Source: Salinarchaeum sp. Harcht-Bsk1
GTDB lineage: Archaea > Halobacteriota > Halobacteria > Halobacteriales > Salinarchaeaceae
Assembly: GCF_000403645.1 (NCBI RefSeq)
Contig: NC_021313.1
Span: 2,189,014 to 2,253,013, forward strand
Direction of reading: 5' to 3'
DNA length: 64,000 nt
A program made the position numbers and the translations under genes. The notes beneath the pieces are model-generated. The model searched no databases and was not told the DNA's origin. It saw nothing but the letters and a program-made list of their open reading frames with translations. Of this stretch, positions 1 through 64,000 are shown piece after piece (the stretch's first letter is position 1; the number at the start of each line of letters is the position of its first letter).

Positions 1-1568
1 GAGACGAGCGCGCCGAGTTCGGTGGCCTCCAGCCGTTCCTCGTCCGCGTCCCCAGCCCCGTCGTCCACGAGCATCCCGGCGTCGATCAGCCGGTCGATGG
101 CGTCGGCGGCCGTGGCCTGGAGCGATGGGCCGCCACCGCAGTGGGCGCAGAACGTCTCGGCGAGCAGGTCGGCAAGCTGCGCCCGGGAGTCCGCCACGCC
201 GCCGGCGACGGAGGCGAGCACGTGCGGCCGGAGCGATTCGGGATCGTCGAGCTTCGAGGTGACCGGCGCGGGTTCGGCTTCGAGGTAGCGCTCGCGGAGT
301 TCGTCTCGCTCGGACGCGTCCTCCGCGACGAGGATCGCCTCGCCGTATGGGTCGAGGCCGGGCCGCCCCGCGCGTCCGAACATCTGGCGTACTTCCAGCG
401 GCGAGAGCGGCTCGTATCCCGACTCGCCGTACCGTTCGTGATCGCGGACGATCACCCGCCGTGCGGGTACGTTCACGCCTGCGGCGAGCGTCGGCGTGGC
501 ACAGAGTACCCGGAGGTCGCCGTCGCGGAAGCCCGCCTCGACCAGGCTCCGGTGCTCTGCGGTGAGGCCAGCGTGGTGGAAGGCGATCCCCGATTCCGCG
601 ACGTCGGCGAGCGCCTCGCCGGTGACCGTCGTCGCGCTGTCCCGGAGTACGGCGGCGGTCGTCGTTTCGTCGCTGGCCTGCTCCTCGGGTTCTCGGTCTG
701 CATCGATTGCCGTCCCGCCGTCTGCGACGCTTCCATCGGCGCCGGGATCCGTTGCGCCGTTGCCGATTTCCAGTGCTCCGGCGAGCGTCGAGGCGAGCTG
801 CCTGGCCTCCCGACGGGAGCTGACGAAGACGAGACACTGTCCGCCGGCATTCAGGGCGTCCTGCACGATCGCGCCCGTCGCCGAGAGGTCGCCGGGCTCG
901 ATCGGGCGCTCTTGGGTCTCGACGCCGTCGCCGAGAACGAGGGTTTCGTCGGCGTAGATGCCGGTCCGGAGTTCGACGGGCCGCCACTCGCTGCGGACGA
1001 CGGCGGCGTCGAGCCAGTCGGCGATCTCGTCGGCGTTCGGGACGGTCGCGGAGAGTGCAACGAGCTGGACGGCGGGGTTGAGCCGGCGCAGCTTCGCGAT
1101 CGTCACTTCGAGCGTCGGACCTCTGCCTTCCTGGTCGAGGACGTGCACCTCGTCGAGGACCGCGCAGGCGATCCGATCGACCCACGCCGCCTCGTGGCGG
1201 ATCGCCGCGTCGACCTTCTCGGCGGTCGCGACGACCACGTCGTGGCCCGCGAGTTCCTCGTCCGTCGCGTCGAAGTCGCCCGTCGCGACGCCGACGCTGA
1301 GTCCCGGAATCGCGTCGAAGGTCTCGGCCTTCTCCGTCGCGAGGGCACGGAGTGGGACCACGTAGACGGCGGGGCCGTCGGCCGTGAGTGCTGCGAGCTG
1401 GGCGATCATCGTCTTCCCGCTCGCCGTCGGGACGGCGGCGACGACGGACTCGCCGTCGCAGATTCCCGCTTCGACGGCCGCCGCCTGCGGCGGGTAGAGC
1501 TCCTCGATCCCCTGCCCTTCGAAGTGAGCAACGTGGTCCGCGGCGAGGGGCAGGTCGGCGACGTGCAT
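1..1568 (-). CDS. hel308: Hel308-type ATP-dependent DNA helicase, C-terminus off the window
   Basis: This is a Ski2-like superfamily 2 helicase, the archaeal enzyme that unwinds DNA at stalled replication forks. The protein starts MHVADLPLAADHVAHFE and about 522 residues are present; the family usually has 700-850, so the missing C-terminal part lies beyond base 1. Visible motifs are Walker A PTASGKT near residue 45, the DEVH box (LDEVHVLD), SAT (ALSATVP), AGVNVPAR, and motif VI QMFGRAGRPG. The winged-helix part begins before the edge. An acidic stretch around bases 660-760 sits between the two RecA domains. The gene is divergent from hemB. Identification rests on motif order and the N-terminal sequence and is strong. 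Confidence 0.93.
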   Translation of the reverse strand, partial: MHVADLPLAADHVAHFEGQGIEELYPPQAAAVEAGICDGESVVAAVPTASGKTMIAQLAALTADGPAVYVVPLRALATEKAETFDAIPGLSVGVATGDFDATDEELAGHDVVVATAEKVDAAIRHEAAWVDRIACAVLDEVHVLDQEGRGPTLEVTIAKLRRLNPAVQLVALSATVPNADEIADWLDAAVVRSEWRPVELRTGIYADETLVLGDGVETQERPIEPGDLSATGAIVQDALNAGGQCLVFVSSRREARQLASTLAGALEIGNGATDPGADGSVADGGTAIDADREPEEQASDETTTAAVLRDSATTVTGEALADVAESGIAFHHAGLTAEHRSLVEAGFRDGDLRVLCATPTLAAGVNVPARRVIVRDHERYGESGYEPLSPLEVRQMFGRAGRPGLDPYGEAILVAEDASERDELRERYLEAEPAPVTSKLDDPESLRPHVLASVAGGVADSRAQLADLLAETFCAHCGGGPSLQATAADAIDRLIDAGMLVDDGAGDADEERLEATELGALV

Positions 1569-1689
1569 TGGGAGTACGTCAGGCCGCCATCCTACGTAAA
1601 CGTTCGTCGGAACGGGCACTGCAAGGGCGGAGGTGAACGACGGAAAGCGACAGCATCGTTCTCGAAAGCCCTCGGCGGGCTCGCGCACG

Positions 1690-1740
1690 CTCAGCCGGAT
1701 ATCCTCAGTCGCTTCGCTCCTTCGGATAGGGCCGGCTGAG
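1690..1740. repeat. Palindromic hairpin between hel308 and hemB
   Basis: Nine-base perfect inverted repeat CTCAGCCGG / CCGGCTGAG, extended by ATATCC / GGATA, closing a loop of about 20 bases. It lies in the 299-base divergent spacer between two genes, so it is not at a gene end and is unlikely to be a simple terminator. Its function is unknown. Confidence 0.5.
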
Positions 1741-1835
1741 ACGCACGCGACTCCGCCTCGCCCTTTCAGTCCGCCAGGTGCGGTGGTTTGACGATCCCAC
1801 TGTCTCGGTTGTCGTCGCGGTAGCTGCGACCGGTG

Positions 1836-1843
1836 GAGTTTTT
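1836..1843 (+). promoter_or_regulatory. TATA-like box for hemB
   Basis: T-rich GAGTTTTT is centred about 28 bases before the ATG at 1868. That is the spacing expected for a haloarchaeal leaderless or very short-leader transcript. Confidence 0.4.
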
Positions 1844-1867
1844 CGCTCCCACGCCCCAGTTTCGGCC

Positions 1868-2857
1868 ATGCACCCGACAGAGCGGCCCCGTCGGCTCCGT
1901 CGCGACGGCCTCCGCGAGCTGGTCGCCGAGACGGCCCTCGACGCGTCGGACATGGTCGCGCCGGTGTTCGTCGACGCGACCGCCGATGAGCGGGTCCCCA
2001 TAGAGTCGATGCCCGGGCACGAGCGCGTGCCGATCGCCGAGGCAGTCCCGCGGGTCGAGGAGGTCCTCGAGACCGGCGTCGAGGCGGTGATGCTGTTCGG
2101 GATTCCGGAGTCGAAGGACGCGGAGGGGAGCCGGGCCTGGGCCGAGGACGGCGTGATCCAGCGCGCGACGCGGGCGATCACGCGCGAAACCGACGCGACG
2201 GTGATCACCGACGTCTGCCTCTGTGAGTACACCGATCACGGGCACTGCGGCGTGCTCGAATCTGGAGCAGGCGAACCGGATGGGGAAGCAGACCTTACCG
2301 TCGCGAACGATCCGACGCTCGACCTGCTCGGGAAGATCGCGACCTCCCACGCCGAGGCGGGCGCCGACGTGGTCGCGCCCTCCGGGATGATCGACGGGAT
2401 GGTCGGCGCCATCCGAGAGGCCCTCGACGCCGACGGCCACGACTCGGTCCCGATCCTCTCCTACGCCGCGAAGTACGAGTCGGCCTTCTACGGGCCGTTC
2501 CGGGACGCCGCCGACGGCGCGCCCGCCTTCGGCGACCGCCGGCACTACCAGATGGATCCGGCCAACGGCGAGGAGGCCGAGCGGGAGGTCCGCCTCGACG
2601 TTGAACAGGGCGCCGATATCCTGATGGTCAAGCCTGCGCTGCCGTACCTCGACGTGGTCCGCCGCGTCGACGAGGAGTTCGACCGCCCGGTGGCGGCGTA
2701 TAACGTTTCCGGGGAGTACGCGATGCTCCACGCGGCCGCCGATCGCGGCTGGCTCGACCTCGAGGACGTGGCGGCGGAGTCACTCCTCTCGATCAAGCGT
2801 GCGGGCGCGGACCTGATCGTGACCTACTTCGCCGAGGACGTGGCGCGGCGGCTCTGA
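1868..2857 (+). CDS. hemB: Porphobilinogen synthase (delta-aminolevulinate dehydratase)
   Basis: Cytoplasmic enzyme that condenses two 5-aminolevulinate molecules to porphobilinogen, an early step of tetrapyrrole synthesis. At 329 residues it has the normal family length. The metal-site segment [14 protein letters not shown], the Schiff-base lysine regions ([17 protein letters not shown] and [11 protein letters not shown]) and the C-terminal [10 protein letters not shown] stretch are all present. I chose the ATG at 1868 because the protein then begins [12 protein letters not shown], typical for the family, and a TATA-like box lies 28 bases upstream. An in-frame ATG at 1778 would add 30 residues unlike the family. 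No other haem gene is adjacent. Confidence 0.95.
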
Positions 2858-2971
2858 ACACGCTGTCCTGCTGGCCGGCACGTGTACCAATCTTGCGTGG
2901 ATTGTTCGCATCATTCCGGTCACCCATCTCCGATGAAAACGATTATTCGCCACCCACCAGTAGCGACGCCC

Positions 2972-3775
2972 GTGGACCGACGCGCCCTCCGCTCTGCAGC
3001 GGTCGCGATCACGGCTGTGCTGGCCTTCGTACTTGCCGCCGCGGCGTTCGGCCCGACCGTCCCCGACGCGAAACCCGCCGACGGCGGTTCGCTCCCGGAC
3101 GATCCGGAGGATCCCAACGCTGGCGCTTCCGGGGGCGGTGTCGAAAGCGCTGACGGCGGTCCTTCCGTGGACTGTCCGGGCTGTTCCGTCCTCGACCTCC
3201 GCTCGCACGTCGCCACGCTGCTTCCCACGGGCGATCCGCGGCTCCTGCTCGGCGTCCTCGGCATCGCAGTCCTCGGTCTCACCGCCGTCGGGCTCCGATC
3301 CGGCGAACGAGACCGGAGCGAGGACGTGGTGGCGACCGGTGACGACGTGCCCGGTATCCGTCACACCGCTCGATCGGCGGGCAGGGCCGATCGATCGCTC
3401 GACGCGCCGCCGGTCAACGACGTCTATCGCGCCTGGCGCGAACTGGCCGACGGCGTCGATCTACACGACGTCGATTCGACCTCTCCGCGCCAGGTCGCCC
3501 GGCGAGCGATCGGGGCCGGGTACCCCGCCGACGCCGTCGCGTCGCTGACGGAACTGTTCGAGTGCGTCCGCTACGGGGACGCGTCGGCGACGCCCGAACG
3601 TGAGCGCCGTGCGAGGGCAGCCGCAGATCGGATCGACGCGGCTGAGCCCGACGAGCAAGGGCAGGCGGAATCGACGGAGCAGGTGCCGCCGGAATCGAAG
3701 GATCAGACGCCGGCGGGATCGACGAGCGACGCAACCGCAACGACCCGGTCTCGTTCGAACGGCGGTGATCGATAG
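2972..3775 (+). CDS. Membrane protein with C-terminal DUF4129 domain
   Basis: First gene of a four-gene cluster in which each downstream start overlaps the stop before it by 1-4 bases. The N-terminus is a hydrophobic signal or anchor (about residues 5-25), followed by a Pro/Asp-rich extracellular segment with a CPGC motif, a second membrane helix near residues 90-108, and a DUF4129-like domain (VYRAWRELADG ... SPRQVARRAI ... LTELFECVRYG). DUF4129 proteins commonly accompany DUF58/MoxR loci and are also found with transglutaminase-like domains; their role is unclear. The GTG at 2972 is preferred because an AT-rich box (about 2941-2947) precedes it by 27 bases; the ATG at 2933 is the alternative. 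The C-terminal tail is Gln/Thr/Glu-rich. Confidence 0.75.
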   Translation: MDRRALRSAAVAITAVLAFVLAAAAFGPTVPDAKPADGGSLPDDPEDPNAGASGGGVESADGGPSVDCPGCSVLDLRSHVATLLPTGDPRLLLGVLGIAVLGLTAVGLRSGERDRSEDVVATGDDVPGIRHTARSAGRADRSLDAPPVNDVYRAWRELADGVDLHDVDSTSPRQVARRAIGAGYPADAVASLTELFECVRYGDASATPERERRARAAADRIDAAEPDEQGQAESTEQVPPESKDQTPAGSTSDATATTRSRSNGGDR

Positions 3776-4326
3776 TGCGCCGACTCATGCTCGCGATCGG
3801 CAGTGCCTCGACGGCCGCGGGCGCGACGTTGGTGCTCACACCGATGTCCGCTCCGGTCGCACCGCCGGTCGTCCCCGCTCTCGGACTCGTCGTCGTGCTC
3901 GGACTCGCACTGGGCGGACTCGGTGCCGTCCGTCGGGCGCGGGAACGCCCGGCAGCGACGTCGCTGGCCGATACTCGCGATCGAACCGCCGTCGACGCGC
4001 CCGGGGATGCGTTCGATCGCACGCTCGCGTCGATCTCCGCCCGAGTCGACGAGGAAGAGCGCGCCCCGGTCCGAGACCGGCTGGCGGCCACTGCGGTCCA
4101 GGTCGTCGCGGACGCCGAGGACTGCTCGCGGGAGACCGCTCGAAGGCGCATCGATCGAGGCACCTGGACGGACGACCGGGCGGCAGTCGCGTTCTTCGCA
4201 GACTCGGTCGAGCACGCGCCCTCGCTCCGCGAACGGGTTCGACGCGTCCTCGCCGGCGAACCGACGTTCGCGGTCCGTGCCCGCCGCGTAATCGACGAGT
4301 TGGCCGACCGGGAGCGAGAGCCGTGA
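3775..4326 (+). CDS. Two-helix membrane protein of the DUF58 cluster
   Basis: A 183-residue protein starting with GTG that overlaps the previous stop by one base. Two membrane helices at about residues 3-25 and 33-50 are followed by a charged, Arg-rich cytoplasmic domain. I know similar proteins from haloarchaeal DUF4129/DUF58 clusters (my recollection is DUF7269), but no function has been assigned. The overlapping frames imply translational coupling with its neighbours, so it is probably a subunit or partner of the DUF58 protein. Confidence 0.72.
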   Translation: MRRLMLAIGSASTAAGATLVLTPMSAPVAPPVVPALGLVVVLGLALGGLGAVRRARERPAATSLADTRDRTAVDAPGDAFDRTLASISARVDEEERAPVRDRLAATAVQVVADAEDCSRETARRRIDRGTWTDDRAAVAFFADSVEHAPSLRERVRRVLAGEPTFAVRARRVIDELADREREP

Positions 4327-5714
4327 ACGGGGAGCAGTTCGAGCCTGGGGTCGAGCGCACGGATCGCTGGCGTGGCATCGGCGTAGCGACGGTCGTCGCG
4401 GCGAAGCTGGGCCTTCTGACTCGCCAGCCGCCACTGTTGCTCGTCGGTGGCGTAGGTGTGGCACTGCTCGCGTACGCCCGGCTCGTCGCGCCCCCGCCAG
4501 CGACGCTCGCGGTGCGACGGACGATCGACGACGCGGACGACTGTGCGACCGATGGGGGCAACGTCACGTGCGAAGTAGACGACGGCGAGCCGGTACCGGC
4601 GTCTGGCGGGGATGGATCCGATCGTCGCACTGGTCCCGCAGGCGCTGACGCCCGAACGCACCGCAGCGTCACGCTCACTGTCGAGAACGTCGGCGATCGG
4701 ACGCTGCCCCACGTTCGCCTCGTGGATGCACTCCCGGCGGGCATCGAGGTTGTCGACGGAACCCCTGGCATTGGCACGACCCTCCGTCCAGGCGACGTTG
4801 CGACCACGACCTACACCGTCGCGGTTCGATCCGGCACGCACGCCTTCGAACGGCCGTTCGCCGTGGTTCGAGACGTGGCCGGCGTCGTCGAGCGACGGGC
4901 GCGGCTCCCCGTCGACGACGGACGGACCGTCGAAGCCGACGCCACGACGCGGCTCCGCGAGTCGCCGCCGCTCCGGACGCGCTCGGCGCGGTTCGCCGGC
5001 GACCACCCGACAGACGACCGTGGCGAGGGAATCGCCTTCGAGAGCGTCCGCGAGTACCGCCACGGTGACGCGCCGAGCCGGGTCGACTGGGGCCGATTCG
5101 CCCGCACCGGCGAACTCGCGACGGTCGACTACCGCCAGGATCGCGGTGCGTCAGTCGTCGTCGCCGTCGACGCGCGCCCGGTCGCAGTCCGCGCACCGTC
5201 CTCCGATCGCCCGACTGCCGTCGAACGCGCGCTCGACGCCGCGAGTGCGATCGCCGACCGATTCGACGCCGACGGGCACCAGGTCGGCGTGGCGCGACTC
5301 GGTCCGGATCGACGGTGGATCGGCCCGGGCAGTGGCGCCGCGCACCGTCGCCAGATCGAGGCGCTGCTAGCCGAACGGCCCAGGAGCGTGACGTCGCCCG
5401 GCGCGGCAACGCCGTCGGGGAGCTCGACGGTCGCCTGGGTCCGCGAGCGGCTCGGGAGTCGCGCCGAACTGTTCCTCCTCTCGCCGCTCCTCGACGGTGA
5501 CGCGGTCGAGCTAGCGACGCGACTCGACGCGACCGGGACGCCAGTGACGGTCGTGAGCCCGGATCCCACCGACGACGCCACTGCAGGCCGCGCGCTGGCG
5601 GGGATCGAACGCAGCCACCGCGTCGCCTCGCTCCGAGGTGCCGGGCTTCCAGTCGTCGACTGGCCGGCGGACCGACCGCTCGAGCGTGCGATCCCTCGGG
5701 AGGTGACGCGGTGA
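4323..5714 (+). CDS. DUF58 domain protein (von Willebrand A-like fold)
   Basis: A 463-residue protein with two N-terminal membrane helices (about residues 17-52), a CARDB-like middle (SVTLTVENVGDRTLPHVRL, about residues 115-200) and a C-terminal DUF58 domain. The diagnostic segment is REYRHGDAPSRVDWGRFART, followed by VVVAVDAR, which resembles the start of a vWA fold. DUF58 proteins usually work with a MoxR-type AAA+ ATPase in assembly or maturation of envelope components. The GTG start overlaps the previous gene's TGA by four bases (GTGA). No MoxR gene is within the window near this cluster. Confidence 0.85.
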   Translation: MNGEQFEPGVERTDRWRGIGVATVVAAKLGLLTRQPPLLLVGGVGVALLAYARLVAPPPATLAVRRTIDDADDCATDGGNVTCEVDDGEPVPASGGDGSDRRTGPAGADARTHRSVTLTVENVGDRTLPHVRLVDALPAGIEVVDGTPGIGTTLRPGDVATTTYTVAVRSGTHAFERPFAVVRDVAGVVERRARLPVDDGRTVEADATTRLRESPPLRTRSARFAGDHPTDDRGEGIAFESVREYRHGDAPSRVDWGRFARTGELATVDYRQDRGASVVVAVDARPVAVRAPSSDRPTAVERALDAASAIADRFDADGHQVGVARLGPDRRWIGPGSGAAHRRQIEALLAERPRSVTSPGAATPSGSSTVAWVRERLGSRAELFLLSPLLDGDAVELATRLDATGTPVTVVSPDPTDDATAGRALAGIERSHRVASLRGAGLPVVDWPADRPLERAIPREVTR

Positions 5715-6202
5715 CGGGACGACTCGCTGGCGCGTGCGCGACGCTCGCCAGTACGATCGCGCTCGTGCTCGTGGGAACCGGCACCTGGCCGACCCTGCTC
5801 GGCGGCGCGGGCCTGGCCCTGCTCCTGGGTGGGCTCGTCCGACGCCGGATCGGCGCGGTCACGCTCGGCTGTACCGGGTCGTTCGCCGCGCTTCTCTTCG
5901 CGACCGCGAGCGATCCCGGAACCGCCGGCGGACTCGGATCCTGGTCGGTCGTCGCCGCAGGTGGTGCGATCGTCCTGGCGTGGACGACTGGCCGGACGAG
6001 CGTGCAGCTTCGGACCGAACTCCCCCGAGCGAACACGACTCGGTTGGAAGCGACCCACGTCGCGGGGACGACGGTGCTCCTCGGAGCGGCTTGCTCGATC
6101 GCGCTCCTTCCAGGGGTTATCACGATCTACCCCTCCCCGCTCGGCCTCGTGCTCGTGGCCTTCGGTGCGATCGTGCTGAGTGCTGGGCTGTTCGTCGACT
6201 GA
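5711..6202 (+). CDS. Multi-pass membrane protein ending the DUF58 cluster
   Basis: A 163-residue, very hydrophobic protein with about six membrane helices (for example LASTIALVLVGTG, AGLALLLGGLV, LGLVLVAFGAIVLSAGLFV). The GTG start overlaps the DUF58 stop by four bases, so the gene is co-translated. It corresponds to small haloarchaeal membrane proteins at the end of DUF58 clusters (I recall the name DUF7519). No catalytic motif is visible. Confidence 0.7.
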   Translation: MTGRLAGACATLASTIALVLVGTGTWPTLLGGAGLALLLGGLVRRRIGAVTLGCTGSFAALLFATASDPGTAGGLGSWSVVAAGGAIVLAWTTGRTSVQLRTELPRANTTRLEATHVAGTTVLLGAACSIALLPGVITIYPSPLGLVLVAFGAIVLSAGLFVD

Positions 6203-6710
6203 CTGGCAGACTCCTGTGGCCGCCGTCGACCTCCTCCGTGGCGATCGCACCGGAACCGTCCCGTACTGTCGCAAGGTCGTCACACGACTGGGGCGGCAGT
6301 AGTGCCCAGTCGTCGAACGGTCGGGTCACCACTCGACGACGCGTTCACCGATCGGCGGCAATTCCTGCCGCGCGCTCGATCGCTGGGACGGAGATTCGGT
6401 GCAATTGTTGCCAGATGGGCAATCTCTAGGAACGTTCCCACTCGACGAACGGCCGCTTCTCGGGCGGTCTGGGCGTCGATTCGTGGACGCTCAACTACCT
6501 AATACGCCCTAGAAGAACTATGATCTCCGACGGCCGTCTGCATAGGACGATATTATTGGACAAATAACAACGCTAAGTCTTATATCCGTATGGATCAAGC
6601 AGACTATTCGTGATGCGCAATACGAACGATCACGAATTAGGTGAAATTGAGTACGATTGGAGGTTTGCGGGCTGCAGTACCGGGCGGGCCGAAACCGAGG
6701 TGACGTCCGT
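6203..6710 (+). promoter_or_regulatory. Intergenic and promoter region upstream of the Amt-PII gene
   Basis: 508 bases without a convincing gene. Bases 6545-6655 are clearly AT-richer than the surroundings. A TATA-like box, CTTATATCC, lies at 6579-6587, which would give a leader of about 100 bases. A Shine-Dalgarno sequence, GAGGTGA, at 6697-6703 is seven bases before the ATG at 6711 and decides that start. The long leader leaves room for nitrogen-responsive control, but I see no defined operator. Confidence 0.55.
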
Positions 6711-8399
6711 ATGGTAGGCGCGATGCCGCTGCAGATCGGCGCCGAGACCGCGGGTGCGATCAACTACACCTGGATCCTCGTCGTCTCCTTCCTGATCTTC
6801 TTCATGCACGCCGGCTTCGCGATGCTCGAGGCCGGGCAGGTCCGCTCGAAGAACGTCGCGAACCAGCTCACGAAGAACCTGCTGACCTGGTCAGTCGGCG
6901 TGCTGGCCTTCCTGCTCGTCGGAGCGGGGCTCGCACCACTGGTGGGCGACCTCGTCGGCTCGACCGGCGGCTGGTCGTTCACGCCGAACAATTCGCCGGC
7001 GTCCTGGGGAACCGGCTGGTTCTACGGGGCCGTCTTCGCCATGACCGCGGCGACGATCGTCTCCGGGGCCGTGGCCGGCCGCGCGAAGCTTCGCGCGTAC
7101 GTCACGTACACCATCGCGCTGGCAGCCGTGATCTACCCGGTCGTCCTCGCGTTCACCTGGTCCGGCTACTGGGTCAACGAGTTCCTCGGCACGTTCTTCC
7201 AGGACTTCGCGGGCGGCATGATCGTCCACGGCATGGGCGGTATCGCCGGCCTCACCGCGGCCTGGGTACTCGGTCCGCGCATGGATCGGTACAACGAGGA
7301 CGGCAGCGTCAACGTCATTCCCGGTCACTCGCTGACCTTCGCCGTGCTCGGCACGCTCCTGCTGGCCTTCGGCTGGTACGGCTTCAACGTCGGCACGGCA
7401 TCGGTCGTGGTTCAGGAGGGCGGGGAATGGGTGCTCAACGGTGACACGCTCGGCCGCGTCGTCCTCACGACCACCGTCGCGATGGCGATGGGCGCCATCG
7501 GCGCAGGCTCGGTCGCCTGGGCGAAGACGGGCAAGGTCGACACGCTCTACGTCGCCAACGGCCTGCTGGCCGGCCTCGTCGGCATCACGGCCATCCCGAA
7601 CGTCGCGACGTGGTGGGGCGCGTTCGTCGTCGGCGGCCTCGCCGGCGCTCAGCTGCCCCTCGTCTTCGGCTTCGTCGAGAAGACGCTCAAGATCGACGAC
7701 GTCTGTGCGGTCTTCCCGGTCCACGGCTCCGCCGGCGTGCTCGGCACGCTGCTGTACCCCTTCGTCGCGACCGACGCGGCGCTGGGCGGCACCAGCATCG
7801 CCGACGCCTTCGTCGCGCAGTTCCTCGGCGTCGCGATGATCACGGTCTGGACGGTCGCAGCGACCGCGGCGGTCTGGGGCGGTCTCAAGGCCATCGGACA
7901 GGCTCGCGTCACGCCCGCCCACGAACGGGAGGGCCTCGACGTCGCCGAACACGGCGTCGACACCTACCCCGAGTTCGGCAAGCCCGACGTCGCCACGGAC
8001 GGGGGCGCTCCCGTTCCCGAAGAACAGCTCCGCACCGACGGCGGTTCCTTCGCCACCGACATCGAGATGGTCATGGCGGTCGTCCGCCCGGACAAGCTGG
8101 GCGACGTCAAGAAGGCGCTCGCCGAAGTCGGCGCACCGTCGCTCACGGTAACGAACGTCTCCGGCCGCGGCTCCCAGCCCGCGAAGAAGGGCCAGTGGCG
8201 CGGCGAGGAGTACACGGTCGACCTCCACCAGAAGGTCAAGATCGAGTGCATCGTCTCCGACGTTCCCGCCGAGGACGTCGTCGACGCGATCCGCGACGGC
8301 GCCAACACTGGCGAACCCGGCGACGGGAAGGTCTTCGTCCTCCCCGTGACGCAGGCGACCCAGATCCGCACCGGCGCGACCGGTCCCGAAGCGGTCTGA
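6711..8399 (+). CDS. Ammonium transporter fused to a PII signal-transduction domain
   Basis: The N-terminal ~430 residues are an Amt/MEP/Rh ammonium channel with about 11 membrane helices and both conserved pore histidine regions ([13 protein letters not shown] and [11 protein letters not shown]). A polar linker of ~25 residues follows. Residues from about 453 to 562 are a complete PII (GlnB/GlnK) domain: [19 protein letters not shown]-loop region [21 protein letters not shown], then KVKIECIV and the signature [14 protein letters not shown]. The T-loop keeps the tyrosine equivalent to Tyr51 (RGEEY) but has Trp at the Tyr46 position. In most haloarchaea I know, glnK is a separate gene beside amt. 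Here the regulator that plugs the channel would be tethered to it. No separate glnK is nearby. Reading is continuous with no frameshift. Confidence 0.93.
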
Positions 8400-8548
8400 A
8401 ACCGGTCGCTGCGGAGCATCGTATCCGACGCACTGCGGCCCTCATTTCGCCGCACAATTTTCTCCCGATTATCGTTCCGCCAGCGACGGCACAGAGCCGA
8501 CCCACACTGCCCCCAATCCTGAAGCCGTCACTCTCCGACGCTAGTAGC

Positions 8549-9838
8549 ATGCCCAGCCGCACGGTCGAGCTCGAGGGTCACATCATCGACTCCGGGACGA
8601 TGGAGCGGTGTTTCACGCTCGTCATGGACCTCGGTGGCCACTTCGAGGTCGAGGCGTTCGACATCGGTCGCCACGAGGACGAGGAGTCCTACTGCCGCAT
8701 GGAGGTCGAAGCCGACACCGAGTCCGACCTCCGCGAGATCCTCCACGAACTCAACAAGAACGGCGCCTACCTCTCCGACCCCAGCGACGTGACGGTCGAG
8801 CCCGCGCCGGCGGACGGCGTCGTGCCGCCGGAGTTCTACTCGACGACGAACCACCCGACGGAGATCCGCTGGGAGGGAGCGTGGATCGACGTCGAGTACC
8901 CGGAGATGGACTGTGCCGTGGTGGTCGAGGACGGCGAGTCTTCCGATGGACCGCGCGCCGAAACCCGCGTCCTCAACGGCGTCGAAGAAGGCGATCTCGT
9001 CGTCGTGGGTGACGCCGGCATCCGCGTCGATCCGCCCGAGCGGCCCCGCGGATCCGGCGGCGCCTTCGGCTTCATGCAGGGCGGCGTCTCCTCCGAGCGG
9101 CCCTCCGAATCCCTGATCGGGGAGGTCGCCGACGCCCTCGAGGAGGTCCAGGAGCAGGGCGGGGACGTCCTCGCCGTCTGTGGCCCCGCAGTGATCCACT
9201 CCGGCGGCGCGGACGACCTCGCTGCGCTCGTCCGGGAGGGGTACGTCGACGCGCTCTCGGCGGGCAACGGCTTCGCCGTTCACGACGTCGAGCGGGACAT
9301 CTACGGCACCTCCCTCGGGATGGACGTCGAGACGATGGAACACCCCCGCGAGGGGCACAAACACCACATCTACGCGATCTCGGAGATCTCCCGGCGCGGC
9401 GGCCTCGAACCCGCCGTCGAGGCGGGCGTCGTCGAGTCCGGCGTGATGTACCAGTGCATCGACAAGGACGTGGACTACGTGCTCGCGGGCTCGATCCGCG
9501 ACGACGGTCCCCTGCCCGACACGATCACCGACGCCATCGAGGCCCAGAACGCGATCCGCGAGCAGGCCCGCGAGGCCGACCTCGTGCTCATGCTCTCCAC
9601 GCTGCTGCACTCCGTCGCCGTCGGGAACTGCCTCCCGTCGACGACGAAGGTCGTCTGCGTGGACATCAACCCGGCGACGGTCACGCAATTGCTCGATCGG
9701 GGCAGCGCGCAGGCGATCGGACTCGTGACCGACGTCGGCGCCTTTCTCCCGATGCTCGCCGATGCGGTGCTCGGCGAGGCCGCGCCGAAGGATGGGTGCG
9801 GCAACGATCGTGGCTGTGGAGGTAGCGGAACGAAGTGA
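8549..9838 (+). CDS. TIGR00300 (LOR/SDH-domain) family protein, possible archaeal ornithine cyclodeaminase
   Basis: A 429-residue cytoplasmic protein. The N-terminal LOR/SDH-like region (about 1-180) starts MPSRTVELEGHIIDSGTMER. The C-terminal region contains SAGNGFAVHDVERDIYGTSL, GHKHHIYAISEI and a Rossmann-like tail VVCVDINPATVTQLLDRG. Members from methanogens and cyanobacterial AgrE/ArgZ C-termini have been linked to conversion of ornithine to proline, so NAD-dependent ornithine cyclodeaminase is the best guess. The tail DGCGNDRGCGGSG is Cys/Gly-rich and may bind metal. A hairpin terminator follows the stop by about 60 bases. Confidence 0.85.
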   Translation: MPSRTVELEGHIIDSGTMERCFTLVMDLGGHFEVEAFDIGRHEDEESYCRMEVEADTESDLREILHELNKNGAYLSDPSDVTVEPAPADGVVPPEFYSTTNHPTEIRWEGAWIDVEYPEMDCAVVVEDGESSDGPRAETRVLNGVEEGDLVVVGDAGIRVDPPERPRGSGGAFGFMQGGVSSERPSESLIGEVADALEEVQEQGGDVLAVCGPAVIHSGGADDLAALVREGYVDALSAGNGFAVHDVERDIYGTSLGMDVETMEHPREGHKHHIYAISEISRRGGLEPAVEAGVVESGVMYQCIDKDVDYVLAGSIRDDGPLPDTITDAIEAQNAIREQAREADLVLMLSTLLHSVAVGNCLPSTTKVVCVDINPATVTQLLDRGSAQAIGLVTDVGAFLPMLADAVLGEAAPKDGCGNDRGCGGSGTK

Positions 9839-9895
9839 GCGAAGGCGGTTTTCAACAGCATTCGCGAGCTCCGCAGGCGCGAGCGATTCCCCCGA

Positions 9896-9925
9896 GCCGA
9901 GCGAAGCGAGGCTCGGCTTTTTTTT
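9896..9925 (+). terminator. Hairpin plus T8 terminator
   Basis: GCCGAGC at 9896-9902 pairs with GCTCGGC at 9911-9917 and is followed at once by eight T residues (9918-9925). It lies about 60 bases after the TIGR00300 stop. Confidence 0.75.
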
Positions 9926-10000
9926 GGTCCAGATTTTTTCGAGGAGGGTGCCCGCAGCGCGCCTCTGGCGCGCGAGGACACCCGACGAGAAAAAAGGTGG
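9926..10000. repeat. 3'-end module, copy 1
   Basis: Continues from the hairpin/T8 with a second T tract (T6 at 9934-9939), a GC-rich imperfect palindrome beginning CGAGGAGGGTGCCCGCAGCG, and A6 at 9990-9995 (T6 on the minus strand, six bases after the DUF429 stop). The same order of parts recurs near 38020-38131, 42772-42958 and 60545-60660. Here it sits between convergent genes and could terminate both. Confidence 0.6.
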
Positions 10001-10840
10001 TTAGGCGTAGATCTTGCCCTCGATCCTGGTCCGCGCGTCGACCGTTCCTGGCGAGGTCGGCTCCCCCCGGTCGACCGCCATCGTCACGCCGACGGCCGCG
10101 AGCACCGCATCCAGCGCGTCGCCGTCGGGCTCCTCGATCGCTGCGTCGCGGACGGCCGGCGCGACGGTCGCCGGGCCCGTCGCCAGCGCGTCGACGATCT
10201 CGGCGCGACGCTCCTCGGCGGCTTCGTCGTCGTCCTTGTATCCCTCGGATTCGAGGTCGAGCCGATCGAGAGTCACCGCCGGACAGGCCTCCACCAGCCA
10301 GGTTGTGCCGGGGTTCGGGGGCATCATCGGCAACACGCTGGCGTCGTCACGATCGACGAGCGGTGCCAGGACCGCCGAGATGCCGTAGTAGGTGCTCGAG
10401 CGCATGCGGAGGTTGTACGGCGAGAACGGCGCGCCAGTCTCGTCCTCCGTCGCGCGTTTGAGTTCCACGCGGTCCCGGTCGAGCGTCTCCGCCCGATCAC
10501 GGCAGGCCTCGGCCCACTCCGTGGGTCCCTCGGCTCCGTTCGGGAACGCAGCGGCGAACGCCGGCCAGGTCGACGAGTCGATCAACTCGGCGGGGAGTGC
10601 GAAGGGGAAGTCGAGACCGACGATGGCGTCGTCGGCGCCGGCGAGGAACTCGCGGAGCGCGGGGAGGCACGCGTCGCGCTCCCGACCGGAGTTCGGGAGT
10701 GCTTCGCCGGGGTAACAGCCCTCGACGACGAGCGAATCGGCCCGCCGCGTGGCGCTCGCGAGCCAGACGTTCCGTCCGGCGTCCTGGGCGCCGCTGAAGT
10801 CCACGCCGTAGACGCGTCGGCGGCCCGTCGTCGAACTCAT
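10001..10840 (-). CDS. DUF429 family protein (predicted RNase H-like nuclease)
   Basis: A 279-residue acidic cytoplasmic protein. The beginning RRRVYGVDFSGAQDAGRNVW carries the Asp-bearing first strand typical of DUF429/RNase H-fold proteins, and IVGLDFPFALP is the second acidic strand. C-terminal DGDALDAVLAAVGV supplies a further conserved Asp. The fold suggests a metal-dependent nuclease, but members are largely uncharacterised. The start at 10840 (MSSTTGRRRVYG) is chosen over the in-frame ATG nine bases upstream. The gene ends directly at a T6 tract. Confidence 0.8.
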   Translation of the reverse strand: MSSTTGRRRVYGVDFSGAQDAGRNVWLASATRRADSLVVEGCYPGEALPNSGRERDACLPALREFLAGADDAIVGLDFPFALPAELIDSSTWPAFAAAFPNGAEGPTEWAEACRDRAETLDRDRVELKRATEDETGAPFSPYNLRMRSSTYYGISAVLAPLVDRDDASVLPMMPPNPGTTWLVEACPAVTLDRLDLESEGYKDDDEAAEERRAEIVDALATGPATVAPAVRDAAIEEPDGDALDAVLAAVGVTMAVDRGEPTSPGTVDARTRIEGKIYA

Positions 10841-11018
10841 GGCTCCCACCGCGGCCGTGCTGGTACGTTCGTGAGGCCGCTCGACGCCCCGTCACGTCGG
10901 CACATGGCATACCGGTACCCGGCCCTCCTACAAGTACCTCCTGCCCGACCAGGTCCGGTTCGCCGTCCTTCGAGCAGCCAGTGACCTCGATCGTTCCCGC
11001 TCGATTTCCCCTCGCCGA

Positions 11019-11408
11019 TCAGTGCTCGCCGATCGGTAGCACGACGACGGGAACGGTCGCGTCCTCGAGCACTTCTACGGTGGTCGAGCCGACGCCGTCG
11101 GTCGCTGCGTCCGGCGTTCCAGCGCGCGCTCCGAGCACGATCTGGTCGACGTCACGTGTTTCCGCGAGGTCCAGGATCACCTCGGACGGCTCGCCCCGTC
11201 GTTCCACGGTCTCGACATCGACGGTCGCCAGCCGGACGCCCAGCACGTTCAGCGCCTCCTTGCCGTCGCGCGTCGCGTCGGCTCCGGCGTCGTCGGGTCC
11301 CACCACGGCGAGCGCGACGACGTCGTCTCCCCGATCGAGTCGGTCGTCGAGATAGTCGGCCGCTGCCGCCGCCGTGTGAACGGTATCGACTGCCAGGAGG
11401 CTGCGCAT
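11019..11408 (-). CDS. Universal stress protein family (UspA-like)
   Basis: A 129-residue alpha/beta protein beginning MRSLLAVDTVHTAAAAADYL, with the nucleotide-loop region VLGARAGTPDA ... GVGSTTVEVLEDATVPVVVLP near the C-terminus. The canonical Gly-x2-Gly-x9-Gly-Ser ATP loop is only partly preserved, so it may or may not bind ATP. It stands alone, divergent from the cis-prenyltransferase gene. Confidence 0.85.
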   Translation of the reverse strand: MRSLLAVDTVHTAAAAADYLDDRLDRGDDVVALAVVGPDDAGADATRDGKEALNVLGVRLATVDVETVERRGEPSEVILDLAETRDVDQIVLGARAGTPDAATDGVGSTTVEVLEDATVPVVVLPIGEH

Positions 11409-11556
11409 CGGGTGTGGCTACCGGATCCGTGGGCAAGAGCGTGCCGTCGGCCTGGCGACGGTCGCGCCGGCCGTCCGCGACGCAGCGATCGGGGAGCCCG
11501 ACGGAAACGTACAAATGCGGTGCGTTCGATTCACCCACCGTGACGGAGTGGTCCCC

Positions 11557-12501
11557 GTGATCGAGTGGCTTCGAACCCGCCTCCAACGGGCCTACGAGCG
11601 CCAGCTCGAACGAGCGATCGACGATCCGCCCGAGCACGTCGCCGTCATCCAGGACGGCAACCGCCGGTACGCCCGCGAGCGCGGCGACGAGGCGACCGAC
11701 GGCCATCGGGAGGGCGCAAAGACGACGCAGGCGGTTCTCGAGTGGTGTGAGCAACTCGGCGTCGAGGAGCTCACGCTTTACGCGTTCTCGACGGAGAACT
11801 TCGACCGTCCGCAGGAACAACTCGACGTGATCTTCGACCTCGCCGAGGAGAAGCTCTACGAGTTCGCCGACGCCGAGGAGATCCACGAGAACGAGGTCTC
11901 GATCCGCGCGATCGGCGACCTCCCGCGACTACCGGAGCGCGTTCGCGACGCCATCGACTACGCGGAACGGCGGACCGCCGACTACGACCAGTTCGTGCTC
12001 AACGTCGCGCTTGCCTACGGCGGCCGGGAGCGGTTGCTCTCCGCGACCAGAGACGTGGTCGCCGAGGCCGCCGAGGGCGACCTCGATCCGGAGGAGATCG
12101 ACGTCGATACCGTCGCCGATCGACTGTACGACCGCCGGGTCCGCGACGTCGACCTGATCGTCCGCACCGGCGGCGTCCAGCGCACGAGCAACTTCCTCCC
12201 CTGGCACGCCAACGGCAACGAGGCCGCGGTGTACTTCTGCGCCCCGTACTGGCCCGAGTTCTCGCGGGCCGACTTCCTCCGTGGACTCAGAACCTACGAG
12301 CACCGCGAGGAGTCCTGGCGTCGGACCCGCGCTCGGCGGGGGATCGCGCTGCTCCGGGCGCTCGGGGGCGTCGAACTCGCCGAGGCTCGCGAGACGGTGC
12401 GGCGCTGCCGCGACGCGCTGCCAGCCGCGGAGCGTCCGGCCCCCGAGACCGATGCGACAGACGTCGCGGACCCGGCTGATCCGTCGCCCTCCGGCGAGTA
12501 G
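11557..12501 (+). CDS. uppS: Catalytic cis-prenyltransferase (undecaprenyl/polyprenyl diphosphate synthase family)
   Basis: About 314 residues. It elongates isoprenyl diphosphates in cis to make the lipid carrier for glycosylation. The catalytic Asp motif HVAVIQDGNRRYARERGD is near residue 30, with the substrate region YAFSTENFDRP and the C-terminal RTGGVQRTSNFLPW. The segment aligned with the usual C-terminal RRFG (RxG) motif reads EESWR here, so RxG is missing. The GTG start at 11557 is chosen because a TATA-like ACGTACAAATG lies at 11508-11518; an ATG at 11515 would add 14 residues. The C-terminus is extended by an acidic Pro-rich tail. A second homologue with the complementary motif set lies 370 bases downstream on the other strand. 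Confidence 0.9.
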   Translation: MIEWLRTRLQRAYERQLERAIDDPPEHVAVIQDGNRRYARERGDEATDGHREGAKTTQAVLEWCEQLGVEELTLYAFSTENFDRPQEQLDVIFDLAEEKLYEFADAEEIHENEVSIRAIGDLPRLPERVRDAIDYAERRTADYDQFVLNVALAYGGRERLLSATRDVVAEAAEGDLDPEEIDVDTVADRLYDRRVRDVDLIVRTGGVQRTSNFLPWHANGNEAAVYFCAPYWPEFSRADFLRGLRTYEHREESWRRTRARRGIALLRALGGVELAEARETVRRCRDALPAAERPAPETDATDVADPADPSPSGE

Positions 12502-12563
12502 CACGGACGGCTCGTCGCGGTCGCTCCCTGGTTGCGTACGGTCCTACCTGATTCTGCCGTCCC

Positions 12564-12776
12564 TCACTCCTCGAACCACTCCAGCGCCTCGTCGGCTGCA
12601 GGTTCTGCGTCATTCTCGCCGTCGGGTTCGCCGTCGAAGGAGATCGCGACCGCGTCGTCGAGTCGCTCCAGCGCCGTCTCGCGCTCCTCGCCACGACACT
12701 CCAGCCCCGTTTCCTCGTCGATGGCCGTCCAGCCGTCGTCCTCCTCGACGAGGGCGATCGTTCGCTGGCTGCTCAC
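12564..12776 (-). CDS. Small HicB-like protein
   Basis: A 70-residue acidic protein. IALVEEDDGWTAIDEETGLE ... ERETALERLDDAV resembles the HicB antitoxin partial RNase H fold (strand, strand, then an ExxALxxL helix). No HicA toxin is adjacent, so a toxin-antitoxin role is not supported; orphan HicB-like proteins are common in haloarchaea. It sits between the two cis-prenyltransferase genes. Confidence 0.65.
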   Translation of the reverse strand: MSSQRTIALVEEDDGWTAIDEETGLECRGEERETALERLDDAVAISFDGEPDGENDAEPAADEALEWFEE

Positions 12777-12869
12777 GAGTATTGATTGCGTGGAACACAG
12801 GATAAACTGTGTGGCCGTTCGGGGTCCTGGGCCGCCTCGCGCCGACTACGCGATCCTCTGGAGCTGCCT

Positions 12870-13490
12870 TCAGCGGCCGAACCGTCGGCTCCGATCGGCG
12901 TACTCTCGGAGCGCCCGGAGGTAGTCGCGCTTGCGAAGGTCCCGCCAGTTGACGTCGGTGAAGTACAACTCCGAGTAGACGGACTGCCAGATCATGAAAT
13001 CGGAGAGGCGCTCCGCGCCGGTCTTGATCACGAGGTCCGGCTCTTCGGATAGCACGAGTTCGGCCTCGATGTCTCCCTCGTCGATCGTGGTTGGGTCGAG
13101 GTCGCCGGCGGCCGCCGCTTCGGCGAGCGAGCGGACTGCCTGGGTGAACTCGTGCTTGCCGCCGAGCCCGACGCTCACCTGGATCGGGGCGTTCGAGGTC
13201 GCACGTTCGTCTGCGGACTCGTCCGGCCCGTGAACCGCCATGGCTCGCGGCGCGTCGACCGCGTCGAGGCCGCGTCGCAACGCCTCGATCGCCTCCGGGT
13301 CGAGCACGCTGACGTACACCGTGACGCGCTCGGCCCCGTACGCGAACGCCCACTCGAGGAAGGTGGAGAGCGTCTCGTAGGCGCCGGGCTCCAGCAGGTC
13401 GCGCTCCGTGATGACGAGCGCGACGTGCTCGGGTGGCTCGGCGTCGGAGGCACGGACGCGGAGCGCGAGGTAGCGATCGTACAGTCCCAC
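12870..13490 (-). CDS. Non-catalytic cis-prenyltransferase homologue (Nus1/NgBR-like subunit candidate)
   Basis: 206 residues, clearly related to UppS in its C-terminal half: DLVIKTGAERLSDFMIWQ, YSELYFTDVNWRDL, RDYLRALREY and the extreme C-terminal SRRFGR. The N-terminal catalytic segment is degenerate: where UppS has HVAVIQDGNRR this protein has HVALVITERDLLEPG, so the catalytic Asp and phosphate-binding residues are absent. It retains the RxG motif that the neighbouring UppS lacks. This matches the division of labour in heteromeric cis-prenyltransferases (DHDDS/NgBR and Rer2/Nus1 in eukaryotes, and one reported in Methanosarcina mazei). The partner would be the gene at 11557. It is divergent from the DUF92 gene. 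Confidence 0.85.
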   Translation of the reverse strand: MGLYDRYLALRVRASDAEPPEHVALVITERDLLEPGAYETLSTFLEWAFAYGAERVTVYVSVLDPEAIEALRRGLDAVDAPRAMAVHGPDESADERATSNAPIQVSVGLGGKHEFTQAVRSLAEAAAAGDLDPTTIDEGDIEAELVLSEEPDLVIKTGAERLSDFMIWQSVYSELYFTDVNWRDLRKRDYLRALREYADRSRRFGR

Positions 13491-13882
13491 GGGCGGTCCG
13501 ACGGCGGTCGCCGCCTAAAGCGGCCCGGGTTCTCGCCAGCGGACCCCATCCCCGAACACCGCGGGAATCGCGCCAGCGAGTCCCGCCAGATTCGCATCCG
13601 CGAGCGCTTCGGGGATCGGTGTCCGTGGGCGCCGCTGGAACTTCGTCCGGGAGTGCCGCCAGATTCTCATACCCGAGCGCCCCGGGACTCGCGCCCGCAG
13701 GTGCCGACGGATCTGCGTCCGCGAGCGCCGCTCGTCCCCGGCCGGGGCCGTCTCGATTCCTCTCGAAATACCACGCCCGAAAATTACCTGTCCCGCCCCG
13801 TTTGGCCGCACGGTAGGAATCGAATACCGTCGAGTCGGGCGTTCGGGAGGGTTAAGTGATCCTCCGCGAAAGGCCCGGTACT
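13491..13882 (+). promoter_or_regulatory. Intergenic region with degenerate repeats and the DUF92 promoter
   Basis: 392 bases without a gene. Three degenerate copies of a unit like CGCCAGATTCGCATCCGCGA begin near 13584, 13657 and 13704; the uneven spacing excludes a CRISPR array. A TATA-like GTTAAGTG at 13851-13858 lies 28 bases before the GTG at 13883 and marks the DUF92 promoter. Confidence 0.5.
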
Positions 13883-15211
13883 GTGAACCCGACCGTGCGG
13901 CGAGCGGGGGCCTTCGGGGCCGTCGGGGCCCTCGCGCTCGCCGCGCCCCTGCTGGGGCGGGCTGCGATCCTCCCGTTCGTGCTCGTGGCAGCGGGAGCGC
14001 TCGCGATCACGCACGGGCCGCTGTTCGAACTGTTCGCGCGGCCGGCAGATCGCGAGGCCGGCCGGCTCCGAGGGCTCTTCGACTTCGCACTCGCGGCGAC
14101 CGTCCTCGGCGGACTCTCCGTCTTCGGCGACCTCCCGGTGACCGTCTTCGCGGGCAGCGTTCTCCTCGTCGCGATCGGTAACCTCGGCGCGGAGGTCGTC
14201 TCCGTCCGGTCGTCGGTCGCACCGACGCTGGGCTTCCTCGCGGCTGGAGCGGCGGGTGCCGCCGTCGGGATCGCCGGCGCGGCGCTCCTCGCCGGTGACC
14301 AGATCGCGGCCGGTAGTCTCCTCTTACTCTGTCTGACTGGCGCGCTCGTCGGCGCACTCGTTCGCTCGATGCTGTTCCCCCGCGACGAGCCGCCGGTCCT
14401 CTTCACCGTCGGCCTCGTCCTCTGGTTCCTCGCCGCCGTGGACGCCGGCGCCGACCCCACGGCGGTCGCCGTCGCCGTCGCGGTGATGGTCGTCTTCGGT
14501 GTGCTCTCCTACGCCCTCGACACGGCGTCGCTGGAGGGCGTCCTGGCCGGCGTCCTCCTCGGCCTCGTCACGATCGTGCTCGCGGGCTACGAGTGGTTCG
14601 CGCTCCTCCTGACGTTCTTCGGCGTCGGCGGCCTCGCGACGAAGTTCCGCTACGAGACGAAACTCGAGCGGGGCGTCGCCGAAGAGAACGGCGGCAACCG
14701 CGGCGGCGTCAACGTGCTCGCGAACTCGCTCGTGGCGGTCGGCGCGGTCTGTGGGCTCGCGGCTATCGAGGCCGGCCTCGTCGAATCACCGACGGCGCTC
14801 GTTCCGTTCGCCTTCGCCGGCGCCGTCGCGACGGCGCTCGGCGACACGCTCTCCAGCGAGATCGGGGGCGCCTTCGACGGAACCAGGCTCATCACCTCCT
14901 TCGAGAAGGTCCCGCCGGGCACCGACGGCGCGGTCACGTGGCAGGGCACACTCGCTGGTGCACTCGGTACCGCGACGATCGGGGTGCTCGCGTTCGTGGC
15001 GTTCCCCGACGTCGCGATGCTCGGTGCCGTGGTCGTCGCGATCGGCGGCGCGACCGGGATGACCGTGGACTCCGTCCTCGGTGCTACGGCAGAGGGCCGA
15101 CTCCTCGGCAACGCGGGCGTCAACTTCGCCGCGACGCTCGCCGGTGCGCTCGCCGCGGCTGGCATCGCAGTCGCGCTCGGGCTGGTGACGGTCACTGGAC
15201 TCGCACTCTGA
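13883..15211 (+). CDS. DUF92 (TIGR00297/VTE6-like) integral membrane protein
   Basis: A 442-residue, very hydrophobic protein with about ten or more membrane helices. The C-terminal half carries the DUF92 signatures TKFRYETKLERGVAEENGG, GGVNVLANS, TALGDTLSSEIG and GGATGMTVDSVLGATAEG. Plant VTE6 and mammalian TMEM19 belong to this family, and VTE6 phosphorylates phytyl-phosphate, so a polyprenyl- or isoprenyl-phosphate kinase role is plausible. Its position beside a cis-prenyltransferase gene fits this. The N-terminal half is also membrane-embedded and may be a second, divergent domain. A leaderless GTG start is supported by the TATA spacing. Confidence 0.85.
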   Translation: MNPTVRRAGAFGAVGALALAAPLLGRAAILPFVLVAAGALAITHGPLFELFARPADREAGRLRGLFDFALAATVLGGLSVFGDLPVTVFAGSVLLVAIGNLGAEVVSVRSSVAPTLGFLAAGAAGAAVGIAGAALLAGDQIAAGSLLLLCLTGALVGALVRSMLFPRDEPPVLFTVGLVLWFLAAVDAGADPTAVAVAVAVMVVFGVLSYALDTASLEGVLAGVLLGLVTIVLAGYEWFALLLTFFGVGGLATKFRYETKLERGVAEENGGNRGGVNVLANSLVAVGAVCGLAAIEAGLVESPTALVPFAFAGAVATALGDTLSSEIGGAFDGTRLITSFEKVPPGTDGAVTWQGTLAGALGTATIGVLAFVAFPDVAMLGAVVVAIGGATGMTVDSVLGATAEGRLLGNAGVNFAATLAGALAAAGIAVALGLVTVTGLAL

Positions 15212-15247
15212 GGTGCCGTTCTGTGACTGCCGGACGCCGACGAACCG

Positions 15248-16660
15248 CTACTCGCCAAGCAGGGCCGCAGCGGTCCGGACGCGGACGTCCGTCGGCCGCT
15301 TCGTGAACTCGCCGAGGTCGGTCGCGACGATTTCGCGAACGCCCCGCTGCGCCGCGAGGTCGAGGAGCCGCTGTTCGAGGGCGTCGTCGAGGACGATCCG
15401 CACTGGGACGTGGTCGGCGGCCTCGAGGGCGTCGAAGGCGTCCGACGCGGCAACGGTCTGGAGCGGGACGCCCTCGGCGTCGAGGAATCGCGCGTCGTCG
15501 GTGCCCTGGATCGCCTCGACGTGGTCGTGGATCGTCCGCGGTTCGTCGGCGTCCTCGGGCGGCGATCCCTCGGACTCGGATCCTTCATCGCGCTCGGATC
15601 CCGCCTCGGGTACGTCGTCTACCGATGCACCCGCAGATCCGTCGTCCGCTGGCGTGCCCGCTTCGATCGCGTCCCCGTCCTCGCCAACGGGTTCCGCTCG
15701 CTCGGGCCTCGTGCAGTCCGCTTCGGCTACGTTCGCCTCCTCGCCTTCTATGGTCTCGAGATCGGCCGACGGCTCCTGCTCGTCACTGCCGGGCGTCTCG
15801 ATCGCGGTCCCGCCGGAAGTTCGAGCACGCGCGGCGTCGGCGAGGTCGCTCGCGCTGGCGGCGTCGCCCAGCGCGGCGACGTCGACGGTACTGCGGAGCG
15901 CCGCGAGGATCTCTGAACGGGAGAGATCCTCGACGGAGCGGTCCGCGGGCGCGAAGGCGACGGCGTCGACATCGCCGACTTGCCGGAGTTCCTGGAGGAT
16001 CAGTTCGCCGCCGCGATCGCCGTCGAGGAAGGCGGTCGTCCGACGCTCCTGGCTGAGGTCCGCGACGATCTCCGGCACGTCGGTGCCCTCGACGGCGATG
16101 GCGTTCTTGACCCCGGCGGCGAGGAGCGCCTTCACGTCCGCCCGACCCTCCACGACCACGATCGCGTCGCCGTCGGCGACGCTCGGGCCGGCGGGCAGCC
16201 CCTCGTAGGTCGTGATGTCGGCCGTGGCGACGCGGCGGCGGACTTCCTCGACGATCGCGTCGCTCGTGGCGCCCTCGAACTCCGAGAGTAGCAGCTCCTG
16301 GGCGCGATCGACGACGGTCCGGCGCGTCGCGGCGCGCACGTCCTCGAGGTTGGTGACCTCGATCGTGGCGCGGCAGGGCCCCACGCGGTCGATCGTTTCG
16401 AGCGCGGCAGCCAGGGTCGCGGTCTCGACGCGATCGAGGCTCGTCGCGATCGTGATCTCGCCGGCGGACTGCCCGCTGGCGGTCTGGACCTCGACGTCGA
16501 TCCGCCCCAGTTTCGACGACTCCTGGAGCCGGCGGATGTCGAGTTCCTCGCCGAGGAGGCCCTCGGTCTGACCGTAGACCGCGCCGACGACGTCGCTCCG
16601 CTCGACGATGCCGTCGGCAGCGAACGCGGCGTGAATGAGGTACTTTGCAGAGTTGTCCAT
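15248..16660 (-). CDS. dnaG: Archaeal DnaG-type primase
   Basis: 470 residues. It starts MDNSAKYLIHAAFAADGIVE, typical of archaeal DnaG. The Toprim domain spans about residues 165-250, with Glu in IVVVEGRADVKALLAAG and the metal-binding Asp pair in AFLDGDRGG. A long acidic, low-complexity linker (about 290-370) precedes a conserved C-terminal region (HDHVEAIQGTDDARFLD ... LGEFTKRPTDVRV). Archaeal DnaG has primase activity in vitro and is known to associate with the exosome. Because haloarchaea lack the Rrp41/42 exosome core, a replication role may dominate here. It is convergent with the DUF92 gene. Confidence 0.93.
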   Translation of the reverse strand: MDNSAKYLIHAAFAADGIVERSDVVGAVYGQTEGLLGEELDIRRLQESSKLGRIDVEVQTASGQSAGEITIATSLDRVETATLAAALETIDRVGPCRATIEVTNLEDVRAATRRTVVDRAQELLLSEFEGATSDAIVEEVRRRVATADITTYEGLPAGPSVADGDAIVVVEGRADVKALLAAGVKNAIAVEGTDVPEIVADLSQERRTTAFLDGDRGGELILQELRQVGDVDAVAFAPADRSVEDLSRSEILAALRSTVDVAALGDAASASDLADAARARTSGGTAIETPGSDEQEPSADLETIEGEEANVAEADCTRPERAEPVGEDGDAIEAGTPADDGSAGASVDDVPEAGSERDEGSESEGSPPEDADEPRTIHDHVEAIQGTDDARFLDAEGVPLQTVAASDAFDALEAADHVPVRIVLDDALEQRLLDLAAQRGVREIVATDLGEFTKRPTDVRVRTAAALLGE

Positions 16661-16775
16661 TGGTGGAGGGACGGCCGCGATCACGGCCGCCTAGCAGTTG
16701 GTTACATCTAGGGATACGAGCACGCAAAGTCCTATCGGAACTCGGGGCCTTGACGGCCGGCTCGGCCCCGATCGC

Positions 16776-17588
16776 TTAGATCGAGGCATCGATCGTCGGC
16801 GCGAGACTCGCCGTGGCACCGGCGTCGAATCGAAGCGGCCGGCGCCACCACGGCCCCTTGCCGGAGTCGGCCGAGAGCGCGGTGACGACGTCGTTCGCTT
16901 CCGCCCCGCCGCTGGGCTTCGAGAGCGGGATGACGGGATCGAGCAGCCCCGACCGCTCCGGATCGCCGAGCAGGTAGACGGCCCCGTCAGGCTCCGCGCG
17001 CTTCCGGTGGGCGTTCTCGGCCAGACGCTCCCGGTCTGCCGCGGGCAGTTCGTCGAATGCCTCGCCAGACACCGGGTCGCGATCGAGCCCGAACGCGCCG
17101 ATCACGAACGCACCCCACTTCGGTGGTCGCCAGTCGGCGGGATCGGCGCACCGCGGCCCGGCGCCGTTCGACTCGGTCGCGCTCGATGGTGTCGGCGGCG
17201 CGATCACGCCGGGCATCGACCCTGGCGGCTCGGCCTCGCCCGCGCCGTGCTCGACGGTCCGCAGCGTCGCGTAGAACAGCACCAGGTCACCCGCGTCGAG
17301 GTCGAGCAGCGGCGCGGCCTTCACGCCGTGCTCGTCGCCGTACGTGTAGTCGCTGCAGTGGGGATACTCGGCGAAGGAGGGATCGAGGTGCAGGTCGGTG
17401 TCGCGGTGGGCGTCCGGAATCTCGACTGGCAGTCCGAGGTCGGCGTAGGTCGGGACCGTCGCGTCGGCAGCGATCGGTTCGCGCTCGGGAATCGGCACGT
17501 AGACGGCGCTGCCGTCGGGATTGACCGGTCCGCGAAAGCCCGGCAGCGAGCTATTGGCGCCGACGTTGATCGCGACCGCTCGGGGCAC
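16776..17588 (-). CDS. Nmad3-like protein (nucleotide-modification-associated domain 3)
   Basis: A 270-residue protein. The N-terminal segment PRAVAINVGANSSLPGFRG, then PIPEREP and the C-terminal IPLSKPSGG are hallmarks I recall for the Nmad3 family, predicted by comparative genomics to take part in nucleic-acid base modification; no activity is established. The central region has DLVLFYATLRTVEHG and WGAFVIGAFGLD. The GTG at 17588 is chosen because it starts exactly at the conserved strand. It is not in a restriction or phage island: its neighbours are dnaG and tRNA-Thr. The family name is from memory and needs a profile search. Confidence 0.6.
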   Translation of the reverse strand: MPRAVAINVGANSSLPGFRGPVNPDGSAVYVPIPEREPIAADATVPTYADLGLPVEIPDAHRDTDLHLDPSFAEYPHCSDYTYGDEHGVKAAPLLDLDAGDLVLFYATLRTVEHGAGEAEPPGSMPGVIAPPTPSSATESNGAGPRCADPADWRPPKWGAFVIGAFGLDRDPVSGEAFDELPAADRERLAENAHRKRAEPDGAVYLLGDPERSGLLDPVIPLSKPSGGAEANDVVTALSADSGKGPWWRRPLRFDAGATASLAPTIDASI

Positions 17589-17694
17589 GGTTGGTGATCG
17601 GCGTCGGTCAGGAAAAGCGTCGCGCCTGCTTGCGGTTGCCGCGCCCAGCGTATCGAAACGTTCAAACTCCTTTCCGGGCAAGAGGGTGATGCGC

Positions 17695-17766
17695 GCCTGG
17701 GTAGCTTAGCGGTAAAGCGCGTCCTTGGTAAGGACGAGACCCCGGATTCAAATTCCGGCCTAGGCT
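17695..17766 (+). tRNA. tRNA-Thr (anticodon GGT)
   Basis: Acceptor GCCTGGG pairs with CCTAGGC (one G-T wobble). The anticodon stem CGTCC/GGACG closes the loop TTGGTAA with anticodon GGT, and the T arm is CCGGA-TTCAAAT-TCCGG. The discriminator is T, no CCA is encoded, and there is no intron. Confidence 0.95.
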
Positions 17767-17914
17767 TTCTGCGAACCATCGATCCGGAGCGTCAGCGACG
17801 GGTTCCGGTGAGCAGATACGCCGGACGCGGGATTCGAATCCCTGCCAGTCGCAGCGCGAACGGAGCGAAGCGGAGTGAGCGACCGTCTGGCTCTGGATTC
17901 AAATTCCGGCCTAG
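17767..17914 (+). repeat. tRNA-tail element A (behind tRNA-Thr)
   Basis: Bases 17895-17914 are an exact 20-base copy of the tRNA-Thr 3' end (17744-17763), 151 bases apart. Before it, an inverted T-arm-like sequence (GGATTCGAATCC at 17830-17841) and GCCAG/CTGGC create a hairpin whose loop contains a core resembling those of the elements behind tRNA-Ser and tRNA-Leu (AGTCGCAG ... GTGAGCGACCGTCT). No open frame is present. It could be a miniature integrative element, a structured RNA or a degraded att site. Confidence 0.7.
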
Positions 17915-17982
17915 ACTTCTTCCGAGCGCCACACCCCGGAGCGACAGCGATGGGGTCGACGCGACACGTCGAAACGTGTCGG

Positions 17983-20900
17983 CTAGCCGACGCTGTGGAG
18001 GGGCGACGAGAACATCGCGTCCAGGACTTTCCGCTCGGCTTTGCGGAGGTGTTGATGGAACGTGGGCGACGCCACCCCGATCGCCTCGGCGACCTCCTCG
18101 CCGGTGGTGTCGCGGGGCCACTCGAAAAAGCCAGCGTGGTAGGCGGTTTGTAGTGCCGTTCGCTGTCGGTCCGTGAGGTCGTTCACGACGTTGCGCTGGA
18201 AGTCCTTCCGGTCCTCGTGGACCCGACTGATTTGCCGACGTCGAAGCATCTCGGCGTCCGAATAGGCCGTTTCGACGGCGTCGACGATCCGCCGAGTGTC
18301 GACGCTCGGCGCGAGGTGGATCGCCATCCGATAGTCGCTGTCTTCGATGGCGGCCTGCGCGACGTAGCCGCCGTGTGATGCCACGACCCCGACCACCGGT
18401 GGATCGGTCATCCGGAGTTCGAAGCCCATTGGATCGCCGTCGGACCGGATGGTGTACTGTTCCCAGTGCGGGAGGTCCTCGGTGAGTGTCGTCATGGTAT
18501 CGACGGCGTCTGGCGCCATCGTCCCGTAGACGAGGAACTCGCCGTCGTCGACCGGCACTACCTGATCGAAGGTTATCGTCCCGTCCGTCTCGGGGGCGTC
18601 GAGTCCGGCGAACACGTCCTGGATCCGGAACTCCAGCTCCACGAGTTCGTCACTCATCAGCGCCTGCTTGCGCTCGACGCTGGCGATCGCGTGGCCGACG
18701 ACTTCCCCGAGTCGACTGATCACCGCCAGTTCCTGTCCCTCGAAGGCTTGCGGCCGGTCAGCGTACACGTTGATCACTCCGTAGACGGTTCCTTCGTGCG
18801 CGATGGGGATCGCGGCCGACGACCGGATCTCGTACTGCTCGACGTGGTCGCGCCACGGGTCGTGGCGGTCGTCGGCACGGATGTCCTGGGTGACCTGCGG
18901 TTCTCCCGTCCGGAACGCTCGTCCCGTCGGGCCCTCGCTCCGTTCGTCGTCGGGATCGACCGAGATCGTGACCCCGTCGAGGTACCCCTCGACGCCGGCC
19001 TCTGCACGGAGGTCCACCGTCTGGGACGCGGGATCCACCTCACCGGTCCAGGCGAACAGGTAGGACTCGGAGTCGGCCAGGCGTTCACAGACCGTCCGTT
19101 CGATCTCCTCGCGGGTGGACTGCTCGATGACCGCCTCGGTGATGTCACGGACGACGCTGTTGAGGTTGTTGAGCGCGGCGAGGGATTCGCGCTGCTGTTC
19201 GAGTTGCCGCTGGTGCTCGACTCGCTGGGTGATGTCCTGGGACATCGCCGTTGCGGCGAACACCTCGCCGTCGTCGTCGCGTACCGGGACGAAGTGGAAC
19301 TGATAGACCCTGTCGTCGATCGTGTCCACGAATTCGGACGGGTCGCCGTCGAGGGCGGCCTGGTATGCCGGGACGACGGTGTCCGCGATCTGTTCCGGCA
19401 ACGCGTCGCGAACGCGCCGCCCCTGGAGGTCGGTTCTCGTCACGTCCGTGTCCCCTTCTGGCGTGCCGGCGAAGGTGACGTACCGCAGGTTTCGGTCGAC
19501 GAGGGCGACGGCACCGGCAGGGAAGTTCTCGACGAGGGTTTCGCTCCAGCGTCGGTACTCCTCGAGTTCGCGCTCGCGCTGCTTGCGCTCGGTGATGTCC
19601 TGGGCAGCACCGCGGAGCGCGACGACGTCACCGTCCTCGTGGATGGGGACGCCGATCGTCCGAATCCACCGCTCGCGGTCCTCGGCGGTGGTGATGGGGA
19701 TCTCCTCGTCGTAGGATTCGCCCTCCGTCATACAGCGCTCTGCGGCGTCCCGGAACGCGTCCCGATGTTCGGGGGCCACCATCGAGATGTACTCCTCCGC
19801 CGTCGGGACCAGCTCCTGGGAGGGATCGTCGACGTCCACGTCGTGCATGTCGAACAGTCCCTGGGTCCACCGCTGGTTCCCCGTCTGGACGTCCGTCTCC
19901 CACCCGCCGGTCCCGGCGAGTCGTTCCGTGTGCCGGAGCAGTTCTCGCTGGCGTTCGAGTTGGCGTTCGCGCTCCTTGCGTTCGGTGATATCCTCGAAGT
20001 AGACGGAGAGGCCCGACTCGGAGGGATAGACGTGGTTTTCGAACCACGTCTCCTGGGGCTCGTAGTACTCTTCGAACGAGACCGACTCCTGCGTCTCCAG
20101 GGCCTCCTCGAATGCGGCCTCCGCCTTCGACCCGGCTTCCACCGCGTCCCAGACGTGCGTTCCGACGAGTTCCGACGGGGAGCGGTCCAGGAGCGACCCG
20201 GCCCGTTCGTTGACGTACTCGAACTGGAGGTCGGCGTCGAGCGCGAAGAACCCGTCGTCGATCCGTTCGAACACGTCTTCCAGTTCGTGCTGGAGGTCGT
20301 CGCGCTGGCGTTCGAGGCGACGGGCCTGGCCTTCGAGTCGCGTGACGTCGGTCATCGTGACGACGACGCCGTCGACCTCACCGCCGACGGGTTTGGCGTT
20401 CACCGAGAGCCACCGCGTCCGGCCGTCGGGGCCGTCGACTCGTATCCGCTGGTCTGTGACGGTGTCACCCGTCGAGAGTGCTCGTGCCGCCGGCCGCTCG
20501 GGGTACGGGATCACGTCACCGTCGGCGTCGAGGAGCGGCTGTTCACCGAGTGAATAGCCCGACGGATCGGCGTCGTTCCACCCGAGTAGCTCCGTGAACC
20601 GTCGGTTCCCCCGATACAGTTCGCCGTCCGTGTCGAAGATGCCGATGCCGATCGGGCTCGCCTCCTGCACCTGGTCGAGGAGATCGCGTTCGTGCTGGAG
20701 TTTCCGTTCGTGTTCGAGGCGCTCGGTCATGTCGCGAGTGACTTTCACGTACCCGTCGATCGCACCGTCGTCGTCGCGGTGAGCGGTGATCGTCACGGTG
20801 GCCCAGTAGCGTGAGCCGTCGGCCCGGAGCCGCCACCCCTCGTCGTCGACTGGCCCGTCGCTCGACGCGGCGGCGAGGTTAGCTTCAGGGACCCCGGCTT

Positions 20901-21711
20901 CCCGTGCGTCGTCGGTGTAGAACGTCGAGAAGTGCTCGCCGACGACGTCCTCGGCCGCGTACCCCATTATCTGCTCTGCGCCCTCGTTCCAGGTCTGCAC
21001 GTGCCCGTCGGGATCGAGCATCACGATGGCGTACTCCTCGACGGCGTCGACGACGGACTCGAACTGGGCGCGGTCCCGCTCGCGGGCCCGTTCGACCTCC
21101 GTTCGGGTGGTGACGTCGTAGTAGAGTTCGACGCGGCCGCCGGCGTAGGCGCCGGTTTCGACGGGCTTGCTGCGGTGTTCGAGCCAGCGCGCTTCGTCGT
21201 CCGCCGTCACGCGGCACTCGAACTGCTCGGTGGACGTGTTGTCGTCGTACGTCGCCAGGACGGTGTCGGTGAACGTCTCGCTGTCGTCGACGACCGGCGC
21301 GATCTGCTCCTCGACGAGACGGCGCTTGTCCCGGCCGAGAACGCGATCCCGGTCGAGGCCGAAGTAGCGTTCGGTCGCGTCGTTGATCCACGCGACCTCG
21401 AAGTCCTCGTCGAGGACGAAGATGCCCACCTCGGCGCCGTCGAGGACGTCGTCAATCAGGGACGCTGCCGTGGCCGACCAGTCGGGAGGCACGTCGGCCG
21501 TCGCCGGCGGCCGCCACCACACGCGACCGTTTCCACCGACCTTCTTGGTTTCGAGGCGGTCGCGGTCGACGAGTCGTTCGAGCCGTTCGTAGGTGCTCCG
21601 ACGACCGAGGTCAAGCGCATCTGCCACTTCGGTCGTCGTCCTCGGTTCGCCGAGACTCTCGAAGCGGGAGAGCGTCTCGCGTAGCGCCTCGGTCAGGGAC
21701 GGTGACGCCAT
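17983..21711 (-). CDS. Multi-PAS, GAF and Bat-type HTH_10 regulator
   Basis: A 1242-residue cytoplasmic sensor-regulator related to the bacterio-opsin activator Bat. In order: an N-terminal winged-helix-like region (about 20-60, TTTEVADALDLGRRSTYERL), six PAS domains (about 80-840), a GAF domain (about 870-1010), the Bat-associated domain and a C-terminal HTH_10 helix-turn-helix (about 1180-1235, LTDRQRTALQTAYHAGFFEW ... EEVAEAIGVASPTFHQHL). Linkers between PAS domains are Arg/Glu-rich signalling helices (ITERKERERQLERQRE). No histidine kinase core is present. The start at 21711 is set by the Shine-Dalgarno GAGGAGGTG three bases upstream. It would sense redox, light or a small molecule and act directly on DNA. 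It is divergent from a DUF7344-like gene. Confidence 0.9.
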   Translation of the reverse strand: MASPSLTEALRETLSRFESLGEPRTTTEVADALDLGRRSTYERLERLVDRDRLETKKVGGNGRVWWRPPATADVPPDWSATAASLIDDVLDGAEVGIFVLDEDFEVAWINDATERYFGLDRDRVLGRDKRRLVEEQIAPVVDDSETFTDTVLATYDDNTSTEQFECRVTADDEARWLEHRSKPVETGAYAGGRVELYYDVTTRTEVERARERDRAQFESVVDAVEEYAIVMLDPDGHVQTWNEGAEQIMGYAAEDVVGEHFSTFYTDDAREAGVPEANLAAASSDGPVDDEGWRLRADGSRYWATVTITAHRDDDGAIDGYVKVTRDMTERLEHERKLQHERDLLDQVQEASPIGIGIFDTDGELYRGNRRFTELLGWNDADPSGYSLGEQPLLDADGDVIPYPERPAARALSTGDTVTDQRIRVDGPDGRTRWLSVNAKPVGGEVDGVVVTMTDVTRLEGQARRLERQRDDLQHELEDVFERIDDGFFALDADLQFEYVNERAGSLLDRSPSELVGTHVWDAVEAGSKAEAAFEEALETQESVSFEEYYEPQETWFENHVYPSESGLSVYFEDITERKERERQLERQRELLRHTERLAGTGGWETDVQTGNQRWTQGLFDMHDVDVDDPSQELVPTAEEYISMVAPEHRDAFRDAAERCMTEGESYDEEIPITTAEDRERWIRTIGVPIHEDGDVVALRGAAQDITERKQRERELEEYRRWSETLVENFPAGAVALVDRNLRYVTFAGTPEGDTDVTRTDLQGRRVRDALPEQIADTVVPAYQAALDGDPSEFVDTIDDRVYQFHFVPVRDDDGEVFAATAMSQDITQRVEHQRQLEQQRESLAALNNLNSVVRDITEAVIEQSTREEIERTVCERLADSESYLFAWTGEVDPASQTVDLRAEAGVEGYLDGVTISVDPDDERSEGPTGRAFRTGEPQVTQDIRADDRHDPWRDHVEQYEIRSSAAIPIAHEGTVYGVINVYADRPQAFEGQELAVISRLGEVVGHAIASVERKQALMSDELVELEFRIQDVFAGLDAPETDGTITFDQVVPVDDGEFLVYGTMAPDAVDTMTTLTEDLPHWEQYTIRSDGDPMGFELRMTDPPVVGVVASHGGYVAQAAIEDSDYRMAIHLAPSVDTRRIVDAVETAYSDAEMLRRRQISRVHEDRKDFQRNVVNDLTDRQRTALQTAYHAGFFEWPRDTTGEEVAEAIGVASPTFHQHLRKAERKVLDAMFSSPLHSVG

Positions 21712-21956
21712 TGGCACCTCCTCGGTGCCTGCGTTTGTAAGCCCTCCGCCGTTGGAGGCTAGCTCGGGCTGGGCAATGGACGGGAGCGACCTCCGCGGCG
21801 TCATCTCACGTGAAATATTGTTCATAATCTGGTACGCAATCTGCAACGTCTGACGGTCCACGAGTACCTAATCAGTTTTAGTACAGCCTTAGGTTTCGAG
21901 CGGCCTGACGCAGGGATACACGCCGGATACCACGGCGCCCCAAGCACTAACCCACG

Positions 21957-22286
21957 ATGATCCAGTCACCGACCGACAGTACGGATACGGTAACGAGTGC
22001 GGCCGACCTCCCACCCGACGACCGTCACCGGTTACTCGCGGCGGAACGTCGGCGGGTAGCGCTCGAGGTCTTGACCGATTGGACCGAACCGGTCGACCTC
22101 GAGAGCCTGGCCGCAGCGGTGGCCACGCGCGAAGGAGACGACGTCGGAGCCGACGGTACCAACGTCGAACACGTGGCCATCACGCTCCACCACGCCCATC
22201 TTCCGATGATGGCTGACTTCGGCGTCATCCGCTACGACTCGGAGGCGACCCGGGTCGAAGCGTGTCCTCGCGAGCACGAGTCGTGA
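21957..22286 (+). CDS. Small winged-helix protein (DUF7344-like)
   Basis: A 109-residue haloarchaeal protein. RRRVALEVLTDWTEPVDLES and VEHVAITLHHAHLPMMADFG followed by VIRYDSEATRVE fit the haloarchaeal ArsR-like winged helix that I recall as DUF7344, often found beside Bat-type regulators. It is predicted to bind DNA; its targets are unknown. It is divergently arranged with the multi-PAS regulator and shares its 245-base intergenic region. Confidence 0.7.
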   Translation: MIQSPTDSTDTVTSAADLPPDDRHRLLAAERRRVALEVLTDWTEPVDLESLAAAVATREGDDVGADGTNVEHVAITLHHAHLPMMADFGVIRYDSEATRVEACPREHES

Positions 22287-22424
22287 GCATCGGGGAGGGG
22301 TCGTAGCGCACTCTCGTCGCCTGCGCCTCTAGCGGGAGATACGTCGAGAGCGTAGAGGCACACTACGTCTGCGTTCCGCGCTCGGGCCGAATCGTGGCAG
22401 TGGGCTCCGAAGCTACCTCGCTAC

Positions 22425-22898
22425 TCAGACCGATCGAACGGCCTCCAACAGCTCCTCGTACGGCGGTTCGTGCGTCGGATCCGCGGACTCCCACTCGTAG
22501 GCCACCTCGCCGTCGTCGTCGAGGACGAACACCGCGCGGTTCGCGACGCCGTAGAGGCCCAGGTCGGGGATGTCGATGTCGAGGTCGTAGGCCCGGATGA
22601 CGTCGCCGCTTGTGTCGCTGACGAGGTCGAACGCGAGGCCGTGCTCCTCGCGGAAGGCGCCCTGGCAGAAGGGCGAGTCGGCGCTGACGCCGAAGAGGGT
22701 GGCGTCAGCGGCGTGGAACTCGTCGATGCGCTCCTGGAGCGCGACCATCTCGTTGGAACACGGCGGCGTGAACGCACCGGGGAAGAAGGCGAGGACGACG
22801 GGACCGTCACCGAGGTGGTCGGCGAGCGAGAAGTCCTCGTGGTCGCTGGTGCCGAGCGTCGCGTCGAATCTGGGGGCGTGGTCGCCAGTGGACGGCAT
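22425..22898 (-). CDS. Peroxiredoxin (AhpC/TSA, AhpE/BCP-like)
   Basis: A 157-residue thioredoxin-fold peroxidase that reduces peroxides. The peroxidatic Cys motif is FFPGAFTPPCSNEM near residue 45, and a second Cys lies in SADSPFCQGAF. The rest is canonical (DTSGDVIRAYDL, NRAVFVLDDDGEV). The ATG at 22898 (MPSTGDHAPRFD) is chosen over an in-frame upstream start because the family begins at this strand. Confidence 0.9.
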   Translation of the reverse strand: MPSTGDHAPRFDATLGTSDHEDFSLADHLGDGPVVLAFFPGAFTPPCSNEMVALQERIDEFHAADATLFGVSADSPFCQGAFREEHGLAFDLVSDTSGDVIRAYDLDIDIPDLGLYGVANRAVFVLDDDGEVAYEWESADPTHEPPYEELLEAVRSV

Positions 22899-23074
22899 GC
22901 GAGGGAGTACGGTCGCCCGAGACAAAACGGCCGGGCCGAATCGATTCGCGTCGCCGTGGCGCCGGTACTGGCGAGAACTACCGCGCCGACACTGCGATTT
23001 TCAGTCTCCCGGGTTCACCATCCGCCTGCGGCCATGTCCCGGAGTAGCGACACAGACGAGGCGGTACGGGCGTC

Positions 23075-23191
23075 ATGGACGCGTTCGACAGTGCCGCTCG
23101 GGAGGCCGAAGAACGCAACGAGTCGGCCAAAGCGGAGTTCCGAGAGGCGCTCGAGGAACTCGAGGCGACGGTCGAGCAACTCCGCGACTAG
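23075..23191 (+). CDS. Possible 38-residue coiled-coil microprotein
   Basis: ATG to TAG encodes a 38-residue, highly charged helix starting MDAFDSAAREAEERNESAKA and ending TVEQLRD. Codon third positions are mostly G or C, as in real genes here. An upstream in-frame stop (TAG at 23045) excludes extension. The heptad-like Ala/Leu pattern suggests a coiled coil. No Shine-Dalgarno or clear TATA box is visible, so it remains tentative. Confidence 0.4.
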   Translation: MDAFDSAAREAEERNESAKAEFREALEELEATVEQLRD

Positions 23192-23247
23192 ACCGCCCCC
23201 TCGGCCCACCCGGCCGGCGGGTCGCGTTTTTCGGTGGTGCCGCCAGA

Positions 23248-23712
23248 TTACTTCGGCAGGTAGCGGACGCTGAGGAACTCGTCGCCGGTCCGGATCTCGA
23301 CGCGCACCGCGCCGAGCCGCGCCGCTCGCTCGATCGTCGCCTCGTCGTCGAGCACGTCGTCCACCGCCGTCTCGACGCCGTCCGCGCCGACCGTGAGCAC
23401 GTGGACCTCGCCCTCGCCGGCCCGTTCGAAGCGTTCCAGTTCGCCCTCGGCGAGCGAGGCAGCGGCTTCCGCCGACCGGGTGGTCGGTTCCAGATCGACC
23501 ACCTCGCACTCGATCGTCCGCCGATCGTCGATCTCGGCCGTCCAGGTCACCTCCATCGGTGGCTCGGCGGTCAGCGTTGCCTCGACGACCTCCCCGGCGT
23601 CGAGATCCGGATTCGTAGAGAGCGTGTGCAGCTGGCCGTCCTCGACGTTCCGGAGAATCGCGGACTCGGGATCGGCCTCCGTGACGAGGAAGGTGCCGAC
23701 TGTCGTCGTCAT
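23248..23712 (-). CDS. DUF5812-like haloarchaeal protein
   Basis: A 154-residue, strongly acidic beta-rich protein. It begins MTTTVGTFLVTEADPESAIL and continues DGQLHTLSTNPDLDAGEVVE and PPMEVTWTAEI, a pattern I associate with the haloarchaea-only family DUF5812. No catalytic residues or membrane helices are seen and the function is unknown. The next gene upstream on the same strand is a membrane protein 137 bases away. Confidence 0.7.
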   Translation of the reverse strand: MTTTVGTFLVTEADPESAILRNVEDGQLHTLSTNPDLDAGEVVEATLTAEPPMEVTWTAEIDDRRTIECEVVDLEPTTRSAEAAASLAEGELERFERAGEGEVHVLTVGADGVETAVDDVLDDEATIERAARLGAVRVEIRTGDEFLSVRYLPK

Positions 23713-23849
23713 ACTCGAACCTCGGCGGGGAGCCATTTTTCGCTTGCGCGTTGGATCGACCGCCGAAGCAGTCGCTCTGGCGTCGGGGCCCGGAAGCGTC
23801 AGCAGAATCGGTCCGTGCGGGCGGCTGGATCGCTCGCTCGCGACCGGTG

Positions 23850-24506
23850 TTAGCTCGCCGGCTCCTGCTCGCCGCGATCCCTGATCACGCTGGCGCCAGG
23901 GAGCGCGCCGGCGATCTTGCCGACCCATCCGAGTTTGAAGAGGCCGAACTGCGTGAGCACGCCGAGTGCGAACAGCCCGAGGAAGATCGGGTTCTCGAGC
24001 GAGACGACGAGCGGATCGACGGTGAGGTCCGAGGCGGCGGTTTCGAAACTCCCGACGGTGAGTTGCGTCGACGCGAACGACGCACCGAGGAACGCGGTGA
24101 TGCCGATGAGCGCCGTCTTCGTCAGGAACATCGCGAGGAAGGCCAGGAGGATCCCGGTCCCGAGCGCGACGCCGGCTTTCGGGAGCATCCCGCTGACGCC
24201 GGCGAGGTCGCTCACGATGTACACGCCGAGCAAGCTCCCGACCGCGAAGCCGGCGATCGCGACGACCATCGAGAGGACGGTGTAGGCAATGAGTACGCCA
24301 GCGACGACGCCGATAGCGACTGCGGCGAGCGAGGCGACGGCCCCGCTCAGTCCGATCGCGCCGCCGATCGTCGGTGCGACCAGGTAGCCCGCACCGCCGC
24401 CGAGTACCGCGCCCAGCAACGCGACGCCGTAGACGGAGAGGGCGGCCCCGAAGGCGAGCAGTACCCCGCCCCCGAGGATCAGTGCGACTCCGGTTAGTTC
24501 GACCAT
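23850..24506 (-). CDS. Multi-pass membrane protein of unknown function
   Basis: A 218-residue protein with about seven or eight membrane helices, extremely rich in Gly, Ala, Leu and Val. The Gly-rich repeats (LLGAVLGGGAGYLVAPTIGG) resemble TMEM198/DUF4203-type small membrane proteins, but the match is only by composition. The C-terminus LPGASVIRDRGEQEPAS is polar and cytoplasmic or surface exposed. No function can be given. Confidence 0.65.
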   Translation of the reverse strand: MVELTGVALILGGGVLLAFGAALSVYGVALLGAVLGGGAGYLVAPTIGGAIGLSGAVASLAAVAIGVVAGVLIAYTVLSMVVAIAGFAVGSLLGVYIVSDLAGVSGMLPKAGVALGTGILLAFLAMFLTKTALIGITAFLGASFASTQLTVGSFETAASDLTVDPLVVSLENPIFLGLFALGVLTQFGLFKLGWVGKIAGALPGASVIRDRGEQEPAS

Positions 24507-24743
24507 ACCGCCTGCTCGGTCCCGACGAAGGTGAATCTTACTCCACAGCGACTCGGAACCGCCGCCGGGGCGCGCCGAATTGCCGACCGGGTTACGCTGG
24601 TAGCCGCCGATTTACGGGATATGCTCGGAAAATCGCTGGGGCGACCGGGCTGTCACCGTCAGGTCGCCTCGCCTGGCTTCCCAGCGGCGCCGCTTCCGGC
24701 GAGCATGGCTCGGAGGACGAACGCTCGATCGTCGACCCTCGAC

Positions 24744-25124
24744 TCAGGTTTCGAGCGAGTCCAGCCGCTCTTGCGTACCGCGGCCGCCGGTCCAGTAGAC
24801 TCGCAGCGTGTGTCCTTCACTCACGCGGACGATGGTCCCGTCACCTTCGGAGACGCTCGGCGGGAACGGCTGCACGGGCACCCGATCGCGGCCGTCGATG
24901 GTGAGCACGAGTTCGTCGCCGCGGACGACGTCGCCCCCGGCGTGCACCAGGCGAACGTGGCTGTCGTTGATCCGCTCGACGCTGAAGTTCGTCTCGGGCG
25001 TGGCCTCGCCGTCGTCCTCGGATACCTCGATGGCGCCGAAGACCGCCAGTCCGACGCCGAAAATCACGAGGACGACCAGGACGGCCCCGAGCGCGTCGAG
25101 CTTTCGATCGGGGCTCAGCGACAT
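24744..25124 (-). CDS. Single-helix exported protein, pilin-like C-terminal motif
   Basis: A 126-residue protein. MSLSPDRKLDALGAVLVVLV places a short basic cytoplasmic end before one membrane helix (about residues 12-32). The outer domain has DSHVRLVHAGGDVVRGDELV, reminiscent of the beta-rich tail of archaeal type IV pilins. A proper class III signal peptide cleavage site is not obvious, so a pilin assignment is uncertain. Confidence 0.6.
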   Translation of the reverse strand: MSLSPDRKLDALGAVLVVLVIFGVGLAVFGAIEVSEDDGEATPETNFSVERINDSHVRLVHAGGDVVRGDELVLTIDGRDRVPVQPFPPSVSEGDGTIVRVSEGHTLRVYWTGGRGTQERLDSLET

Positions 25125-25346
25125 TGGCGAAGATCGACGGCGGATGCCCCTAACGGTTGTGAATCCAGGTGACCCGACATCCTTCGGTCCGGCATCTGGA
25201 CGGCCGAATTGTCTCCCGCTTAGGGCGCGCAACTGGATCTCCAGCGTGGATGCCAACACGATACGTCTGACGCGTTCGGCATCAGCCGATCCAGGCTCCC
25301 GTCGACCTGCGCGAGCGCCTCGGCACGCTCCGTCGGGGGAACGCTG

Positions 25347-25354
25347 GTTTCAAG
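25347..25354 (+). promoter_or_regulatory. TATA-like box for hisS
   Basis: GTTTCAAG is centred 28 bases before the hisS ATG, as expected for a leaderless transcript. Confidence 0.4.
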
Positions 25355-25378
25355 CGCAGCCCCCGGTTACCTGGCTGC

Positions 25379-26695
25379 ATGTACGACCGGATCAAGGGGT
25401 TCCGGGACACCTACCCCGAGGCAATGCAGGCTCGCCGCTGGCTGTTCGACTCCATCGAGTCGACTGCGCGGGGCTACGGCTTCCGCGAGATCGACACGCC
25501 CGCCCTCGAGCGGACGGAGATGTACGTCGACAAGAGCGGCGAGGAGATCGTCGAGGAACTCTACAGCTTCGAGGACCAGGGCGACCGGTCGGTCGCGCTC
25601 ACGCCCGAACTCACGCCGACCGTCGCCCGGATGGTCGCCGAGCGGGGCCAGGAGCTCACCAAGCCGATCAAGTGGTTCTCGACGCGGAAGTTCTGGCGCT
25701 ACGAGCAGGTCCAGCAGGGTCGCTTCCGGGAGTTCTACCAGACGAACGTCGACATCTTCGGCTCCGCGGAGCCCGACGCGGACGCCGAGGTCCTCGCGGT
25801 CGCCGCGGAGATGCTGACCGGCCTCGGCCTGGCACCGGAGGACTTCGAGTTCCGCGTCTCCCACCGCGACGTGCTCGGCGGCCTGCTCGAGGCCTTCGAC
25901 GCCGAGGACGGCACCGAAATCGACACGGAGGACGCGATCCGCGCCGTCGACAAGCGCGCGAAGCTCGACCGCGTGGAGTACATCGACGAACTCGTCGCCG
26001 CCGGCCTCTCCGAGTCCCAGGCCGGGACGTTCGACGACCTGCTGGACACCCCCGAGGAGGACCTCGACGACCTCGTCGCCTTCGCGGAGAACGAACGGAT
26101 CGCCGACGCCGTCGAGAACCTCCAGGCCGTCCTCGACGCCGCGGCGGACTTCGGCGTCCGCGAGTACTGCACGCTCTCGCTGTCGACCGCCCGCGGCCTC
26201 GATTACTACACCGGCACCGTCTTCGAGTGCTTCGACGCCACCGGCGAGGTCTCCCGCGCCGTCTTCGGAGGCGGCCGCTACGACGACCTCATCGGCGACC
26301 TCGGCGGCCCGGACACCCCTGCAGTCGGGTTCGCGCCCGGCGACGCCACCCTGTCCCTCCTCTGCAAGCGCGCCGGCGTCTGGCCGGAGGAGTCCCTTAC
26401 TACGGACTACTACGTCCTCACGGCCGGCGACACCCGCTCACAGGCAGCCGAACTCGCTCGCGAGCTTCGGGACCGCGGCCACGTCGTCGAGTCCGACGTC
26501 GCGGACCGCGGGTTCGGCGCGCAACTCGACTACGCCGACTCGATCGAAGCCGAAACGGTCGTCATCGTCGGCGAACAGGACCTCGCCAACGACGAGTACA
26601 CGATCAAGGACATGGCATCGGGCGACCAGACGACGGTGCCCGTCGACGCGTTCCCGGGCGACCTCGAGCGGCCGACCTACGAGGACTTCGCCTGA
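25379..26695 (+). CDS. hisS: Histidyl-tRNA synthetase
   Basis: A 438-residue class II aminoacyl-tRNA synthetase charging tRNA-His. It starts MYDRIKGFRDTYPEAMQARR. Motif 2 is FWRYEQVQQGRFREFYQTN, the histidine-specific motif is RGLDYYTGTVFE, and motif 3 is AVGFAPGDATLSLL (family AGGRYD is FGGGRYDDL here). The C-terminal anticodon-binding domain (from about residue 340) ends with TVPVDAFPGDLERPTYEDFA. Normal length. It is followed 25 bases later by truA, so the two are probably co-transcribed. Confidence 0.96.
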   Translation: MYDRIKGFRDTYPEAMQARRWLFDSIESTARGYGFREIDTPALERTEMYVDKSGEEIVEELYSFEDQGDRSVALTPELTPTVARMVAERGQELTKPIKWFSTRKFWRYEQVQQGRFREFYQTNVDIFGSAEPDADAEVLAVAAEMLTGLGLAPEDFEFRVSHRDVLGGLLEAFDAEDGTEIDTEDAIRAVDKRAKLDRVEYIDELVAAGLSESQAGTFDDLLDTPEEDLDDLVAFAENERIADAVENLQAVLDAAADFGVREYCTLSLSTARGLDYYTGTVFECFDATGEVSRAVFGGGRYDDLIGDLGGPDTPAVGFAPGDATLSLLCKRAGVWPEESLTTDYYVLTAGDTRSQAAELARELRDRGHVVESDVADRGFGAQLDYADSIEAETVVIVGEQDLANDEYTIKDMASGDQTTVPVDAFPGDLERPTYEDFA

Positions 26696-26720
26696 GAACG
26701 CCATCGAACGTCCGCTCATC

Positions 26721-27572
26721 GTGCGCGCCTTTCGCATCGCCTACGACGGCCGACCGTTCTACGGCTTCCAGCGCCAGCCCGACGTGCCGACCGTCGAGGA
26801 CGCCCTGCTCGACGGACTCGAGGCCCTGGACGTGCTGGACCCAGACGCGGACTCCGGGGTCGGCGTTCGCCCGACTCCGCCGGGCTACGCCGCCGCGGGT
26901 CGTACCGACGCCGGCGTCGCTGCGCTCGCCCAGACGATCGCGTTCGAGGCGCCGGCGTGGCTGACCCCGCGGGCGCTGAACGGCGCGCTTCCCGATTCGG
27001 TCCACGCCTGGGCCCACGCCGACGTCCCGTCGGACGATCCCGACGCTCCCGCCGACTTCCACGCGACCCACGACGCCACCCGCCGCCAGTACACCTACCA
27101 CCTCCACGCACCGGCCGCGGATCCGGACCTCGCGGCCGACGCACTCGACCGGATCGTGGGCGAGCACGACTTCGCGGCGCTGACCACCGACGACACGGGG
27201 ACGGTTCGGACGCTCGAAACCGGGGCCACGTGGGCGGAGCCGTACCTCGTCATCCAGGTCGCTGCTGGCGGCTTCCCACGGCACCTGGTCCGCCGGCTTG
27301 CTTCGCTCGTCGATCTGGTCGCCACTGGCGAGCGAGCGCCGTCCTTCGTCGACCGGGTGCTCGACGGCTCGTCGGTCCCCGAGAGCGACGGCGTGCCGAC
27401 GGCACCGGCCGAGCCCCTGGTGCTCGCCGACGTCGCGTACCCGGGGCTGTCCTTCTCGGTGGACGAGACCGCGGCCACCTCGGCACGCGACGCGCTGGAG
27501 CGGCGCCGGCGGGAGGCCAGGACGCGCAGTCGGACGATGGCCGAACTCGCCGACGGTCTCGGAGCGGAGTGA
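26721..27572 (+). CDS. truA: tRNA pseudouridine synthase TruA
   Basis: A 283-residue enzyme forming pseudouridine in the anticodon stem-loop of tRNAs (positions 38-40). It begins RAFRIAYDGRPFYGFQRQPD, has the catalytic Asp in AAGRTDAGVAALAQ, and contains HATHDATRRQYTYHL and FPRHLVRRLASLVDLVATG. Translation starts at a GTG 25 bases after hisS. The tRNA-modifying role fits the neighbouring synthetase. Confidence 0.95.
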   Translation: MRAFRIAYDGRPFYGFQRQPDVPTVEDALLDGLEALDVLDPDADSGVGVRPTPPGYAAAGRTDAGVAALAQTIAFEAPAWLTPRALNGALPDSVHAWAHADVPSDDPDAPADFHATHDATRRQYTYHLHAPAADPDLAADALDRIVGEHDFAALTTDDTGTVRTLETGATWAEPYLVIQVAAGGFPRHLVRRLASLVDLVATGERAPSFVDRVLDGSSVPESDGVPTAPAEPLVLADVAYPGLSFSVDETAATSARDALERRRREARTRSRTMAELADGLGAE

Positions 27573-27667
27573 CCGACCGCACCACCCCAACGGGTTTAGT
27601 CCCGGCGCGCCGTAGCACGGTTCGTGATCGCGGGGGCACTGGCAGCGTGGCTGTCGGAGGGGGTTCC

Positions 27668-28075
27668 GTGAGCGAGGAGCCGCGGGACTCGGAGCGCGAT
27701 CGGGGAGGCGACGGTGACGCCCCCGACGCCAGCGACGGTCCGCAGTGGCGTTCCCGCCTCGAAGCCCAGGGCGAACTGACGCCGGACGTCGTCGAGGACG
27801 TCCTCGCCGCTCACGGCGACCGGGGCAGCCGCGCCATCGACGCCGTCGGCGAGGGCCGCGTCAAGCAGTATCAGGACTTCACCGTCGTCGTCGGCAACAG
27901 CGACGAGTACGTGGTCGAAGACGGCGCCTGCACCTGCAAGGACGCGACGTACAATCTGGACCCCGAGGACCCGCGTGCGCTCTGCTGGCACGCGCTGGCC
28001 GCGGAGATCGCGCGGGCGGTCGGCGCGCTCGACCACCACGACATGTACTACTCCGAGGTCCGGGACTTCATCTGA
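27668..28075 (+). CDS. SWIM-type zinc-finger protein
   Basis: A 135-residue acidic protein. The C-terminal half carries a SWIM finger: CTCKDATYN ... ALCWHALAAEIARA (CxC ... CxH). SWIM fingers bind nucleic acid or protein partners; no catalytic domain is fused here. The N-terminal 40 residues are disordered and acidic. The GTG start at 27668 is chosen as the first after the truA stop in this frame that gives a sensible protein. Confidence 0.78.
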   Translation: MSEEPRDSERDRGGDGDAPDASDGPQWRSRLEAQGELTPDVVEDVLAAHGDRGSRAIDAVGEGRVKQYQDFTVVVGNSDEYVVEDGACTCKDATYNLDPEDPRALCWHALAAEIARAVGALDHHDMYYSEVRDFI

Positions 28076-28110
28076 GGAAGCTGCTGTCGCGGTCGCTGCC
28101 TATCTGCGGT

Positions 28111-28353
28111 TCACTCGCTGCTCGTGGCGAGAGACCGGCCCAGCCGCTGGTAGCCCAGCAGGTAGACGCCGGCGTAGAGCAACAGCCCGCCAAGGACCAG
28201 TTCCCAGGCACCGATCGTCGCGTGGCCGGTGAGCAGGTTGCCGAACGCGGCGTACTCGATCACTGCGCCGCCGATCGCGAGCGCGCCGGAGCCGACCGCC
28301 GTCAGCAGGACTGCGAGGAGTTCCGCGACCGAATCGCCGAGTAGCTCTTTCAT
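28111..28353 (-). CDS. Small two-helix membrane protein
   Basis: An 80-residue protein beginning MKELLGDSVAELLAVLLTAV, with two membrane helices (about 12-38 and 48-68) and a polar tail ending LGRSLATSSE. I do not recognise the family. It is divergent from another small membrane protein 82 bases away, and the two may share a control region. Confidence 0.6.
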   Translation of the reverse strand: MKELLGDSVAELLAVLLTAVGSGALAIGGAVIEYAAFGNLLTGHATIGAWELVLGGLLLYAGVYLLGYQRLGRSLATSSE

Positions 28354-28435
28354 CGCCTGATCGTGGGCGATCGATTCGTGAGAACCTTTCGGTACTCCGA
28401 AACGGGTATTGCAGCCGATTGCGAACCTACCAGCC

Positions 28436-28663
28436 ATGCACACGCGGAGTTCCGCGGAGTATGCACGGCTCGCGAAGGGTGGCTTCGGCATCGGGTTCGC
28501 GATGCTCCTGGTCGGCGTCCTCGGCGAAGTGCTCGTTCCGATCGTCTTCGGGTCGATTCCTGGCTGGGAGGCGACGCTCTTCTTCGACCTCGAAGTGATC
28601 GGCGTGCTCACCGCGCTGATCTCGCCGTTCCTCTTCGGCATCTTCCTGCCGCTCGTGGAGTGA
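28436..28663 (+). CDS. Small membrane protein (haloarchaeal, DUF7860-like)
   Basis: A 75-residue protein starting MHTRSSAEYARLAKGGFGIG, with two membrane helices (about 16-38 and 49-73) and no polar tail. The polar N-terminus before the first helix resembles a haloarchaeal family I recall as DUF7860. No function is known. Confidence 0.65.
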   Translation: MHTRSSAEYARLAKGGFGIGFAMLLVGVLGEVLVPIVFGSIPGWEATLFFDLEVIGVLTALISPFLFGIFLPLVE

Positions 28664-28801
28664 AACCGGCGTCGACGCTGCTGTGAATCGCACCGACACC
28701 CAGCCCGCGGAGCGATTGCCCCGCGATCAGTGTGTGCAGGTGCAGTTGCTCGGGACGGTGCGAGAAATCAACAGACGGGAGATCCGGAGCGGCGAACGGC
28801 G

Positions 28802-29374
28802 TTACCGCGCTGCGGCGGCGACGCGTTCGGTCTCTTCCTTCTGGTTGACCGCGTAGGTGGAGACGTCCGCGTTGGCAGCGCCGAGTAGCTGGTCGGCGAG
28901 TGCCTCCTCGACGTCGGTCGGGGACTTGAACGCGGCGTTGTGAGTGCCCTGGGCGAGGAACTCGAGGGCGGTGTCGACGCGGCGCTGGGGTGCGATGTCG
29001 ACGGCCTTCGGGACGGAGATGCCACCGTACTTCAGGCGGACGGTCTCCTCGCGGGGCGCGGAGTTCTCGACGGCCTCGACGAGCACCTGGATCGGGTTCT
29101 CGTCGGCGCGCTCGTTGATCTCGCGGAACGCCTCGCGGACGATCTTCGTCGCCTGCTGCTTCTTACCCGTGTTTTCCTCGGTCTGCATGAGGCGGTTGAT
29201 GAGACGCTCGACGATCGAGATCTCGCTCTTCGCGAACTGCTTGTCCGCGTGCCGGCCCATGCTGTGCGCGACGGGCGTGATGGAGATGTACCGTTCCGTA
29301 CTGGGATCGGAGAACTCGATGCCCTCGATCTCCCACTCGCCGAACAGGAGCGGCTGGGACGCTGTCTCGCTCAT
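28802..29374 (-). CDS. rps7: 30S ribosomal protein uS7
   Basis: A 190-residue component of the small-subunit head that contacts 16S rRNA and the E site. Conserved segments are KSEISIVERLINRLMQ, NTGKKQQATKIVREAFREIN, NPIQVLVEAVENSAPREETV and GGISVPKAVDIAPQRRVD. Only two bases separate it from the stop of rps12, so the two are co-transcribed. The elongation factor 2 gene that usually follows in archaeal str clusters is not here. Confidence 0.97.
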   Translation of the reverse strand: MSETASQPLLFGEWEIEGIEFSDPSTERYISITPVAHSMGRHADKQFAKSEISIVERLINRLMQTEENTGKKQQATKIVREAFREINERADENPIQVLVEAVENSAPREETVRLKYGGISVPKAVDIAPQRRVDTALEFLAQGTHNAAFKSPTDVEEALADQLLGAANADVSTYAVNQKEETERVAAAAR

Positions 29375-29376
29375 CG

Positions 29377-29805
29377 TTATCGCACCGGCTTCTCCGCGTT
29401 CCCGCGGACGAGTTCGAGGAGGGCCACGCCGTTGACCTTCTCGACCTTGTAGTTCACGCCGGAGATGTCACCCATGGCGCGACCCTTCGCGCCGCCGATG
29501 CCCGCGATGGTGACCTCGTCGTGCTCGTCGATGAACGAGATCGCGCCGTCGCCGGGACAGAAGGCAGAGACCTGCTTGCCGTTCTTGATCAGCTGGACCC
29601 GCACACACTTGCGGACCGCGGAGTTGGGCTGCTTGGCCTCGATGCCGATCTTTTCGAGTACGATGCCACGTGCCTGGGGAGCGCCCTCGAGCGGGTCGGA
29701 CTTCTCTGCCAGACCGCGCTCGCGTCGGGCGTACTCCGAGTCGGACCACCGGTGCTTCTGGCGGTCCCGCTGGAGCTTTCGCCCTGCGTACTTGCCGTTC
29801 GCCAT
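29377..29805 (-). CDS. rps12: 30S ribosomal protein uS12
   Basis: A 142-residue decoding-centre protein. [29 protein letters not shown] and the C-terminal [20 protein letters not shown] are diagnostic. The start [20 protein letters not shown] is the usual archaeal one. A TATA-like box (CTTAAGTG on the minus strand) lies 28 bases upstream. nusA and RNA polymerase genes, normally just upstream, are absent; the divergent neighbour is an IMPDH-like gene. Confidence 0.97.
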
Positions 29806-29830
29806 AGTACACCGGGGTATCTGACCGAGG

Positions 29831-29839
29831 CACTTAAGG
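29831..29839 (-). promoter_or_regulatory. TATA-like box for rps12-rps7
   Basis: CCTTAAGTG read on the minus strand, 27-34 bases before the rps12 ATG at 29805. The spacing suits a leaderless or near-leaderless transcript. Confidence 0.5.
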
Positions 29840-30080
29840 CTCGCCTTTCGGAGTCGGCCGAGACGGCCCGAGCGAGCGCGAACGACCCCGTTCGAGCAAT
29901 CTGCGCGCCGCTTCGGTCCTCGGAGTCCGTCTGTGGTCGTGAAGGTACTGTGGGTGCGGACCGACGTCGATCCGGGGTCGATCTTCTTTCGCACGAATTC
30001 CCGAGTATCCCACTTCATCCAGCCATTTCCCTCGAATTACCAGCACCGTTTTGCTTCAGCATGCCCAATTTTGCTAGCGG

Positions 30081-31229
30081 ATGGACGACGTCAGAACGGG
30101 GTTGTCCTACGGGGACGCCCTGCTCGTGCCCCAGCGTTCGCCGGTGGAGAGCCGTAGCGACGTCGATCTCTCGACGCACCTCACCGACGGCATCGAACTC
30201 GAGACGCCGCTACTCTCCGCGCCGATGGACACGGTCACGGAGTCGACACTCGCGATCGCGCTCTCGGAGGCGGGCGGATTCGGGACGATTCACCGGTTCC
30301 TGGACGCCGAATCGCAGGCCGCGGAGGTCCGTGCGGTCACGGACGCTGGCGCGCGCTGCGGTGCGGCGATCGGCATCGACGAGGACTATCTGGCCCGGGC
30401 CGAGGCAGTGCTCGACGCCGGGGCAGCCTGTCTGGTCGTCGACGTCGCGCACGGGCACCTGGAGCGCTGTCTGGACGCGGTTGCAGACCTTCGCGACGCC
30501 TTTCCCGACGCCGAGATCGTCGCGGGGAACGTCGCCACGAAACGGGGCGTTCGCGACCTCGCGGCCGCGGGAGCTGACGCGATCAAGGTCGGGATCGGGC
30601 CGGGGTCCCACTGCACGACCCGCGTGGTCGCGGGTGCGGGCGTGCCCCAGCTAACGGCCGTCGACGAATGCGCCGATGCAGCCGAGGCGGTCGACGTCCG
30701 GATCGTCGCCGACGGCGGGATCCGCTCGTCGGGGGACGCCGTGAAGGCGCTCATGGCCGGTGCGGACGCGGTGATGATGGGCAGTCTCTTCGCGGGGACG
30801 GCGGAGGCGCCCAGCGAGGTCGTCACGATCGACGGCACCCGGTACAAGCGATCGCGCGGGATGGCGACGACAGCGGCCGCGGAGGACCGGAACGACAAGG
30901 GCGGGACCGGTGACGACGACGGAGCGGCCACCGACGGCGATCTGGCTCCAGGCGCCGACGCTCTCGACGACCACCTCCCCACTGCCGACGAGGGCGTGGC
31001 GGGCTACACGCCGTACAAGGGACCCGTCGCAGAGGTAGTCACGGAGTTCGCTGGCGGGATTCGCTCGGGGTTGTCCTACTGCGGCGGCGAGACGATCCCT
31101 GCGGCCCGTGCCAACGCCGAATTCGTGGCCGTCGCTGGCAGTGCGAAAGAGCGCGAGGGTGCCCACGGCGATCACGAGTGGGAGTCCGTCTCCGTCGACT
31201 CGGTCGGTACGGCCGGTGGCGACGACTGA
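30081..31229 (+). CDS. IMP dehydrogenase / GMP reductase family enzyme without CBS domains
   Basis: A 382-residue TIM-barrel enzyme of guanine nucleotide metabolism. The start is DVRTGLSYGDALLVPQRSPV. The catalytic Cys loop is VGIGPGSHCTTRVVAGAGVP, closer to IMPDH than to GMP reductase, and the phosphate site is VADGGIRSSGD. The CBS pair that normally follows residue ~90 of IMPDH is absent. The mobile-flap region after YKRSRGMATTAAAEDRND is an acidic low-complexity insert of about 35 residues before VAGYTPYKGPVAEVV. Most haloarchaea also have a CBS-containing IMPDH, so this may be the paralogue often labelled GMP reductase. Substrate direction cannot be settled from sequence. Confidence 0.85.
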   Translation: MDDVRTGLSYGDALLVPQRSPVESRSDVDLSTHLTDGIELETPLLSAPMDTVTESTLAIALSEAGGFGTIHRFLDAESQAAEVRAVTDAGARCGAAIGIDEDYLARAEAVLDAGAACLVVDVAHGHLERCLDAVADLRDAFPDAEIVAGNVATKRGVRDLAAAGADAIKVGIGPGSHCTTRVVAGAGVPQLTAVDECADAAEAVDVRIVADGGIRSSGDAVKALMAGADAVMMGSLFAGTAEAPSEVVTIDGTRYKRSRGMATTAAAEDRNDKGGTGDDDGAATDGDLAPGADALDDHLPTADEGVAGYTPYKGPVAEVVTEFAGGIRSGLSYCGGETIPAARANAEFVAVAGSAKEREGAHGDHEWESVSVDSVGTAGGDD

Positions 31230-31671
31230 TCGACGTCGGCGCAGTTGGCAGTAGCGACGCACCTGCCAGCAGTCACCTGGCTGACCGCGTCTCCCTCGAC
31301 GACCGCATCGAGCGCGTCAATTCACGGATCGTCGAACGCCCTTCCTCCAGGATTCGCTTCGAGCGCCGGAGGGTGCGCGAGCGGAACGCTCAGTGGCTCC
31401 GCGCCGGCGTCCCGGCCCAGTGCCGGCACCCCTTGCCGTTTCTGTCGGATCGAAATGGACAGTACCGTCCACCGGACCCCACAATTTATCCGTATTCGTG
31501 TGAGCGATTCACGCACACGCACCCCGCGACCGGGGCGTGTGGCACCGTTTCACACCATTCGCTTATATACTTCGACGAAACATTTATAAGCCTTTCTACC
31601 TAACGTACGGTTAAGAGATCAGGGACTCTCGGGACCCATTTCTTCACCCCTCCGTCCCCGATCCGACCACC
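31230..31671 (+). promoter_or_regulatory. Long promoter region upstream of tfb
   Basis: 442 bases without a gene. Two TATA-like boxes lie close together: CTTATATAC at 31562-31570 and ATTTATAAG at 31582-31590. The second would start transcription near 31612, giving a leader of about 60 bases. Bases 31480-31625 are unusually AT-rich. Paired boxes suggest complex or self-regulated control of this general transcription factor. Confidence 0.6.
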
Positions 31672-32670
31672 ATGACAGAGGACGATATCCGAACCCGCAC
31701 AGCCCGGCGAGACGAACAGGTCGAGACCTCCGACGAGCAGACGACCGAGGAGGTCGACGAGGAACTCCACTGTCCGGAGTGTGGCGGCACGCTCCGGAGC
31801 GACGAGGAACACGGCGAGACCGTCTGTGAAGACTGCGGCCTCGTCGTCGAGAGCGACGAGATCGATCGCGGCCCGGAGTGGCGCGCGTTCGACTCCCGCG
31901 AGAAGGACGAGAAGAGCCGCGTCGGCGCCCCCACGACGAAGATGATGCACGACGAGGGGCTCTCGACGAACATCGGCTGGCAGGACAAGGACGCCTACGG
32001 GCGTCAGCTCTCCAGCCGCCAGCGCGAGAAGATGCAGCGCCTGCGCACCTGGAACGAGCGCTTCCGCACGCGTGACTCGAAGGAGCGCAATCTCAAGCAG
32101 GCGCTCGGCGAGATCGACCGGATGGCGTCCGCGCTCGGTCTCCCCGAGAACGTCCGCGAGACCGCGAGTGTCATCTACCGGCGTGCACTCGACGAGGACC
32201 TGCTCCCGGGCCGATCCATCGAGGGCGTCGCGACGGCATCCCTCTATGCTTCGGCGCGGCAGGCCGGTACGCCCCGTAGCCTCGACGAACTCGAGGAGGT
32301 CTCCCGCGTCGACAAGATGGAGCTGACCCGGACGTACCGTTACGTCGTCCGCGAGCTAGGCCTCGAGGTCCAGCCCGCCGACCCCAAGCAGTACGTGCCA
32401 CGGTTCGTCTCCGACCTCGGCCTCTCCGAAGAAGTCGAACGCCGTGCACGGCAGCTGCTCGACCGCGCCCAGGACGTCGGCGTTCACAGCGGGAAATCGC
32501 CCGTCGGCCTCGCCGCGGCGGCAGTGTACGCTGCGTCGCTGCTCACCAACGAGAAGGTCACGCAGAACCAGGTCAGCGACGTCGCCGACATCTCCGAGGT
32601 CACGATCCGGAACCGCTACAAGGAGCTGCTCGAAGCTGCCGAAGGCGACGGGTCGGCCGCACCCGCCTGA
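31672..32670 (+). CDS. tfb: Transcription initiation factor TFB
   Basis: A 332-residue archaeal TFIIB that recruits RNA polymerase to the TBP-TATA complex. The N-terminal zinc ribbon is CPECGGTLRSDEEHGE ... CEDCGLVV (about 27-47), followed by the B-finger/linker (RAFDSREKDEKSRVGAP) and two cyclin repeats (about 125-220 and 225-320). The C-terminal helix-turn-helix is NQVSDVADISEVTIRNRYKE. Haloarchaea carry several TFBs with different promoter sets; this full-length one has an acidic N-terminal extension of about 25 residues. Confidence 0.97.
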   Translation: MTEDDIRTRTARRDEQVETSDEQTTEEVDEELHCPECGGTLRSDEEHGETVCEDCGLVVESDEIDRGPEWRAFDSREKDEKSRVGAPTTKMMHDEGLSTNIGWQDKDAYGRQLSSRQREKMQRLRTWNERFRTRDSKERNLKQALGEIDRMASALGLPENVRETASVIYRRALDEDLLPGRSIEGVATASLYASARQAGTPRSLDELEEVSRVDKMELTRTYRYVVRELGLEVQPADPKQYVPRFVSDLGLSEEVERRARQLLDRAQDVGVHSGKSPVGLAAAAVYAASLLTNEKVTQNQVSDVADISEVTIRNRYKELLEAAEGDGSAAPA

Positions 32671-32819
32671 AGCGGTCCGCCACTCCGAGCGGTCGTTGTT
32701 CTCGCGGTAACAGTGTGAATCGCAGGACCGAGCTACGTGATCGGCGCGTTGCCGTGCTACCAGATGGCGTGACATTTGCCCTCAAGACTTTTGGGTGCGT
32801 CCCACATGGGTTCGATGCG

Positions 32820-33002
32820 ATGAACGAAGCGTACGTTCGACTGTTGTGTCCCGAGTGCAAGAAGGAGTGGGAATCGACGCCCTCCGGGCTTCCCGCCCAC
32901 GACACGGTGTTCCACTGTCCCAACTGTCACAACTCCAGACGACTCGCGGAGTTCGCGCGCACCGACCGCGACCTCGAGACGATGAAGTCACTCGGTGCGT
33001 AG
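32820..33002 (+). CDS. Small zinc-finger protein
   Basis: A 60-residue protein starting MNEAYVRLLCPECKKEWEST, with two CxxC pairs (CPEC and CPNC) forming a four-Cys zinc site and a basic C-terminal helix RRLAEFARTDRDLETMKSLG. Haloarchaea encode many such microproteins; this family is one I recall as DUF7836. The ATG at 32820 follows a T-rich stretch (GACTTTTGGG) at about 32786-32795. Longer in-frame GTG starts give an unconvincing N-terminus. Confidence 0.75.
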   Translation: MNEAYVRLLCPECKKEWESTPSGLPAHDTVFHCPNCHNSRRLAEFARTDRDLETMKSLGA

Positions 33003-33095
33003 CGCCACGCGGAGCCGAAATCGGTCAGTTCGTCGGACGTAAGCGGTTCCTACCGCCGCCTCGTCTGCTATATTGGCTCGCGTCGGCCGCGAAGA

Positions 33096-33500
33096 TCAGG
33101 CGCTCGTCGGCGAGAGCGCCCCGCAGGCCTCACAGCGAACGACGAGCGTACCTTTCTCCTTCTCGAGCCGGGTGTCGGGGAGGCCACACTCCGAGCAGGT
33201 GACGAACTCCTCGACGTAGGCGTCGAGGGCGTCGGAGACTCGCCGTTCGGAGAACGAACCTGTCAGCCGCGCGCGACCGCTCTCGTCGATGTGCGCGCTG
33301 GTGCCGACCTCGTTCTGGAGGAACTTCAGGACGTGCTCGGGATCGCGGGACAGCGTGGTCACGGTGTCCTGGAAGTTCTCGTAGACCGTGACGTTGCCCT
33401 CCTGTCGTACCTCCGGATCGGGCACCGAGAGCCGCGCGGACTCGTCGCCGATGTCGGGCGTCTCCTCCAGCGCTCGGTCGAGTTTGTCCTCGTAGTCCAT
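33096..33500 (-). CDS. Translation initiation factor aIF2 beta subunit
   Basis: 134 residues. It forms aIF2 with the alpha and gamma subunits to deliver initiator tRNA. The core fold region reads RQEGNVTVYENFQDTVTTLS and HVLKFLQNEVGTSAHIDE, and the C-terminal zinc ribbon is CSECGLPDTRLEKE ... VRCEACGA (two CxxC pairs). It starts MDYEDKLDRALEETPDI, the common haloarchaeal form. It stands alone, apart from the other aIF2 subunits. Confidence 0.95.
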   Translation of the reverse strand: MDYEDKLDRALEETPDIGDESARLSVPDPEVRQEGNVTVYENFQDTVTTLSRDPEHVLKFLQNEVGTSAHIDESGRARLTGSFSERRVSDALDAYVEEFVTCSECGLPDTRLEKEKGTLVVRCEACGALSPTSA

Positions 33501-33627
33501 ACGAACACCGTGCAGGGTCTTCCTAAAAAGACTTCAGCTCCTGGGACTGAGCACAGGAACGTGCTGATTCCTCACGATTCTGGACGAGTACAAATCGCAC
33601 GGATCATGGTAACTTTACTCAAGATAA

Positions 33628-33635
33628 TAATATAA
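33628..33635 (+). promoter_or_regulatory. TATA box for the UPF0058 gene
   Basis: TAATATAA in an AT-rich stretch (33600-33637), centred about 32 bases before the ATG at 33663. It is one of the clearest TATA boxes in the window. Confidence 0.6.
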
Positions 33636-33662
33636 CCCTCCAGTCTCTAGCCACTGATGCTC

Positions 33663-33899
33663 ATGAAGAAGCAGGAGCTCATCCACCTCCACGGTCTTCT
33701 CGCGGAGGTATCCGCCGACGTCGAAGCACACCTCGGTAGCGAGCTCGATCTCTCCACCTACGAAGAGATGGGAGTTCGCCCGACATCGATCCACAAATCG
33801 AAGACGGATCACAAGACGGCCGTCTTCGCCCTGGCTCGAGGCATCACCGACGATATGAGCGAGGACGTCGAGGAACGCGTCCCCGCTGCCGCCGACTGA
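33663..33899 (+). CDS. UPF0058 family protein
   Basis: A 78-residue, mostly helical archaeal protein. MKKQELIHLHGLLAEVSADV and GVRPTSIHKSKTDHKTAVFA are the family hallmarks. The function is unknown. An in-frame ATG two codons earlier (33657) is equally possible, but other members start at the MKKQELIHLH segment. Confidence 0.88.
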   Translation: MKKQELIHLHGLLAEVSADVEAHLGSELDLSTYEEMGVRPTSIHKSKTDHKTAVFALARGITDDMSEDVEERVPAAAD

Positions 33900-34047
33900 C
33901 TCGACGACGCCGTTCTCGCGACGAAATCCTTCTCCCGCAGAACCGTCTCGCCGACGCTCTGCGCTCTTTACCGTTTGACACTGCCCAGCAAGCCGTACCG
34001 TCGGGGGCAATTTCGGACGTGAGCCGTGTGCGGGGATCAGCGGCCCG

Positions 34048-34551
34048 TTATTCGATCAGGTCTTCGAACTCCGGAAGGACCTCGTCGTCGCCGGACGCCT
34101 CGCGTTCGTCCGCTGGCTCGTCGTCCGTGCGTGAAGGGTCGTCTGCGTCCTCTGCATCCGCGTCGGACGACTCGTCGCTGCTCGACTCCTCGTCGTCACG
34201 ACCGTCCGCATCGTCCTCGATGATTTCGACCTCGAGTACTTCGAGTGGAATGTTCTCGAGACACTGCCCGATCTCCTTGCGAGCGATCCGTGAGGCGTGT
34301 TCCTCCCGCTCGACGTTGAACACCGTCATCTCCAGTTCGAGGGCGACGAGTCCCTCGTCGGCAGCGATGAAGGCCGTCTCGAGGTGCTCTCCGCAGTGGG
34401 GGCAGGACCGCTCTCCCATCTCGATCTCCACGTAATTGAGATCGGGATTCAGCATCTCGCCCGTCTTCGAGATTGCGATTCGCACGGCCTCGTCGGGGGT
34501 TTCCACGTCGTACACCGGCACCGCGGCCTCGACGACGACCCTGCAATCCAT
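34048..34551 (-). CDS. UPF0212 (DUF555) family protein
   Basis: A 167-residue protein. MDCRVVVEAAVPVYDVETPD, then the zinc motif CPHCGEH and an AIAKEIGQ-type helix (ASRIARKEIGQCLENIP), match the archaeal UPF0212 family. Most members end near residue 115; here an extra ~50-residue tail of Asp, Glu and Ser is attached. A role in RNA or protein binding is often guessed; none is proven. Confidence 0.85.
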   Translation of the reverse strand: MDCRVVVEAAVPVYDVETPDEAVRIAISKTGEMLNPDLNYVEIEMGERSCPHCGEHLETAFIAADEGLVALELEMTVFNVEREEHASRIARKEIGQCLENIPLEVLEVEIIEDDADGRDDEESSSDESSDADAEDADDPSRTDDEPADEREASGDDEVLPEFEDLIE

Positions 34552-34798
34552 GGCTACTGCTACCGTTGGCCGCCCATCAGTATCAAGCTTGGCACCGCTC
34601 GAACAAAGTTTTGGGGTGCAGGGCAACGAGCGGCCCCAAACCTCGACATTTGGGTGTGAACGGAACGGCCGAAATTCGCGCCGTCGGTCGATATCGCTGC
34701 ACGTGCGGGGCCCAGATTCGCCGGCATTCGCGTGACCTCGGTCACAGCCACGTGGTCTCGGCGGAGGATCCATGGTCCCGGCCACCCGAGCAGGGTGT

Positions 34799-35197
34799 AT
34801 GCCTGCCGATTCGCCAGTGATCCGCGACCGTGACTCGATCGAGTACGAGTCCGTCGACGCCGCGGAGGGCCTCCAGAAGGGCGTCCTGATCGACGAGTCC
34901 CGCGGTGCGCCCACGTTCGCCCTCCGCCGCTTCACGCTCGATTCGGGTGCAACCGTCCCCCGGCACACGAACGACGTCGAACACGTCCAGTACGTCCTCG
35001 CCGGCGAGTACGTGGTCGGCCTCGCGGGAACCGAGGGTGAGGCGGACCTGGGCGACGGCGAGCATCGGGTTCGTCCCGGCGACAGCCTGCTGATCCCCGC
35101 CGGGACCGTCCACTGGTACCGTAACGACGGCGACTCCACCGCGGCTTTCCTCTGTGGCGTCCCCAACGGCGACGACTCGATCGAACTGGTCGAGTAG
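34799..35197 (+). CDS. Cupin-domain protein
   Basis: A 132-residue single-domain cupin. The two cupin motifs are PRHTNDVEHVQYVLAGEYVV and PGDSLLIPAGTVHWYRN, providing the His/Glu/His metal ligands. The substrate cannot be deduced. The ATG at 34799 is preferred over one 27 bases earlier because the family begins near PVIRDRDSIEYE. Confidence 0.85.
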   Translation: MPADSPVIRDRDSIEYESVDAAEGLQKGVLIDESRGAPTFALRRFTLDSGATVPRHTNDVEHVQYVLAGEYVVGLAGTEGEADLGDGEHRVRPGDSLLIPAGTVHWYRNDGDSTAAFLCGVPNGDDSIELVE

Positions 35198-35298
35198 GAC
35201 GCTCCGTCAGCGGCCTACGTCACGACGCGCCGTGCTATCCGTTGGCCAGACTCCGACGAGACGAACGACTCTTGCCCTCCCCTCGTCTACGATCCTGC

Positions 35299-37395
35299 GT
35301 GTCCGAGCAGGCGATGCGGGTCGGAACGCTGTTCTGCCACGGCAGCGGCGACGAGTTCCTCGTTGCCCCCTACCGCGACGGCGACCGGCTCTTTCGTGCG
35401 AAACTGGAGCTCAAGGCAACGGACGCCGGACCGCGTCCTGGCCGATTCCGGGTGCTGAACGGTGCCCAGGAGGACCTGCGGGACCCGATGGAGTTCGTCG
35501 ACATCGCCCGGCGAGCCGACCGGATCCGCATCTCCGAACAGACGAGCCCCCGGGACCGCGAGCGGATCCGCGAGTGTCTCGAGGGCTACCAGCTCGAGGC
35601 GACCACCGTTCGAACGTGCCGTCACTGCTCGCAGGCCGGCCTGTACTCGCCGATCACCGAGGAGACGGCGATCAGCCACGGCGACGATACGATCTGTCGC
35701 AGCTGTGCGAAACAGGAACTCGAACGCGAACTGCGCCACCAGGGGTCGATGACCGGCGCAGCCCGCCAGCGCCTCGAAGAACTGCTCTGGAAGGTCAAGG
35801 ACCTCGACCGGATCACCGACCTCCTCAAAGGACGGCTCGATCCGGACCTGACGAAGGTCGACGAGATGGACGCCACGGTCCAGGCGGTCGATCCCGTTCC
35901 CGTCGCCGATCTCGACGTCCACCCGGACCTCCAGGCCTACCTCGACGGCAAGTACGACGAACTCCTCCCCGTCCAGAGTCGCGCGGTCCACGCCGGCCTG
36001 CTGGACGGCGAGGATCAACTGGTCGTCAGCGCGACGGCGACCGGGAAGACGCTCGTCGGCGAACTGGCGGGAATCGACCGCGTGCTCAGGGGCGAGGGGA
36101 AGCTCCTCTTCCTCGTCCCGCTCGTCGCGCTCGCGAACCAGACCTACGAGGACTTCCAGGAGGCCTACGGCGACCTCGTCGACGTCACGCTCCGGGTCGG
36201 GGGCAGCCGCGTCCGGGACAGCGGGCAGGCGTTCGACCCGAATGCCGACGTCATCGTCGGCACTTACGAAGGCATCGACCACTCGCTCCGGGTCGGCAAG
36301 GACCTCGGCGACGTCGGCACCGTGGTCATCGACGAGGTCCACACCATCGCGGAGGAGGGCCGCGGCCACCGGCTCGACGGCCTGATCTCCCGGCTGAAGT
36401 ACTACTGCGAGGAGCGAGCCGCAAATCGCACTACGGGAAGCGGTGGGGCGAGCGCAGACTCGCCCGAGGCGGCCGATCCCTCCGCCGGCACCCAGTGGAT
36501 CTACCTCTCGGCGACTGTCGGCAACCCAGGCGAACTCGCGGCCGGCCTCGACGCCTCGCTCGTCGAGTTCGAGGAGCGCCCGGTGCCGATCGAACGGCAC
36601 CTCACGTTCGCCGACGGCCGGGAGAAGCCCGACGTCGCCAACACGCTGGTCAAACGGGAGTACGACCACGAGTCCTCGAAGGGGTACCACGGCCAGACGA
36701 TCATCTTCACGAACTCCCGGCGGCGCTGCCACGAGATCGCCCGAAAACTGGACTACAGCGCCGCCGCCTACCACGCTGGCCTCGACTACGGCGAACGCAA
36801 ATCCGTCGAACGGCGATTCTTGAACCAGGACCTCGCCGCCGTCGTGACGACTGCCGCGCTCGCGGCGGGTGTCGACTTCCCCGCCTCGCAGGTCGTCTTC
36901 GACTCGCTCGCGATGGGGATCGAGTGGCTCACCGTCCAGGAGTTCGAGCAGATGCTGGGCCGCGCCGGTCGTCCGGACTACCACGACCGCGGCCGCGTCT
37001 ACGTCCTCGTCGAACCCGACTGCGCCTACCACAACTCCCAGGAGCGCACGGAGGACGAGGTCGCTTTCCAGCTACTGAAAGGCGAGATGGAGCCGGTCCG
37101 CACCCGCTACGACGGGGCCGCCGGCGTCGAGGAGACGCTCGCGAACGTCGTCGTCGGCGGGGCCGCAGCCAAGCGGCTCAACGACCGGATGGTCGGGCAG
37201 ATCCCGACGACCCACGCCCTCGGCAAGTGTCTCGAGTACGAGTTCATCGACGGGCTCGAACCGACCGACCTCGGCCGGGCGGTCACCTCGCACTTCCTCG
37301 CGCCCGACGACGCGTTCCGGATCCTCGAGGGCATCCGCCACGACGAGGACCCCTACGAGATCGTCGCACGGGTCATCCTCGCCGACGAGGGGTGA
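35299..37395 (+). CDS. Ski2-like DEAH/DEVH-box helicase with N-terminal DUF5814 region
   Basis: A 698-residue haloarchaeal helicase. The N-terminal ~200 residues contain a zinc-binding CRHC ... CRSC and a helical region, which I recall as DUF5814. The RecA1 domain has Walker A VSATATGKT near residue 242, then VIDEVHTI and IYLSATVGNPGEL. RecA2 has IIFTNSRRRCHEIARKL, GVDFPASQVVFDSLAMG and motif VI QMLGRAGRPDY. It may unwind RNA or DNA, as in the Ski2/Hel308 group. The GTG start at 35299 (SEQAMRVGTLFCHG) is inferred; no Shine-Dalgarno is seen. Confidence 0.88.
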   Translation: MSEQAMRVGTLFCHGSGDEFLVAPYRDGDRLFRAKLELKATDAGPRPGRFRVLNGAQEDLRDPMEFVDIARRADRIRISEQTSPRDRERIRECLEGYQLEATTVRTCRHCSQAGLYSPITEETAISHGDDTICRSCAKQELERELRHQGSMTGAARQRLEELLWKVKDLDRITDLLKGRLDPDLTKVDEMDATVQAVDPVPVADLDVHPDLQAYLDGKYDELLPVQSRAVHAGLLDGEDQLVVSATATGKTLVGELAGIDRVLRGEGKLLFLVPLVALANQTYEDFQEAYGDLVDVTLRVGGSRVRDSGQAFDPNADVIVGTYEGIDHSLRVGKDLGDVGTVVIDEVHTIAEEGRGHRLDGLISRLKYYCEERAANRTTGSGGASADSPEAADPSAGTQWIYLSATVGNPGELAAGLDASLVEFEERPVPIERHLTFADGREKPDVANTLVKREYDHESSKGYHGQTIIFTNSRRRCHEIARKLDYSAAAYHAGLDYGERKSVERRFLNQDLAAVVTTAALAAGVDFPASQVVFDSLAMGIEWLTVQEFEQMLGRAGRPDYHDRGRVYVLVEPDCAYHNSQERTEDEVAFQLLKGEMEPVRTRYDGAAGVEETLANVVVGGAAAKRLNDRMVGQIPTTHALGKCLEYEFIDGLEPTDLGRAVTSHFLAPDDAFRILEGIRHDEDPYEIVARVILADEG

Positions 37396-37429
37396 GCGTC
37401 GTGGATCGACGATTCGCCGACGTACCCGC

Positions 37430-37846
37430 TCAGCGGCTTCCCTCGACGATCCCGACCACGGCCTCGAGCAGGGCGGTGACGTCGAGGTCGTTCGGCACCG
37501 AGAAGTACAGTCCTTCGTCGCGTGGCGTGACGACCCGGACGACGCTCCGGTCCGTCGCGACGGTGATCAGCCCGTCCACGTCGTCGATCGTCGGGTAGAG
37601 GTCGAGGAACAGTTCCCGCTCGCGAAAGTCCAGGTCGATGTACTCGTGAATCGAGTCGGCGGCCTCGGCAACGGCTTCTCCCGACCCGTACATCGCTTCG
37701 AGGTCGTCGGAAACGTACAGTAACCGGTAGTCACCGGGCGTGTACTCTGCGACGACCAGCACGTCGTCGCCGGCCGCCTCGAGCAGGTGGTCGACTGCGC
37801 CGTCGGCGTCGAAGCCCACCAGTTTCGAGGGTTCCCGCAACGTCAT
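37430..37846 (-). CDS. Haloarchaeal protein of unknown function
   Basis: A 138-residue acidic alpha/beta protein starting MTLREPSKLVGFDADGAVDH. DDVLVVAEYTPGDYRLLYVS, DSIHEYIDLDFRERELFLD and a C-terminal LEAVVGIVEGSR are visible; similar proteins occur widely in haloarchaea (possibly DUF7522). No metal or catalytic motif stands out. It is convergent with the helicase gene, 34 bases apart. Confidence 0.65.
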   Translation of the reverse strand: MTLREPSKLVGFDADGAVDHLLEAAGDDVLVVAEYTPGDYRLLYVSDDLEAMYGSGEAVAEAADSIHEYIDLDFRERELFLDLYPTIDDVDGLITVATDRSVVRVVTPRDEGLYFSVPNDLDVTALLEAVVGIVEGSR

Positions 37847-37946
37847 GCCCGTCACATACCCGCGGATCACCAAAACTGTGGGGGGCTGTCACACGGACTG
37901 CAGCCCAGCGAAACCCTTTACCGCCGGTCGCTCGAACGACGGGTGC

Positions 37947-38019
37947 GGGACCGTGGGGTAGCTTGGTATCCTTCAGCGTTTGGGACGCTGCAACCCCGAT
38001 TCAAATTCGGGCGGTCCCA
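37947..38019 (+). tRNA. tRNA-Pro (anticodon TGG)
   Basis: Acceptor GGGACCG pairs with CGGTCCC. Anticodon stem CAGCG/CGCTG, loop TTTGGGA with anticodon TGG; T arm CCCGA-TTCAAAT-TCGGG. Discriminator A, no encoded CCA. Unlike the other three tRNA genes here it has no duplicate 3' end downstream; it is followed by a 3'-end module instead. Confidence 0.95.
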
Positions 38020-38131
38020 TGCCCACTTTTTACTTCGTCGGGTGTCCTCGCTCGCTTCGCTCGCTGCGGGCACCACTCCTCGTAAAAACTTGGGGGAAAA
38101 ACTCCTCGGCGCTCACTCCGTTCGCGCCGAG
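38020..38131. repeat. 3'-end module, copy 2 (inverted relative to copy 1)
   Basis: Read on the minus strand: hairpin CTCGGCG/CGCCGAG (38105-38131), T5 (38097-38101), spacer, T5 (38084-38088), a palindrome starting ACGAGGAGTGGTGCCCGCAG, then A5 (38027-38031), which is T5 on the plus strand eight bases after tRNA-Pro. The palindrome is very similar to copy 1. It lies between convergent tRNA-Pro and the lipoprotein gene. Confidence 0.65.
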
Positions 38132-38243
38132 TGAACCGCGCTCGCTTCGTCCTGTCGAGCGAAGCGAGACAGGGCTCGAGGAGCTTCGCTCCTCGGTGCT
38201 CGCGCGGATGCCTGGAGTCTACAGCATGGTCGCTCCGCGACTG

Positions 38244-38681
38244 CTACGGCGTCGACCGTCGCGTGAGTACGTCCGGCGCCCGCCCGCTCCCCGCCGACTC
38301 CGGTGGCGCCCAGACGACTTCGAGGGCCGTGACCCGCTCGGTGTCGTATCCCCACAGCGTGGATTCCCCGGGTTCCACCGGCCCGAACTCGGGGCCGCCG
38401 AACCAGACCATTCGGTCCGCCGTCCCAGTCTCGGTCACGTGATCGATGGCGAGCAGACCGGTGTTGTCCTCGGTGAACGCCTGGTTCCCCTCGTAGGTGA
38501 TCGTGTAGTTGCTGGCCTCGGGATCGAACTCGATGCCGAACTCGGTGCCCGGCGGGGAATCGCTATCGCTGGATCCGTCGTCGTCCTTCAGGACGCTGCA
38601 GCCTGCGATGCCCGTGACCCCTGCGCCCCCGAAAGCGATCAGTACCCGCCGCCGCGACCAGTCTCCGTTCGTTCCCCGCAT
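38244..38681 (-). CDS. Tat-exported lipoprotein of unknown function
   Basis: A 145-residue protein. The N-terminus DWSRRRVLIAFGGAGV with lipobox TGIAGC (Cys near residue 27) indicates a twin-arginine lipoprotein anchored at the outer face of the membrane, as usual in haloarchaea. An acidic Ser/Asp linker precedes a compact beta domain (NYTITYEGNQAF, RVTALEVVWAPPESAG). I do not recognise the family. Confidence 0.8.
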   Translation of the reverse strand: MRGTNGDWSRRRVLIAFGGAGVTGIAGCSVLKDDDGSSDSDSPPGTEFGIEFDPEASNYTITYEGNQAFTEDNTGLLAIDHVTETGTADRMVWFGGPEFGPVEPGESTLWGYDTERVTALEVVWAPPESAGSGRAPDVLTRRSTP

Positions 38682-38786
38682 TGATTGATCGGGGGTGAGC
38701 GACGAGTGGACGTAGGCGTGACGATCGCAGTACAGTGTGTGAGGCTCCCTGGTGCCGTCGCTACTCGCCGACGTCGCCGGAAAATC

Positions 38787-38946
38787 ACGCCAGGACAGGG
38801 ATTTGAACCGGAGGAAGACGGTCCTGCTCACGCCCTTCGGTCGTTTCGCGGGCTGCGTCTTCCGGGCACAAATCCCGCCGTCGCCGGTGTCTCGACGCAC
38901 GGTTCACTCGTCGCTGTCGCTCCTCGCTCACGTTGTGCGTCGAGAA
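38787..38946 (-). repeat. tRNA-tail element B (behind tRNA-Ser)
   Basis: Bases 38787-38809 are an exact 23-base copy of 38947-38969, the 3' end of tRNA-Ser, 160 bases apart. On the tRNA strand the interior contains an inverted T-arm-like GGGATTTG (38869-38876), a stem GGAAGACG / CGTCTTCC, and the core GCAGCCCGCG ... CCGAAGGGCGTGAGCAGGAC, closely resembling element C. No open frame is convincing. Confidence 0.75.
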
Positions 38947-38947
38947 A

Positions 38948-39029
38948 CGCCAGGACAGGGATTTGAACCCTGAATCCCGTAAGGGAACACGCTTTCCAGG
39001 CGTGCGCCTTGCCGTTCGGCCATCCTGGC
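38948..39029 (-). tRNA. tRNA-Ser (anticodon GGA)
   Basis: Acceptor GCCAGGA pairs with TCCTGGC, the anticodon stem CACGC/GCGTG closes the loop CTGGAAA (anticodon GGA), a long variable arm (TTCCCTTACGGGAT region) is typical of tRNA-Ser, and the T arm is CAGGG-TTCAAAT-CCCTG. Discriminator G. Confidence 0.95.
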
Positions 39030-39118
39030 TCCTGCAGGCGAACGTAGCGCAGTCCGTCGCTTAAGGACTTTCGTTCTGGCCGCCGGATGGCGGCGATCGA
39101 ACTCTGCCTGGTTCGGGC

Positions 39119-39844
39119 TTACCGTGTGCTGATCTCGTCTTCGTCCCTGACGATCCGCGTCTCGGCCTCGCCACTGGTGTTCTCGTTGACGAGGTCGTAG
39201 AAGTCGTCCTGCATGCCGGCGGGGAAGGTGAGCACGCCGACCCACGACCCGTCGGGCTGCCACTCCTCGCGTTCGAGGTCACCGAACTGCCGGATGCGGG
39301 CCTGGGCGCTGCCGGCGTAGTCCGCGGGCACCTGCACGGCGACGGTGACCTCGTCGAAGCGGATCGGGATCACGGGTCGGAGGGCGTCGAGCGCTTCGTC
39401 GACCTGCGGTTCGACGGGCTCCATCGGATCGATGCGGAAGTCTGTCTCCTCCAGTGCGGACTCGATGCGTTCCGGTGGGTGCGGCGCGTCGTCCATCTGG
39501 GGGTTGACCGCGTTCCGCGTGATCTGGTCGACCAGTTGTTTGTGCTTCTGCTCCTGCATCTCGCGGCGCTGCTCGGCGGTGATCTGGATCTCGCCGTCCT
39601 GGATCACTTGCGGGATGATCTCGAGGGCCTCCGTCGTGCCGAATACATCCTCGAGATCGCTCTCGGCGGGCCGGTCGCCGCTGGCGGCGTCCTCGAACAC
39701 GTCCTCGGCGGCGATGACGTCCTCGAGGTCGCCCTCGAACTCCCCGCGCTTGATCTCGAGGGCGGCGTCGGGGTCGACGAGCACCTCGAATCGCTCCCCG
39801 TGGGACTCCAACCGTGCCGTCACCGCCTCGTCGAGCGATATCAT
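39119..39844 (-). CDS. Ribosome maturation factor SBDS/Sdo1
   Basis: A 241-residue archaeal SBDS, which helps release aIF6 from the 50S subunit. It begins MISLDEAVTARLESHGERFE, contains ITAEQRREMQEQKHKQLVDQ and ITRNAVNPQMDDAPHPPERI, and the third domain has PIRFDEVTVAVQVPADYAG. It is the last gene of the rnp3-methyltransferase-rnp2-psmA-SBDS string. In other archaea exosome genes follow SBDS; haloarchaea lack them and a tRNA-Ser gene follows here. Confidence 0.95.
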   Translation of the reverse strand: MISLDEAVTARLESHGERFEVLVDPDAALEIKRGEFEGDLEDVIAAEDVFEDAASGDRPAESDLEDVFGTTEALEIIPQVIQDGEIQITAEQRREMQEQKHKQLVDQITRNAVNPQMDDAPHPPERIESALEETDFRIDPMEPVEPQVDEALDALRPVIPIRFDEVTVAVQVPADYAGSAQARIRQFGDLEREEWQPDGSWVGVLTFPAGMQDDFYDLVNENTSGEAETRIVRDEDEISTR

Positions 39845-39991
39845 ACCACCGGGTAACACATCCCGGGCCAAATGCCTTTCCCGCCGGAATCGAGGCCGAA
39901 CCGATCGCAAGCGGGCGGTCCGGCGGCTACTCGACGCGTCGCAGTTCGAAAACGGATCGGGCCGTGCGGTCGAAGCCGGCGCTTCGATCGG

Positions 39992-40771
39992 TTACTCTTC
40001 GTCTTCGTCGGCGTCCTCGACGTCCTCCTCGGGCTCTTCGGGCGCGAGCAGGTCGTTGGACTCGAGGTACTCCTCGATCTCGTCGTCGGTCAGTTCGATG
40101 AAGTTCTCGGACTCGACGTCGACGGTGGCCATCCCGATGCCCTCGGGCCGGAGTTCGCCGTCGTTGACGGAGGCGAGCGCCTCGAGCGCGAGTTCGACGC
40201 CGCCGGAGATGTCCTCGGCCTCCTCGTAGTGCTCCTCCAGGTACTCCTGGAGTTCGCCGCGGTCTGCACCGACGGCCAGCGCCTTCCACTCGTAGGGCGT
40301 CCCGGAGGGGTCGGTCTCGTAGAGGCGCGGCTCGCCGTCCTCGACGCCGCCGACGATGAGCGCGACGCCGAAGGGCCGGGCGCCGCCGACCTGCGTGTAC
40401 TGCTGGATGTGGTCGGTGACGTTCTTCGTGAGGGTCTCGACGCCGATGGGCTCGCCGTACCGGAGCTGGTTGACCTGGGACTGGCGGCGAGCGAAGTCGA
40501 TGAGCTGTCTGGCGTCGGCGACGTGGCCGGCCGACGCGATGCCGATGTGGTCGTCGGCCTTGTGGATCTTCTCGACGCTGGTGCGCTCCATCAGCGGGGA
40601 GCGGATCCGCTTGTCGACGGCAAGCACGACGCCGTCCTCGGTACGGATACCGATGCTGGCGGTGCCTCGCTTGACTGCCTCTCGCGCGTACTCGACCTGG
40701 TAGAGGCGTCCGTCCGGGGAGAAGATGGTAATCCCGCGGTCGTAGGCCTGCTGTTGGGCTTGTCCCTGCAT
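39992..40771 (-). CDS. psmA: Proteasome alpha subunit (alpha1)
   Basis: A 259-residue outer-ring subunit of the 20S proteasome. It starts MQGQAQQQAYDRGITIFSPD, followed by GRLYQVEYAREAVKRGTASI, the alpha signature. IASAGHVADARQLIDFARRQ and HIQQYTQVGGARPFGVALIV are also conserved. The C-terminal tail is highly acidic (EEPEEDVEDADEDEE), as in other haloarchaeal alpha1 proteins. It follows rnp2 by four bases. A second alpha gene lies at 55571. Confidence 0.97.
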   Translation of the reverse strand: MQGQAQQQAYDRGITIFSPDGRLYQVEYAREAVKRGTASIGIRTEDGVVLAVDKRIRSPLMERTSVEKIHKADDHIGIASAGHVADARQLIDFARRQSQVNQLRYGEPIGVETLTKNVTDHIQQYTQVGGARPFGVALIVGGVEDGEPRLYETDPSGTPYEWKALAVGADRGELQEYLEEHYEEAEDISGGVELALEALASVNDGELRPEGIGMATVDVESENFIELTDDEIEEYLESNDLLAPEEPEEDVEDADEDEE

Positions 40772-40775
40772 AGTG

Positions 40776-41309
40776 TTAGTCGCGGTCGGATTCGGTGTCG
40801 CAGTTGGGTTCGGTGTCGTCGCGATCCGTTCGATCGCAATCGGATTCCGTGGCGCCGAGGAACCCCGCATCGGTACGGACGTCCACCCGGGGCGAGCGGA
40901 CGGTCGCGGTGCGCTCCTGGCGTTGGTACACGACGGTTCTCTCCTCAGATGGTTCCGGTGGCCCGCCTAAATACTTTTCTTCACAGGCACGGACCGTCCC
41001 GCTCGTACCCCGGACTCGCAAGCCCACCGCATCGCCGCCGACGGCGTCGATGCACGCGAGTGCTGCACGGGCCCGATCGACCGTCCCTCGGCGGACTTTC
41101 AGGATCGCACGCCCCATCGATCCGTCCCGATCGAACCGGAGCACCGTCGGATCGATCGCCGCGCTTCCAGGATCGCCACACAGCGCCCGAGTGGCGTCCC
41201 AGACCTCGCGCTGGAACGCCCGCCGGTCGAACGACGCGTCCGGCCAGGATTCGAGTCCCACTGCGAGGTACCGATACCGCGGCCGGAGGTGTTTCGGAAG
41301 GTGTTTCAT
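40776..41309 (-). CDS. rnp2: Ribonuclease P protein component 2 (Pop5/Rpp14)
   Basis: 177 residues. Pop5 is one of the archaeal RNase P proteins needed for tRNA 5' maturation and pairs with Rpp30. MKHLPKHLRPRYRYLAVGLE and SMGRAILKVRRGTVDRARAA, then VGLRVRGTSGTVRACEEKYL, fit the family. The C-terminal ~50 residues form an Asp/Glu/Arg-rich tail beyond the usual ~130-residue core. It is four bases upstream of psmA. Confidence 0.93.
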   Translation of the reverse strand: MKHLPKHLRPRYRYLAVGLESWPDASFDRRAFQREVWDATRALCGDPGSAAIDPTVLRFDRDGSMGRAILKVRRGTVDRARAALACIDAVGGDAVGLRVRGTSGTVRACEEKYLGGPPEPSEERTVVYQRQERTATVRSPRVDVRTDAGFLGATESDCDRTDRDDTEPNCDTESDRD

Positions 41310-41355
41310 CGTGTCTGATTCCGTATGTGTGGCTCGGGATTGGCTTCGCCGTCGA

Positions 41356-41988
41356 TCACTCCGCTCCAGGCACGACGTCGCCCTCGCCGATCCGGTGGGT
41401 GACGATCACGCCGACCTGGTCGTGGATGCGCTGTACGTCGACGACGGCGTATCCCACGTCGGTGAACGCTTCGACGAGGGTGCCGACGGTGGCGGGATCG
41501 TCGACCTCCGGCGAGTAGAAGGGGACGCTCGGGTCGGGCTCCTCGAAGAACATCACGTCGCCGAGGACGATCCGCTCTGGCTCGTACTCGGCCCAGATTT
41601 CGATTGCCTCCCGTTTTTCCGCGTCGCTGAGGTGGTGAAGCGCGAAGTTCGAGACGATCACGTCGGCGGGGCCGTCGTAGTTGGGTTCGCGGAAGGATCC
41701 CTCGCCGATTTCGACGTTGTCGAGCCCCCGATCCGCGACCTTCTGGCGGGCCTGATCGAGCATCCCCTCGCTGAGGTCTCGCAGGACGACGCGCTCGGCA
41801 GCGTCGGCGAGGGCGAGGCCGATCGCTCCCGTCCCGGCACCGAGGTCGAGCACGGTGTGGTCCGGCTCGGGTGCAGCGCCCTCGATCACCGCCCCCGCGC
41901 AGGCCCGGTACTCCTCGCTCGAATCGTCGTCGTACTCCTCGGCGACCTCGGTGAACCGGGCCGCGTGATCCTCAGGCGTCTGGGTCAT
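41356..41988 (-). CDS. Class I SAM-dependent methyltransferase
   Basis: A 210-residue Rossmann methyltransferase. Motif I is TVLDLGAGTGAIGLALADA, motif II VVLRDLSEGMLDQARQK, and VIVSNFALHHLSDAEKREAI is the post-II region. The substrate is unknown. It overlaps the end of rnp3 by 17 bases and precedes rnp2, so it is translated with RNase P subunits; an RNA or translation-factor substrate is plausible but unproven. Confidence 0.9.
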   Translation of the reverse strand: MTQTPEDHAARFTEVAEEYDDDSSEEYRACAGAVIEGAAPEPDHTVLDLGAGTGAIGLALADAAERVVLRDLSEGMLDQARQKVADRGLDNVEIGEGSFREPNYDGPADVIVSNFALHHLSDAEKREAIEIWAEYEPERIVLGDVMFFEEPDPSVPFYSPEVDDPATVGTLVEAFTDVGYAVVDVQRIHDQVGVIVTHRIGEGDVVPGAE

Positions 41989-42676
41989 ACCGACCAGCTT
42001 CGACCCCTGGCTCAATGAACGCCTCGGACTGGATCTCTCGGTTCCGCTCGGCCAGCCTCCCCCACTCCGCGAGGCCGTCCTCGATCGCCTCACCCGGAAT
42101 CCCGATCTCTTCGTCCAGCGCCTCGAGTTCCCGACGCGCACGAAGTTGCAGGTGCGAGCGGGGATCCGCCGAGACGACGAACGGCGCGCCGGCGTCGTCG
42201 ATCAGCTCCCAGGACTTCCGCAGGTCCTTGATGGCCCGCACGCGGGTGCCGCCGGACTCGCGCAACACGGGCCGCAGATTCAGTTCGATCCGGACGCCGT
42301 GCTCGGCAGCGGCGTTCGCCATCACGTGGTTCAGGTCGCCCTGTTCGGCCATCGGATGTGCGAGCACGTCTACCTTCTCCTGCTCCACCGCGAAGCGGTT
42401 CAGTTCGATCGTCCCGCCGTGGATCCCCACGAGCGTGTAATCAGGGCGGAAGTTCCCGAGGTAGCCACTCGCCTGCTGGGCGTCCTCGGCCTGGATCTCG
42501 ACCCCGTTTACGACGTCGACACCCGTCTCCGCTGCGACAGCACCCGCGTCGAACTCCGCGCGCTGGTCGCCGTGATTCCGGACGACGATCCCCTCGTACC
42601 CGTACTCCTTGGCCGTGATCGCGAGCCGCGAGACCGTCGACTCTCCCTCCGGCACGGCGTGGACGGCCTCGTACAT
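41972..42676 (-). CDS. rnp3: Ribonuclease P protein component 3 (Rpp30)
   Basis: A 234-residue TIM-barrel RNase P subunit, partner of Pop5. MYEAVHAVPEGESTVSRLAI, KEYGYEGIVVRNHGD, DVLAHPMAEQGDLNHVMANA and FVVSADPRSHLQLRARRELE are family features. It opens the RNase P/proteasome/SBDS superoperon. The start at 42676 matches the usual N-terminus. Confidence 0.95.
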   Translation of the reverse strand: MYEAVHAVPEGESTVSRLAITAKEYGYEGIVVRNHGDQRAEFDAGAVAAETGVDVVNGVEIQAEDAQQASGYLGNFRPDYTLVGIHGGTIELNRFAVEQEKVDVLAHPMAEQGDLNHVMANAAAEHGVRIELNLRPVLRESGGTRVRAIKDLRKSWELIDDAGAPFVVSADPRSHLQLRARRELEALDEEIGIPGEAIEDGLAEWGRLAERNREIQSEAFIEPGVEAGRYDPDA

Positions 42677-42771
42677 ACCACCGGGGTCGCAGGCGCCGGC
42701 CTTCCGCCTTTCGGAGCATGGGGCCAGCTGGCACCTGCATTCGCGAACGAGCGAAGCGAGTGAGCGATTCT

Positions 42772-42958
42772 CCGCGCCGAGCACAGCGAGGCGCGGCCTT
42801 TTTTGGCGGAGATTTTTTGCGCGAGCGGTTCCCGCAGCGAGCGGAAGCGTCCTCGCGAGCGTAGCGAGCGAGGGCTCGATAGTCGCAGCCCGCGCAGGCC
42901 GAAGGCCGAGCAGGAACGTCTATCGGCGAGCGAGGAAATCCGAGCGCAAAAAAAGGTC
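42772..42958. repeat. 3'-end module, copy 3, with an inserted tRNA-tail core
   Basis: Hairpin CCGCGCC/GGCGCGG (42772-42796), T6 (42799-42804), spacer GGCGGAGA, T6 (42813-42818), GCGCGAGCGGTTCCCGCAG, then a ~90-base insertion relative to copy 4 that includes AGTCGCAGCCCGCGCAGGCC ... GAGCAGGAACGTCT at 42881-42920, then A7 at 42948-42954 (T7 four bases after the stop of the RAD55/KaiC gene). It lies between two minus-strand genes, so the plus-strand terminator half has no evident gene to end. Confidence 0.65.
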
Positions 42959-44164
42959 CTAGAAAAGATTTGCCTGCCGAAACACTTCGATCCCCTCGTT
43001 GGTGATCTCGTAGGGCTTCATCTCGCGGGAGTGGTTCGCGTCGCGGATCTTCTGGATCTCGACGGCCATCCGGGTCTCCCGGAAGTCCGACGGGCGGACG
43101 TACTGGAGGACGAACACGGCGTCCGTGAGGTACTCGACGATGCCGTGTCGGGAGGCGTATGGCGTCTCCTCGCTGGCCTCGCTGGTCAGCATCGTGGTGA
43201 TGCCGGCCTCCTTGAGACTTCTGGTGAAGTCGTAGATCTCGTTCCGGCGGGTCGCTCGCTCCTCGTACATCATCTCCAGCAGTGACACGGAGTCGAGGAC
43301 GAGTCGGTCGGCACCGAACTCGTCGATGAGTCGCGGGAGTTCGCTACGGATCGTCTGGAGGCTGTTGGCCATCTCGACGGGGTCGATGTCGACGACGGCG
43401 AGCTGTCCGTCGTCGACGTACTCGTCGAACTGGAACCCCTTCTCGGATGCCGAACGGATCACGCGCTCGCGGGACTCCTCGAGGGCGATGAACACGGCGC
43501 GCTCACCGTTCTGGAGGCCGCCGTAGAGGAACTGGTGGCCGAACGTCGTCTTGCCGGTCCCCGCCGATCCGATGGCGACCATCAGGGACCGTTCGGGGAC
43601 GCCGCCCTGGATCATCTCGTCGAGCCCCTCGATCCCGAGGTCGATGCGGGGGATGTCCGAGTCCGGATCGTCGTCGAGGTCGGTGACGCCGACGTCGCCG
43701 AACCCACCGCCGGCGTCGGTGCCCATCGAGAACGCCGGATCGGTCGGTTCGGCGTTGCCGCCCATCCCGAACCCTTCGTCCTCTGCCTCCTGCAGCGCCG
43801 CCGTGAAGTCGTCCTCGAAGAGTCCGCCGCCGTCTTCCTCGTCGGCGAGATCGGGGTCGATGTCCTCCGCGGAGAGCGGCTCTTCACCGAGGCTATCACC
43901 GAGATCGTCGCCGAGGTCGGGAATTCGATCGTCCAGATCGTCTTCGTCCGACGACGGCGCGAATCCCGGTGTTTCCAGCGCGTCTGGTTCCTCCTCGTCC
44001 GCACCATTCTCGGTTACCCCCGTGGCCTCATCACCACTGGCCGCGCCGTCCGACTCGTCCACTCGCTCGGCGTCCGCGTCTCCGTCTCTCGCGTCACCGT
44101 TGTCGTCGGCGTCCCCGTCGTCGTCACTCCCGACCGCGCTCTCGAACCAGTCCTCGTCACTCAT
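42959..44164 (-). CDS. RAD55/KaiC-like RecA ATPase with acidic N-terminal extension
   Basis: 401 residues. The first ~170 are almost entirely Asp, Glu, Gly and Ser and probably disordered. The C-terminal ~230 residues are one KaiC/RAD55-type ATPase domain: RIDLGIEGLDEMIQGGVPER, Walker A GSAGTGKTTFGHQF near 198-206, and Walker B RLVLDSVSLL near 288. The C-terminus YEITNEGIEVFRQANLF is typical of archaeal KaiC-like proteins. Related proteins act in archaellum or chemosensory regulation, but this one has no such neighbours. The stop is followed within five bases by a T7 tract. Confidence 0.88.
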   Translation of the reverse strand: MSDEDWFESAVGSDDDGDADDNGDARDGDADAERVDESDGAASGDEATGVTENGADEEEPDALETPGFAPSSDEDDLDDRIPDLGDDLGDSLGEEPLSAEDIDPDLADEEDGGGLFEDDFTAALQEAEDEGFGMGGNAEPTDPAFSMGTDAGGGFGDVGVTDLDDDPDSDIPRIDLGIEGLDEMIQGGVPERSLMVAIGSAGTGKTTFGHQFLYGGLQNGERAVFIALEESRERVIRSASEKGFQFDEYVDDGQLAVVDIDPVEMANSLQTIRSELPRLIDEFGADRLVLDSVSLLEMMYEERATRRNEIYDFTRSLKEAGITTMLTSEASEETPYASRHGIVEYLTDAVFVLQYVRPSDFRETRMAVEIQKIRDANHSREMKPYEITNEGIEVFRQANLF

Positions 44165-44355
44165 CCGGGGTCACCCCGGGAGCGTGCGAACGAGGTGCGA
44201 TGGGCTGCGATGCAGTCATGGTGGGCCGACGGGGACGGCCGGTCGTCGTCTGCTATCTCCGACCCGATCACAGATTAAGGTTCTTGCCGGGGCGATCGAG
44301 GCCGACGCGCTCGTCTCACCGAATCGGGTAGCCGACGGAGCCCCGGTAGTATTAC

Positions 44356-44371
44356 CTGAATGTTGGTTCAG
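44356..44371 (+). promoter_or_regulatory. Inverted repeat upstream of the ArsR remnant
   Basis: CTGAA-N6-TTCAG lies nine bases before the ATG of the ArsR-like pseudogene. ArsR-family operators often contain TTCAA-like half-sites, so this could be its relic operator. Confidence 0.35.
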
Positions 44372-44379
44372 ATGCCTGT

Positions 44380-44651
44380 ATGGTCGAAACGAACGCCGCC
44401 TCGAGTGACTCCTCGAGGAGGAAGTCGGTGACTGCTGTCCCGGTGACGTCGACGCACGACTGGCCGACCTCGACCGACGCCGCAGTGCGTCGGAGATCGA
44501 TGCCGACCTCACCGCGCTCGGCACGCTCGGCGTCGGTGGCTCGTCGGCGTCCGGAAGCGACGAACGACGCTCGCAGAGTACCGTCAGCGACGCCGTCGTC
44601 ACCACGATGGACACGGCTGGGGCGTCAGGCTCCGACTCGCAGTCGGTCTGA
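44380..44651 (+). pseudogene. Frameshifted N-terminal remnant of an ArsR-family regulator
   Basis: From ATG 44380 the frame starts MVETNAASSDSSRRKS, but a different frame just downstream reads LEEEVGDCCPGDVDARLADL and SEIDADLTALGTLG, which resembles the N-terminus of haloarchaeal ArsR-type metal-responsive repressors (EEVGDCC, then an alpha helix leading to the winged helix). The second frame has an in-frame TGA right before it and ends at TGA 44649-44651 in Ser/Gly-rich sequence, with no winged helix. A frameshift plus loss of the DNA-binding domain explains this best. Confidence 0.5.
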
Positions 44652-45082
44652 TCACGCGTTTCCCGTCGACCGTCTCGATGTTCGCCGCCGACCGAACCGC
44701 CGAAGTCAGCGATCGGCCAGCCTCACGCTCGGATCGTCGACGCCGAATCTGGACTGGGTCGCAGGGATCGCCCGTTCGCTTGGCCGCTGGCCCCGTCCCG
44801 TCCGCAAATCGACGAAACCCGGGGAATTGCGTCGGCACGGTTGAAGTATCCAAAAAAGATTTCCGTTTGATATCACCATCTGCAACTGACGAGTTCTTCT
44901 CTTCGACGTTCTCTATTGGTTTCTTTCCAATTACTACAAATTATATATAAATACGCCTCTAACTACGTTATTTTTACCACCTTTGTCACTCGCCGCGTGG
45001 TGAGTTAATTCATGGTACTTACATCGGATTTCTACTTGCCTGTGGTGGGAACACACAGGTATCACCAACGGAACACGTGGAC
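44652..45082 (+). promoter_or_regulatory. AT-rich leader and promoter of the GH81 gene
   Basis: 431 bases without a gene. Bases 44845-45035 are far more AT-rich than anything else in the window. The TATA box TTATATATAA at 44941-44950 predicts a leader of about 110 bases. Within it, CCTGTG-N9-CACAGG (45039-45059) is a perfect inverted repeat ending 23 bases before the ATG, a good candidate operator. Confidence 0.6.
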
Positions 45083-48000
45083 ATGACATCACGAGATTTC
45101 AACGACAGACACGACGACGCGGACGAATCGAGCGACGAACGGGGGCGACTGCCGGTTTCGCGGCGGTCGGTACTGCAGGCAGCCGGGGCTGCTGGCGCGA
45201 TCGGTGGTGCCAGTGGTATCACGTCTGCACTCTCCGATTCGAACACCGTCAGCGTGGGCAGCGGCAGTTACACGACGGAGTACCCGGGGGACAGCACCGG
45301 GGATATGCCCCCGACCACGGACGAGTTGCGGATCACCGACAACGTCGACCAACCGATCCCGACGAACGGCGTCTGGAGTGGGATGCACTTCGCGTACGAT
45401 CCCTACGACGAGACCTGGCACGAGCACTGCAACGGTGCGACGGTCACGTATCCCTACTACGCCGACGCACGCTCGGAGGGGTTCCGGCTCCAGATTCCGA
45501 GCACGTGGCAGGGCTGGCGGGATCCCTGGGACGACATGGAGAATCAGCCCGCTGCGATCGAGGAGGCGGACTTCGTCCGGATGGACTACCAGGAGACGCC
45601 GCGGCTGGTGATCGGCAACACGGACGTCAGTTCGTACGCGGACACACGTACGCACGATCACGGAGACTGGTTCAACACCGCCCGCTGGGGCGACGGCACG
45701 ACTGCACCGATGGACGTCACGCAGGTCCGTGGCTGCCCGTTCGTCTTCGTCGAGTACGGCGGCGGTGGTGCCGACCTCTCCCTGCTGGACGAGACCGACG
45801 CGGCGCTCTCGAACGCGAACGTCTCCGTCTTCGCCGACCAGGGCAACGTCCTCGGGCTCACCGTCGAACCCACGCAGTCAGGGCACTCCGTCCAGCACTT
45901 CGGCCTCTACGCGCCGGACGGCGCGAGCTGGTCGGGCGTCGGTACCAGCTCCCTCACGTCGCAGCTCGCAGGATCGGGCTACCTGACCGTGGCCGTCCTC
46001 CCCGACGGCACCGAGTCGACGCTCGACGCGTTCGAGCAGTACGCCTACAACTTCGTCCGGGACACGACGGTCGACTGGAACTACGACGAGGCCAACGCGG
46101 CCGTCTCGACCACGTACGCCTACACGCTCGAGGAGAAGGCCGAGAGTACGACGAGCGGGACGCTCTCGGCGCTGTTCCCGACCCAGTGGAAACACACCAG
46201 CGCCTCGTTCACCGGCGACGAGTACTGGTCGCCACGCGGCCGGATGAAAGTCGTCGCCGGCTCGTCGTTCTCGACGACGCTACGGTACCCGGGGATCCTG
46301 CCGGTCCAACCGGACGTCGGTACGTACGACGGCGCCCAGCTCGACCAGTACCTGCAGGATCTCCGGAGCGACTACGGTCCCTACACCGATCAGGGCGTGC
46401 CAGCGTGCGCCTACTGGTCCGGGAAGGATTTCATGCGGAACACGCAGGTGGCTCCGATCGCGGACGTCCGTGGCCTGACCGCCGAGCAGGACTACTTCCT
46501 GCAGGCGCTCCGTGGCCGACTCTCGACGTACCTGGACGTCGCCAACAACGCCTGGACCGTCGACGGTGATAGCTTCTCCACTGCCGACTCCGACGAGGTG
46601 TTCTACTTCCACGACGACCTCGGCGTGCTCCAGTCCTATCCCGACTGCGAGTTCGGGGGCGCCTTCGCCGTCAACGACCACCACTTCCACTACGGCTACC
46701 TCGTGAACGCTGCGGCGGAAGTCGCCCGTCAGGATCCCAAGTGGGCCGATAACTACGGTCCGATGGTCGAGTTGCTCATTCGGGACTACGCGAACTGGGA
46801 GCGCCCGGACACGTCGAACCCGCTCGATCCGTCCACCTATCCCAAGGACTCCTTCCCGTTCCTGCGGACGTTCGAGCCGTACGCGGGGATGTCCTACGCG
46901 GGCGGCATCAACGGCAACGACTATGGGAACAACCAGGAGTCCTCCTCCGAGGCCATCGCGGCGTACGCGGCGATGGTCAAGTGGGGAGAAATCACCGGCA
47001 ACACCGAACTCAGGGACGCCGGCATCTGGATGTACACCCACGAGGTCAACGCTTCCCGCGAGTACTGGTTCGACGAGGTCGACGATTCGCTCCCGGCCAA
47101 CTTCGGCAGCAACCTCGGCCCAGACGAACTCGACACCGAGGGCTCCGGCCCGTTCAAGTACTGCTCGCAGACCTGGGACGTCGGTAGCTGGCGACAGGTC
47201 TACTGGGACACCTCGGACCCGATCGAGCTGTACGGGATCAACAATCTCCCGATCGGCGGGCACTCCTTCTACCTGGGCTACGATCAGACCTACAACGAGA
47301 ACAACTGGGATCGCCTGCTCACGGCTCGCGACCAGCTCGTTGGTGGGCCCGATCCGTACTCGCGGTGGCCGGACGGCTGGGCGGCAGCCGCGTGGTGTTA
47401 CCGGGCGATGTCGAACCCATCGCGAGCGATCGATCCGAACATGGCCGGCGAGATGCCGATCTCCCCCACGGGGACCTCCTCGCCGTACGTCTACTACTTC
47501 CTCCACCACCTCAACGAGATCGGGATCCCCGATCCGACGGTGAGCGCAGACACGCCGTTCTATCAGGTGTTCCAGGACAGCAGCACCGGGACGAAGACCT
47601 ACGTCGCCTACAACGCGTCCTCGTCCACGACCACGGTGAACTTCTCCGACGGGACGTCCCTGGACGTGGCCGCCAACTCGGTCGGGTACACCACCGGCAG
47701 CGGCGGCTCGTCGAGTGCGCCGACGGTGGACAGCCTCTCGGCCAGCGAGGTCGAGACGAGCGACTCGGACGCGGAGTTCGACGTCTCCTGGAGCGTCGGC
47801 GACAGCGACGGCGACCTCTCCTCGGTCGACCTCACGCTGACCGACGACGGCGACGGCACGACGGAGGACTCCGCCTCGATCAGCGTGAGTGGCAGCAGTG
47901 CCTCCGGGACGACCCGACTCGTCGCCGCCGGCGACGACGGCACCGGGAACAGCTACACGCTGGAACTCGTCGCCACCGACGGCACCGGAAACACCGCTTC

Positions 48001-48367
48001 GTCGACGACGAGCGTCACGGAGAGCGAGGACACCAGCAGCGGCAACGCGCCGACGGTGGACAGTTTCTCGATCAGCGAGGACAACAGCGGCGGCAGTCCG
48101 CACGCGGAGTTCCAGATCGACTACGCCGTCAGCGACGCCGACGGCGACCTGTCGTCCGTCGACTTGACGCTGACCGACACCGAAGACGGCCAGGTCGAGG
48201 GATCCACGACCGTGAGCGTCAGCGGTAGCTCGGGCTCTGGTACCGAGACCCTCTCCGCCAGAAAAGCAGAGAACGACGGTCACACCTACGAGGCCGAGTG
48301 CGTCGTCACCGACGCGAACGGCAACACCGACACTGCGACCGCAACCGAGGTCGAGGACGGAAGCTGA
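45083..48367 (+). CDS. Secreted GH81 family endo-beta-1,3-glucanase
   Basis: 1094 residues. A twin-arginine signal (VSRRSVLQAAGAAGAIGG, about 22-42) exports it folded. The central ~800 residues match GH81: PIPTNGVWSGMHFAYDPYDE, the hallmark NDHHFHYGYLVNAAAEV near residue 530 and NNQESSSEAIAAYAAMVKW near 615, where the family's catalytic acids lie. GH81 enzymes cut beta-1,3-glucan (laminarin, curdlan, fungal walls). The C-terminus has two ~85-residue Ig-like repeats (about 876-975 and 986-1090), each with SDGDLSSVDLTLTD or ADGDLSSVDLTLTD, perhaps for carbohydrate binding or spacing. The ATG at 45083 is chosen over a GTG two codons upstream. A TrmB-type regulator follows on the same strand. Confidence 0.88.
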   Translation: MTSRDFNDRHDDADESSDERGRLPVSRRSVLQAAGAAGAIGGASGITSALSDSNTVSVGSGSYTTEYPGDSTGDMPPTTDELRITDNVDQPIPTNGVWSGMHFAYDPYDETWHEHCNGATVTYPYYADARSEGFRLQIPSTWQGWRDPWDDMENQPAAIEEADFVRMDYQETPRLVIGNTDVSSYADTRTHDHGDWFNTARWGDGTTAPMDVTQVRGCPFVFVEYGGGGADLSLLDETDAALSNANVSVFADQGNVLGLTVEPTQSGHSVQHFGLYAPDGASWSGVGTSSLTSQLAGSGYLTVAVLPDGTESTLDAFEQYAYNFVRDTTVDWNYDEANAAVSTTYAYTLEEKAESTTSGTLSALFPTQWKHTSASFTGDEYWSPRGRMKVVAGSSFSTTLRYPGILPVQPDVGTYDGAQLDQYLQDLRSDYGPYTDQGVPACAYWSGKDFMRNTQVAPIADVRGLTAEQDYFLQALRGRLSTYLDVANNAWTVDGDSFSTADSDEVFYFHDDLGVLQSYPDCEFGGAFAVNDHHFHYGYLVNAAAEVARQDPKWADNYGPMVELLIRDYANWERPDTSNPLDPSTYPKDSFPFLRTFEPYAGMSYAGGINGNDYGNNQESSSEAIAAYAAMVKWGEITGNTELRDAGIWMYTHEVNASREYWFDEVDDSLPANFGSNLGPDELDTEGSGPFKYCSQTWDVGSWRQVYWDTSDPIELYGINNLPIGGHSFYLGYDQTYNENNWDRLLTARDQLVGGPDPYSRWPDGWAAAAWCYRAMSNPSRAIDPNMAGEMPISPTGTSSPYVYYFLHHLNEIGIPDPTVSADTPFYQVFQDSSTGTKTYVAYNASSSTTTVNFSDGTSLDVAANSVGYTTGSGGSSSAPTVDSLSASEVETSDSDAEFDVSWSVGDSDGDLSSVDLTLTDDGDGTTEDSASISVSGSSASGTTRLVAAGDDGTGNSYTLELVATDGTGNTASSTTSVTESEDTSSGNAPTVDSFSISEDNSGGSPHAEFQIDYAVSDADGDLSSVDLTLTDTEDGQVEGSTTVSVSGSSGSGTETLSARKAENDGHTYEAECVVTDANGNTDTATATEVEDGS

Positions 48368-48442
48368 TCTCCCTCGGCCCGCCAGGGTAGTCATCGGCGG
48401 GAGGAGATCCCCTCGATCGCTCCTCGTCGCGGTATCGTCGGG

Positions 48443-48451
48443 TATTTAATG
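48443..48451 (+). promoter_or_regulatory. TATA box for the TrmB-like regulator
   Basis: TATTTAATG, followed by a T-rich stretch. It predicts a leader of about 30 bases before the ATG at 48504, so the regulator can be transcribed separately from the GH81 gene. Confidence 0.5.
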
Positions 48452-48503
48452 ATCGTTTTTGTGATTCCTACCGGAACCGTTCAGGCGGACGGTCGATCGA
48501 TCT

Positions 48504-49601
48504 ATGGAGAACGAGGATAGCGTTCGGCGGGGCCTCCAGCGGATCGGTCTGAGTCAGTACCAGTCCGAGGCGTACCTCGCCGTCATCCAGCACGGCCCGC
48601 TCGCGGCGGTGGACGTCGCCGAGAAGAGCGGGATCCCGAGTTCGCGCATCTACGACGTGCTCACCGACCTCGAACACGACGGCTACGTCACCACGTTCGA
48701 GCGCGAGGATCGCCGGTACGTCCAGGCCACCGAGCCGTCCGATCTGGTGAACGTGCTCCGTCAGACCGGGGAACAGCTCTCGGAAACGGCCGAGGACATC
48801 GAGGAGGTCTGGGAGCAAAACAGCATCGACGACCACCAGGTCAACCTCGTCAAACAGGTCGATTCGACGCTCGAACGAGCACGGGCGTTCATCGAGAACG
48901 CGGAGACGTCCGTCGACGTCGCGGCGACCCCGTCCCAGTACTACCAGCTTCGCGAAGCGCTCGCGACGGCCCACGCCAACGACGTCGTCGTTCGGGTCTC
49001 CATCGAGGACGTCTCCCCCGGCCAGATCGACGCCACGCAGCCGGTCACCGAACTGCGGCGCCGCGGGATTCCCGGCCCGTTCGTCGCCATCGTCGATCGG
49101 ACGTACACCTGCTTCTCCCCGAACGATCGAGCGGCCTCGGACTACGGACTCGTCGTCAACGACCGCATCCTCTCCTTCATCTTCAGGTGGTACTTCCAGC
49201 TCTGCCTCTGGTCGGTCTGTGACCCGATCTACGTCGCCGACTCGGAGGGCAAAATGTACGTGTCGCTGGTCGAGTTCGTCCGGGACGTCTACCCGCTCTG
49301 GCTCGAGGGAGCGATGCTCCCCGTGACGATCGAGGGGACCGATCCGCAATCTCGCGACAGTCGTCGCGTCTCGGGCGTCGTCTCCGGGATCCGGTATCCG
49401 GACATGTCGCTCGAACGCGGACACGTCCCTACCTACAGCGATCTGTCCTCCTTTCTCACGCTCGCGGTCACCGACGAAACGGGCGAGACGCACCTCGTCG
49501 GTGGCTGGGGTGCCGTGTTCGAGGATCTGGAAGCCGACCGGATCGTCGTGCACGGCTCGAAGGTCGTGCTGCCGCCGTCGCTGCCGGCGGAGCTCGGTTG
49601 A
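48504..49601 (+). CDS. TrmB-family transcriptional regulator
   Basis: 365 residues. The N-terminal winged helix (about 1-75) reads LSQYQSEAYLAVIQHGPLAA, VDVAEKSGIPSSRIYDVLTD and LEHDGYVTTFEREDRRYVQA, the TrmB pattern. A coiled coil follows (about 80-115), then a ligand-binding domain (SVDVAATPSQYYQLREALAT, FVAIVDRTYTCFSPNDRAAS) and a C-terminal beta domain. TrmB proteins sense sugars; together with the adjacent GH81 gene this suggests control of beta-glucan use. That link is inferred from position only. Confidence 0.88.
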   Translation: MENEDSVRRGLQRIGLSQYQSEAYLAVIQHGPLAAVDVAEKSGIPSSRIYDVLTDLEHDGYVTTFEREDRRYVQATEPSDLVNVLRQTGEQLSETAEDIEEVWEQNSIDDHQVNLVKQVDSTLERARAFIENAETSVDVAATPSQYYQLREALATAHANDVVVRVSIEDVSPGQIDATQPVTELRRRGIPGPFVAIVDRTYTCFSPNDRAASDYGLVVNDRILSFIFRWYFQLCLWSVCDPIYVADSEGKMYVSLVEFVRDVYPLWLEGAMLPVTIEGTDPQSRDSRRVSGVVSGIRYPDMSLERGHVPTYSDLSSFLTLAVTDETGETHLVGGWGAVFEDLEADRIVVHGSKVVLPPSLPAELG

Positions 49602-49619
49602 GCCGACTGTTCGGCGGGT

Positions 49620-51497
49620 TCAGAGTCGTCGATCCAGGAAGTCGTCGACGAGCGAGAACACCCGAATCTTTCGCCGTACGTCCGAGGAACTGTGTCCCTC
49701 CGCGTCGAGTTCGACGTACTCGTAGTCGCCATCGGGGCCCTCCTCGAAGCCTGCCTCCTGCAGCGCCTCGTCGAACCGTCGCGCCTGGGAGACGGGGACC
49801 CGCGTGTCGTTGGCGCCGTGCAGCATCAGCAGCGGTCCCTGGACGTTCTCGACGTGCGTGATCGGCGACCGCTCCTCGTACAGGTCGGCGTTCTCGTCGG
49901 GGTCGCCCATGTACTTCTCCATCAGTTCGGAGCGGAAGTGGGGCATCGTGTTCTCGTACATGTCCCGGAGATCGGAGACGCCGACCCACGAGATCACGGC
50001 GTCGTACAGGTCGGGATACTGCACGGACTGCCAGTACGCGGAGAAGCCGCCGAACGATCGGCCGTACGCGATCACGCGGTCCTCGTCGATCCAGTCGCGC
50101 GTCTCGAGGACGTGTTCGGCTGCCGTCGCCACGTCACCCTGCTCGGCGCCGCCCCAGTCGTCGTAGAGCCGTTCGACGAACTCGCGGCCGCGACCGGTCG
50201 ATCCGCGGTAGTTGACTTGCAGCACCGAGTAGCCCCGCGAGGCGAGGAACTGGGTGAACACGTCGAAGTTCTTCGTCTCGTGGAGCCGCGGGCCACCGTG
50301 CGGGTGGACGATGAGGGGCGAGGGCCGCTCCCCGGAGTCGTACAGGAGCGCGCCGATCTCGAGTTCGTCGTAAGGCTCGTGTTCGACCGCTCGCGCCGGC
50401 GTCTCGGGGACGCCGTCGGATTCGAACGTGACGTACTCGGCGTCGACGAAGTCCTCGCGGTCGAAGGATCCGTACTCCGCCTCGCGGAGCACGTCGTACT
50501 CGTCGGTCTCGAGGTCGTAGGCGATGATCCGCGGCCGCGTCGTCGGGCTCTCGTGGGTGAGCACGACGCGACCGTCGGCGAGGACGGGCGACTCGCCGTG
50601 GCCGAACTCGGAGACGCCCGAGGGCACCTCGAACGCGCGTGACTCGCCGGTTTCCACGTCGTAGATCACTGGCGTGACCGTCGCGTCGCGCATCCGGAGC
50701 GCCAGGAACCGATCGCCCCCGGGGAGGAAGCACTCGGCCATCTCCTCGTCGGCGCCCTCGCCGTACCACGTCACCTCGTCGGCGTCGAGGTCGTAGATCC
50801 CACACCGTCCGACGTCGGTCGTGTTGTCGGCGACGAGGAGCCGATCGCCGTCGGGATGCCAGTCGGCGGGCACGCACTCCGCGCCCGTGTCTCCGATCTG
50901 GAGGTTCCGCGGGTTCCCGCCGTCCGCGTCGGCGACGTAGCTGTCGACGTTGCTGAACTCGTCGCTCTCGTTCGTCGCGAAGGCGACCTGCTCGCCGTCG
51001 GGCGAGAGGAGGCCGACGAGCGTGGCGCGCTCGTACTCGGTGACCGTCGTGGTCTCGTCGGCGTCGAGGTCGTGGGAGTAGAGGTTCATCTGCCCCTCGT
51101 GATTCGAACCGACGAGCACGACGTCGCCGTCCGCTCCGACGTCGTGCAGCCCCGACTGGCCCGCAGATTCGTACACGGACTCGACGGTCCCGGCCGCGTC
51201 GATGGCGTACACGTCGAACTGCTCGTTGCCAGCCTGGTCGTGGTGGAAGAACATGCGGTCGCCGTCGGCGTCCCACTCGAGCGTCGACTTGGAATCGCGC
51301 GGCACGTCGCCGTCGCTCCACTGCTCGACCTCGCCCGTCGCGACGTCCAGCACGTGGAGTTCGTTCCGCCCGGTCCCGTCGTGGTAGAACGCGATGCGAT
51401 CTCCGTCGGGCGATACCGTCGCCTGCGCCAGGGTCGGCAAGGACGCGAGCGCTTCGAGCGTTTCGTCGACGTCGTCCCGTGGCACCTGTTTTGTCAT
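49620..51497 (-). CDS. S9 family serine peptidase (prolyl oligopeptidase / acylaminoacyl-peptidase type)
   Basis: A 625-residue cytoplasmic enzyme. The N-terminal ~370 residues form a beta-propeller of repeating SPDGDRIAFY / HPDGDRLLVAD blades. The C-terminal alpha/beta hydrolase has the nucleophile Ser in AYGRSFGGFSAYW, Asp in LHGANDTRVP and His in DAEGHSSSDV; PLIVHPHGGPRLHETKNFDV is the oxyanion region. It trims short or N-acylated peptides. It is convergent with the TrmB-type gene, 18 bases apart. No signal peptide is seen. Confidence 0.93.
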   Translation of the reverse strand: MTKQVPRDDVDETLEALASLPTLAQATVSPDGDRIAFYHDGTGRNELHVLDVATGEVEQWSDGDVPRDSKSTLEWDADGDRMFFHHDQAGNEQFDVYAIDAAGTVESVYESAGQSGLHDVGADGDVVLVGSNHEGQMNLYSHDLDADETTTVTEYERATLVGLLSPDGEQVAFATNESDEFSNVDSYVADADGGNPRNLQIGDTGAECVPADWHPDGDRLLVADNTTDVGRCGIYDLDADEVTWYGEGADEEMAECFLPGGDRFLALRMRDATVTPVIYDVETGESRAFEVPSGVSEFGHGESPVLADGRVVLTHESPTTRPRIIAYDLETDEYDVLREAEYGSFDREDFVDAEYVTFESDGVPETPARAVEHEPYDELEIGALLYDSGERPSPLIVHPHGGPRLHETKNFDVFTQFLASRGYSVLQVNYRGSTGRGREFVERLYDDWGGAEQGDVATAAEHVLETRDWIDEDRVIAYGRSFGGFSAYWQSVQYPDLYDAVISWVGVSDLRDMYENTMPHFRSELMEKYMGDPDENADLYEERSPITHVENVQGPLLMLHGANDTRVPVSQARRFDEALQEAGFEEGPDGDYEYVELDAEGHSSSDVRRKIRVFSLVDDFLDRRL

Positions 51498-51656
51498 CGT
51501 ATATCCTGATGGTACCCGGGCAGGGCCTTAACTAATTCCAGAACGACACTTCTGTTTGATTGGAAACAGGAGTTGCGTCGGCCGAACGTAGCGGCGGGAG
51601 CTGCCGACGCGTGCCGCCCGTGCGATCGACCGTCCATCGATCCCGATTTCGGTGGC

Positions 51657-51796
51657 GTGCGCGGGACCGGATTTGAACCGGAGCAAGACATTCCTGCTCG
51701 GGCCTACTGCCCTGCGCGGGCTGTGACTTGCAGGGTTCAAATCCGGTCCTGCTCCCTCACTCCAGCCGACTCGCTACGCTCCTCGGCTTCCGTTCA
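51657..51796 (-). repeat. tRNA-tail element C (behind tRNA-Leu)
   Basis: Bases 51657-51681 are an exact 25-base copy of 51797-51821 (the tRNA-Leu 3' end), 140 bases apart. Inside, GGTTCAAATCCGGTCC (51734-51749) is a perfect 16-base inverted copy of GGACCGGATTTGAACC, so the tRNA arm forms a long hairpin stem; GCAAG/CTTGC extends it. The loop core on the minus strand reads AGTCACAGCCCGCGCAGGGC ... GAGCAGGAATGTCTT, closely matching element B and the motif at 42881. Confidence 0.8.
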
Positions 51797-51797
51797 G

Positions 51798-51881
51798 TGC
51801 GCGGGACCGGATTTGAACCGGCGGACCCCTACGGGACAGCGTCCTAAGCGCTGCGCCGTTTCCTGGCTTGGCTACCCGCGC
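51798..51881 (-). tRNA. tRNA-Leu (anticodon TAG)
   Basis: Acceptor GCGCGGG pairs with CCCGCGC. Anticodon stem CAGCG/CGCTG closes the loop CTTAGGA with anticodon TAG. The long variable arm (TCCCGTAGGGG region) is typical of tRNA-Leu. T arm CCGG-TTCAAAT-CCGG, discriminator A. Confidence 0.95.
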
Positions 51882-51989
51882 TCACTGCAACGTAGCCGCC
51901 GACCCGGAAAAGTAGCTGTCGCTCCTGTACAGCCGCTACCTGGTGGCGTGCTCAACAGGGCTTAGTAGGATTGGGTCCTCACGTTCGGT

Positions 51990-52298
51990 GTGCACAGCGC
52001 GAAGGATCGCCGCGACAACGCGGAGTGGATCGAGGCCATCGAGGAGGCGGCTACCGACCTCGGTCTCGACGACGAAACGGGTTCCGTCGCGGTCGATCTC
52101 TTCCTGTCGACGGTTCCCGACGCCGACCGCTCGAAACCGGCGGCGGTCGCGGCGAGCGTTTACGCCGCGACGCTGATCGCAGGCGAGGGCCGGACGCAGA
52201 CCGCCGTGGCCGACGCCGTCGGCGTCTCGCGGATTTCGGTCCAGCAGCGCTGGCGGGAGCGTCTCGAGAGTGCCGGGATGGAGCCACCGTCCTGGTGA
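51990..52298 (+). CDS. Short TFB-like protein with a single cyclin repeat
   Basis: A 102-residue protein that aligns with the second cyclin repeat of TFB: IEEAATDLGLDDETGSVAVD, KPAAVAASVYAATLIAGEGR and the helix-turn-helix TQTAVADAVGVSRISVQQRW. It lacks the zinc ribbon, B-finger and first repeat, so it cannot recruit polymerase in the usual way. It could bind BRE-like DNA and modulate TFB-dependent promoters. It starts at GTG 51990. A TATA-like GGCTTAGTAGG lies about 30 bases upstream. Confidence 0.8.
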   Translation: MHSAKDRRDNAEWIEAIEEAATDLGLDDETGSVAVDLFLSTVPDADRSKPAAVAASVYAATLIAGEGRTQTAVADAVGVSRISVQQRWRERLESAGMEPPSW

Positions 52299-52322
52299 GT
52301 CGCAGCGGGCGAGGGCCGCTTC

Positions 52323-52817
52323 TCACTCCCGCTGCGGGTCACGCCCGGAACGCTCCGGCGTCAGGGTGCCGTGCTCGTCGATCTCGCCCTGGACGATCCG
52401 GGTGCTGGAGATGATCTCGTCGTCCTCGGCGAGGACGTGATCGACGACCTCGATCGTGAGTGGTTCGAGGCCGCGCTCCGCTCGGAGTTCGTTGATGTGC
52501 TCGCCGACGGGCGCGGTCTCCGGCGAGACGACGAGGTACTCGAGAGAGGGGTCTTCGGCGGCGATGCCGGTGGGCGAGTCGAGCGGGCGCACGTCGAAGG
52601 AGCGATCGCGTTCCTCCGCGATGGCGGCCAGTTCGGCTTCGAGGTCTGCTTTGCGCTCCTCGAAGGGCCGAACGTAGCGATCGACGTTTCGCGTCTCGGG
52701 GGCGAGTTCGTCGGTCGTGAGCCCCACGACGACGTCGCCGAGCGAGAACGCGTGCTCGAGAAGCGCGCGGTGGCCGTCGTGTACCGGGTCGAAGGTTCCA
52801 CCGAGCGCCACGTCCAT
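52323..52817 (-). CDS. coaD: Phosphopantetheine adenylyltransferase, archaeal type
   Basis: A 164-residue nucleotidyltransferase making dephospho-CoA in coenzyme A synthesis. The signature VALGGTFDPVHDGHRALLEH (GTFDPxHxGH) is at the N-terminus and the second motif is DEIISSTRIVQGEI. The length suits the archaeal COG1019 form. It is 48 bases downstream of a winged-helix gene on the same strand. Confidence 0.93.
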   Translation of the reverse strand: MDVALGGTFDPVHDGHRALLEHAFSLGDVVVGLTTDELAPETRNVDRYVRPFEERKADLEAELAAIAEERDRSFDVRPLDSPTGIAAEDPSLEYLVVSPETAPVGEHINELRAERGLEPLTIEVVDHVLAEDDEIISSTRIVQGEIDEHGTLTPERSGRDPQRE

Positions 52818-52865
52818 ACCGGTCGGTCGCGGCCCCGCGGGAAAAATGAGTCGGACCGGAACGCG

Positions 52866-53522
52866 CTACTCGTCGTCTTCCCCGAGGAGTTCGTCGTCGG
52901 GCGAGTCCGCGTCCGTCTCGTCGGTCTCCTCGACGGCTGGTTCGGTGCTCGCGGCCGCGGCCGCCTCCGCACTGCTGGATCCGTCCTCGACTGTGATCGT
53001 CACCGGCTCCTCGTCCAGATCTGGTTCGGTACTGCCAGCGCTGATGTGTCGATCGAGGTTGAACACCGTGTTGAGTTCGGTCTGGACGCGCTCGGCGACA
53101 GTGCCGACCAGTTCGCTAGGTGCGATCGCGGCGTACTCGTAGGGGTTGTTGCCGGCGCCCTCGCTCTGTCGCTTGCGGCGCTCGACGATTCCCTCGTCGT
53201 GAAGTTCGGCGAGTGCCTCCCGGACGGTGCTCGGGTAGAGGCCAGTCCCCTCGGCGATCTCGTCGCTCGTGCTGTGGGGGGACTGTCGCAGGTGGACGTA
53301 GATTCGCGCCCGCGTCTCGGTGTCGAGCATCCAGGAGAGCAGGTCCACGAGGCGCTGGTCGAACTCCTCGACGGCCCGGTCCGTCTCCTCGCTCAGTCGG
53401 TCGGTGAGCTCGTCGCGACGCGAGCGATCGTCGGTCGCGTCGTCCGCCCGTGTGGCCCCAGCCCCCGCTTCGGCGTCGTCCGAAGCGTCGTCTCTCTCGT
53501 CGGTGGTATCGTCCGCAGACAT
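52866..53522 (-). CDS. Winged-helix transcriptional regulator with acidic flanks
   Basis: 218 residues. The middle (about 65-130) is a winged helix: LSWMLDTETRARIYVHLRQS, STSDEIAEGTGLYPSTVREA and LAELHDEGIVERRKRQSEGA. Both ends are low-complexity and acidic. It is related to ArsR/TrmB-type haloarchaeal regulators with no recognisable effector domain; I recall similar proteins encoded beside coaD. Its targets are unknown. Confidence 0.8.
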   Translation of the reverse strand: MSADDTTDERDDASDDAEAGAGATRADDATDDRSRRDELTDRLSEETDRAVEEFDQRLVDLLSWMLDTETRARIYVHLRQSPHSTSDEIAEGTGLYPSTVREALAELHDEGIVERRKRQSEGAGNNPYEYAAIAPSELVGTVAERVQTELNTVFNLDRHISAGSTEPDLDEEPVTITVEDGSSSAEAAAAASTEPAVEETDETDADSPDDELLGEDDE

Positions 53523-53624
53523 GAGTCGTCTCTGGAGCGACGAAAGTCGGTGATGCGTAAAAAGCTTGCCTCGAACGCGCTCTCCCGGGGCGCCGTCCCT
53601 CCGTCACCTGCTCGCGTCCGCTGC

Positions 53625-54704
53625 TTACTGTCCTGGCAGGAGGAGCGATTCACAGAGCGCGTCGACGTCGGCGTCGGACTGGAGGCGCCGTTGCCGCGCG
53701 GCGCCGCTCTCGGTCTCGTAGATGTCGCGGATTCCATCGACGTCGAGTCGGTCGGCCTCGCGCTCGACGACCTCGCCCAGCGGAACCGTCGTGCCGTCCG
53801 GTTGCAGGAAGGACGCATCCTGGCCGTACCTGATCGCGCGCCACTTGTTCTCGTCGAGGGCCTCGCGGCGGTAGGCCGTTCCGTCCTCGCCGTCCTCGTA
53901 CCGGTCCGCGAGGTCGAGGACGAGCGCGTGGACGTACTCGACGAACGCCATCACGCGCGCCGGATCCGCCTGGCCGTCGGGGGAGCGAACCTCGACGGTG
54001 CCGTGCGCGGAGTGGGGCCGGACGTCGTACCAGAGTTCGCCGCGGTCCTCGATCGCGTCGCTGTCGATCATCCGGTTCTCGAAGGTCAGGTAGTCATCGA
54101 AGTCCGCGAACTGCGTCGGGATCCCGGTGTTGGGCAACGCCTCGAAGATCTTCGCGCGAGCGGAGTGGAGGCCGGTGTCGAAGCCACACCAGAACGGCGA
54201 GTTGGCCGAGAGCGCGAGGATCACCGGGCAGTACCAGCGCAGTTCGTTTGCGATCCAGGTGGCCTTGTCCGCGTCGTCGACGCCGACGTGGACGTGGAGA
54301 CCCGCGGTGGTGTTGCGGTGCTGGGGGTACTGGATCCGATCGAGTTGGGCGCGATACCGTGGCTTGTCGGCGTGTTCGAGTTCGCGCCACTTCGCGGTCG
54401 GGTGGAGGCCCGCGGCCGCGATCTGGAACCCGTTCGCGCTGGCGTGCTCGACGAGGGCATCACGGACGTCGTCGAGAATCCCGGCAGCGTCGTCGAGCCG
54501 GTCGATCGTCGGCGTCTGGGTCTCGATAACGCACTTGAAGAGTTCGTGGTCCAGCCGGTCCTCGAGAATCTCGGGTGGCTCGGTCTCGTAGACGAGTTCG
54601 TCGGTGCCGGCCGTCGGGCGTCCCGCGTCGTCGACGACGTAGAACTCCTCCTCGATGCCGATCGTGCCGAGTTCCGTGAACACGTCCGCCGAGCCGCGAT
54701 CCAT
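53625..54704 (-). CDS. gshA: Glutamate-cysteine ligase (GCS2 type)
   Basis: A 359-residue enzyme that joins glutamate and cysteine to make gamma-glutamylcysteine, the main low-molecular-weight thiol of haloarchaea. [20 protein letters not shown] is the N-terminal signature; [20 protein letters not shown] and [20 protein letters not shown] are other GCS2 features. Normal length. No glutathione synthetase is nearby, consistent with haloarchaea stopping at gamma-Glu-Cys. Confidence 0.93.
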
Positions 54705-54800
54705 CGACCGGCCGTTCGAGTGCCGCCGTCAAATAGCGTTCGAAGCCGGCCTTCGTCGCCTTCGGCTCGGTCGTCGATCGTCCGGTGCGGTCGAGCCGGT

Positions 54801-55319
54801 TCAGTCGTCGAGGAGGTCGGCGAGTGACACGTCGTCTCGGTCGGCGAGCAGCCGCGCGAGCGCCCGGAGGTCGCGCTCGTCGAGTTCGTGGATCGCGCCG
54901 TCGCCGACGCACTGGGCGATGTGGTCGACCCGCTCGTCGTCGGTCGCCTCGACGGAGACGTCCACGTCCAGGAGCGGACAGTCCGGACCGCGTCGTTCGC
55001 GCTCTGCGCGACGAACGCCGGCCGCGAGGAGCCGTTCGGGATCGGCCGCCACGTCGGCGGCACCGAGATAACAGAACGCGATCGCGTCGACGATCGCGTC
55101 GGTGATCCCGCCGGTCTCGGGGTCGAACACCTGCTCGCGATCGCGCTCGGCGAGTCGCTCGACGAGTAGCGGGAAGTCGAGCATCGCGTCGCGCGTCCGC
55201 TGACGGATCCGGTAGCGTGCGTCGTAGCGCGATTGCTCGCTGCCCAGCGTCACGTCTCCCCTGAGAAATCGGCGGTCCGCTGGGGTGAGAATGCCGCGTC
55301 CCCTGTCGGCGTCGGCCAT
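54801..55319 (-). CDS. Haloarchaeal protein of unknown function
   Basis: A 172-residue acidic helical protein. Its N-terminus LTPADRRFLRGDVTLGSEQS and RYDARYRIRQRTRDAMLDFP are strongly conserved-looking and occur at the start of several haloarchaeal proteins I remember only as hypothetical. RDLRALARLLADRDDVSLAD closes the protein. It is upstream of gshA on the same strand with a 96-base gap. No function can be assigned. Confidence 0.7.
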   Translation of the reverse strand: MADADRGRGILTPADRRFLRGDVTLGSEQSRYDARYRIRQRTRDAMLDFPLLVERLAERDREQVFDPETGGITDAIVDAIAFCYLGAADVAADPERLLAAGVRRAERERRGPDCPLLDVDVSVEATDDERVDHIAQCVGDGAIHELDERDLRALARLLADRDDVSLADLLDD

Positions 55320-55531
55320 ACTCGCCGGGTTTGGACGAAGGTACAAGAACCTTCTGCCGATCCGGCTAAATGCTTCCCGGTCCGACCCGCATTCGCCGGT
55401 GTCCGTCTCCCTATGCCTCGCCCGGACGGATCCGTAGACGTCCACGGTCGGCGGCAGTCGGTCGCGTGAGTCGCCGATCGTACTAAGCCGATACTGACGA
55501 GATTGCCGTCAGCCTCGCCCGGACTGGCAGA

Positions 55532-55540
55532 AAGTACTTG
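55532..55540 (+). promoter_or_regulatory. TATA-like box for the alpha2-beta proteasome pair
   Basis: AAGTACTTG is centred about 35 bases before the ATG at 55571; the leader would be only a few bases. Confidence 0.4.
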
Positions 55541-55570
55541 TATCGGAGGCCCTTACTTCGGGTGAACACG

Positions 55571-56317
55571 ATGCAAGGTTCCCAACAACAGCAGGCCTAC
55601 GACCGGGGGATTACCATCTTCTCCCCGGACGGACGCCTCTACCAGGTCGAGTACGCCCGCGAGGCGGTCAAGCGCGGGACAGCAGCGGTCGGCGTGAGGA
55701 CGTCCGATGGCGTCGTCCTCGTCGCGGATCGCCGGACGCGTTCGCCTCTCGTCGAGGCCAGCAGCGTCGAGAAGCTCCACGAGGTCGACGACCACCTCGG
55801 GATCGCCTCCGCGGGGCACGTCGCCGACGCCCGACAGCTCGTCGACCTCGCGCGGCGTCGCGCCCAGATGGAGTGGCTCCGCTACGACCAGCCCCTCGGC
55901 GTCGAGGCGCTCACCAAGGAGATCACCGACCACATCCAGCAGTACACCCAGACGGGTGGCGCACGCCCCTTCGGCGTCGCGCTCCTCGTCGCGGGCATCG
56001 AGGACGGCGAGCCGCGCCTCTTCGAGACGGACCCATCCGGCACGCCCTACGAGTGGTCCGCGGTCGCCGTCGGCGGCGGCCGCGACACGATTCAGGAGTA
56101 CCTCGAAGATCACTACGGCGAGTCGCTGACCCTCGACGACGGCATCGGACTCGCCCTCGAGGCGCTGGCGAGTGCCTCGGATGGCGACCTCGATCCCCAC
56201 GGCGTCGAGATCGCGACGGTCGACGTCGAGAGCGAGCGCTTCGACGCGCTCGATCCGGACACCGTCGCGGCGATCGTCACCGAACACGGCCTCGCCGAGG
56301 AGGGTGGTGATGAATGA
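55571..56317 (+). CDS. Second proteasome alpha subunit (alpha2)
   Basis: 248 residues, very similar to the alpha1 protein in this window: QQAYDRGITIFSPDGRLYQV, EYAREAVKRGTAAVGVRTSD, HIQQYTQTGGARPFGVALLV and ETDPSGTPYEWSAVAVG. It differs in lacking the long acidic C-terminal tail (it ends LAEEGGDE). Two alpha types let haloarchaea build 20S subtypes with different gates or partners. Its stop overlaps the beta-subunit start (ATGA), so alpha2 and beta are translationally coupled. Confidence 0.96.
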   Translation: MQGSQQQQAYDRGITIFSPDGRLYQVEYAREAVKRGTAAVGVRTSDGVVLVADRRTRSPLVEASSVEKLHEVDDHLGIASAGHVADARQLVDLARRRAQMEWLRYDQPLGVEALTKEITDHIQQYTQTGGARPFGVALLVAGIEDGEPRLFETDPSGTPYEWSAVAVGGGRDTIQEYLEDHYGESLTLDDGIGLALEALASASDGDLDPHGVEIATVDVESERFDALDPDTVAAIVTEHGLAEEGGDE

Positions 56318-57048
56318 TGGACGACGCACGCGGGCGTGACGGACTCGTCCCCGACGGCTCCACGTCGGATCCCGATCCCTTCGCACCCGAACTCGTCCCG
56401 AACGACGCCGTCGGCGACGCGACCCAGCACCACGACGACGAGACCGTGAACAAGACCGGGACGACGACGATTGGCATCTCGACCGAGGACGGCGTCGTCA
56501 TCGCGACCGACAGGCGCGCCTCGCTGGGCGGCCGGTTCGTCTCGAACAAGCGGGTCCAGAAGGTCGAGCAGATCCACCCGACCGCAGCCCTCACGCTCGT
56601 GGGCTCCGTCGGCGGCGCCCAGAGTCTAATCCGGACGCTGCGCTCGGAGACGAGCCTCTACGGCACGCGCCGCGGCGAGGACCTCTCGATCCCCGCGCTC
56701 GCGACGTTCGCCGGGAACGTGATGCGTGGCGGCCCGTTCTTCGCGACGCACCCGATCCTGGGCGGCGTCGACGAGGACGGCAGCCACGTCTACTCGATCG
56801 ACCCTGCAGGCGGCGTCCTCGAGGACGACTACGTCGTCACCGGGAGCGGCACCCAGCTCGCCTACGGTGCGATCGAGGGCGAGTACGACCCGGAACTGTC
56901 CATCGAGGAGGCCGTCACGCTCGCGGCCCGCGGCGTCCACGCCGCCACCGAGCGCGACACCGGCTCCGGTAACGGGATCTACGTCGCGACGATCACCGAC
57001 GACGGCGTCGACATCGAGGACTACGACGACGTCGCGGAGCTACTCTAG
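56314..57048 (+). CDS. psmB: Proteasome beta subunit (catalytic)
   Basis: A 244-residue inner-ring subunit. A propeptide of 49 residues ends KTG, and autocleavage exposes the catalytic Thr50 in TTTIGISTEDGVVIATDRRA. The Lys33-equivalent region is RFVSNKRVQKVEQI, and GSGTQLAYGAIEGEYDPELS is conserved. The propeptide is longer than in non-halophiles, as usual here. It overlaps the alpha2 gene by four bases. Confidence 0.96.
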   Translation: MMDDARGRDGLVPDGSTSDPDPFAPELVPNDAVGDATQHHDDETVNKTGTTTIGISTEDGVVIATDRRASLGGRFVSNKRVQKVEQIHPTAALTLVGSVGGAQSLIRTLRSETSLYGTRRGEDLSIPALATFAGNVMRGGPFFATHPILGGVDEDGSHVYSIDPAGGVLEDDYVVTGSGTQLAYGAIEGEYDPELSIEEAVTLAARGVHAATERDTGSGNGIYVATITDDGVDIEDYDDVAELL

Positions 57049-57381
57049 GCCGACCGCCTGTTTCTCGACTCCTCCACTCCACCGCTTCTGCGCGACCGCC
57101 GACAGCGGCACGACACTCGATCTCACGTTCCACCGGGGTTTTCGTGGGCTTTCAACAGCCGCTCTCGGGTGGGACTGGAAGGGGCCGACCGGTCGCGCTC
57201 GCTCGGGAAGTAAGCACTGCTGACGAGCGAGCGTAGCGAGCGAGTCAAGCGCGCAGCGACCGGGCGGGCGCGAGCGGGAGGGGGCTTCCAAGCTGTCTGC
57301 GTCGCCAGCATCGGCCCGAACGTTCGAACGCGAATTCGAGAGCCAACGGCTTAGTGGCCCGCCACCCAATCCAGTCGCTAC
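57049..57381. other. Gene-free interval between psmB and tfs
   Basis: 333 bases. It contains GGGACTGGAAGGGGC (about 57171-57185), then GC-rich inverted stretches (GACGAGCGAGCGTAGCGAGC). I recall similar sequences between genes of other haloarchaea, but this cannot be checked here. No open frame is convincing. Confidence 0.4.
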
Positions 57382-57705
57382 ATGCAGTTCTGTGAGGAGT
57401 GCGGTTCGATGATGAAAGCCGACGGGGACGTGATGGTCTGCACCAGTTGCGGCGCCGAGCAGCCCCGCGACGCCGACGAGGAGGCAGCCTTCGTCAGCAC
57501 CGAGGAACAGAGCACCGACGACGTCATCGAGACGGAGGAGGGCGCGGACTTCGAGGGGAAACCGACCGCCAACGACGTGCACTGCGACGAGTGCGGTCAC
57601 ACCGAGGCCTGGTACACGATCAAGCAAACCGGCGCGGCCGACGAGCCGCCGACGCGGTTCTTCAAGTGTAAGGAGTGTGGGTATCGCTGGCGGGAGTACA
57701 ACTGA
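57382..57705 (+). CDS. tfs: Transcription elongation factor TFS
   Basis: 107 residues. TFS stimulates RNA polymerase to cleave backtracked transcripts. The N-terminal zinc ribbon is CEECGSMMKADGD ... CTSCGAEQP and the C-terminal one CDECGHTEAWYTIKQTGAAD ... CKECGYRWREYN. The catalytic acidic pair of the second ribbon appears as AADEPPTRFFKC, where many TFS proteins have RSADEP; the key Asp-Glu is kept. Confidence 0.94.
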   Translation: MQFCEECGSMMKADGDVMVCTSCGAEQPRDADEEAAFVSTEEQSTDDVIETEEGADFEGKPTANDVHCDECGHTEAWYTIKQTGAADEPPTRFFKCKECGYRWREYN

Positions 57706-57816
57706 CGGCCGGCCGTTACGTCGGCGAACCACTGCCAATTCGTCGCTCCATCGAGGTGAATAGATATGTACAGCGGATTATTTACTGAAAGATCCCGAAC
57801 AATTCCGGTTCGACGG

Positions 57817-57825
57817 GTTTTAGCC
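57817..57825 (+). promoter_or_regulatory. TATA-like box for ppc
   Basis: GTTTTAGCC lies 26-34 bases before the ATG at 57851, as expected for a leaderless transcript. Confidence 0.45.
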
Positions 57826-57850
57826 ACGACACGACAATCCACGTGATAGC

Positions 57851-60544
57851 ATGCCACTGCACAACAGGACCGTTCGGCAGGACGTCCGCGAGCTCGGCGC
57901 CCTGCTCGGGGACGTCCTCGAGGATCAGACCTCGACGGCCGACTTCGAGACCGTCGAGGACCTCCGGACCTCGGCCATCGACTACCGCGGCGGGGAGCTC
58001 GGATCGCGCCAGCACCTCCACGACGTGCTCGACGGCCTCTCGCCGGAGGAGAGCAGCGTCGTCGCTCGCGCGTTCACGACCTACTTCGAGCTGATCAACC
58101 TCGCGGAGGAACGCGAGCGCGTCCGGGCCATCCGACAGGGCTCCCAGGACGACGACCTGGAGGACAGCCTCGAGGAGGCCGCCGAGGAGCTCGCCGACGC
58201 GGACCTCGACCCCGACGAGGTCGAGGCCGTGCTCGACGACGTCCTCATCGAGCCGACCTTCACCGCGCACCCGACGGAGGCCCGCCGGAAGACGGTGAAG
58301 TCGAAGCTCCGCGCGGTCGCGAACCACCTCGAGACCCTCGACGAGCGCCACCTGACTGACAAGGAGCAGGGCCACGTCGAGCGCGACGTCGACGCCGAGG
58401 TCACGAGCCTCTGGCAGACGCCCCAGGTCCGGAACCGCCGCCCCGAACCCGAGGACGAGGCCCGGAACGTGCAGTGGTACCTGGAGAACACGCTCTACGA
58501 CGTGGTCGCCGAGGTCTACGACGAGTTCGAGGCCGCCCTCGACGACGAGTTCGACGACGTCGACGTGCCGAAGCTCTTCGAGTTCCGATCCTGGGCCGGC
58601 AGCGACCGCGACGGCAACCCGTTCGTCACGCCCGAGGTCACGACCAACACGCTCGAACGCCAGCGACGCGTCGTGCTCGAGAACTACCGCCAGGACCTGA
58701 AGGCGCTCTCCGGCGTCCTGAGCCAGGACGGGAGTCGCATCGACGTCGGGGAGGCGTTCGAGGCGTCACTCGAGGAAGATCGGGAACGCCTGCCCAAGAT
58801 CGCGGAGGAGGCCGAGGAGCGCTACCCCGGCGAGCCCTACCGCCAGAAGCTCAAGCTGATGCGCGAGCGCCTCCAGCGCGTCGGCGACGTCCGCCCCGGT
58901 GGCTACGAGGACGCGACCGAGCTGCACGAGGATCTTCAGGACGTCGCGAAGAGCCTCCGGCGCAACGGTGCCGACGCCGTCGACGAGGCCCACGTCGAGC
59001 CGCTCGCCCGCCGCGTGGACACCTTCGGGTTCAGCCTCGCGTCGCTCGACCTCCGCGACCACCAGGCCAACCACACCGAGACGATATCCGAATTGCTCGG
59101 ACGCGAGGGACTCGATTACGCCGGCATGGACGAAGAGGAACGCGTCGAGGTGCTGACCGACGGCATCCTCCAGGACGAACCGGTCGTCGACCTCGAAGAC
59201 CGGGAGGGGCTCTCGGACACCGCTGCCCGCGTCGCGCGACGCTTCCACAAGCTGGGCGACTGGCAGCGGGAGTTCGGCGTCGAGGCGATCGACACCTACG
59301 CCATCTCGATGACCGACGAGCCGTCTCACGTGCTGGAGGTCCTCTTCCTCGCGGACCACGCCGACGTCGTCGAACTGCCCGGCCACTGCGGGCTCGACAT
59401 CGTGCCCCTCCTCGAGACGGAGTACGCGCTCTCTGGCGCCCGCCGGATCATGGGCACGCTGTTCGAGAACGAGGCCTACGCTCAGGCGCTGGAGGCCCGC
59501 GACGGCCTCCAGGAGATCATGCTGGGGTACTCCGACTCCAACAAGGAGAACGGGTTCCTCGCCGCCAACTGGTCGCTCTACAAGAACCAGCGCCGTCTCG
59601 CCGAGATCTGCGACGACTTCGACGTCACGATGCGGCTGTTCCACGGCCGCGGCGGCTCCATCTCCCGCGGCGGAGGGCCGATGAACGACGCCCTCCTCTC
59701 CCTGCCGAACTCGACGATCACCGGGCAGGTGAAGTTCACCGAGCAGGGCGAAGCCATCTCCGAGAAGTACGGCAACCCGCGGATCGCCGAGCGTAACATC
59801 GAGCAGATGCTCAACGCACAGGTCCGGGCCCGTCACCGTGCCATCGAACAGCCCGTCGAGGACGTCCCTGAAGCGTGGTACGACGCGATGGACGAGATGG
59901 CCGACGCCGCCCGCGAGGAGTACCGCGACCTCCTCGAGACCGATGGCTTCGTCCAGTACTTCGAGGAAGCGACGCCGATCACCGTCATCGAGGACCTCAA
60001 CATGGGATCGCGACCGGCCTCCCGCTCGGGCGAGCGCAACGTGGAGGACCTCCGCGCCATCCCGTGGGTGTTCTCCTGGACGCAGTCCCGGTGCATCCTC
60101 CCGGGCTGGTACGCGATCGCCACGGGCATCGAGTCCTGGCTGGAGGACGGCGGCGACGTCGAGACGCTCCAGGAGATGTACGAGGAGTGGCCGTTCTTCC
60201 AGACGCGCCTCGACAACGCCGCGCAGGCGCTCGGCCGCACCGACTTCGAAATTGCCCAGGAGTACGCCGACCTCGCTCATCCGGACCTCCGAGAGGAGTT
60301 CTTCCCGCGGCTCCAGGACGAGTACGAGCAAGCCGTCGATCTCCTCACCGACATCACCGGCCGCGACCACCCGATCGATCGCGAGTGGCTGCGCGAGTCG
60401 CTCGATCGGCGTAACCCCTACGTCGACCCGCTGAACCTGCTCCAGACGCACCTGCTCGCCCAGACCCACCGGACGGAGACCGAGGAGCGTACTCTCCGGC
60501 TGACGGTGAAGGGCATCGCAGCGGGGATGAAGAATACGGGATAG
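57851..60544 (+). CDS. ppc: Phosphoenolpyruvate carboxylase, bacterial type
   Basis: An 897-residue cytoplasmic enzyme that carboxylates PEP to oxaloacetate and refills the TCA cycle. Catalytic motifs are FTAHPTEARRKTVKSKL near residue 140, LGYSDSNKENGFLAANWSLY near 555, FHGRGGSISRGGGPMNDALL near 600 and the C-terminal MKNTG. FRSWAGSDRDGNPFVT is the PEP-site region. This is the long bacterial/eukaryotic PEPC, not the ~500-residue archaeal PpcA. A T5 tract five bases after the stop begins a 3'-end module. Confidence 0.96.
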   Translation: MPLHNRTVRQDVRELGALLGDVLEDQTSTADFETVEDLRTSAIDYRGGELGSRQHLHDVLDGLSPEESSVVARAFTTYFELINLAEERERVRAIRQGSQDDDLEDSLEEAAEELADADLDPDEVEAVLDDVLIEPTFTAHPTEARRKTVKSKLRAVANHLETLDERHLTDKEQGHVERDVDAEVTSLWQTPQVRNRRPEPEDEARNVQWYLENTLYDVVAEVYDEFEAALDDEFDDVDVPKLFEFRSWAGSDRDGNPFVTPEVTTNTLERQRRVVLENYRQDLKALSGVLSQDGSRIDVGEAFEASLEEDRERLPKIAEEAEERYPGEPYRQKLKLMRERLQRVGDVRPGGYEDATELHEDLQDVAKSLRRNGADAVDEAHVEPLARRVDTFGFSLASLDLRDHQANHTETISELLGREGLDYAGMDEEERVEVLTDGILQDEPVVDLEDREGLSDTAARVARRFHKLGDWQREFGVEAIDTYAISMTDEPSHVLEVLFLADHADVVELPGHCGLDIVPLLETEYALSGARRIMGTLFENEAYAQALEARDGLQEIMLGYSDSNKENGFLAANWSLYKNQRRLAEICDDFDVTMRLFHGRGGSISRGGGPMNDALLSLPNSTITGQVKFTEQGEAISEKYGNPRIAERNIEQMLNAQVRARHRAIEQPVEDVPEAWYDAMDEMADAAREEYRDLLETDGFVQYFEEATPITVIEDLNMGSRPASRSGERNVEDLRAIPWVFSWTQSRCILPGWYAIATGIESWLEDGGDVETLQEMYEEWPFFQTRLDNAAQALGRTDFEIAQEYADLAHPDLREEFFPRLQDEYEQAVDLLTDITGRDHPIDREWLRESLDRRNPYVDPLNLLQTHLLAQTHRTETEERTLRLTVKGIAAGMKNTG

Positions 60545-60660
60545 GACCTTTTTCCGCTCGGGTTTCCTCGGCCGTTCTTCGATCGGCCTGCGGGAACCAC
60601 TCGCGCAAAAAATCTCCGCCAAAAAAGGCGCGGGCTCGTCGCTGCCGCTCCTCGCCCGCG
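60545..60660. repeat. 3'-end module, copy 4 (inverted)
   Basis: Plus strand after the ppc stop: GGACC-T5 (60549-60553), CGCTCGGGTTTCCTCG, palindrome, CTGCGGGAACCACTCGCGC, A6 (60607-60612), TCTCCGCC, A6 (60621-60626), hairpin CGCGGGC/GCCCGCG (60629-60660). Read on the minus strand this is the same order as copy 3, with nearly the same TTTTTTGCGCGAG...TTCCCGCAG segment. The next gene is on the plus strand, so the minus-strand terminator half has no obvious client. Confidence 0.65.
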
Positions 60661-60769
60661 GGAACCGCTCGCTCCTTGCAGTCGCTCGCGGATGCTCGCG
60701 GCAGTCGTCACGCCGGCCAATAGTGAGGCCCACCGCACCTTTTTCCCGACGTGCTCCGACGCGAACTGC

Positions 60770-61183
60770 ATGGGCCACGACTGGGCCGACGCCGACCACG
60801 CGGGGCAACTCCACCACGTCGAGCTATACGCGTCGGACCTCGACGCGTCGGCCGACTTCTGGGGCTGGCTGCTCGGCGAACTCGGGCACGAACCAAAGGA
60901 CGACTGGGACGGCGGCCGGTCCTGGGTGAACGGGCCGACGTACGTCGTGCTGATAGAGGCCGAGGACGAGGAGCCTGCCTACGATCGGAACGCACCGGGG
61001 TTGAACCACCTCGCGTTCCACGCAGGGTCGCGAGAGCAAGTGGATCGGATTATCGAGGGCGTCCGGGAGCGCTCGGACGCGTCGGTGCTCTACCCGGATC
61101 AACATCCCCACGCCGGTGGCTACTACGCGCTGTACTGCGAGGATCCGGAGGGTATCAAAGTGGAAGTCGTCGCGCCGGAGTGA
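60770..61183 (+). CDS. VOC superfamily (glyoxalase/dioxygenase-fold) protein
   Basis: A 137-residue single VOC unit. HHVELYASDLDASADFWGWL at the start, GLNHLAFHAGSREQVDRIIE in the middle and YYALYCEDPEGIKVEVVAPE at the end give the His/His/Glu metal ligands of the fold. The substrate cannot be told. The ATG at 60770 is preferred because the fold starts about 15 residues later; an in-frame start at 60692 would add 26 unrelated residues that overlap the repeat region. Confidence 0.87.
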   Translation: MGHDWADADHAGQLHHVELYASDLDASADFWGWLLGELGHEPKDDWDGGRSWVNGPTYVVLIEAEDEEPAYDRNAPGLNHLAFHAGSREQVDRIIEGVRERSDASVLYPDQHPHAGGYYALYCEDPEGIKVEVVAPE

Positions 61184-61218
61184 GGAGGGCCGGGGCCGCG
61201 TCGATCGCTTGCTACAGG

Positions 61219-61464
61219 CTACTGCGTTGCGTACCGCCCGTCGGCGGTCCGCTGGAGGTGGCCGGCGTCCTCCAGTTCCCCGAGGACGCTCAGGAGACAG
61301 AGCTTGCCGAGGTCGAGCGTGCCGTCGAGTTCGTCGATGGTCGCGGTGCCCGCGGCGTCGAGCGCGAGGTAGCACAGCTTCGACTGGGCGGTGTCGAGGC
61401 CGTCGGGAATCTCGAGCTCCGCGGCGGCGACGCCGGCGAGCTTCTGCTCGGTGGACGCGCTCAT
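61219..61464 (-). CDS. Small winged-helix protein
   Basis: An 81-residue protein: LDTAQSKLCYLALDAAGTAT, IDELDGTLDLGKLCLLSVLG, ELEDAGHLQRTADGRYA. The helix-turn-helix plus wing pattern suggests DNA binding. Its ATG overlaps the stop of the upstream zinc-finger gene (ATGA), so the two are coupled and probably function together. Confidence 0.72.
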   Translation of the reverse strand: MSASTEQKLAGVAAAELEIPDGLDTAQSKLCYLALDAAGTATIDELDGTLDLGKLCLLSVLGELEDAGHLQRTADGRYATQ

Positions 61465-61646
61465 CCGCTCCACCCACCGGCGAGGTCGCCGGCGACGTTC
61501 TCCTTCCAGTCGGCGTGCCCGCTCTCGCAAGCGGGACTCTCTGCGAGGTGGTCGACGAAGCCAGCGCCGGGGTCTGCGAGCCCGGCGCCACAGAACGGGC
61601 AGGTCGACGGGTCGGACCAGTTCGAGGGGACGTTGGTAGCGGCCAT
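61461..61646 (-). CDS. Small zinc-finger protein (DUF7501-like)
   Basis: A 61-residue protein. CPFCGAGLADPGAGFVDHLA then SPACESGHADWKENVAGDLA forms a CxxC...H...C zinc site. A similar haloarchaeal family is one I recall as DUF7501. It is the first gene of a two-gene unit with the winged-helix gene. Upstream, GTTTATACT on the minus strand (about 61673-61681) is a plausible TATA box 27-35 bases before the start. Confidence 0.75.
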   Translation of the reverse strand: MAATNVPSNWSDPSTCPFCGAGLADPGAGFVDHLAESPACESGHADWKENVAGDLAGGWSG

Positions 61647-61848
61647 GCGTACCTGTGACTGCAACGGCATGAAGTATAAACTTTGCCAGAGATATTATTA
61701 TACACCTAATACAGTATTAAGATCTCTCCATGGTGGTGCGTATCGCTCCATCAGGGCTCGTTCGTGAACGATAGCCGTACTGTCGGCTCGGCGTGCGAAT
61801 TGATAGCGAACGATCGTGGTTCGAGACGCCGTCTGTCGCCGCTCGGCG

Positions 61849-62343
61849 CTACAGCAGGTATCGGTCCGGATCGCCCCCGAGGTCGACGAACTCGTCGGTC
61901 GCGTCGATCAACTCTTCGGCGGTCGAGGCTTCGAAGGAGAGGACTTCGACGCGCACGCCCTCGTGTCGGAGGTGCGAGCAGAGGCGCGCGAAGTCGCCGT
62001 CGCCGGTACAGAGGACCATCGTGTCGACGTGGGAGGCGAGCGTGACGGCGTCGAGGCTGATCCCCACGTCCCAGTCGGCCTTCTGCGAGCCGTCGCCGAA
62101 CGTCTTGATGTCCTTGATCTTCGGTTCGAACCCGATCTCCTCGACGGCCTCGAAGAAGCTCTCTTCTTCCGGCGCGTCCGCACGGATCACGTACGCGATC
62201 GCACGCACGAGTTCGCGGTCGTCGACCGCCCGCTCCAGAAGCGCGGCGTAGTCGACGTTCCGCGTGTGCAGGCTCTGGGCCGTGTGATAGAGGTTCTGCG
62301 CGTCCGCCAGGACGGCGACGCGCTGGCCCGGATGCGTCGTCAT
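61849..62343 (-). CDS. NYN (LabA/PIN-like) domain protein
   Basis: A 164-residue predicted ribonuclease. RVAVLADAQNLYHTAQSL carries the first Asp-Asn pair; DIKTFGDGSQKADWDVGISL and DTMVLCTGDGDFARLCSHLR provide the other acidic residues, followed by GVRVEVLSFE and an Asp-rich C-terminus (DEFVDLGGDPDRYLL). NYN proteins cleave RNA in several systems; the target is unknown. Confidence 0.9.
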   Translation of the reverse strand: MTTHPGQRVAVLADAQNLYHTAQSLHTRNVDYAALLERAVDDRELVRAIAYVIRADAPEEESFFEAVEEIGFEPKIKDIKTFGDGSQKADWDVGISLDAVTLASHVDTMVLCTGDGDFARLCSHLRHEGVRVEVLSFEASTAEELIDATDEFVDLGGDPDRYLL

Positions 62344-62481
62344 GCTCCTTGCTGGGTGAGTCCAACGGAAATAGTTTCTGCGCCGCTGCTGCCGTTGCAC
62401 GGCCGTCGGCGCTGGCGCCCGAGACGGTCTCGTGGGTCGAAGCACTGCTGCCCGAGCAGTCGATCCCGCAAACGCATCACC

Positions 62482-62490
62482 CATATACTG
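62482..62490 (+). promoter_or_regulatory. TATA box for the DUF5822 gene
   Basis: CATATACTG lies 20-28 bases before the GTG at 62510, supporting a leaderless start there. Confidence 0.5.
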
Positions 62491-62509
62491 GCGGGTGCAA
62501 CCGGCGAGC

Positions 62510-62749
62510 GTGCCCGAGCCCGTCGAGACCACGGATCCGGACGGCGTCGACTTCGGCCGGGTGATGCAGCTCACCTTCGTCTACACGATCGTGATCGGCG
62601 CGCCGCTGGTTGCGCTCGTCTCGATTCCGTTCTCGCTGCCGACCTGGGGCGATCGCGCGACGTTCGCGATCAGGATCGGCGCGATCGTCTGGTTCGTGAC
62701 CTCGATCGCGGTCTACCTGCTGGAGCGGCGACGGGTCGCCGAGTCCTGA
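62510..62749 (+). CDS. Small two-helix membrane protein (DUF5822-like)
   Basis: 79 residues, starting at a GTG as PEPVETTDPDGVDFGRVMQL and followed by two membrane helices (about 18-40 and 50-70) and a basic RRR tail. I recall this pattern as the haloarchaeal family DUF5822. The function is unknown. The TATA box position argues against the longer in-frame ATG at 62432. Confidence 0.78.
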   Translation: MPEPVETTDPDGVDFGRVMQLTFVYTIVIGAPLVALVSIPFSLPTWGDRATFAIRIGAIVWFVTSIAVYLLERRRVAES

Positions 62750-62773
62750 GGTCCAACGCCCCGTAGGGGACGA

Positions 62774-63322
62774 TCAGTAGTGCTGCTGGACGCGATCCTC
62801 GACCCACTGGAACGGAATCCCGGCGCGCTCTGCGGCCTGCTCGTCTGTCGCCGAGTCGCCGATGAACACCGTCGAGACCGGCGTCGCGCCGATCTGATCG
62901 AGTGCCGTCAGCAACGGCGTCGGATCCGGTTTCTGTTCCCTGAGGGTGTCTCGCCCTACGAGCGAGTTCACGTACCGGTCGAGACCGTGCTTTTCGAGTG
63001 CGATCTCGACGGCGTCCTCACAGTTTAGCGAGCAGACGCCGATCGGGTCCCGCGTCGAGTCGACCTCGTCGGCGAGCGGCAGCGCCTCGGAGGCCTCCGC
63101 GCCGGCCCGTTCGTGCTCGGAGAGCACGGCCTCGACCTCGTCCTGGACGGCGTACCGTCCTGCTTCGTTCACGAGGCTCCAGAGGTCGCGATCCGGATCG
63201 ACGTCGTGTCCGGCGTCCTCGTACACGGCGACGACGTCGCTGGCCGCCTCCTGCCAGTCGACGTCGAGACGAACCAGCGTTCCATCGAGGTCGTACACCC
63301 GGGCCTCGAACTCGTGTGACAC
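62774..63322 (-). CDS. HAD superfamily hydrolase
   Basis: A 182-residue phosphatase-like enzyme. Motif I is RVYDLDGTLVRLDVDW, motif II is VCSLNCEDAVEIAL, motif III Lys is LREQKPDPTPLLTAL, and motif IV is VFIGDSATDEQAAERAGI. It resembles phosphoglycolate phosphatase-type HADs, but the cap is small and the substrate unknown. It starts at GTG 63322 (SHEFEARVYDLDG). Convergent with the DUF5822-like gene, 25 bases apart. Confidence 0.88.
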   Translation of the reverse strand: MSHEFEARVYDLDGTLVRLDVDWQEAASDVVAVYEDAGHDVDPDRDLWSLVNEAGRYAVQDEVEAVLSEHERAGAEASEALPLADEVDSTRDPIGVCSLNCEDAVEIALEKHGLDRYVNSLVGRDTLREQKPDPTPLLTALDQIGATPVSTVFIGDSATDEQAAERAGIPFQWVEDRVQQHY

Positions 63323-63529
63323 GCTCGAAATTACTTGCCAGTATGGCCTAAGCGTTGTCGGTCCACCTCGTTAGACTCCAGGGGCACCTCCCTGGCGATC
63401 CACTCGGGAATCGCCGCTCCTGGCGTCAATTCTGATCGTTCGTAGCTGTCACTTCTGCCTCTTCGTTCCGGTCACTCCTACTCGCGATCCGGAGTCCTCA
63501 CTCGCCCGTGTCACAGCGCCCGCGTCCCC

Positions 63530-64000
63530 TCACTGCTCGCCGAGGACGTGCCGCGCGACGATCTCCTTTTGAATCTGGGTCGTCCCCTCGTAGATCTCTG
63601 TGATCTTCGCGTCGCGGTAGTACCGCTCGACGTCGAACTCCGAGACGTAGCCGTAGCCGCCGTGGATCTGCAAGGCCTCGTTCGTGATCGACATCGCCGA
63701 CTCGCTCGCACTGTACTTCGCCATGCTCGCGGCCACCGCAGCGTCGTCGGCCCCTGCCTCGAGCTTCCGGGCGGCCTCCCGCGTGAGGAGCCTGGCGCTC
63801 TCGAGTTCGGTGCGCATCTCGGCCAGCTTGTGCCGGATCGTCTGGATGTCCGCGATCGGGCCGTCGAACTGCTCACGCTCCTGGGCGTACGCGACGGCGT
63901 CGTCGAAGGCCGCCTCCGCGAGTCCGACGGACTGTGCGCCGATGGCAACCCGGCCGCCCGTCAGGATCTCGAATGCAGCCGCGAGTCCCCGCCCTTCCTC
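63530..64000 (-). CDS. Acyl-CoA dehydrogenase, C-terminal part (N-terminus off the window)
   Basis: The last 156 residues of an FAD-dependent acyl-CoA dehydrogenase of beta-oxidation or related catabolism. ILTGGRVAIGAQSVGLAEAA, YAQEREQFDGPIADIQTIRH, LQIHGGYGYVSEFDVERYYR and the signature ITEIYEGTTQIQKEIVARHV are visible; the catalytic Glu is in IYEGT. The frame is open to base 64000, so about 220 residues lie beyond the edge. The chain length of the substrate cannot be told. Confidence 0.95.
   Translation of the reverse strand, partial: EEGRGLAAAFEILTGGRVAIGAQSVGLAEAAFDDAVAYAQEREQFDGPIADIQTIRHKLAEMRTELESARLLTREAARKLEAGADDAAVAASMAKYSASESAMSITNEALQIHGGYGYVSEFDVERYYRDAKITEIYEGTTQIQKEIVARHVLGEQ

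Follow-up and report, generated by a model that had tools for sequence, protein, structure and literature searches.

Short hairpin units behind haloarchaeal tRNA genes appear to form an undescribed family of tiny mobile cassettes

Integron attC sites stand in an array behind a fixed site, in uniform orientation and with a G|TT junction, and each folds as an imperfect hairpin with conserved unpaired positions, a variable tip and strict Watson-Crick stems. Proviruses of the SNJ2 type leave the tRNA gene intact, and their att duplications place a copy of the tRNA 3′ end at the far end, as do the units described here. The units are also short, gene-less, palindromic and haloarchaeal, as are PATEs, IS200/IS605-related sequences and other small haloarchaeal repeats (PMC3119063); PATEs cause no target duplication (PMC3119063). 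The casposon of M. mazei has 14-nt duplications and 31-nt terminal inverted repeats, and integration of a casposon at a tRNA-Leu-like site has been reported (PMC10359463). A paper on archaeal integrons mentions neither haloarchaea nor tRNAs (PMC9668308).

The window (the whole 64-kb stretch of DNA analysed) carries tRNA-Leu(tag) on the minus strand at 51798-51881 (ARAGORN and Rfam), followed on the same strand by a 140-bp unit at 51658-51797 whose anatomy is common to more than 80 units. From the tRNA onwards, the tRNA strand reads tRNA, a hairpin module termed Y, an inverted T-arm copy, a core hairpin and an exact 20-nt copy of the tRNA end. Y occupies 51750-51797 and holds the hairpin AGCCGA...TCGGCT at 51764-51788. 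The inverted T-arm copy (51734-51749) is a 16-mer that reads GGACCGGATTTGAACC on the tRNA strand and GGTTCAAATCCGGTCC on the plus strand. The core (51683-51731; 49 nt; 97.5 bits with the covariance model R1 described below) has the form GCAAG-T-CA-CAG...GAA-TG-T-CTTGC, is closed by GCAAG/CTTGC and ends in a variable tip. The direct copy, TTCAAATCCGGTCCCGCGCA, at 51658-51677 reproduces without mismatch tRNA positions 54-73, the duplicated target segment, which lies at 51798-51817 in the gene itself. The initial annotation had described the end copy as 25 nt long, which is accurate if one includes the CCGG at its flank and the C that follows the tRNA; it was also right that the locus is not a tRNA pseudogene. 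The 16-nt inverted copy that it reported is present at tRNA-Leu, but a perfect match of this length is unusual, and the general feature is the T-arm part of 11 nt.

The same anatomy was found at two further tRNA genes in the window, in line with the earlier remark that GCAAG/CTTGC and the core are common to these loci (given there as 17767-17914 and 38787-38946). Behind tRNA-Ser(gga) (38948-39029, minus strand; ARAGORN and Rfam), the unit at 38788-38947 on the same strand comprises a direct copy (38788-38807), a core (38813-38863), an inverted arm (38865-38876) and a Y palindrome with arms at 38890-38900 and 38935-38945 (R1, 88 bits). Behind tRNA-Thr(ggt) (17695-17766, plus strand; ARAGORN and Rfam), the unit at 17767-17917, likewise on the plus strand, comprises Y (17767-17828), an inverted arm (17829-17842), a core (17844-17891) and a direct copy with one mismatch (17898-17917; R1, 85.4 bits). 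A solitary core hairpin, GATAGTCGCAG...GGAACGTCTATC, lies on the plus strand at 42878-42924; it has no tRNA-derived arms and matches R1 over the core only (E 2.6e-4). Behind tRNA-Pro(tgg) at window positions 37947-38019 there is no unit, only generic haloarchaeal hairpins.

A chance origin of the end copy at tRNA-Leu was excluded, because none of the 12,552 other 450-bp stretches of the window holds the 20-mer with 3 or fewer mismatches. Across fetched loci, which had been picked for element matches, a copy of the tRNA's own end was present in 133 of 203 tRNA flanks, as against 5 of 177 when the end of another tRNA served as the query. Of 81 units that were found through their core, 57 have a direct copy without any mismatch over its 20 nt. 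The mismatch rate of the direct copy is 0-4% at positions 54-63 and about 9% at 64-73 and rises to 38-64% directly after position 73; the copied block therefore spans tRNA positions 54-73. In 138 units, covariation of the inverted arm with the unit's own tRNA covers the 11 nt of positions 54-64 and is slight or absent beyond them; position 57, for example, has 125 pairs where shuffling predicts 83. Almost full-length, degraded inverted copies are present in a few units (Cys, Glu-ctc, Lys, Gly). We considered whether the inverted arm forms a tRNA-like acceptor stem and rejected this, full-length inverted copies being only modestly above chance.

The covariance model proposed by the initial annotation, R1, was built from the three window copies and finds the family genome-wide. 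In the 3.26-Mb genome of origin, R1 matched 24 distinct places at E ≤ 0.1 (each place counted once; R1 E-values are rough), of which 16 lie directly behind tRNAs, 4 behind a tRNA with a larger insert in between (Phe, Arg-tcg and two at Glu-ttc), and 4 have no tRNA. In all, 20 core places are tied to a tRNA, and units stand behind about half of the tRNA genes of this genome. Matches were found in 28 of 40 genomes of relatives at E ≤ 0.1; at E ≤ 1e-6, the class as sampled gave 127 positive genomes out of 146, so that copies occur throughout the class and not in this haloarchaeon alone. In a sample of the phylum, all 21 positive genomes belong to one order, Halobacteriales, with none outside it. 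In the related genome G002 (GC about 50%), the six tRNAs that were read carry no clear units, and its lack of R1 matches is therefore not only a failure of the model. Almost all units measure 105-180 bp, which leaves no room for a gene; they lie downstream of the tRNA, always in its orientation, and tandem units are common. Searches of Rfam at gathering and relaxed thresholds gave only tRNA and chance-level matches, with tRNA the sole match at the gathering threshold. No description of the family was found in open-access full-text papers, a search that covered few subscription journals. These short hairpins look like tiny mobile cassettes that make up a family not yet described. Most of the comparisons use loci chosen for matching R1.

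Cores follow the consensus NNN-AG-T-CG-CAG ... GAM-CG-T-CT-NNN. The conserved unpaired positions (CCT/TCC, T/T, CAG/GAC) set like bases opposite each other, so that the palindrome alternates with short mirror repeats. Among 50 distinct cores, the stem gave a covariation score of 0.482 against 0.120 after shuffling, in which the share of the CG/CG pairs is biased by the match demanded of them at collection (only one match in three was needed for the NNN pairs); 76 changes were two-sided and a single pair was G-U. In a set of 132 cores with at least two of four outer pairs matching, the NNN pairs contain 2 G-U and 5 A-C among 396 pair cells. The corresponding G-U shares in the same tRNAs are 5.5% for T stems and 3.4% for acceptor stems. 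We also asked whether the variable core stem is a tRNA-specific barcode and rejected this, since the triplets, as judged by eye, recur at many tRNAs.

These data bear on a structured RNA within the primary transcript of the tRNA, the second alternative of the initial annotation, in which Y and core would be trailer hairpins and the T-arm copies would pair with each other or with the tRNA, controlling processing or making a stable small RNA. The invariable position and orientation behind the tRNA, the strong covariation alongside conserved bases in the internal loops, a leaning of inverted-arm changes towards G-U-compatible ones at two positions, and the better folding of Y as sense RNA (101 of 123 decided cases, 22 being opposite, much as in tRNAs) would all be expected of such an RNA. 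The core speaks against it: its stem has fewer G-U than A-C pairs and falls below both tRNA stem types in G-U content, and its sense strand folds better in only 77 of 138 cases, which is no strand advantage. The acceptor part of the direct copy is, moreover, retained though unpaired in most units, near-identical cores recur at unrelated tRNAs, and units persist even with a large insert between them and the tRNA promoter. On balance, we regard a transcript-borne RNA as a doubtful explanation of the family.

Gain or loss of a complete unit was seen at tRNA-Glu(ctc), where a sister genome lacks the 121-bp unit and its tRNA joins the flank exactly. This flank is 79% identical over about 155 bp to the sequence that follows the direct copy in the genome of origin, from which it follows that the two genomes differ at this locus by exactly one 121-bp unit; orthologous loci are thus not uniformly followed by unrelated sequence. 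Glu(ctc) is the only empty site that is clean at base level, and at this site insertion and deletion between the direct copies are indistinguishable. Leu(caa), where a short stretch at the join does not align, is consistent with an empty site. Gly(gcc) and Thr(tgt) were considered as empty sites and not counted, as their flanks are not convincingly homologous at base level. A contig scan with the neighbouring gene as the query recovered no orthologous tRNA locus. The initial annotation had suggested a minimal element inserted at the tRNA 3′ end with target-derived direct repeats, and this description is well supported, because boundaries are precise, many tRNAs carry copies of their own end, an empty site exists, copies occur in tandem and near-identical cores are found at different tRNAs.

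Such near-identical cores were found at Ser(tga) of genome G080, Gly(tcc) of G109 and Arg(cct) of G144 (closest pairs, 46/47 nt), and at Lys(ttt) of G080 and Gly(tcc) of G161 (57/58 nt), the tRNAs concerned belonging to different genera or families. In these shared-core pairs, the inverted arm at informative cells matches its own tRNA in 143 cases, the other tRNA in 22 and neither in 35. Y and core reassort independently, in that an identical Y is found beside unrelated cores, and vice versa; at the same tRNA of two congeners, Y is mostly 69-86% alike and the core mostly 47-75%. Between cores with 2 or fewer inner differences, stem pairs changed two-sidedly 42 times and one-sidedly 7 times, these being counts of non-independent core pairs and not of events. 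Exchange in which the distal part is replaced on both arms at once, with the T-arm stem remaining local, is the outcome expected of recombination, or of template switching, on a folded hairpin. Ordinary drift in an RNA stem should have passed through G-U intermediates; the two-sided changes and the near absence of G-U favour exchange at the level of DNA over evolution as RNA.

Exchange of this kind could in principle also be the product of ectopic gene conversion and unequal crossing-over, if each tRNA had acquired its unit a single time in the distant past and tips were later swapped by homologous recombination through the T-arm copies. On each side of the core, these copies do give 10-15 bp of sequence in common, and tandem copy number varies. 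Flanks of this size are nevertheless very short for homologous recombination, a two-sided stem replacement beside identical inner cores would need tracts confined within the palindrome, and the first appearance of the inverted arm is left unexplained, for which reasons we hold this origin to be quite unlikely. Given the concerted exchange on both arms and the precise unit boundaries, a mobile or exchangeable DNA cassette is the best reading of the units.

Candidate enzymes were sought in the genome of origin and its class. Cas1 is absent from this genome and present in 19 of 59 genomes of the class, and Y1 transposase (PF01797), as would be needed for IS200/IS605, PATE or REP/RAYT elements, is likewise absent from this genome. 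These results weigh on insertion of the transposase type, in which positions 54 and 73 would be cut in a staggered manner, either by a Cas1 casposase or, for an IS200/IS605-derived palindromic element, by a Y1 transposase. A constant 20-nt duplication of whichever tRNA is hit is what such cuts would produce, and a casposon can integrate at tRNA-like sites, duplicating its target, as reported for the tRNA-Leu-like site (PMC10359463). However, the genome of origin has its 20 tRNA-linked core places and neither enzyme. The units differ from the M. mazei casposon in having a 20-nt and not a 14-nt duplication, no 31-nt terminal inverted repeats, and an inner inverted arm that is tRNA-derived. They differ from PATEs and IS200/IS605 elements in their exact 20-nt copy of their own tRNA, PATEs lacking any target duplication (PMC3119063). 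A cut-and-paste element would, in addition, carry no inverted arm matching each new tRNA, and insertion by either transposase type is accordingly very unlikely.

Of 29 sampled genomes, 28 encode Phage_integrase domains (tyrosine recombinases), a result compatible with mobility of the units and not specific to it. An 8.5-kb element integrated in tRNA-Phe(gaa), at 3945-12678 of locus L125 (G000:C1:2713944-2722677), encodes a tyrosine integrase 43% identical to the SNJ2 integrase; its far att copy has no core, and a core unit lies one copy further out. The large inserts at tRNA-Phe, tRNA-Glu(ttc) and other tRNAs also end in an att copy without a core, and no core was found in the SNJ2 and HHPV4 genomes. 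Phage records and three IMG/VR patterns gave only unrelated matches, with no unit on viral contigs. The SNJ2-type integrase was considered as the mover of the units and is not an obvious one, because the far att copy of the tRNA-Phe element has no core. Units also differ from SNJ2-type att duplications in having no integrase and in having a conserved core and an inverted arm. That the units are scars of former integrations, eroded remnants of proviruses or plasmids brought in by a tyrosine integrase, would agree with the tRNA 3′ end being the usual attachment site and with the presence of an SNJ2-type element in one of the unit-bearing tRNAs. Remnants would, however, be random in sequence and length. 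The units measure 105-165 bp and are alike throughout the class in their conserved core and their layout, and the real integrated elements end without a core; we therefore consider an origin as scars highly unlikely.

In the far tRNA-Phe(gaa) fragment of the 8.5-kb element, a palindromic sequence of ~45 bp interrupts exactly between positions 53 and 54, the junction used by the units. At tRNA-Glu(ttc), a 9.4-kb insert (L134, G000:C1:2849877-2859750; integrase domain at 2850718-2851161) precedes the tRNA end in three exact copies, together with two core units. At tRNA-Arg(tcg) (L127 3162-6929, G000:C1:3160161-3163928), four further copies of the last 13 nt, one of them mismatched, lie within 3.7 kb, and a gene for a CNNM/CorC-type transporter stands between two of these end copies. 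At L139 4511-5194 and 7852-7929 (G000:C1:3099510-3102928), a fragment of a tyrosine integrase lies ~3 kb from a unit that has T-arm-like arms and no tRNA nearby.

A second dispersed structured repeat of ~145 nt, GGAAGGGGCC ... GCAAGCACYGCAG ... GGGGGCTTCC, was found at 18 exact places in the genome of origin (G000:C1; for example L231-L248). Its closing stem alternates with GAAAG/CTTTC, and some copies hold other hairpins or the core of a tRNA unit at about one inner place, the nested core being in L250 (= L074).

Compared with integrons, the units likewise form arrays behind a fixed site in uniform orientation, with a G|TT junction and strict Watson-Crick stems, and fold as imperfect hairpins with conserved unpaired bases and a variable terminal structure. 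They differ in that the fixed site is a tRNA gene, that the arms are GTTCRAN / NTYGAAC, from the local tRNA T arm, and not the R box GTTRRRY / RYYYAAC, and that there is no open reading frame or coding cargo. The integrase search covered the general Phage_integrase domain. As the units have another arm consensus and no cargo genes, the integron serves as the nearest working analogy and not as a claim of membership.

The chances are about even that the unit is a mobile or exchangeable hairpin DNA cassette, non-autonomous, integron-like and gene-less, behind the tRNAs of Halobacteriales. On this reading it is gained or lost as a block, joining exactly at tRNA position 53|54 and at position 73; the tRNA remains whole, the 20-nt copy of positions 54-73 marks the far end, and more units can follow in tandem. 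Through the inverted T-arm repeat, one strand folds into a T-arm stem of the local tRNA, continues as a second stem that has conserved unpaired positions, and ends in a variable tip. This tip (the core) is exchanged en bloc from tRNA to tRNA and from genome to genome, and the T-arm stem continues to match the local tRNA. A trans-acting recombinase may work on the folded hairpin as the integron integrase does on attC, the tRNA T arm standing in for attI; among enzyme classes, the tyrosine recombinases would be the likeliest. A wider proposal, which we advance tentatively and with more doubt than conviction, is that haloarchaea possess a recombination system in which the T arm of nearly any tRNA gene is a universal docking site, folded single-strand hairpins are moved and their tips exchanged as blocks between tRNAs and genomes on a stem that remains that of the local tRNA, amounting to a tRNA-anchored analogue of the integron that consists of hairpins only.

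The units constitute a repeat family that is present in most sampled genomes of halophilic archaea and at about half of the tRNA genes of the genome of origin, and that apparently has gone undescribed. For annotation, partial tRNA ends behind haloarchaeal tRNAs do not by themselves prove an integrated virus or plasmid. The own-tRNA signature on both arms, together with the concerted exchange of tips, makes the movement and evolution of palindromic DNA directly testable in tractable hosts such as Haloferax, and the enzyme, if found, would be a recombinase with general tRNA specificity.
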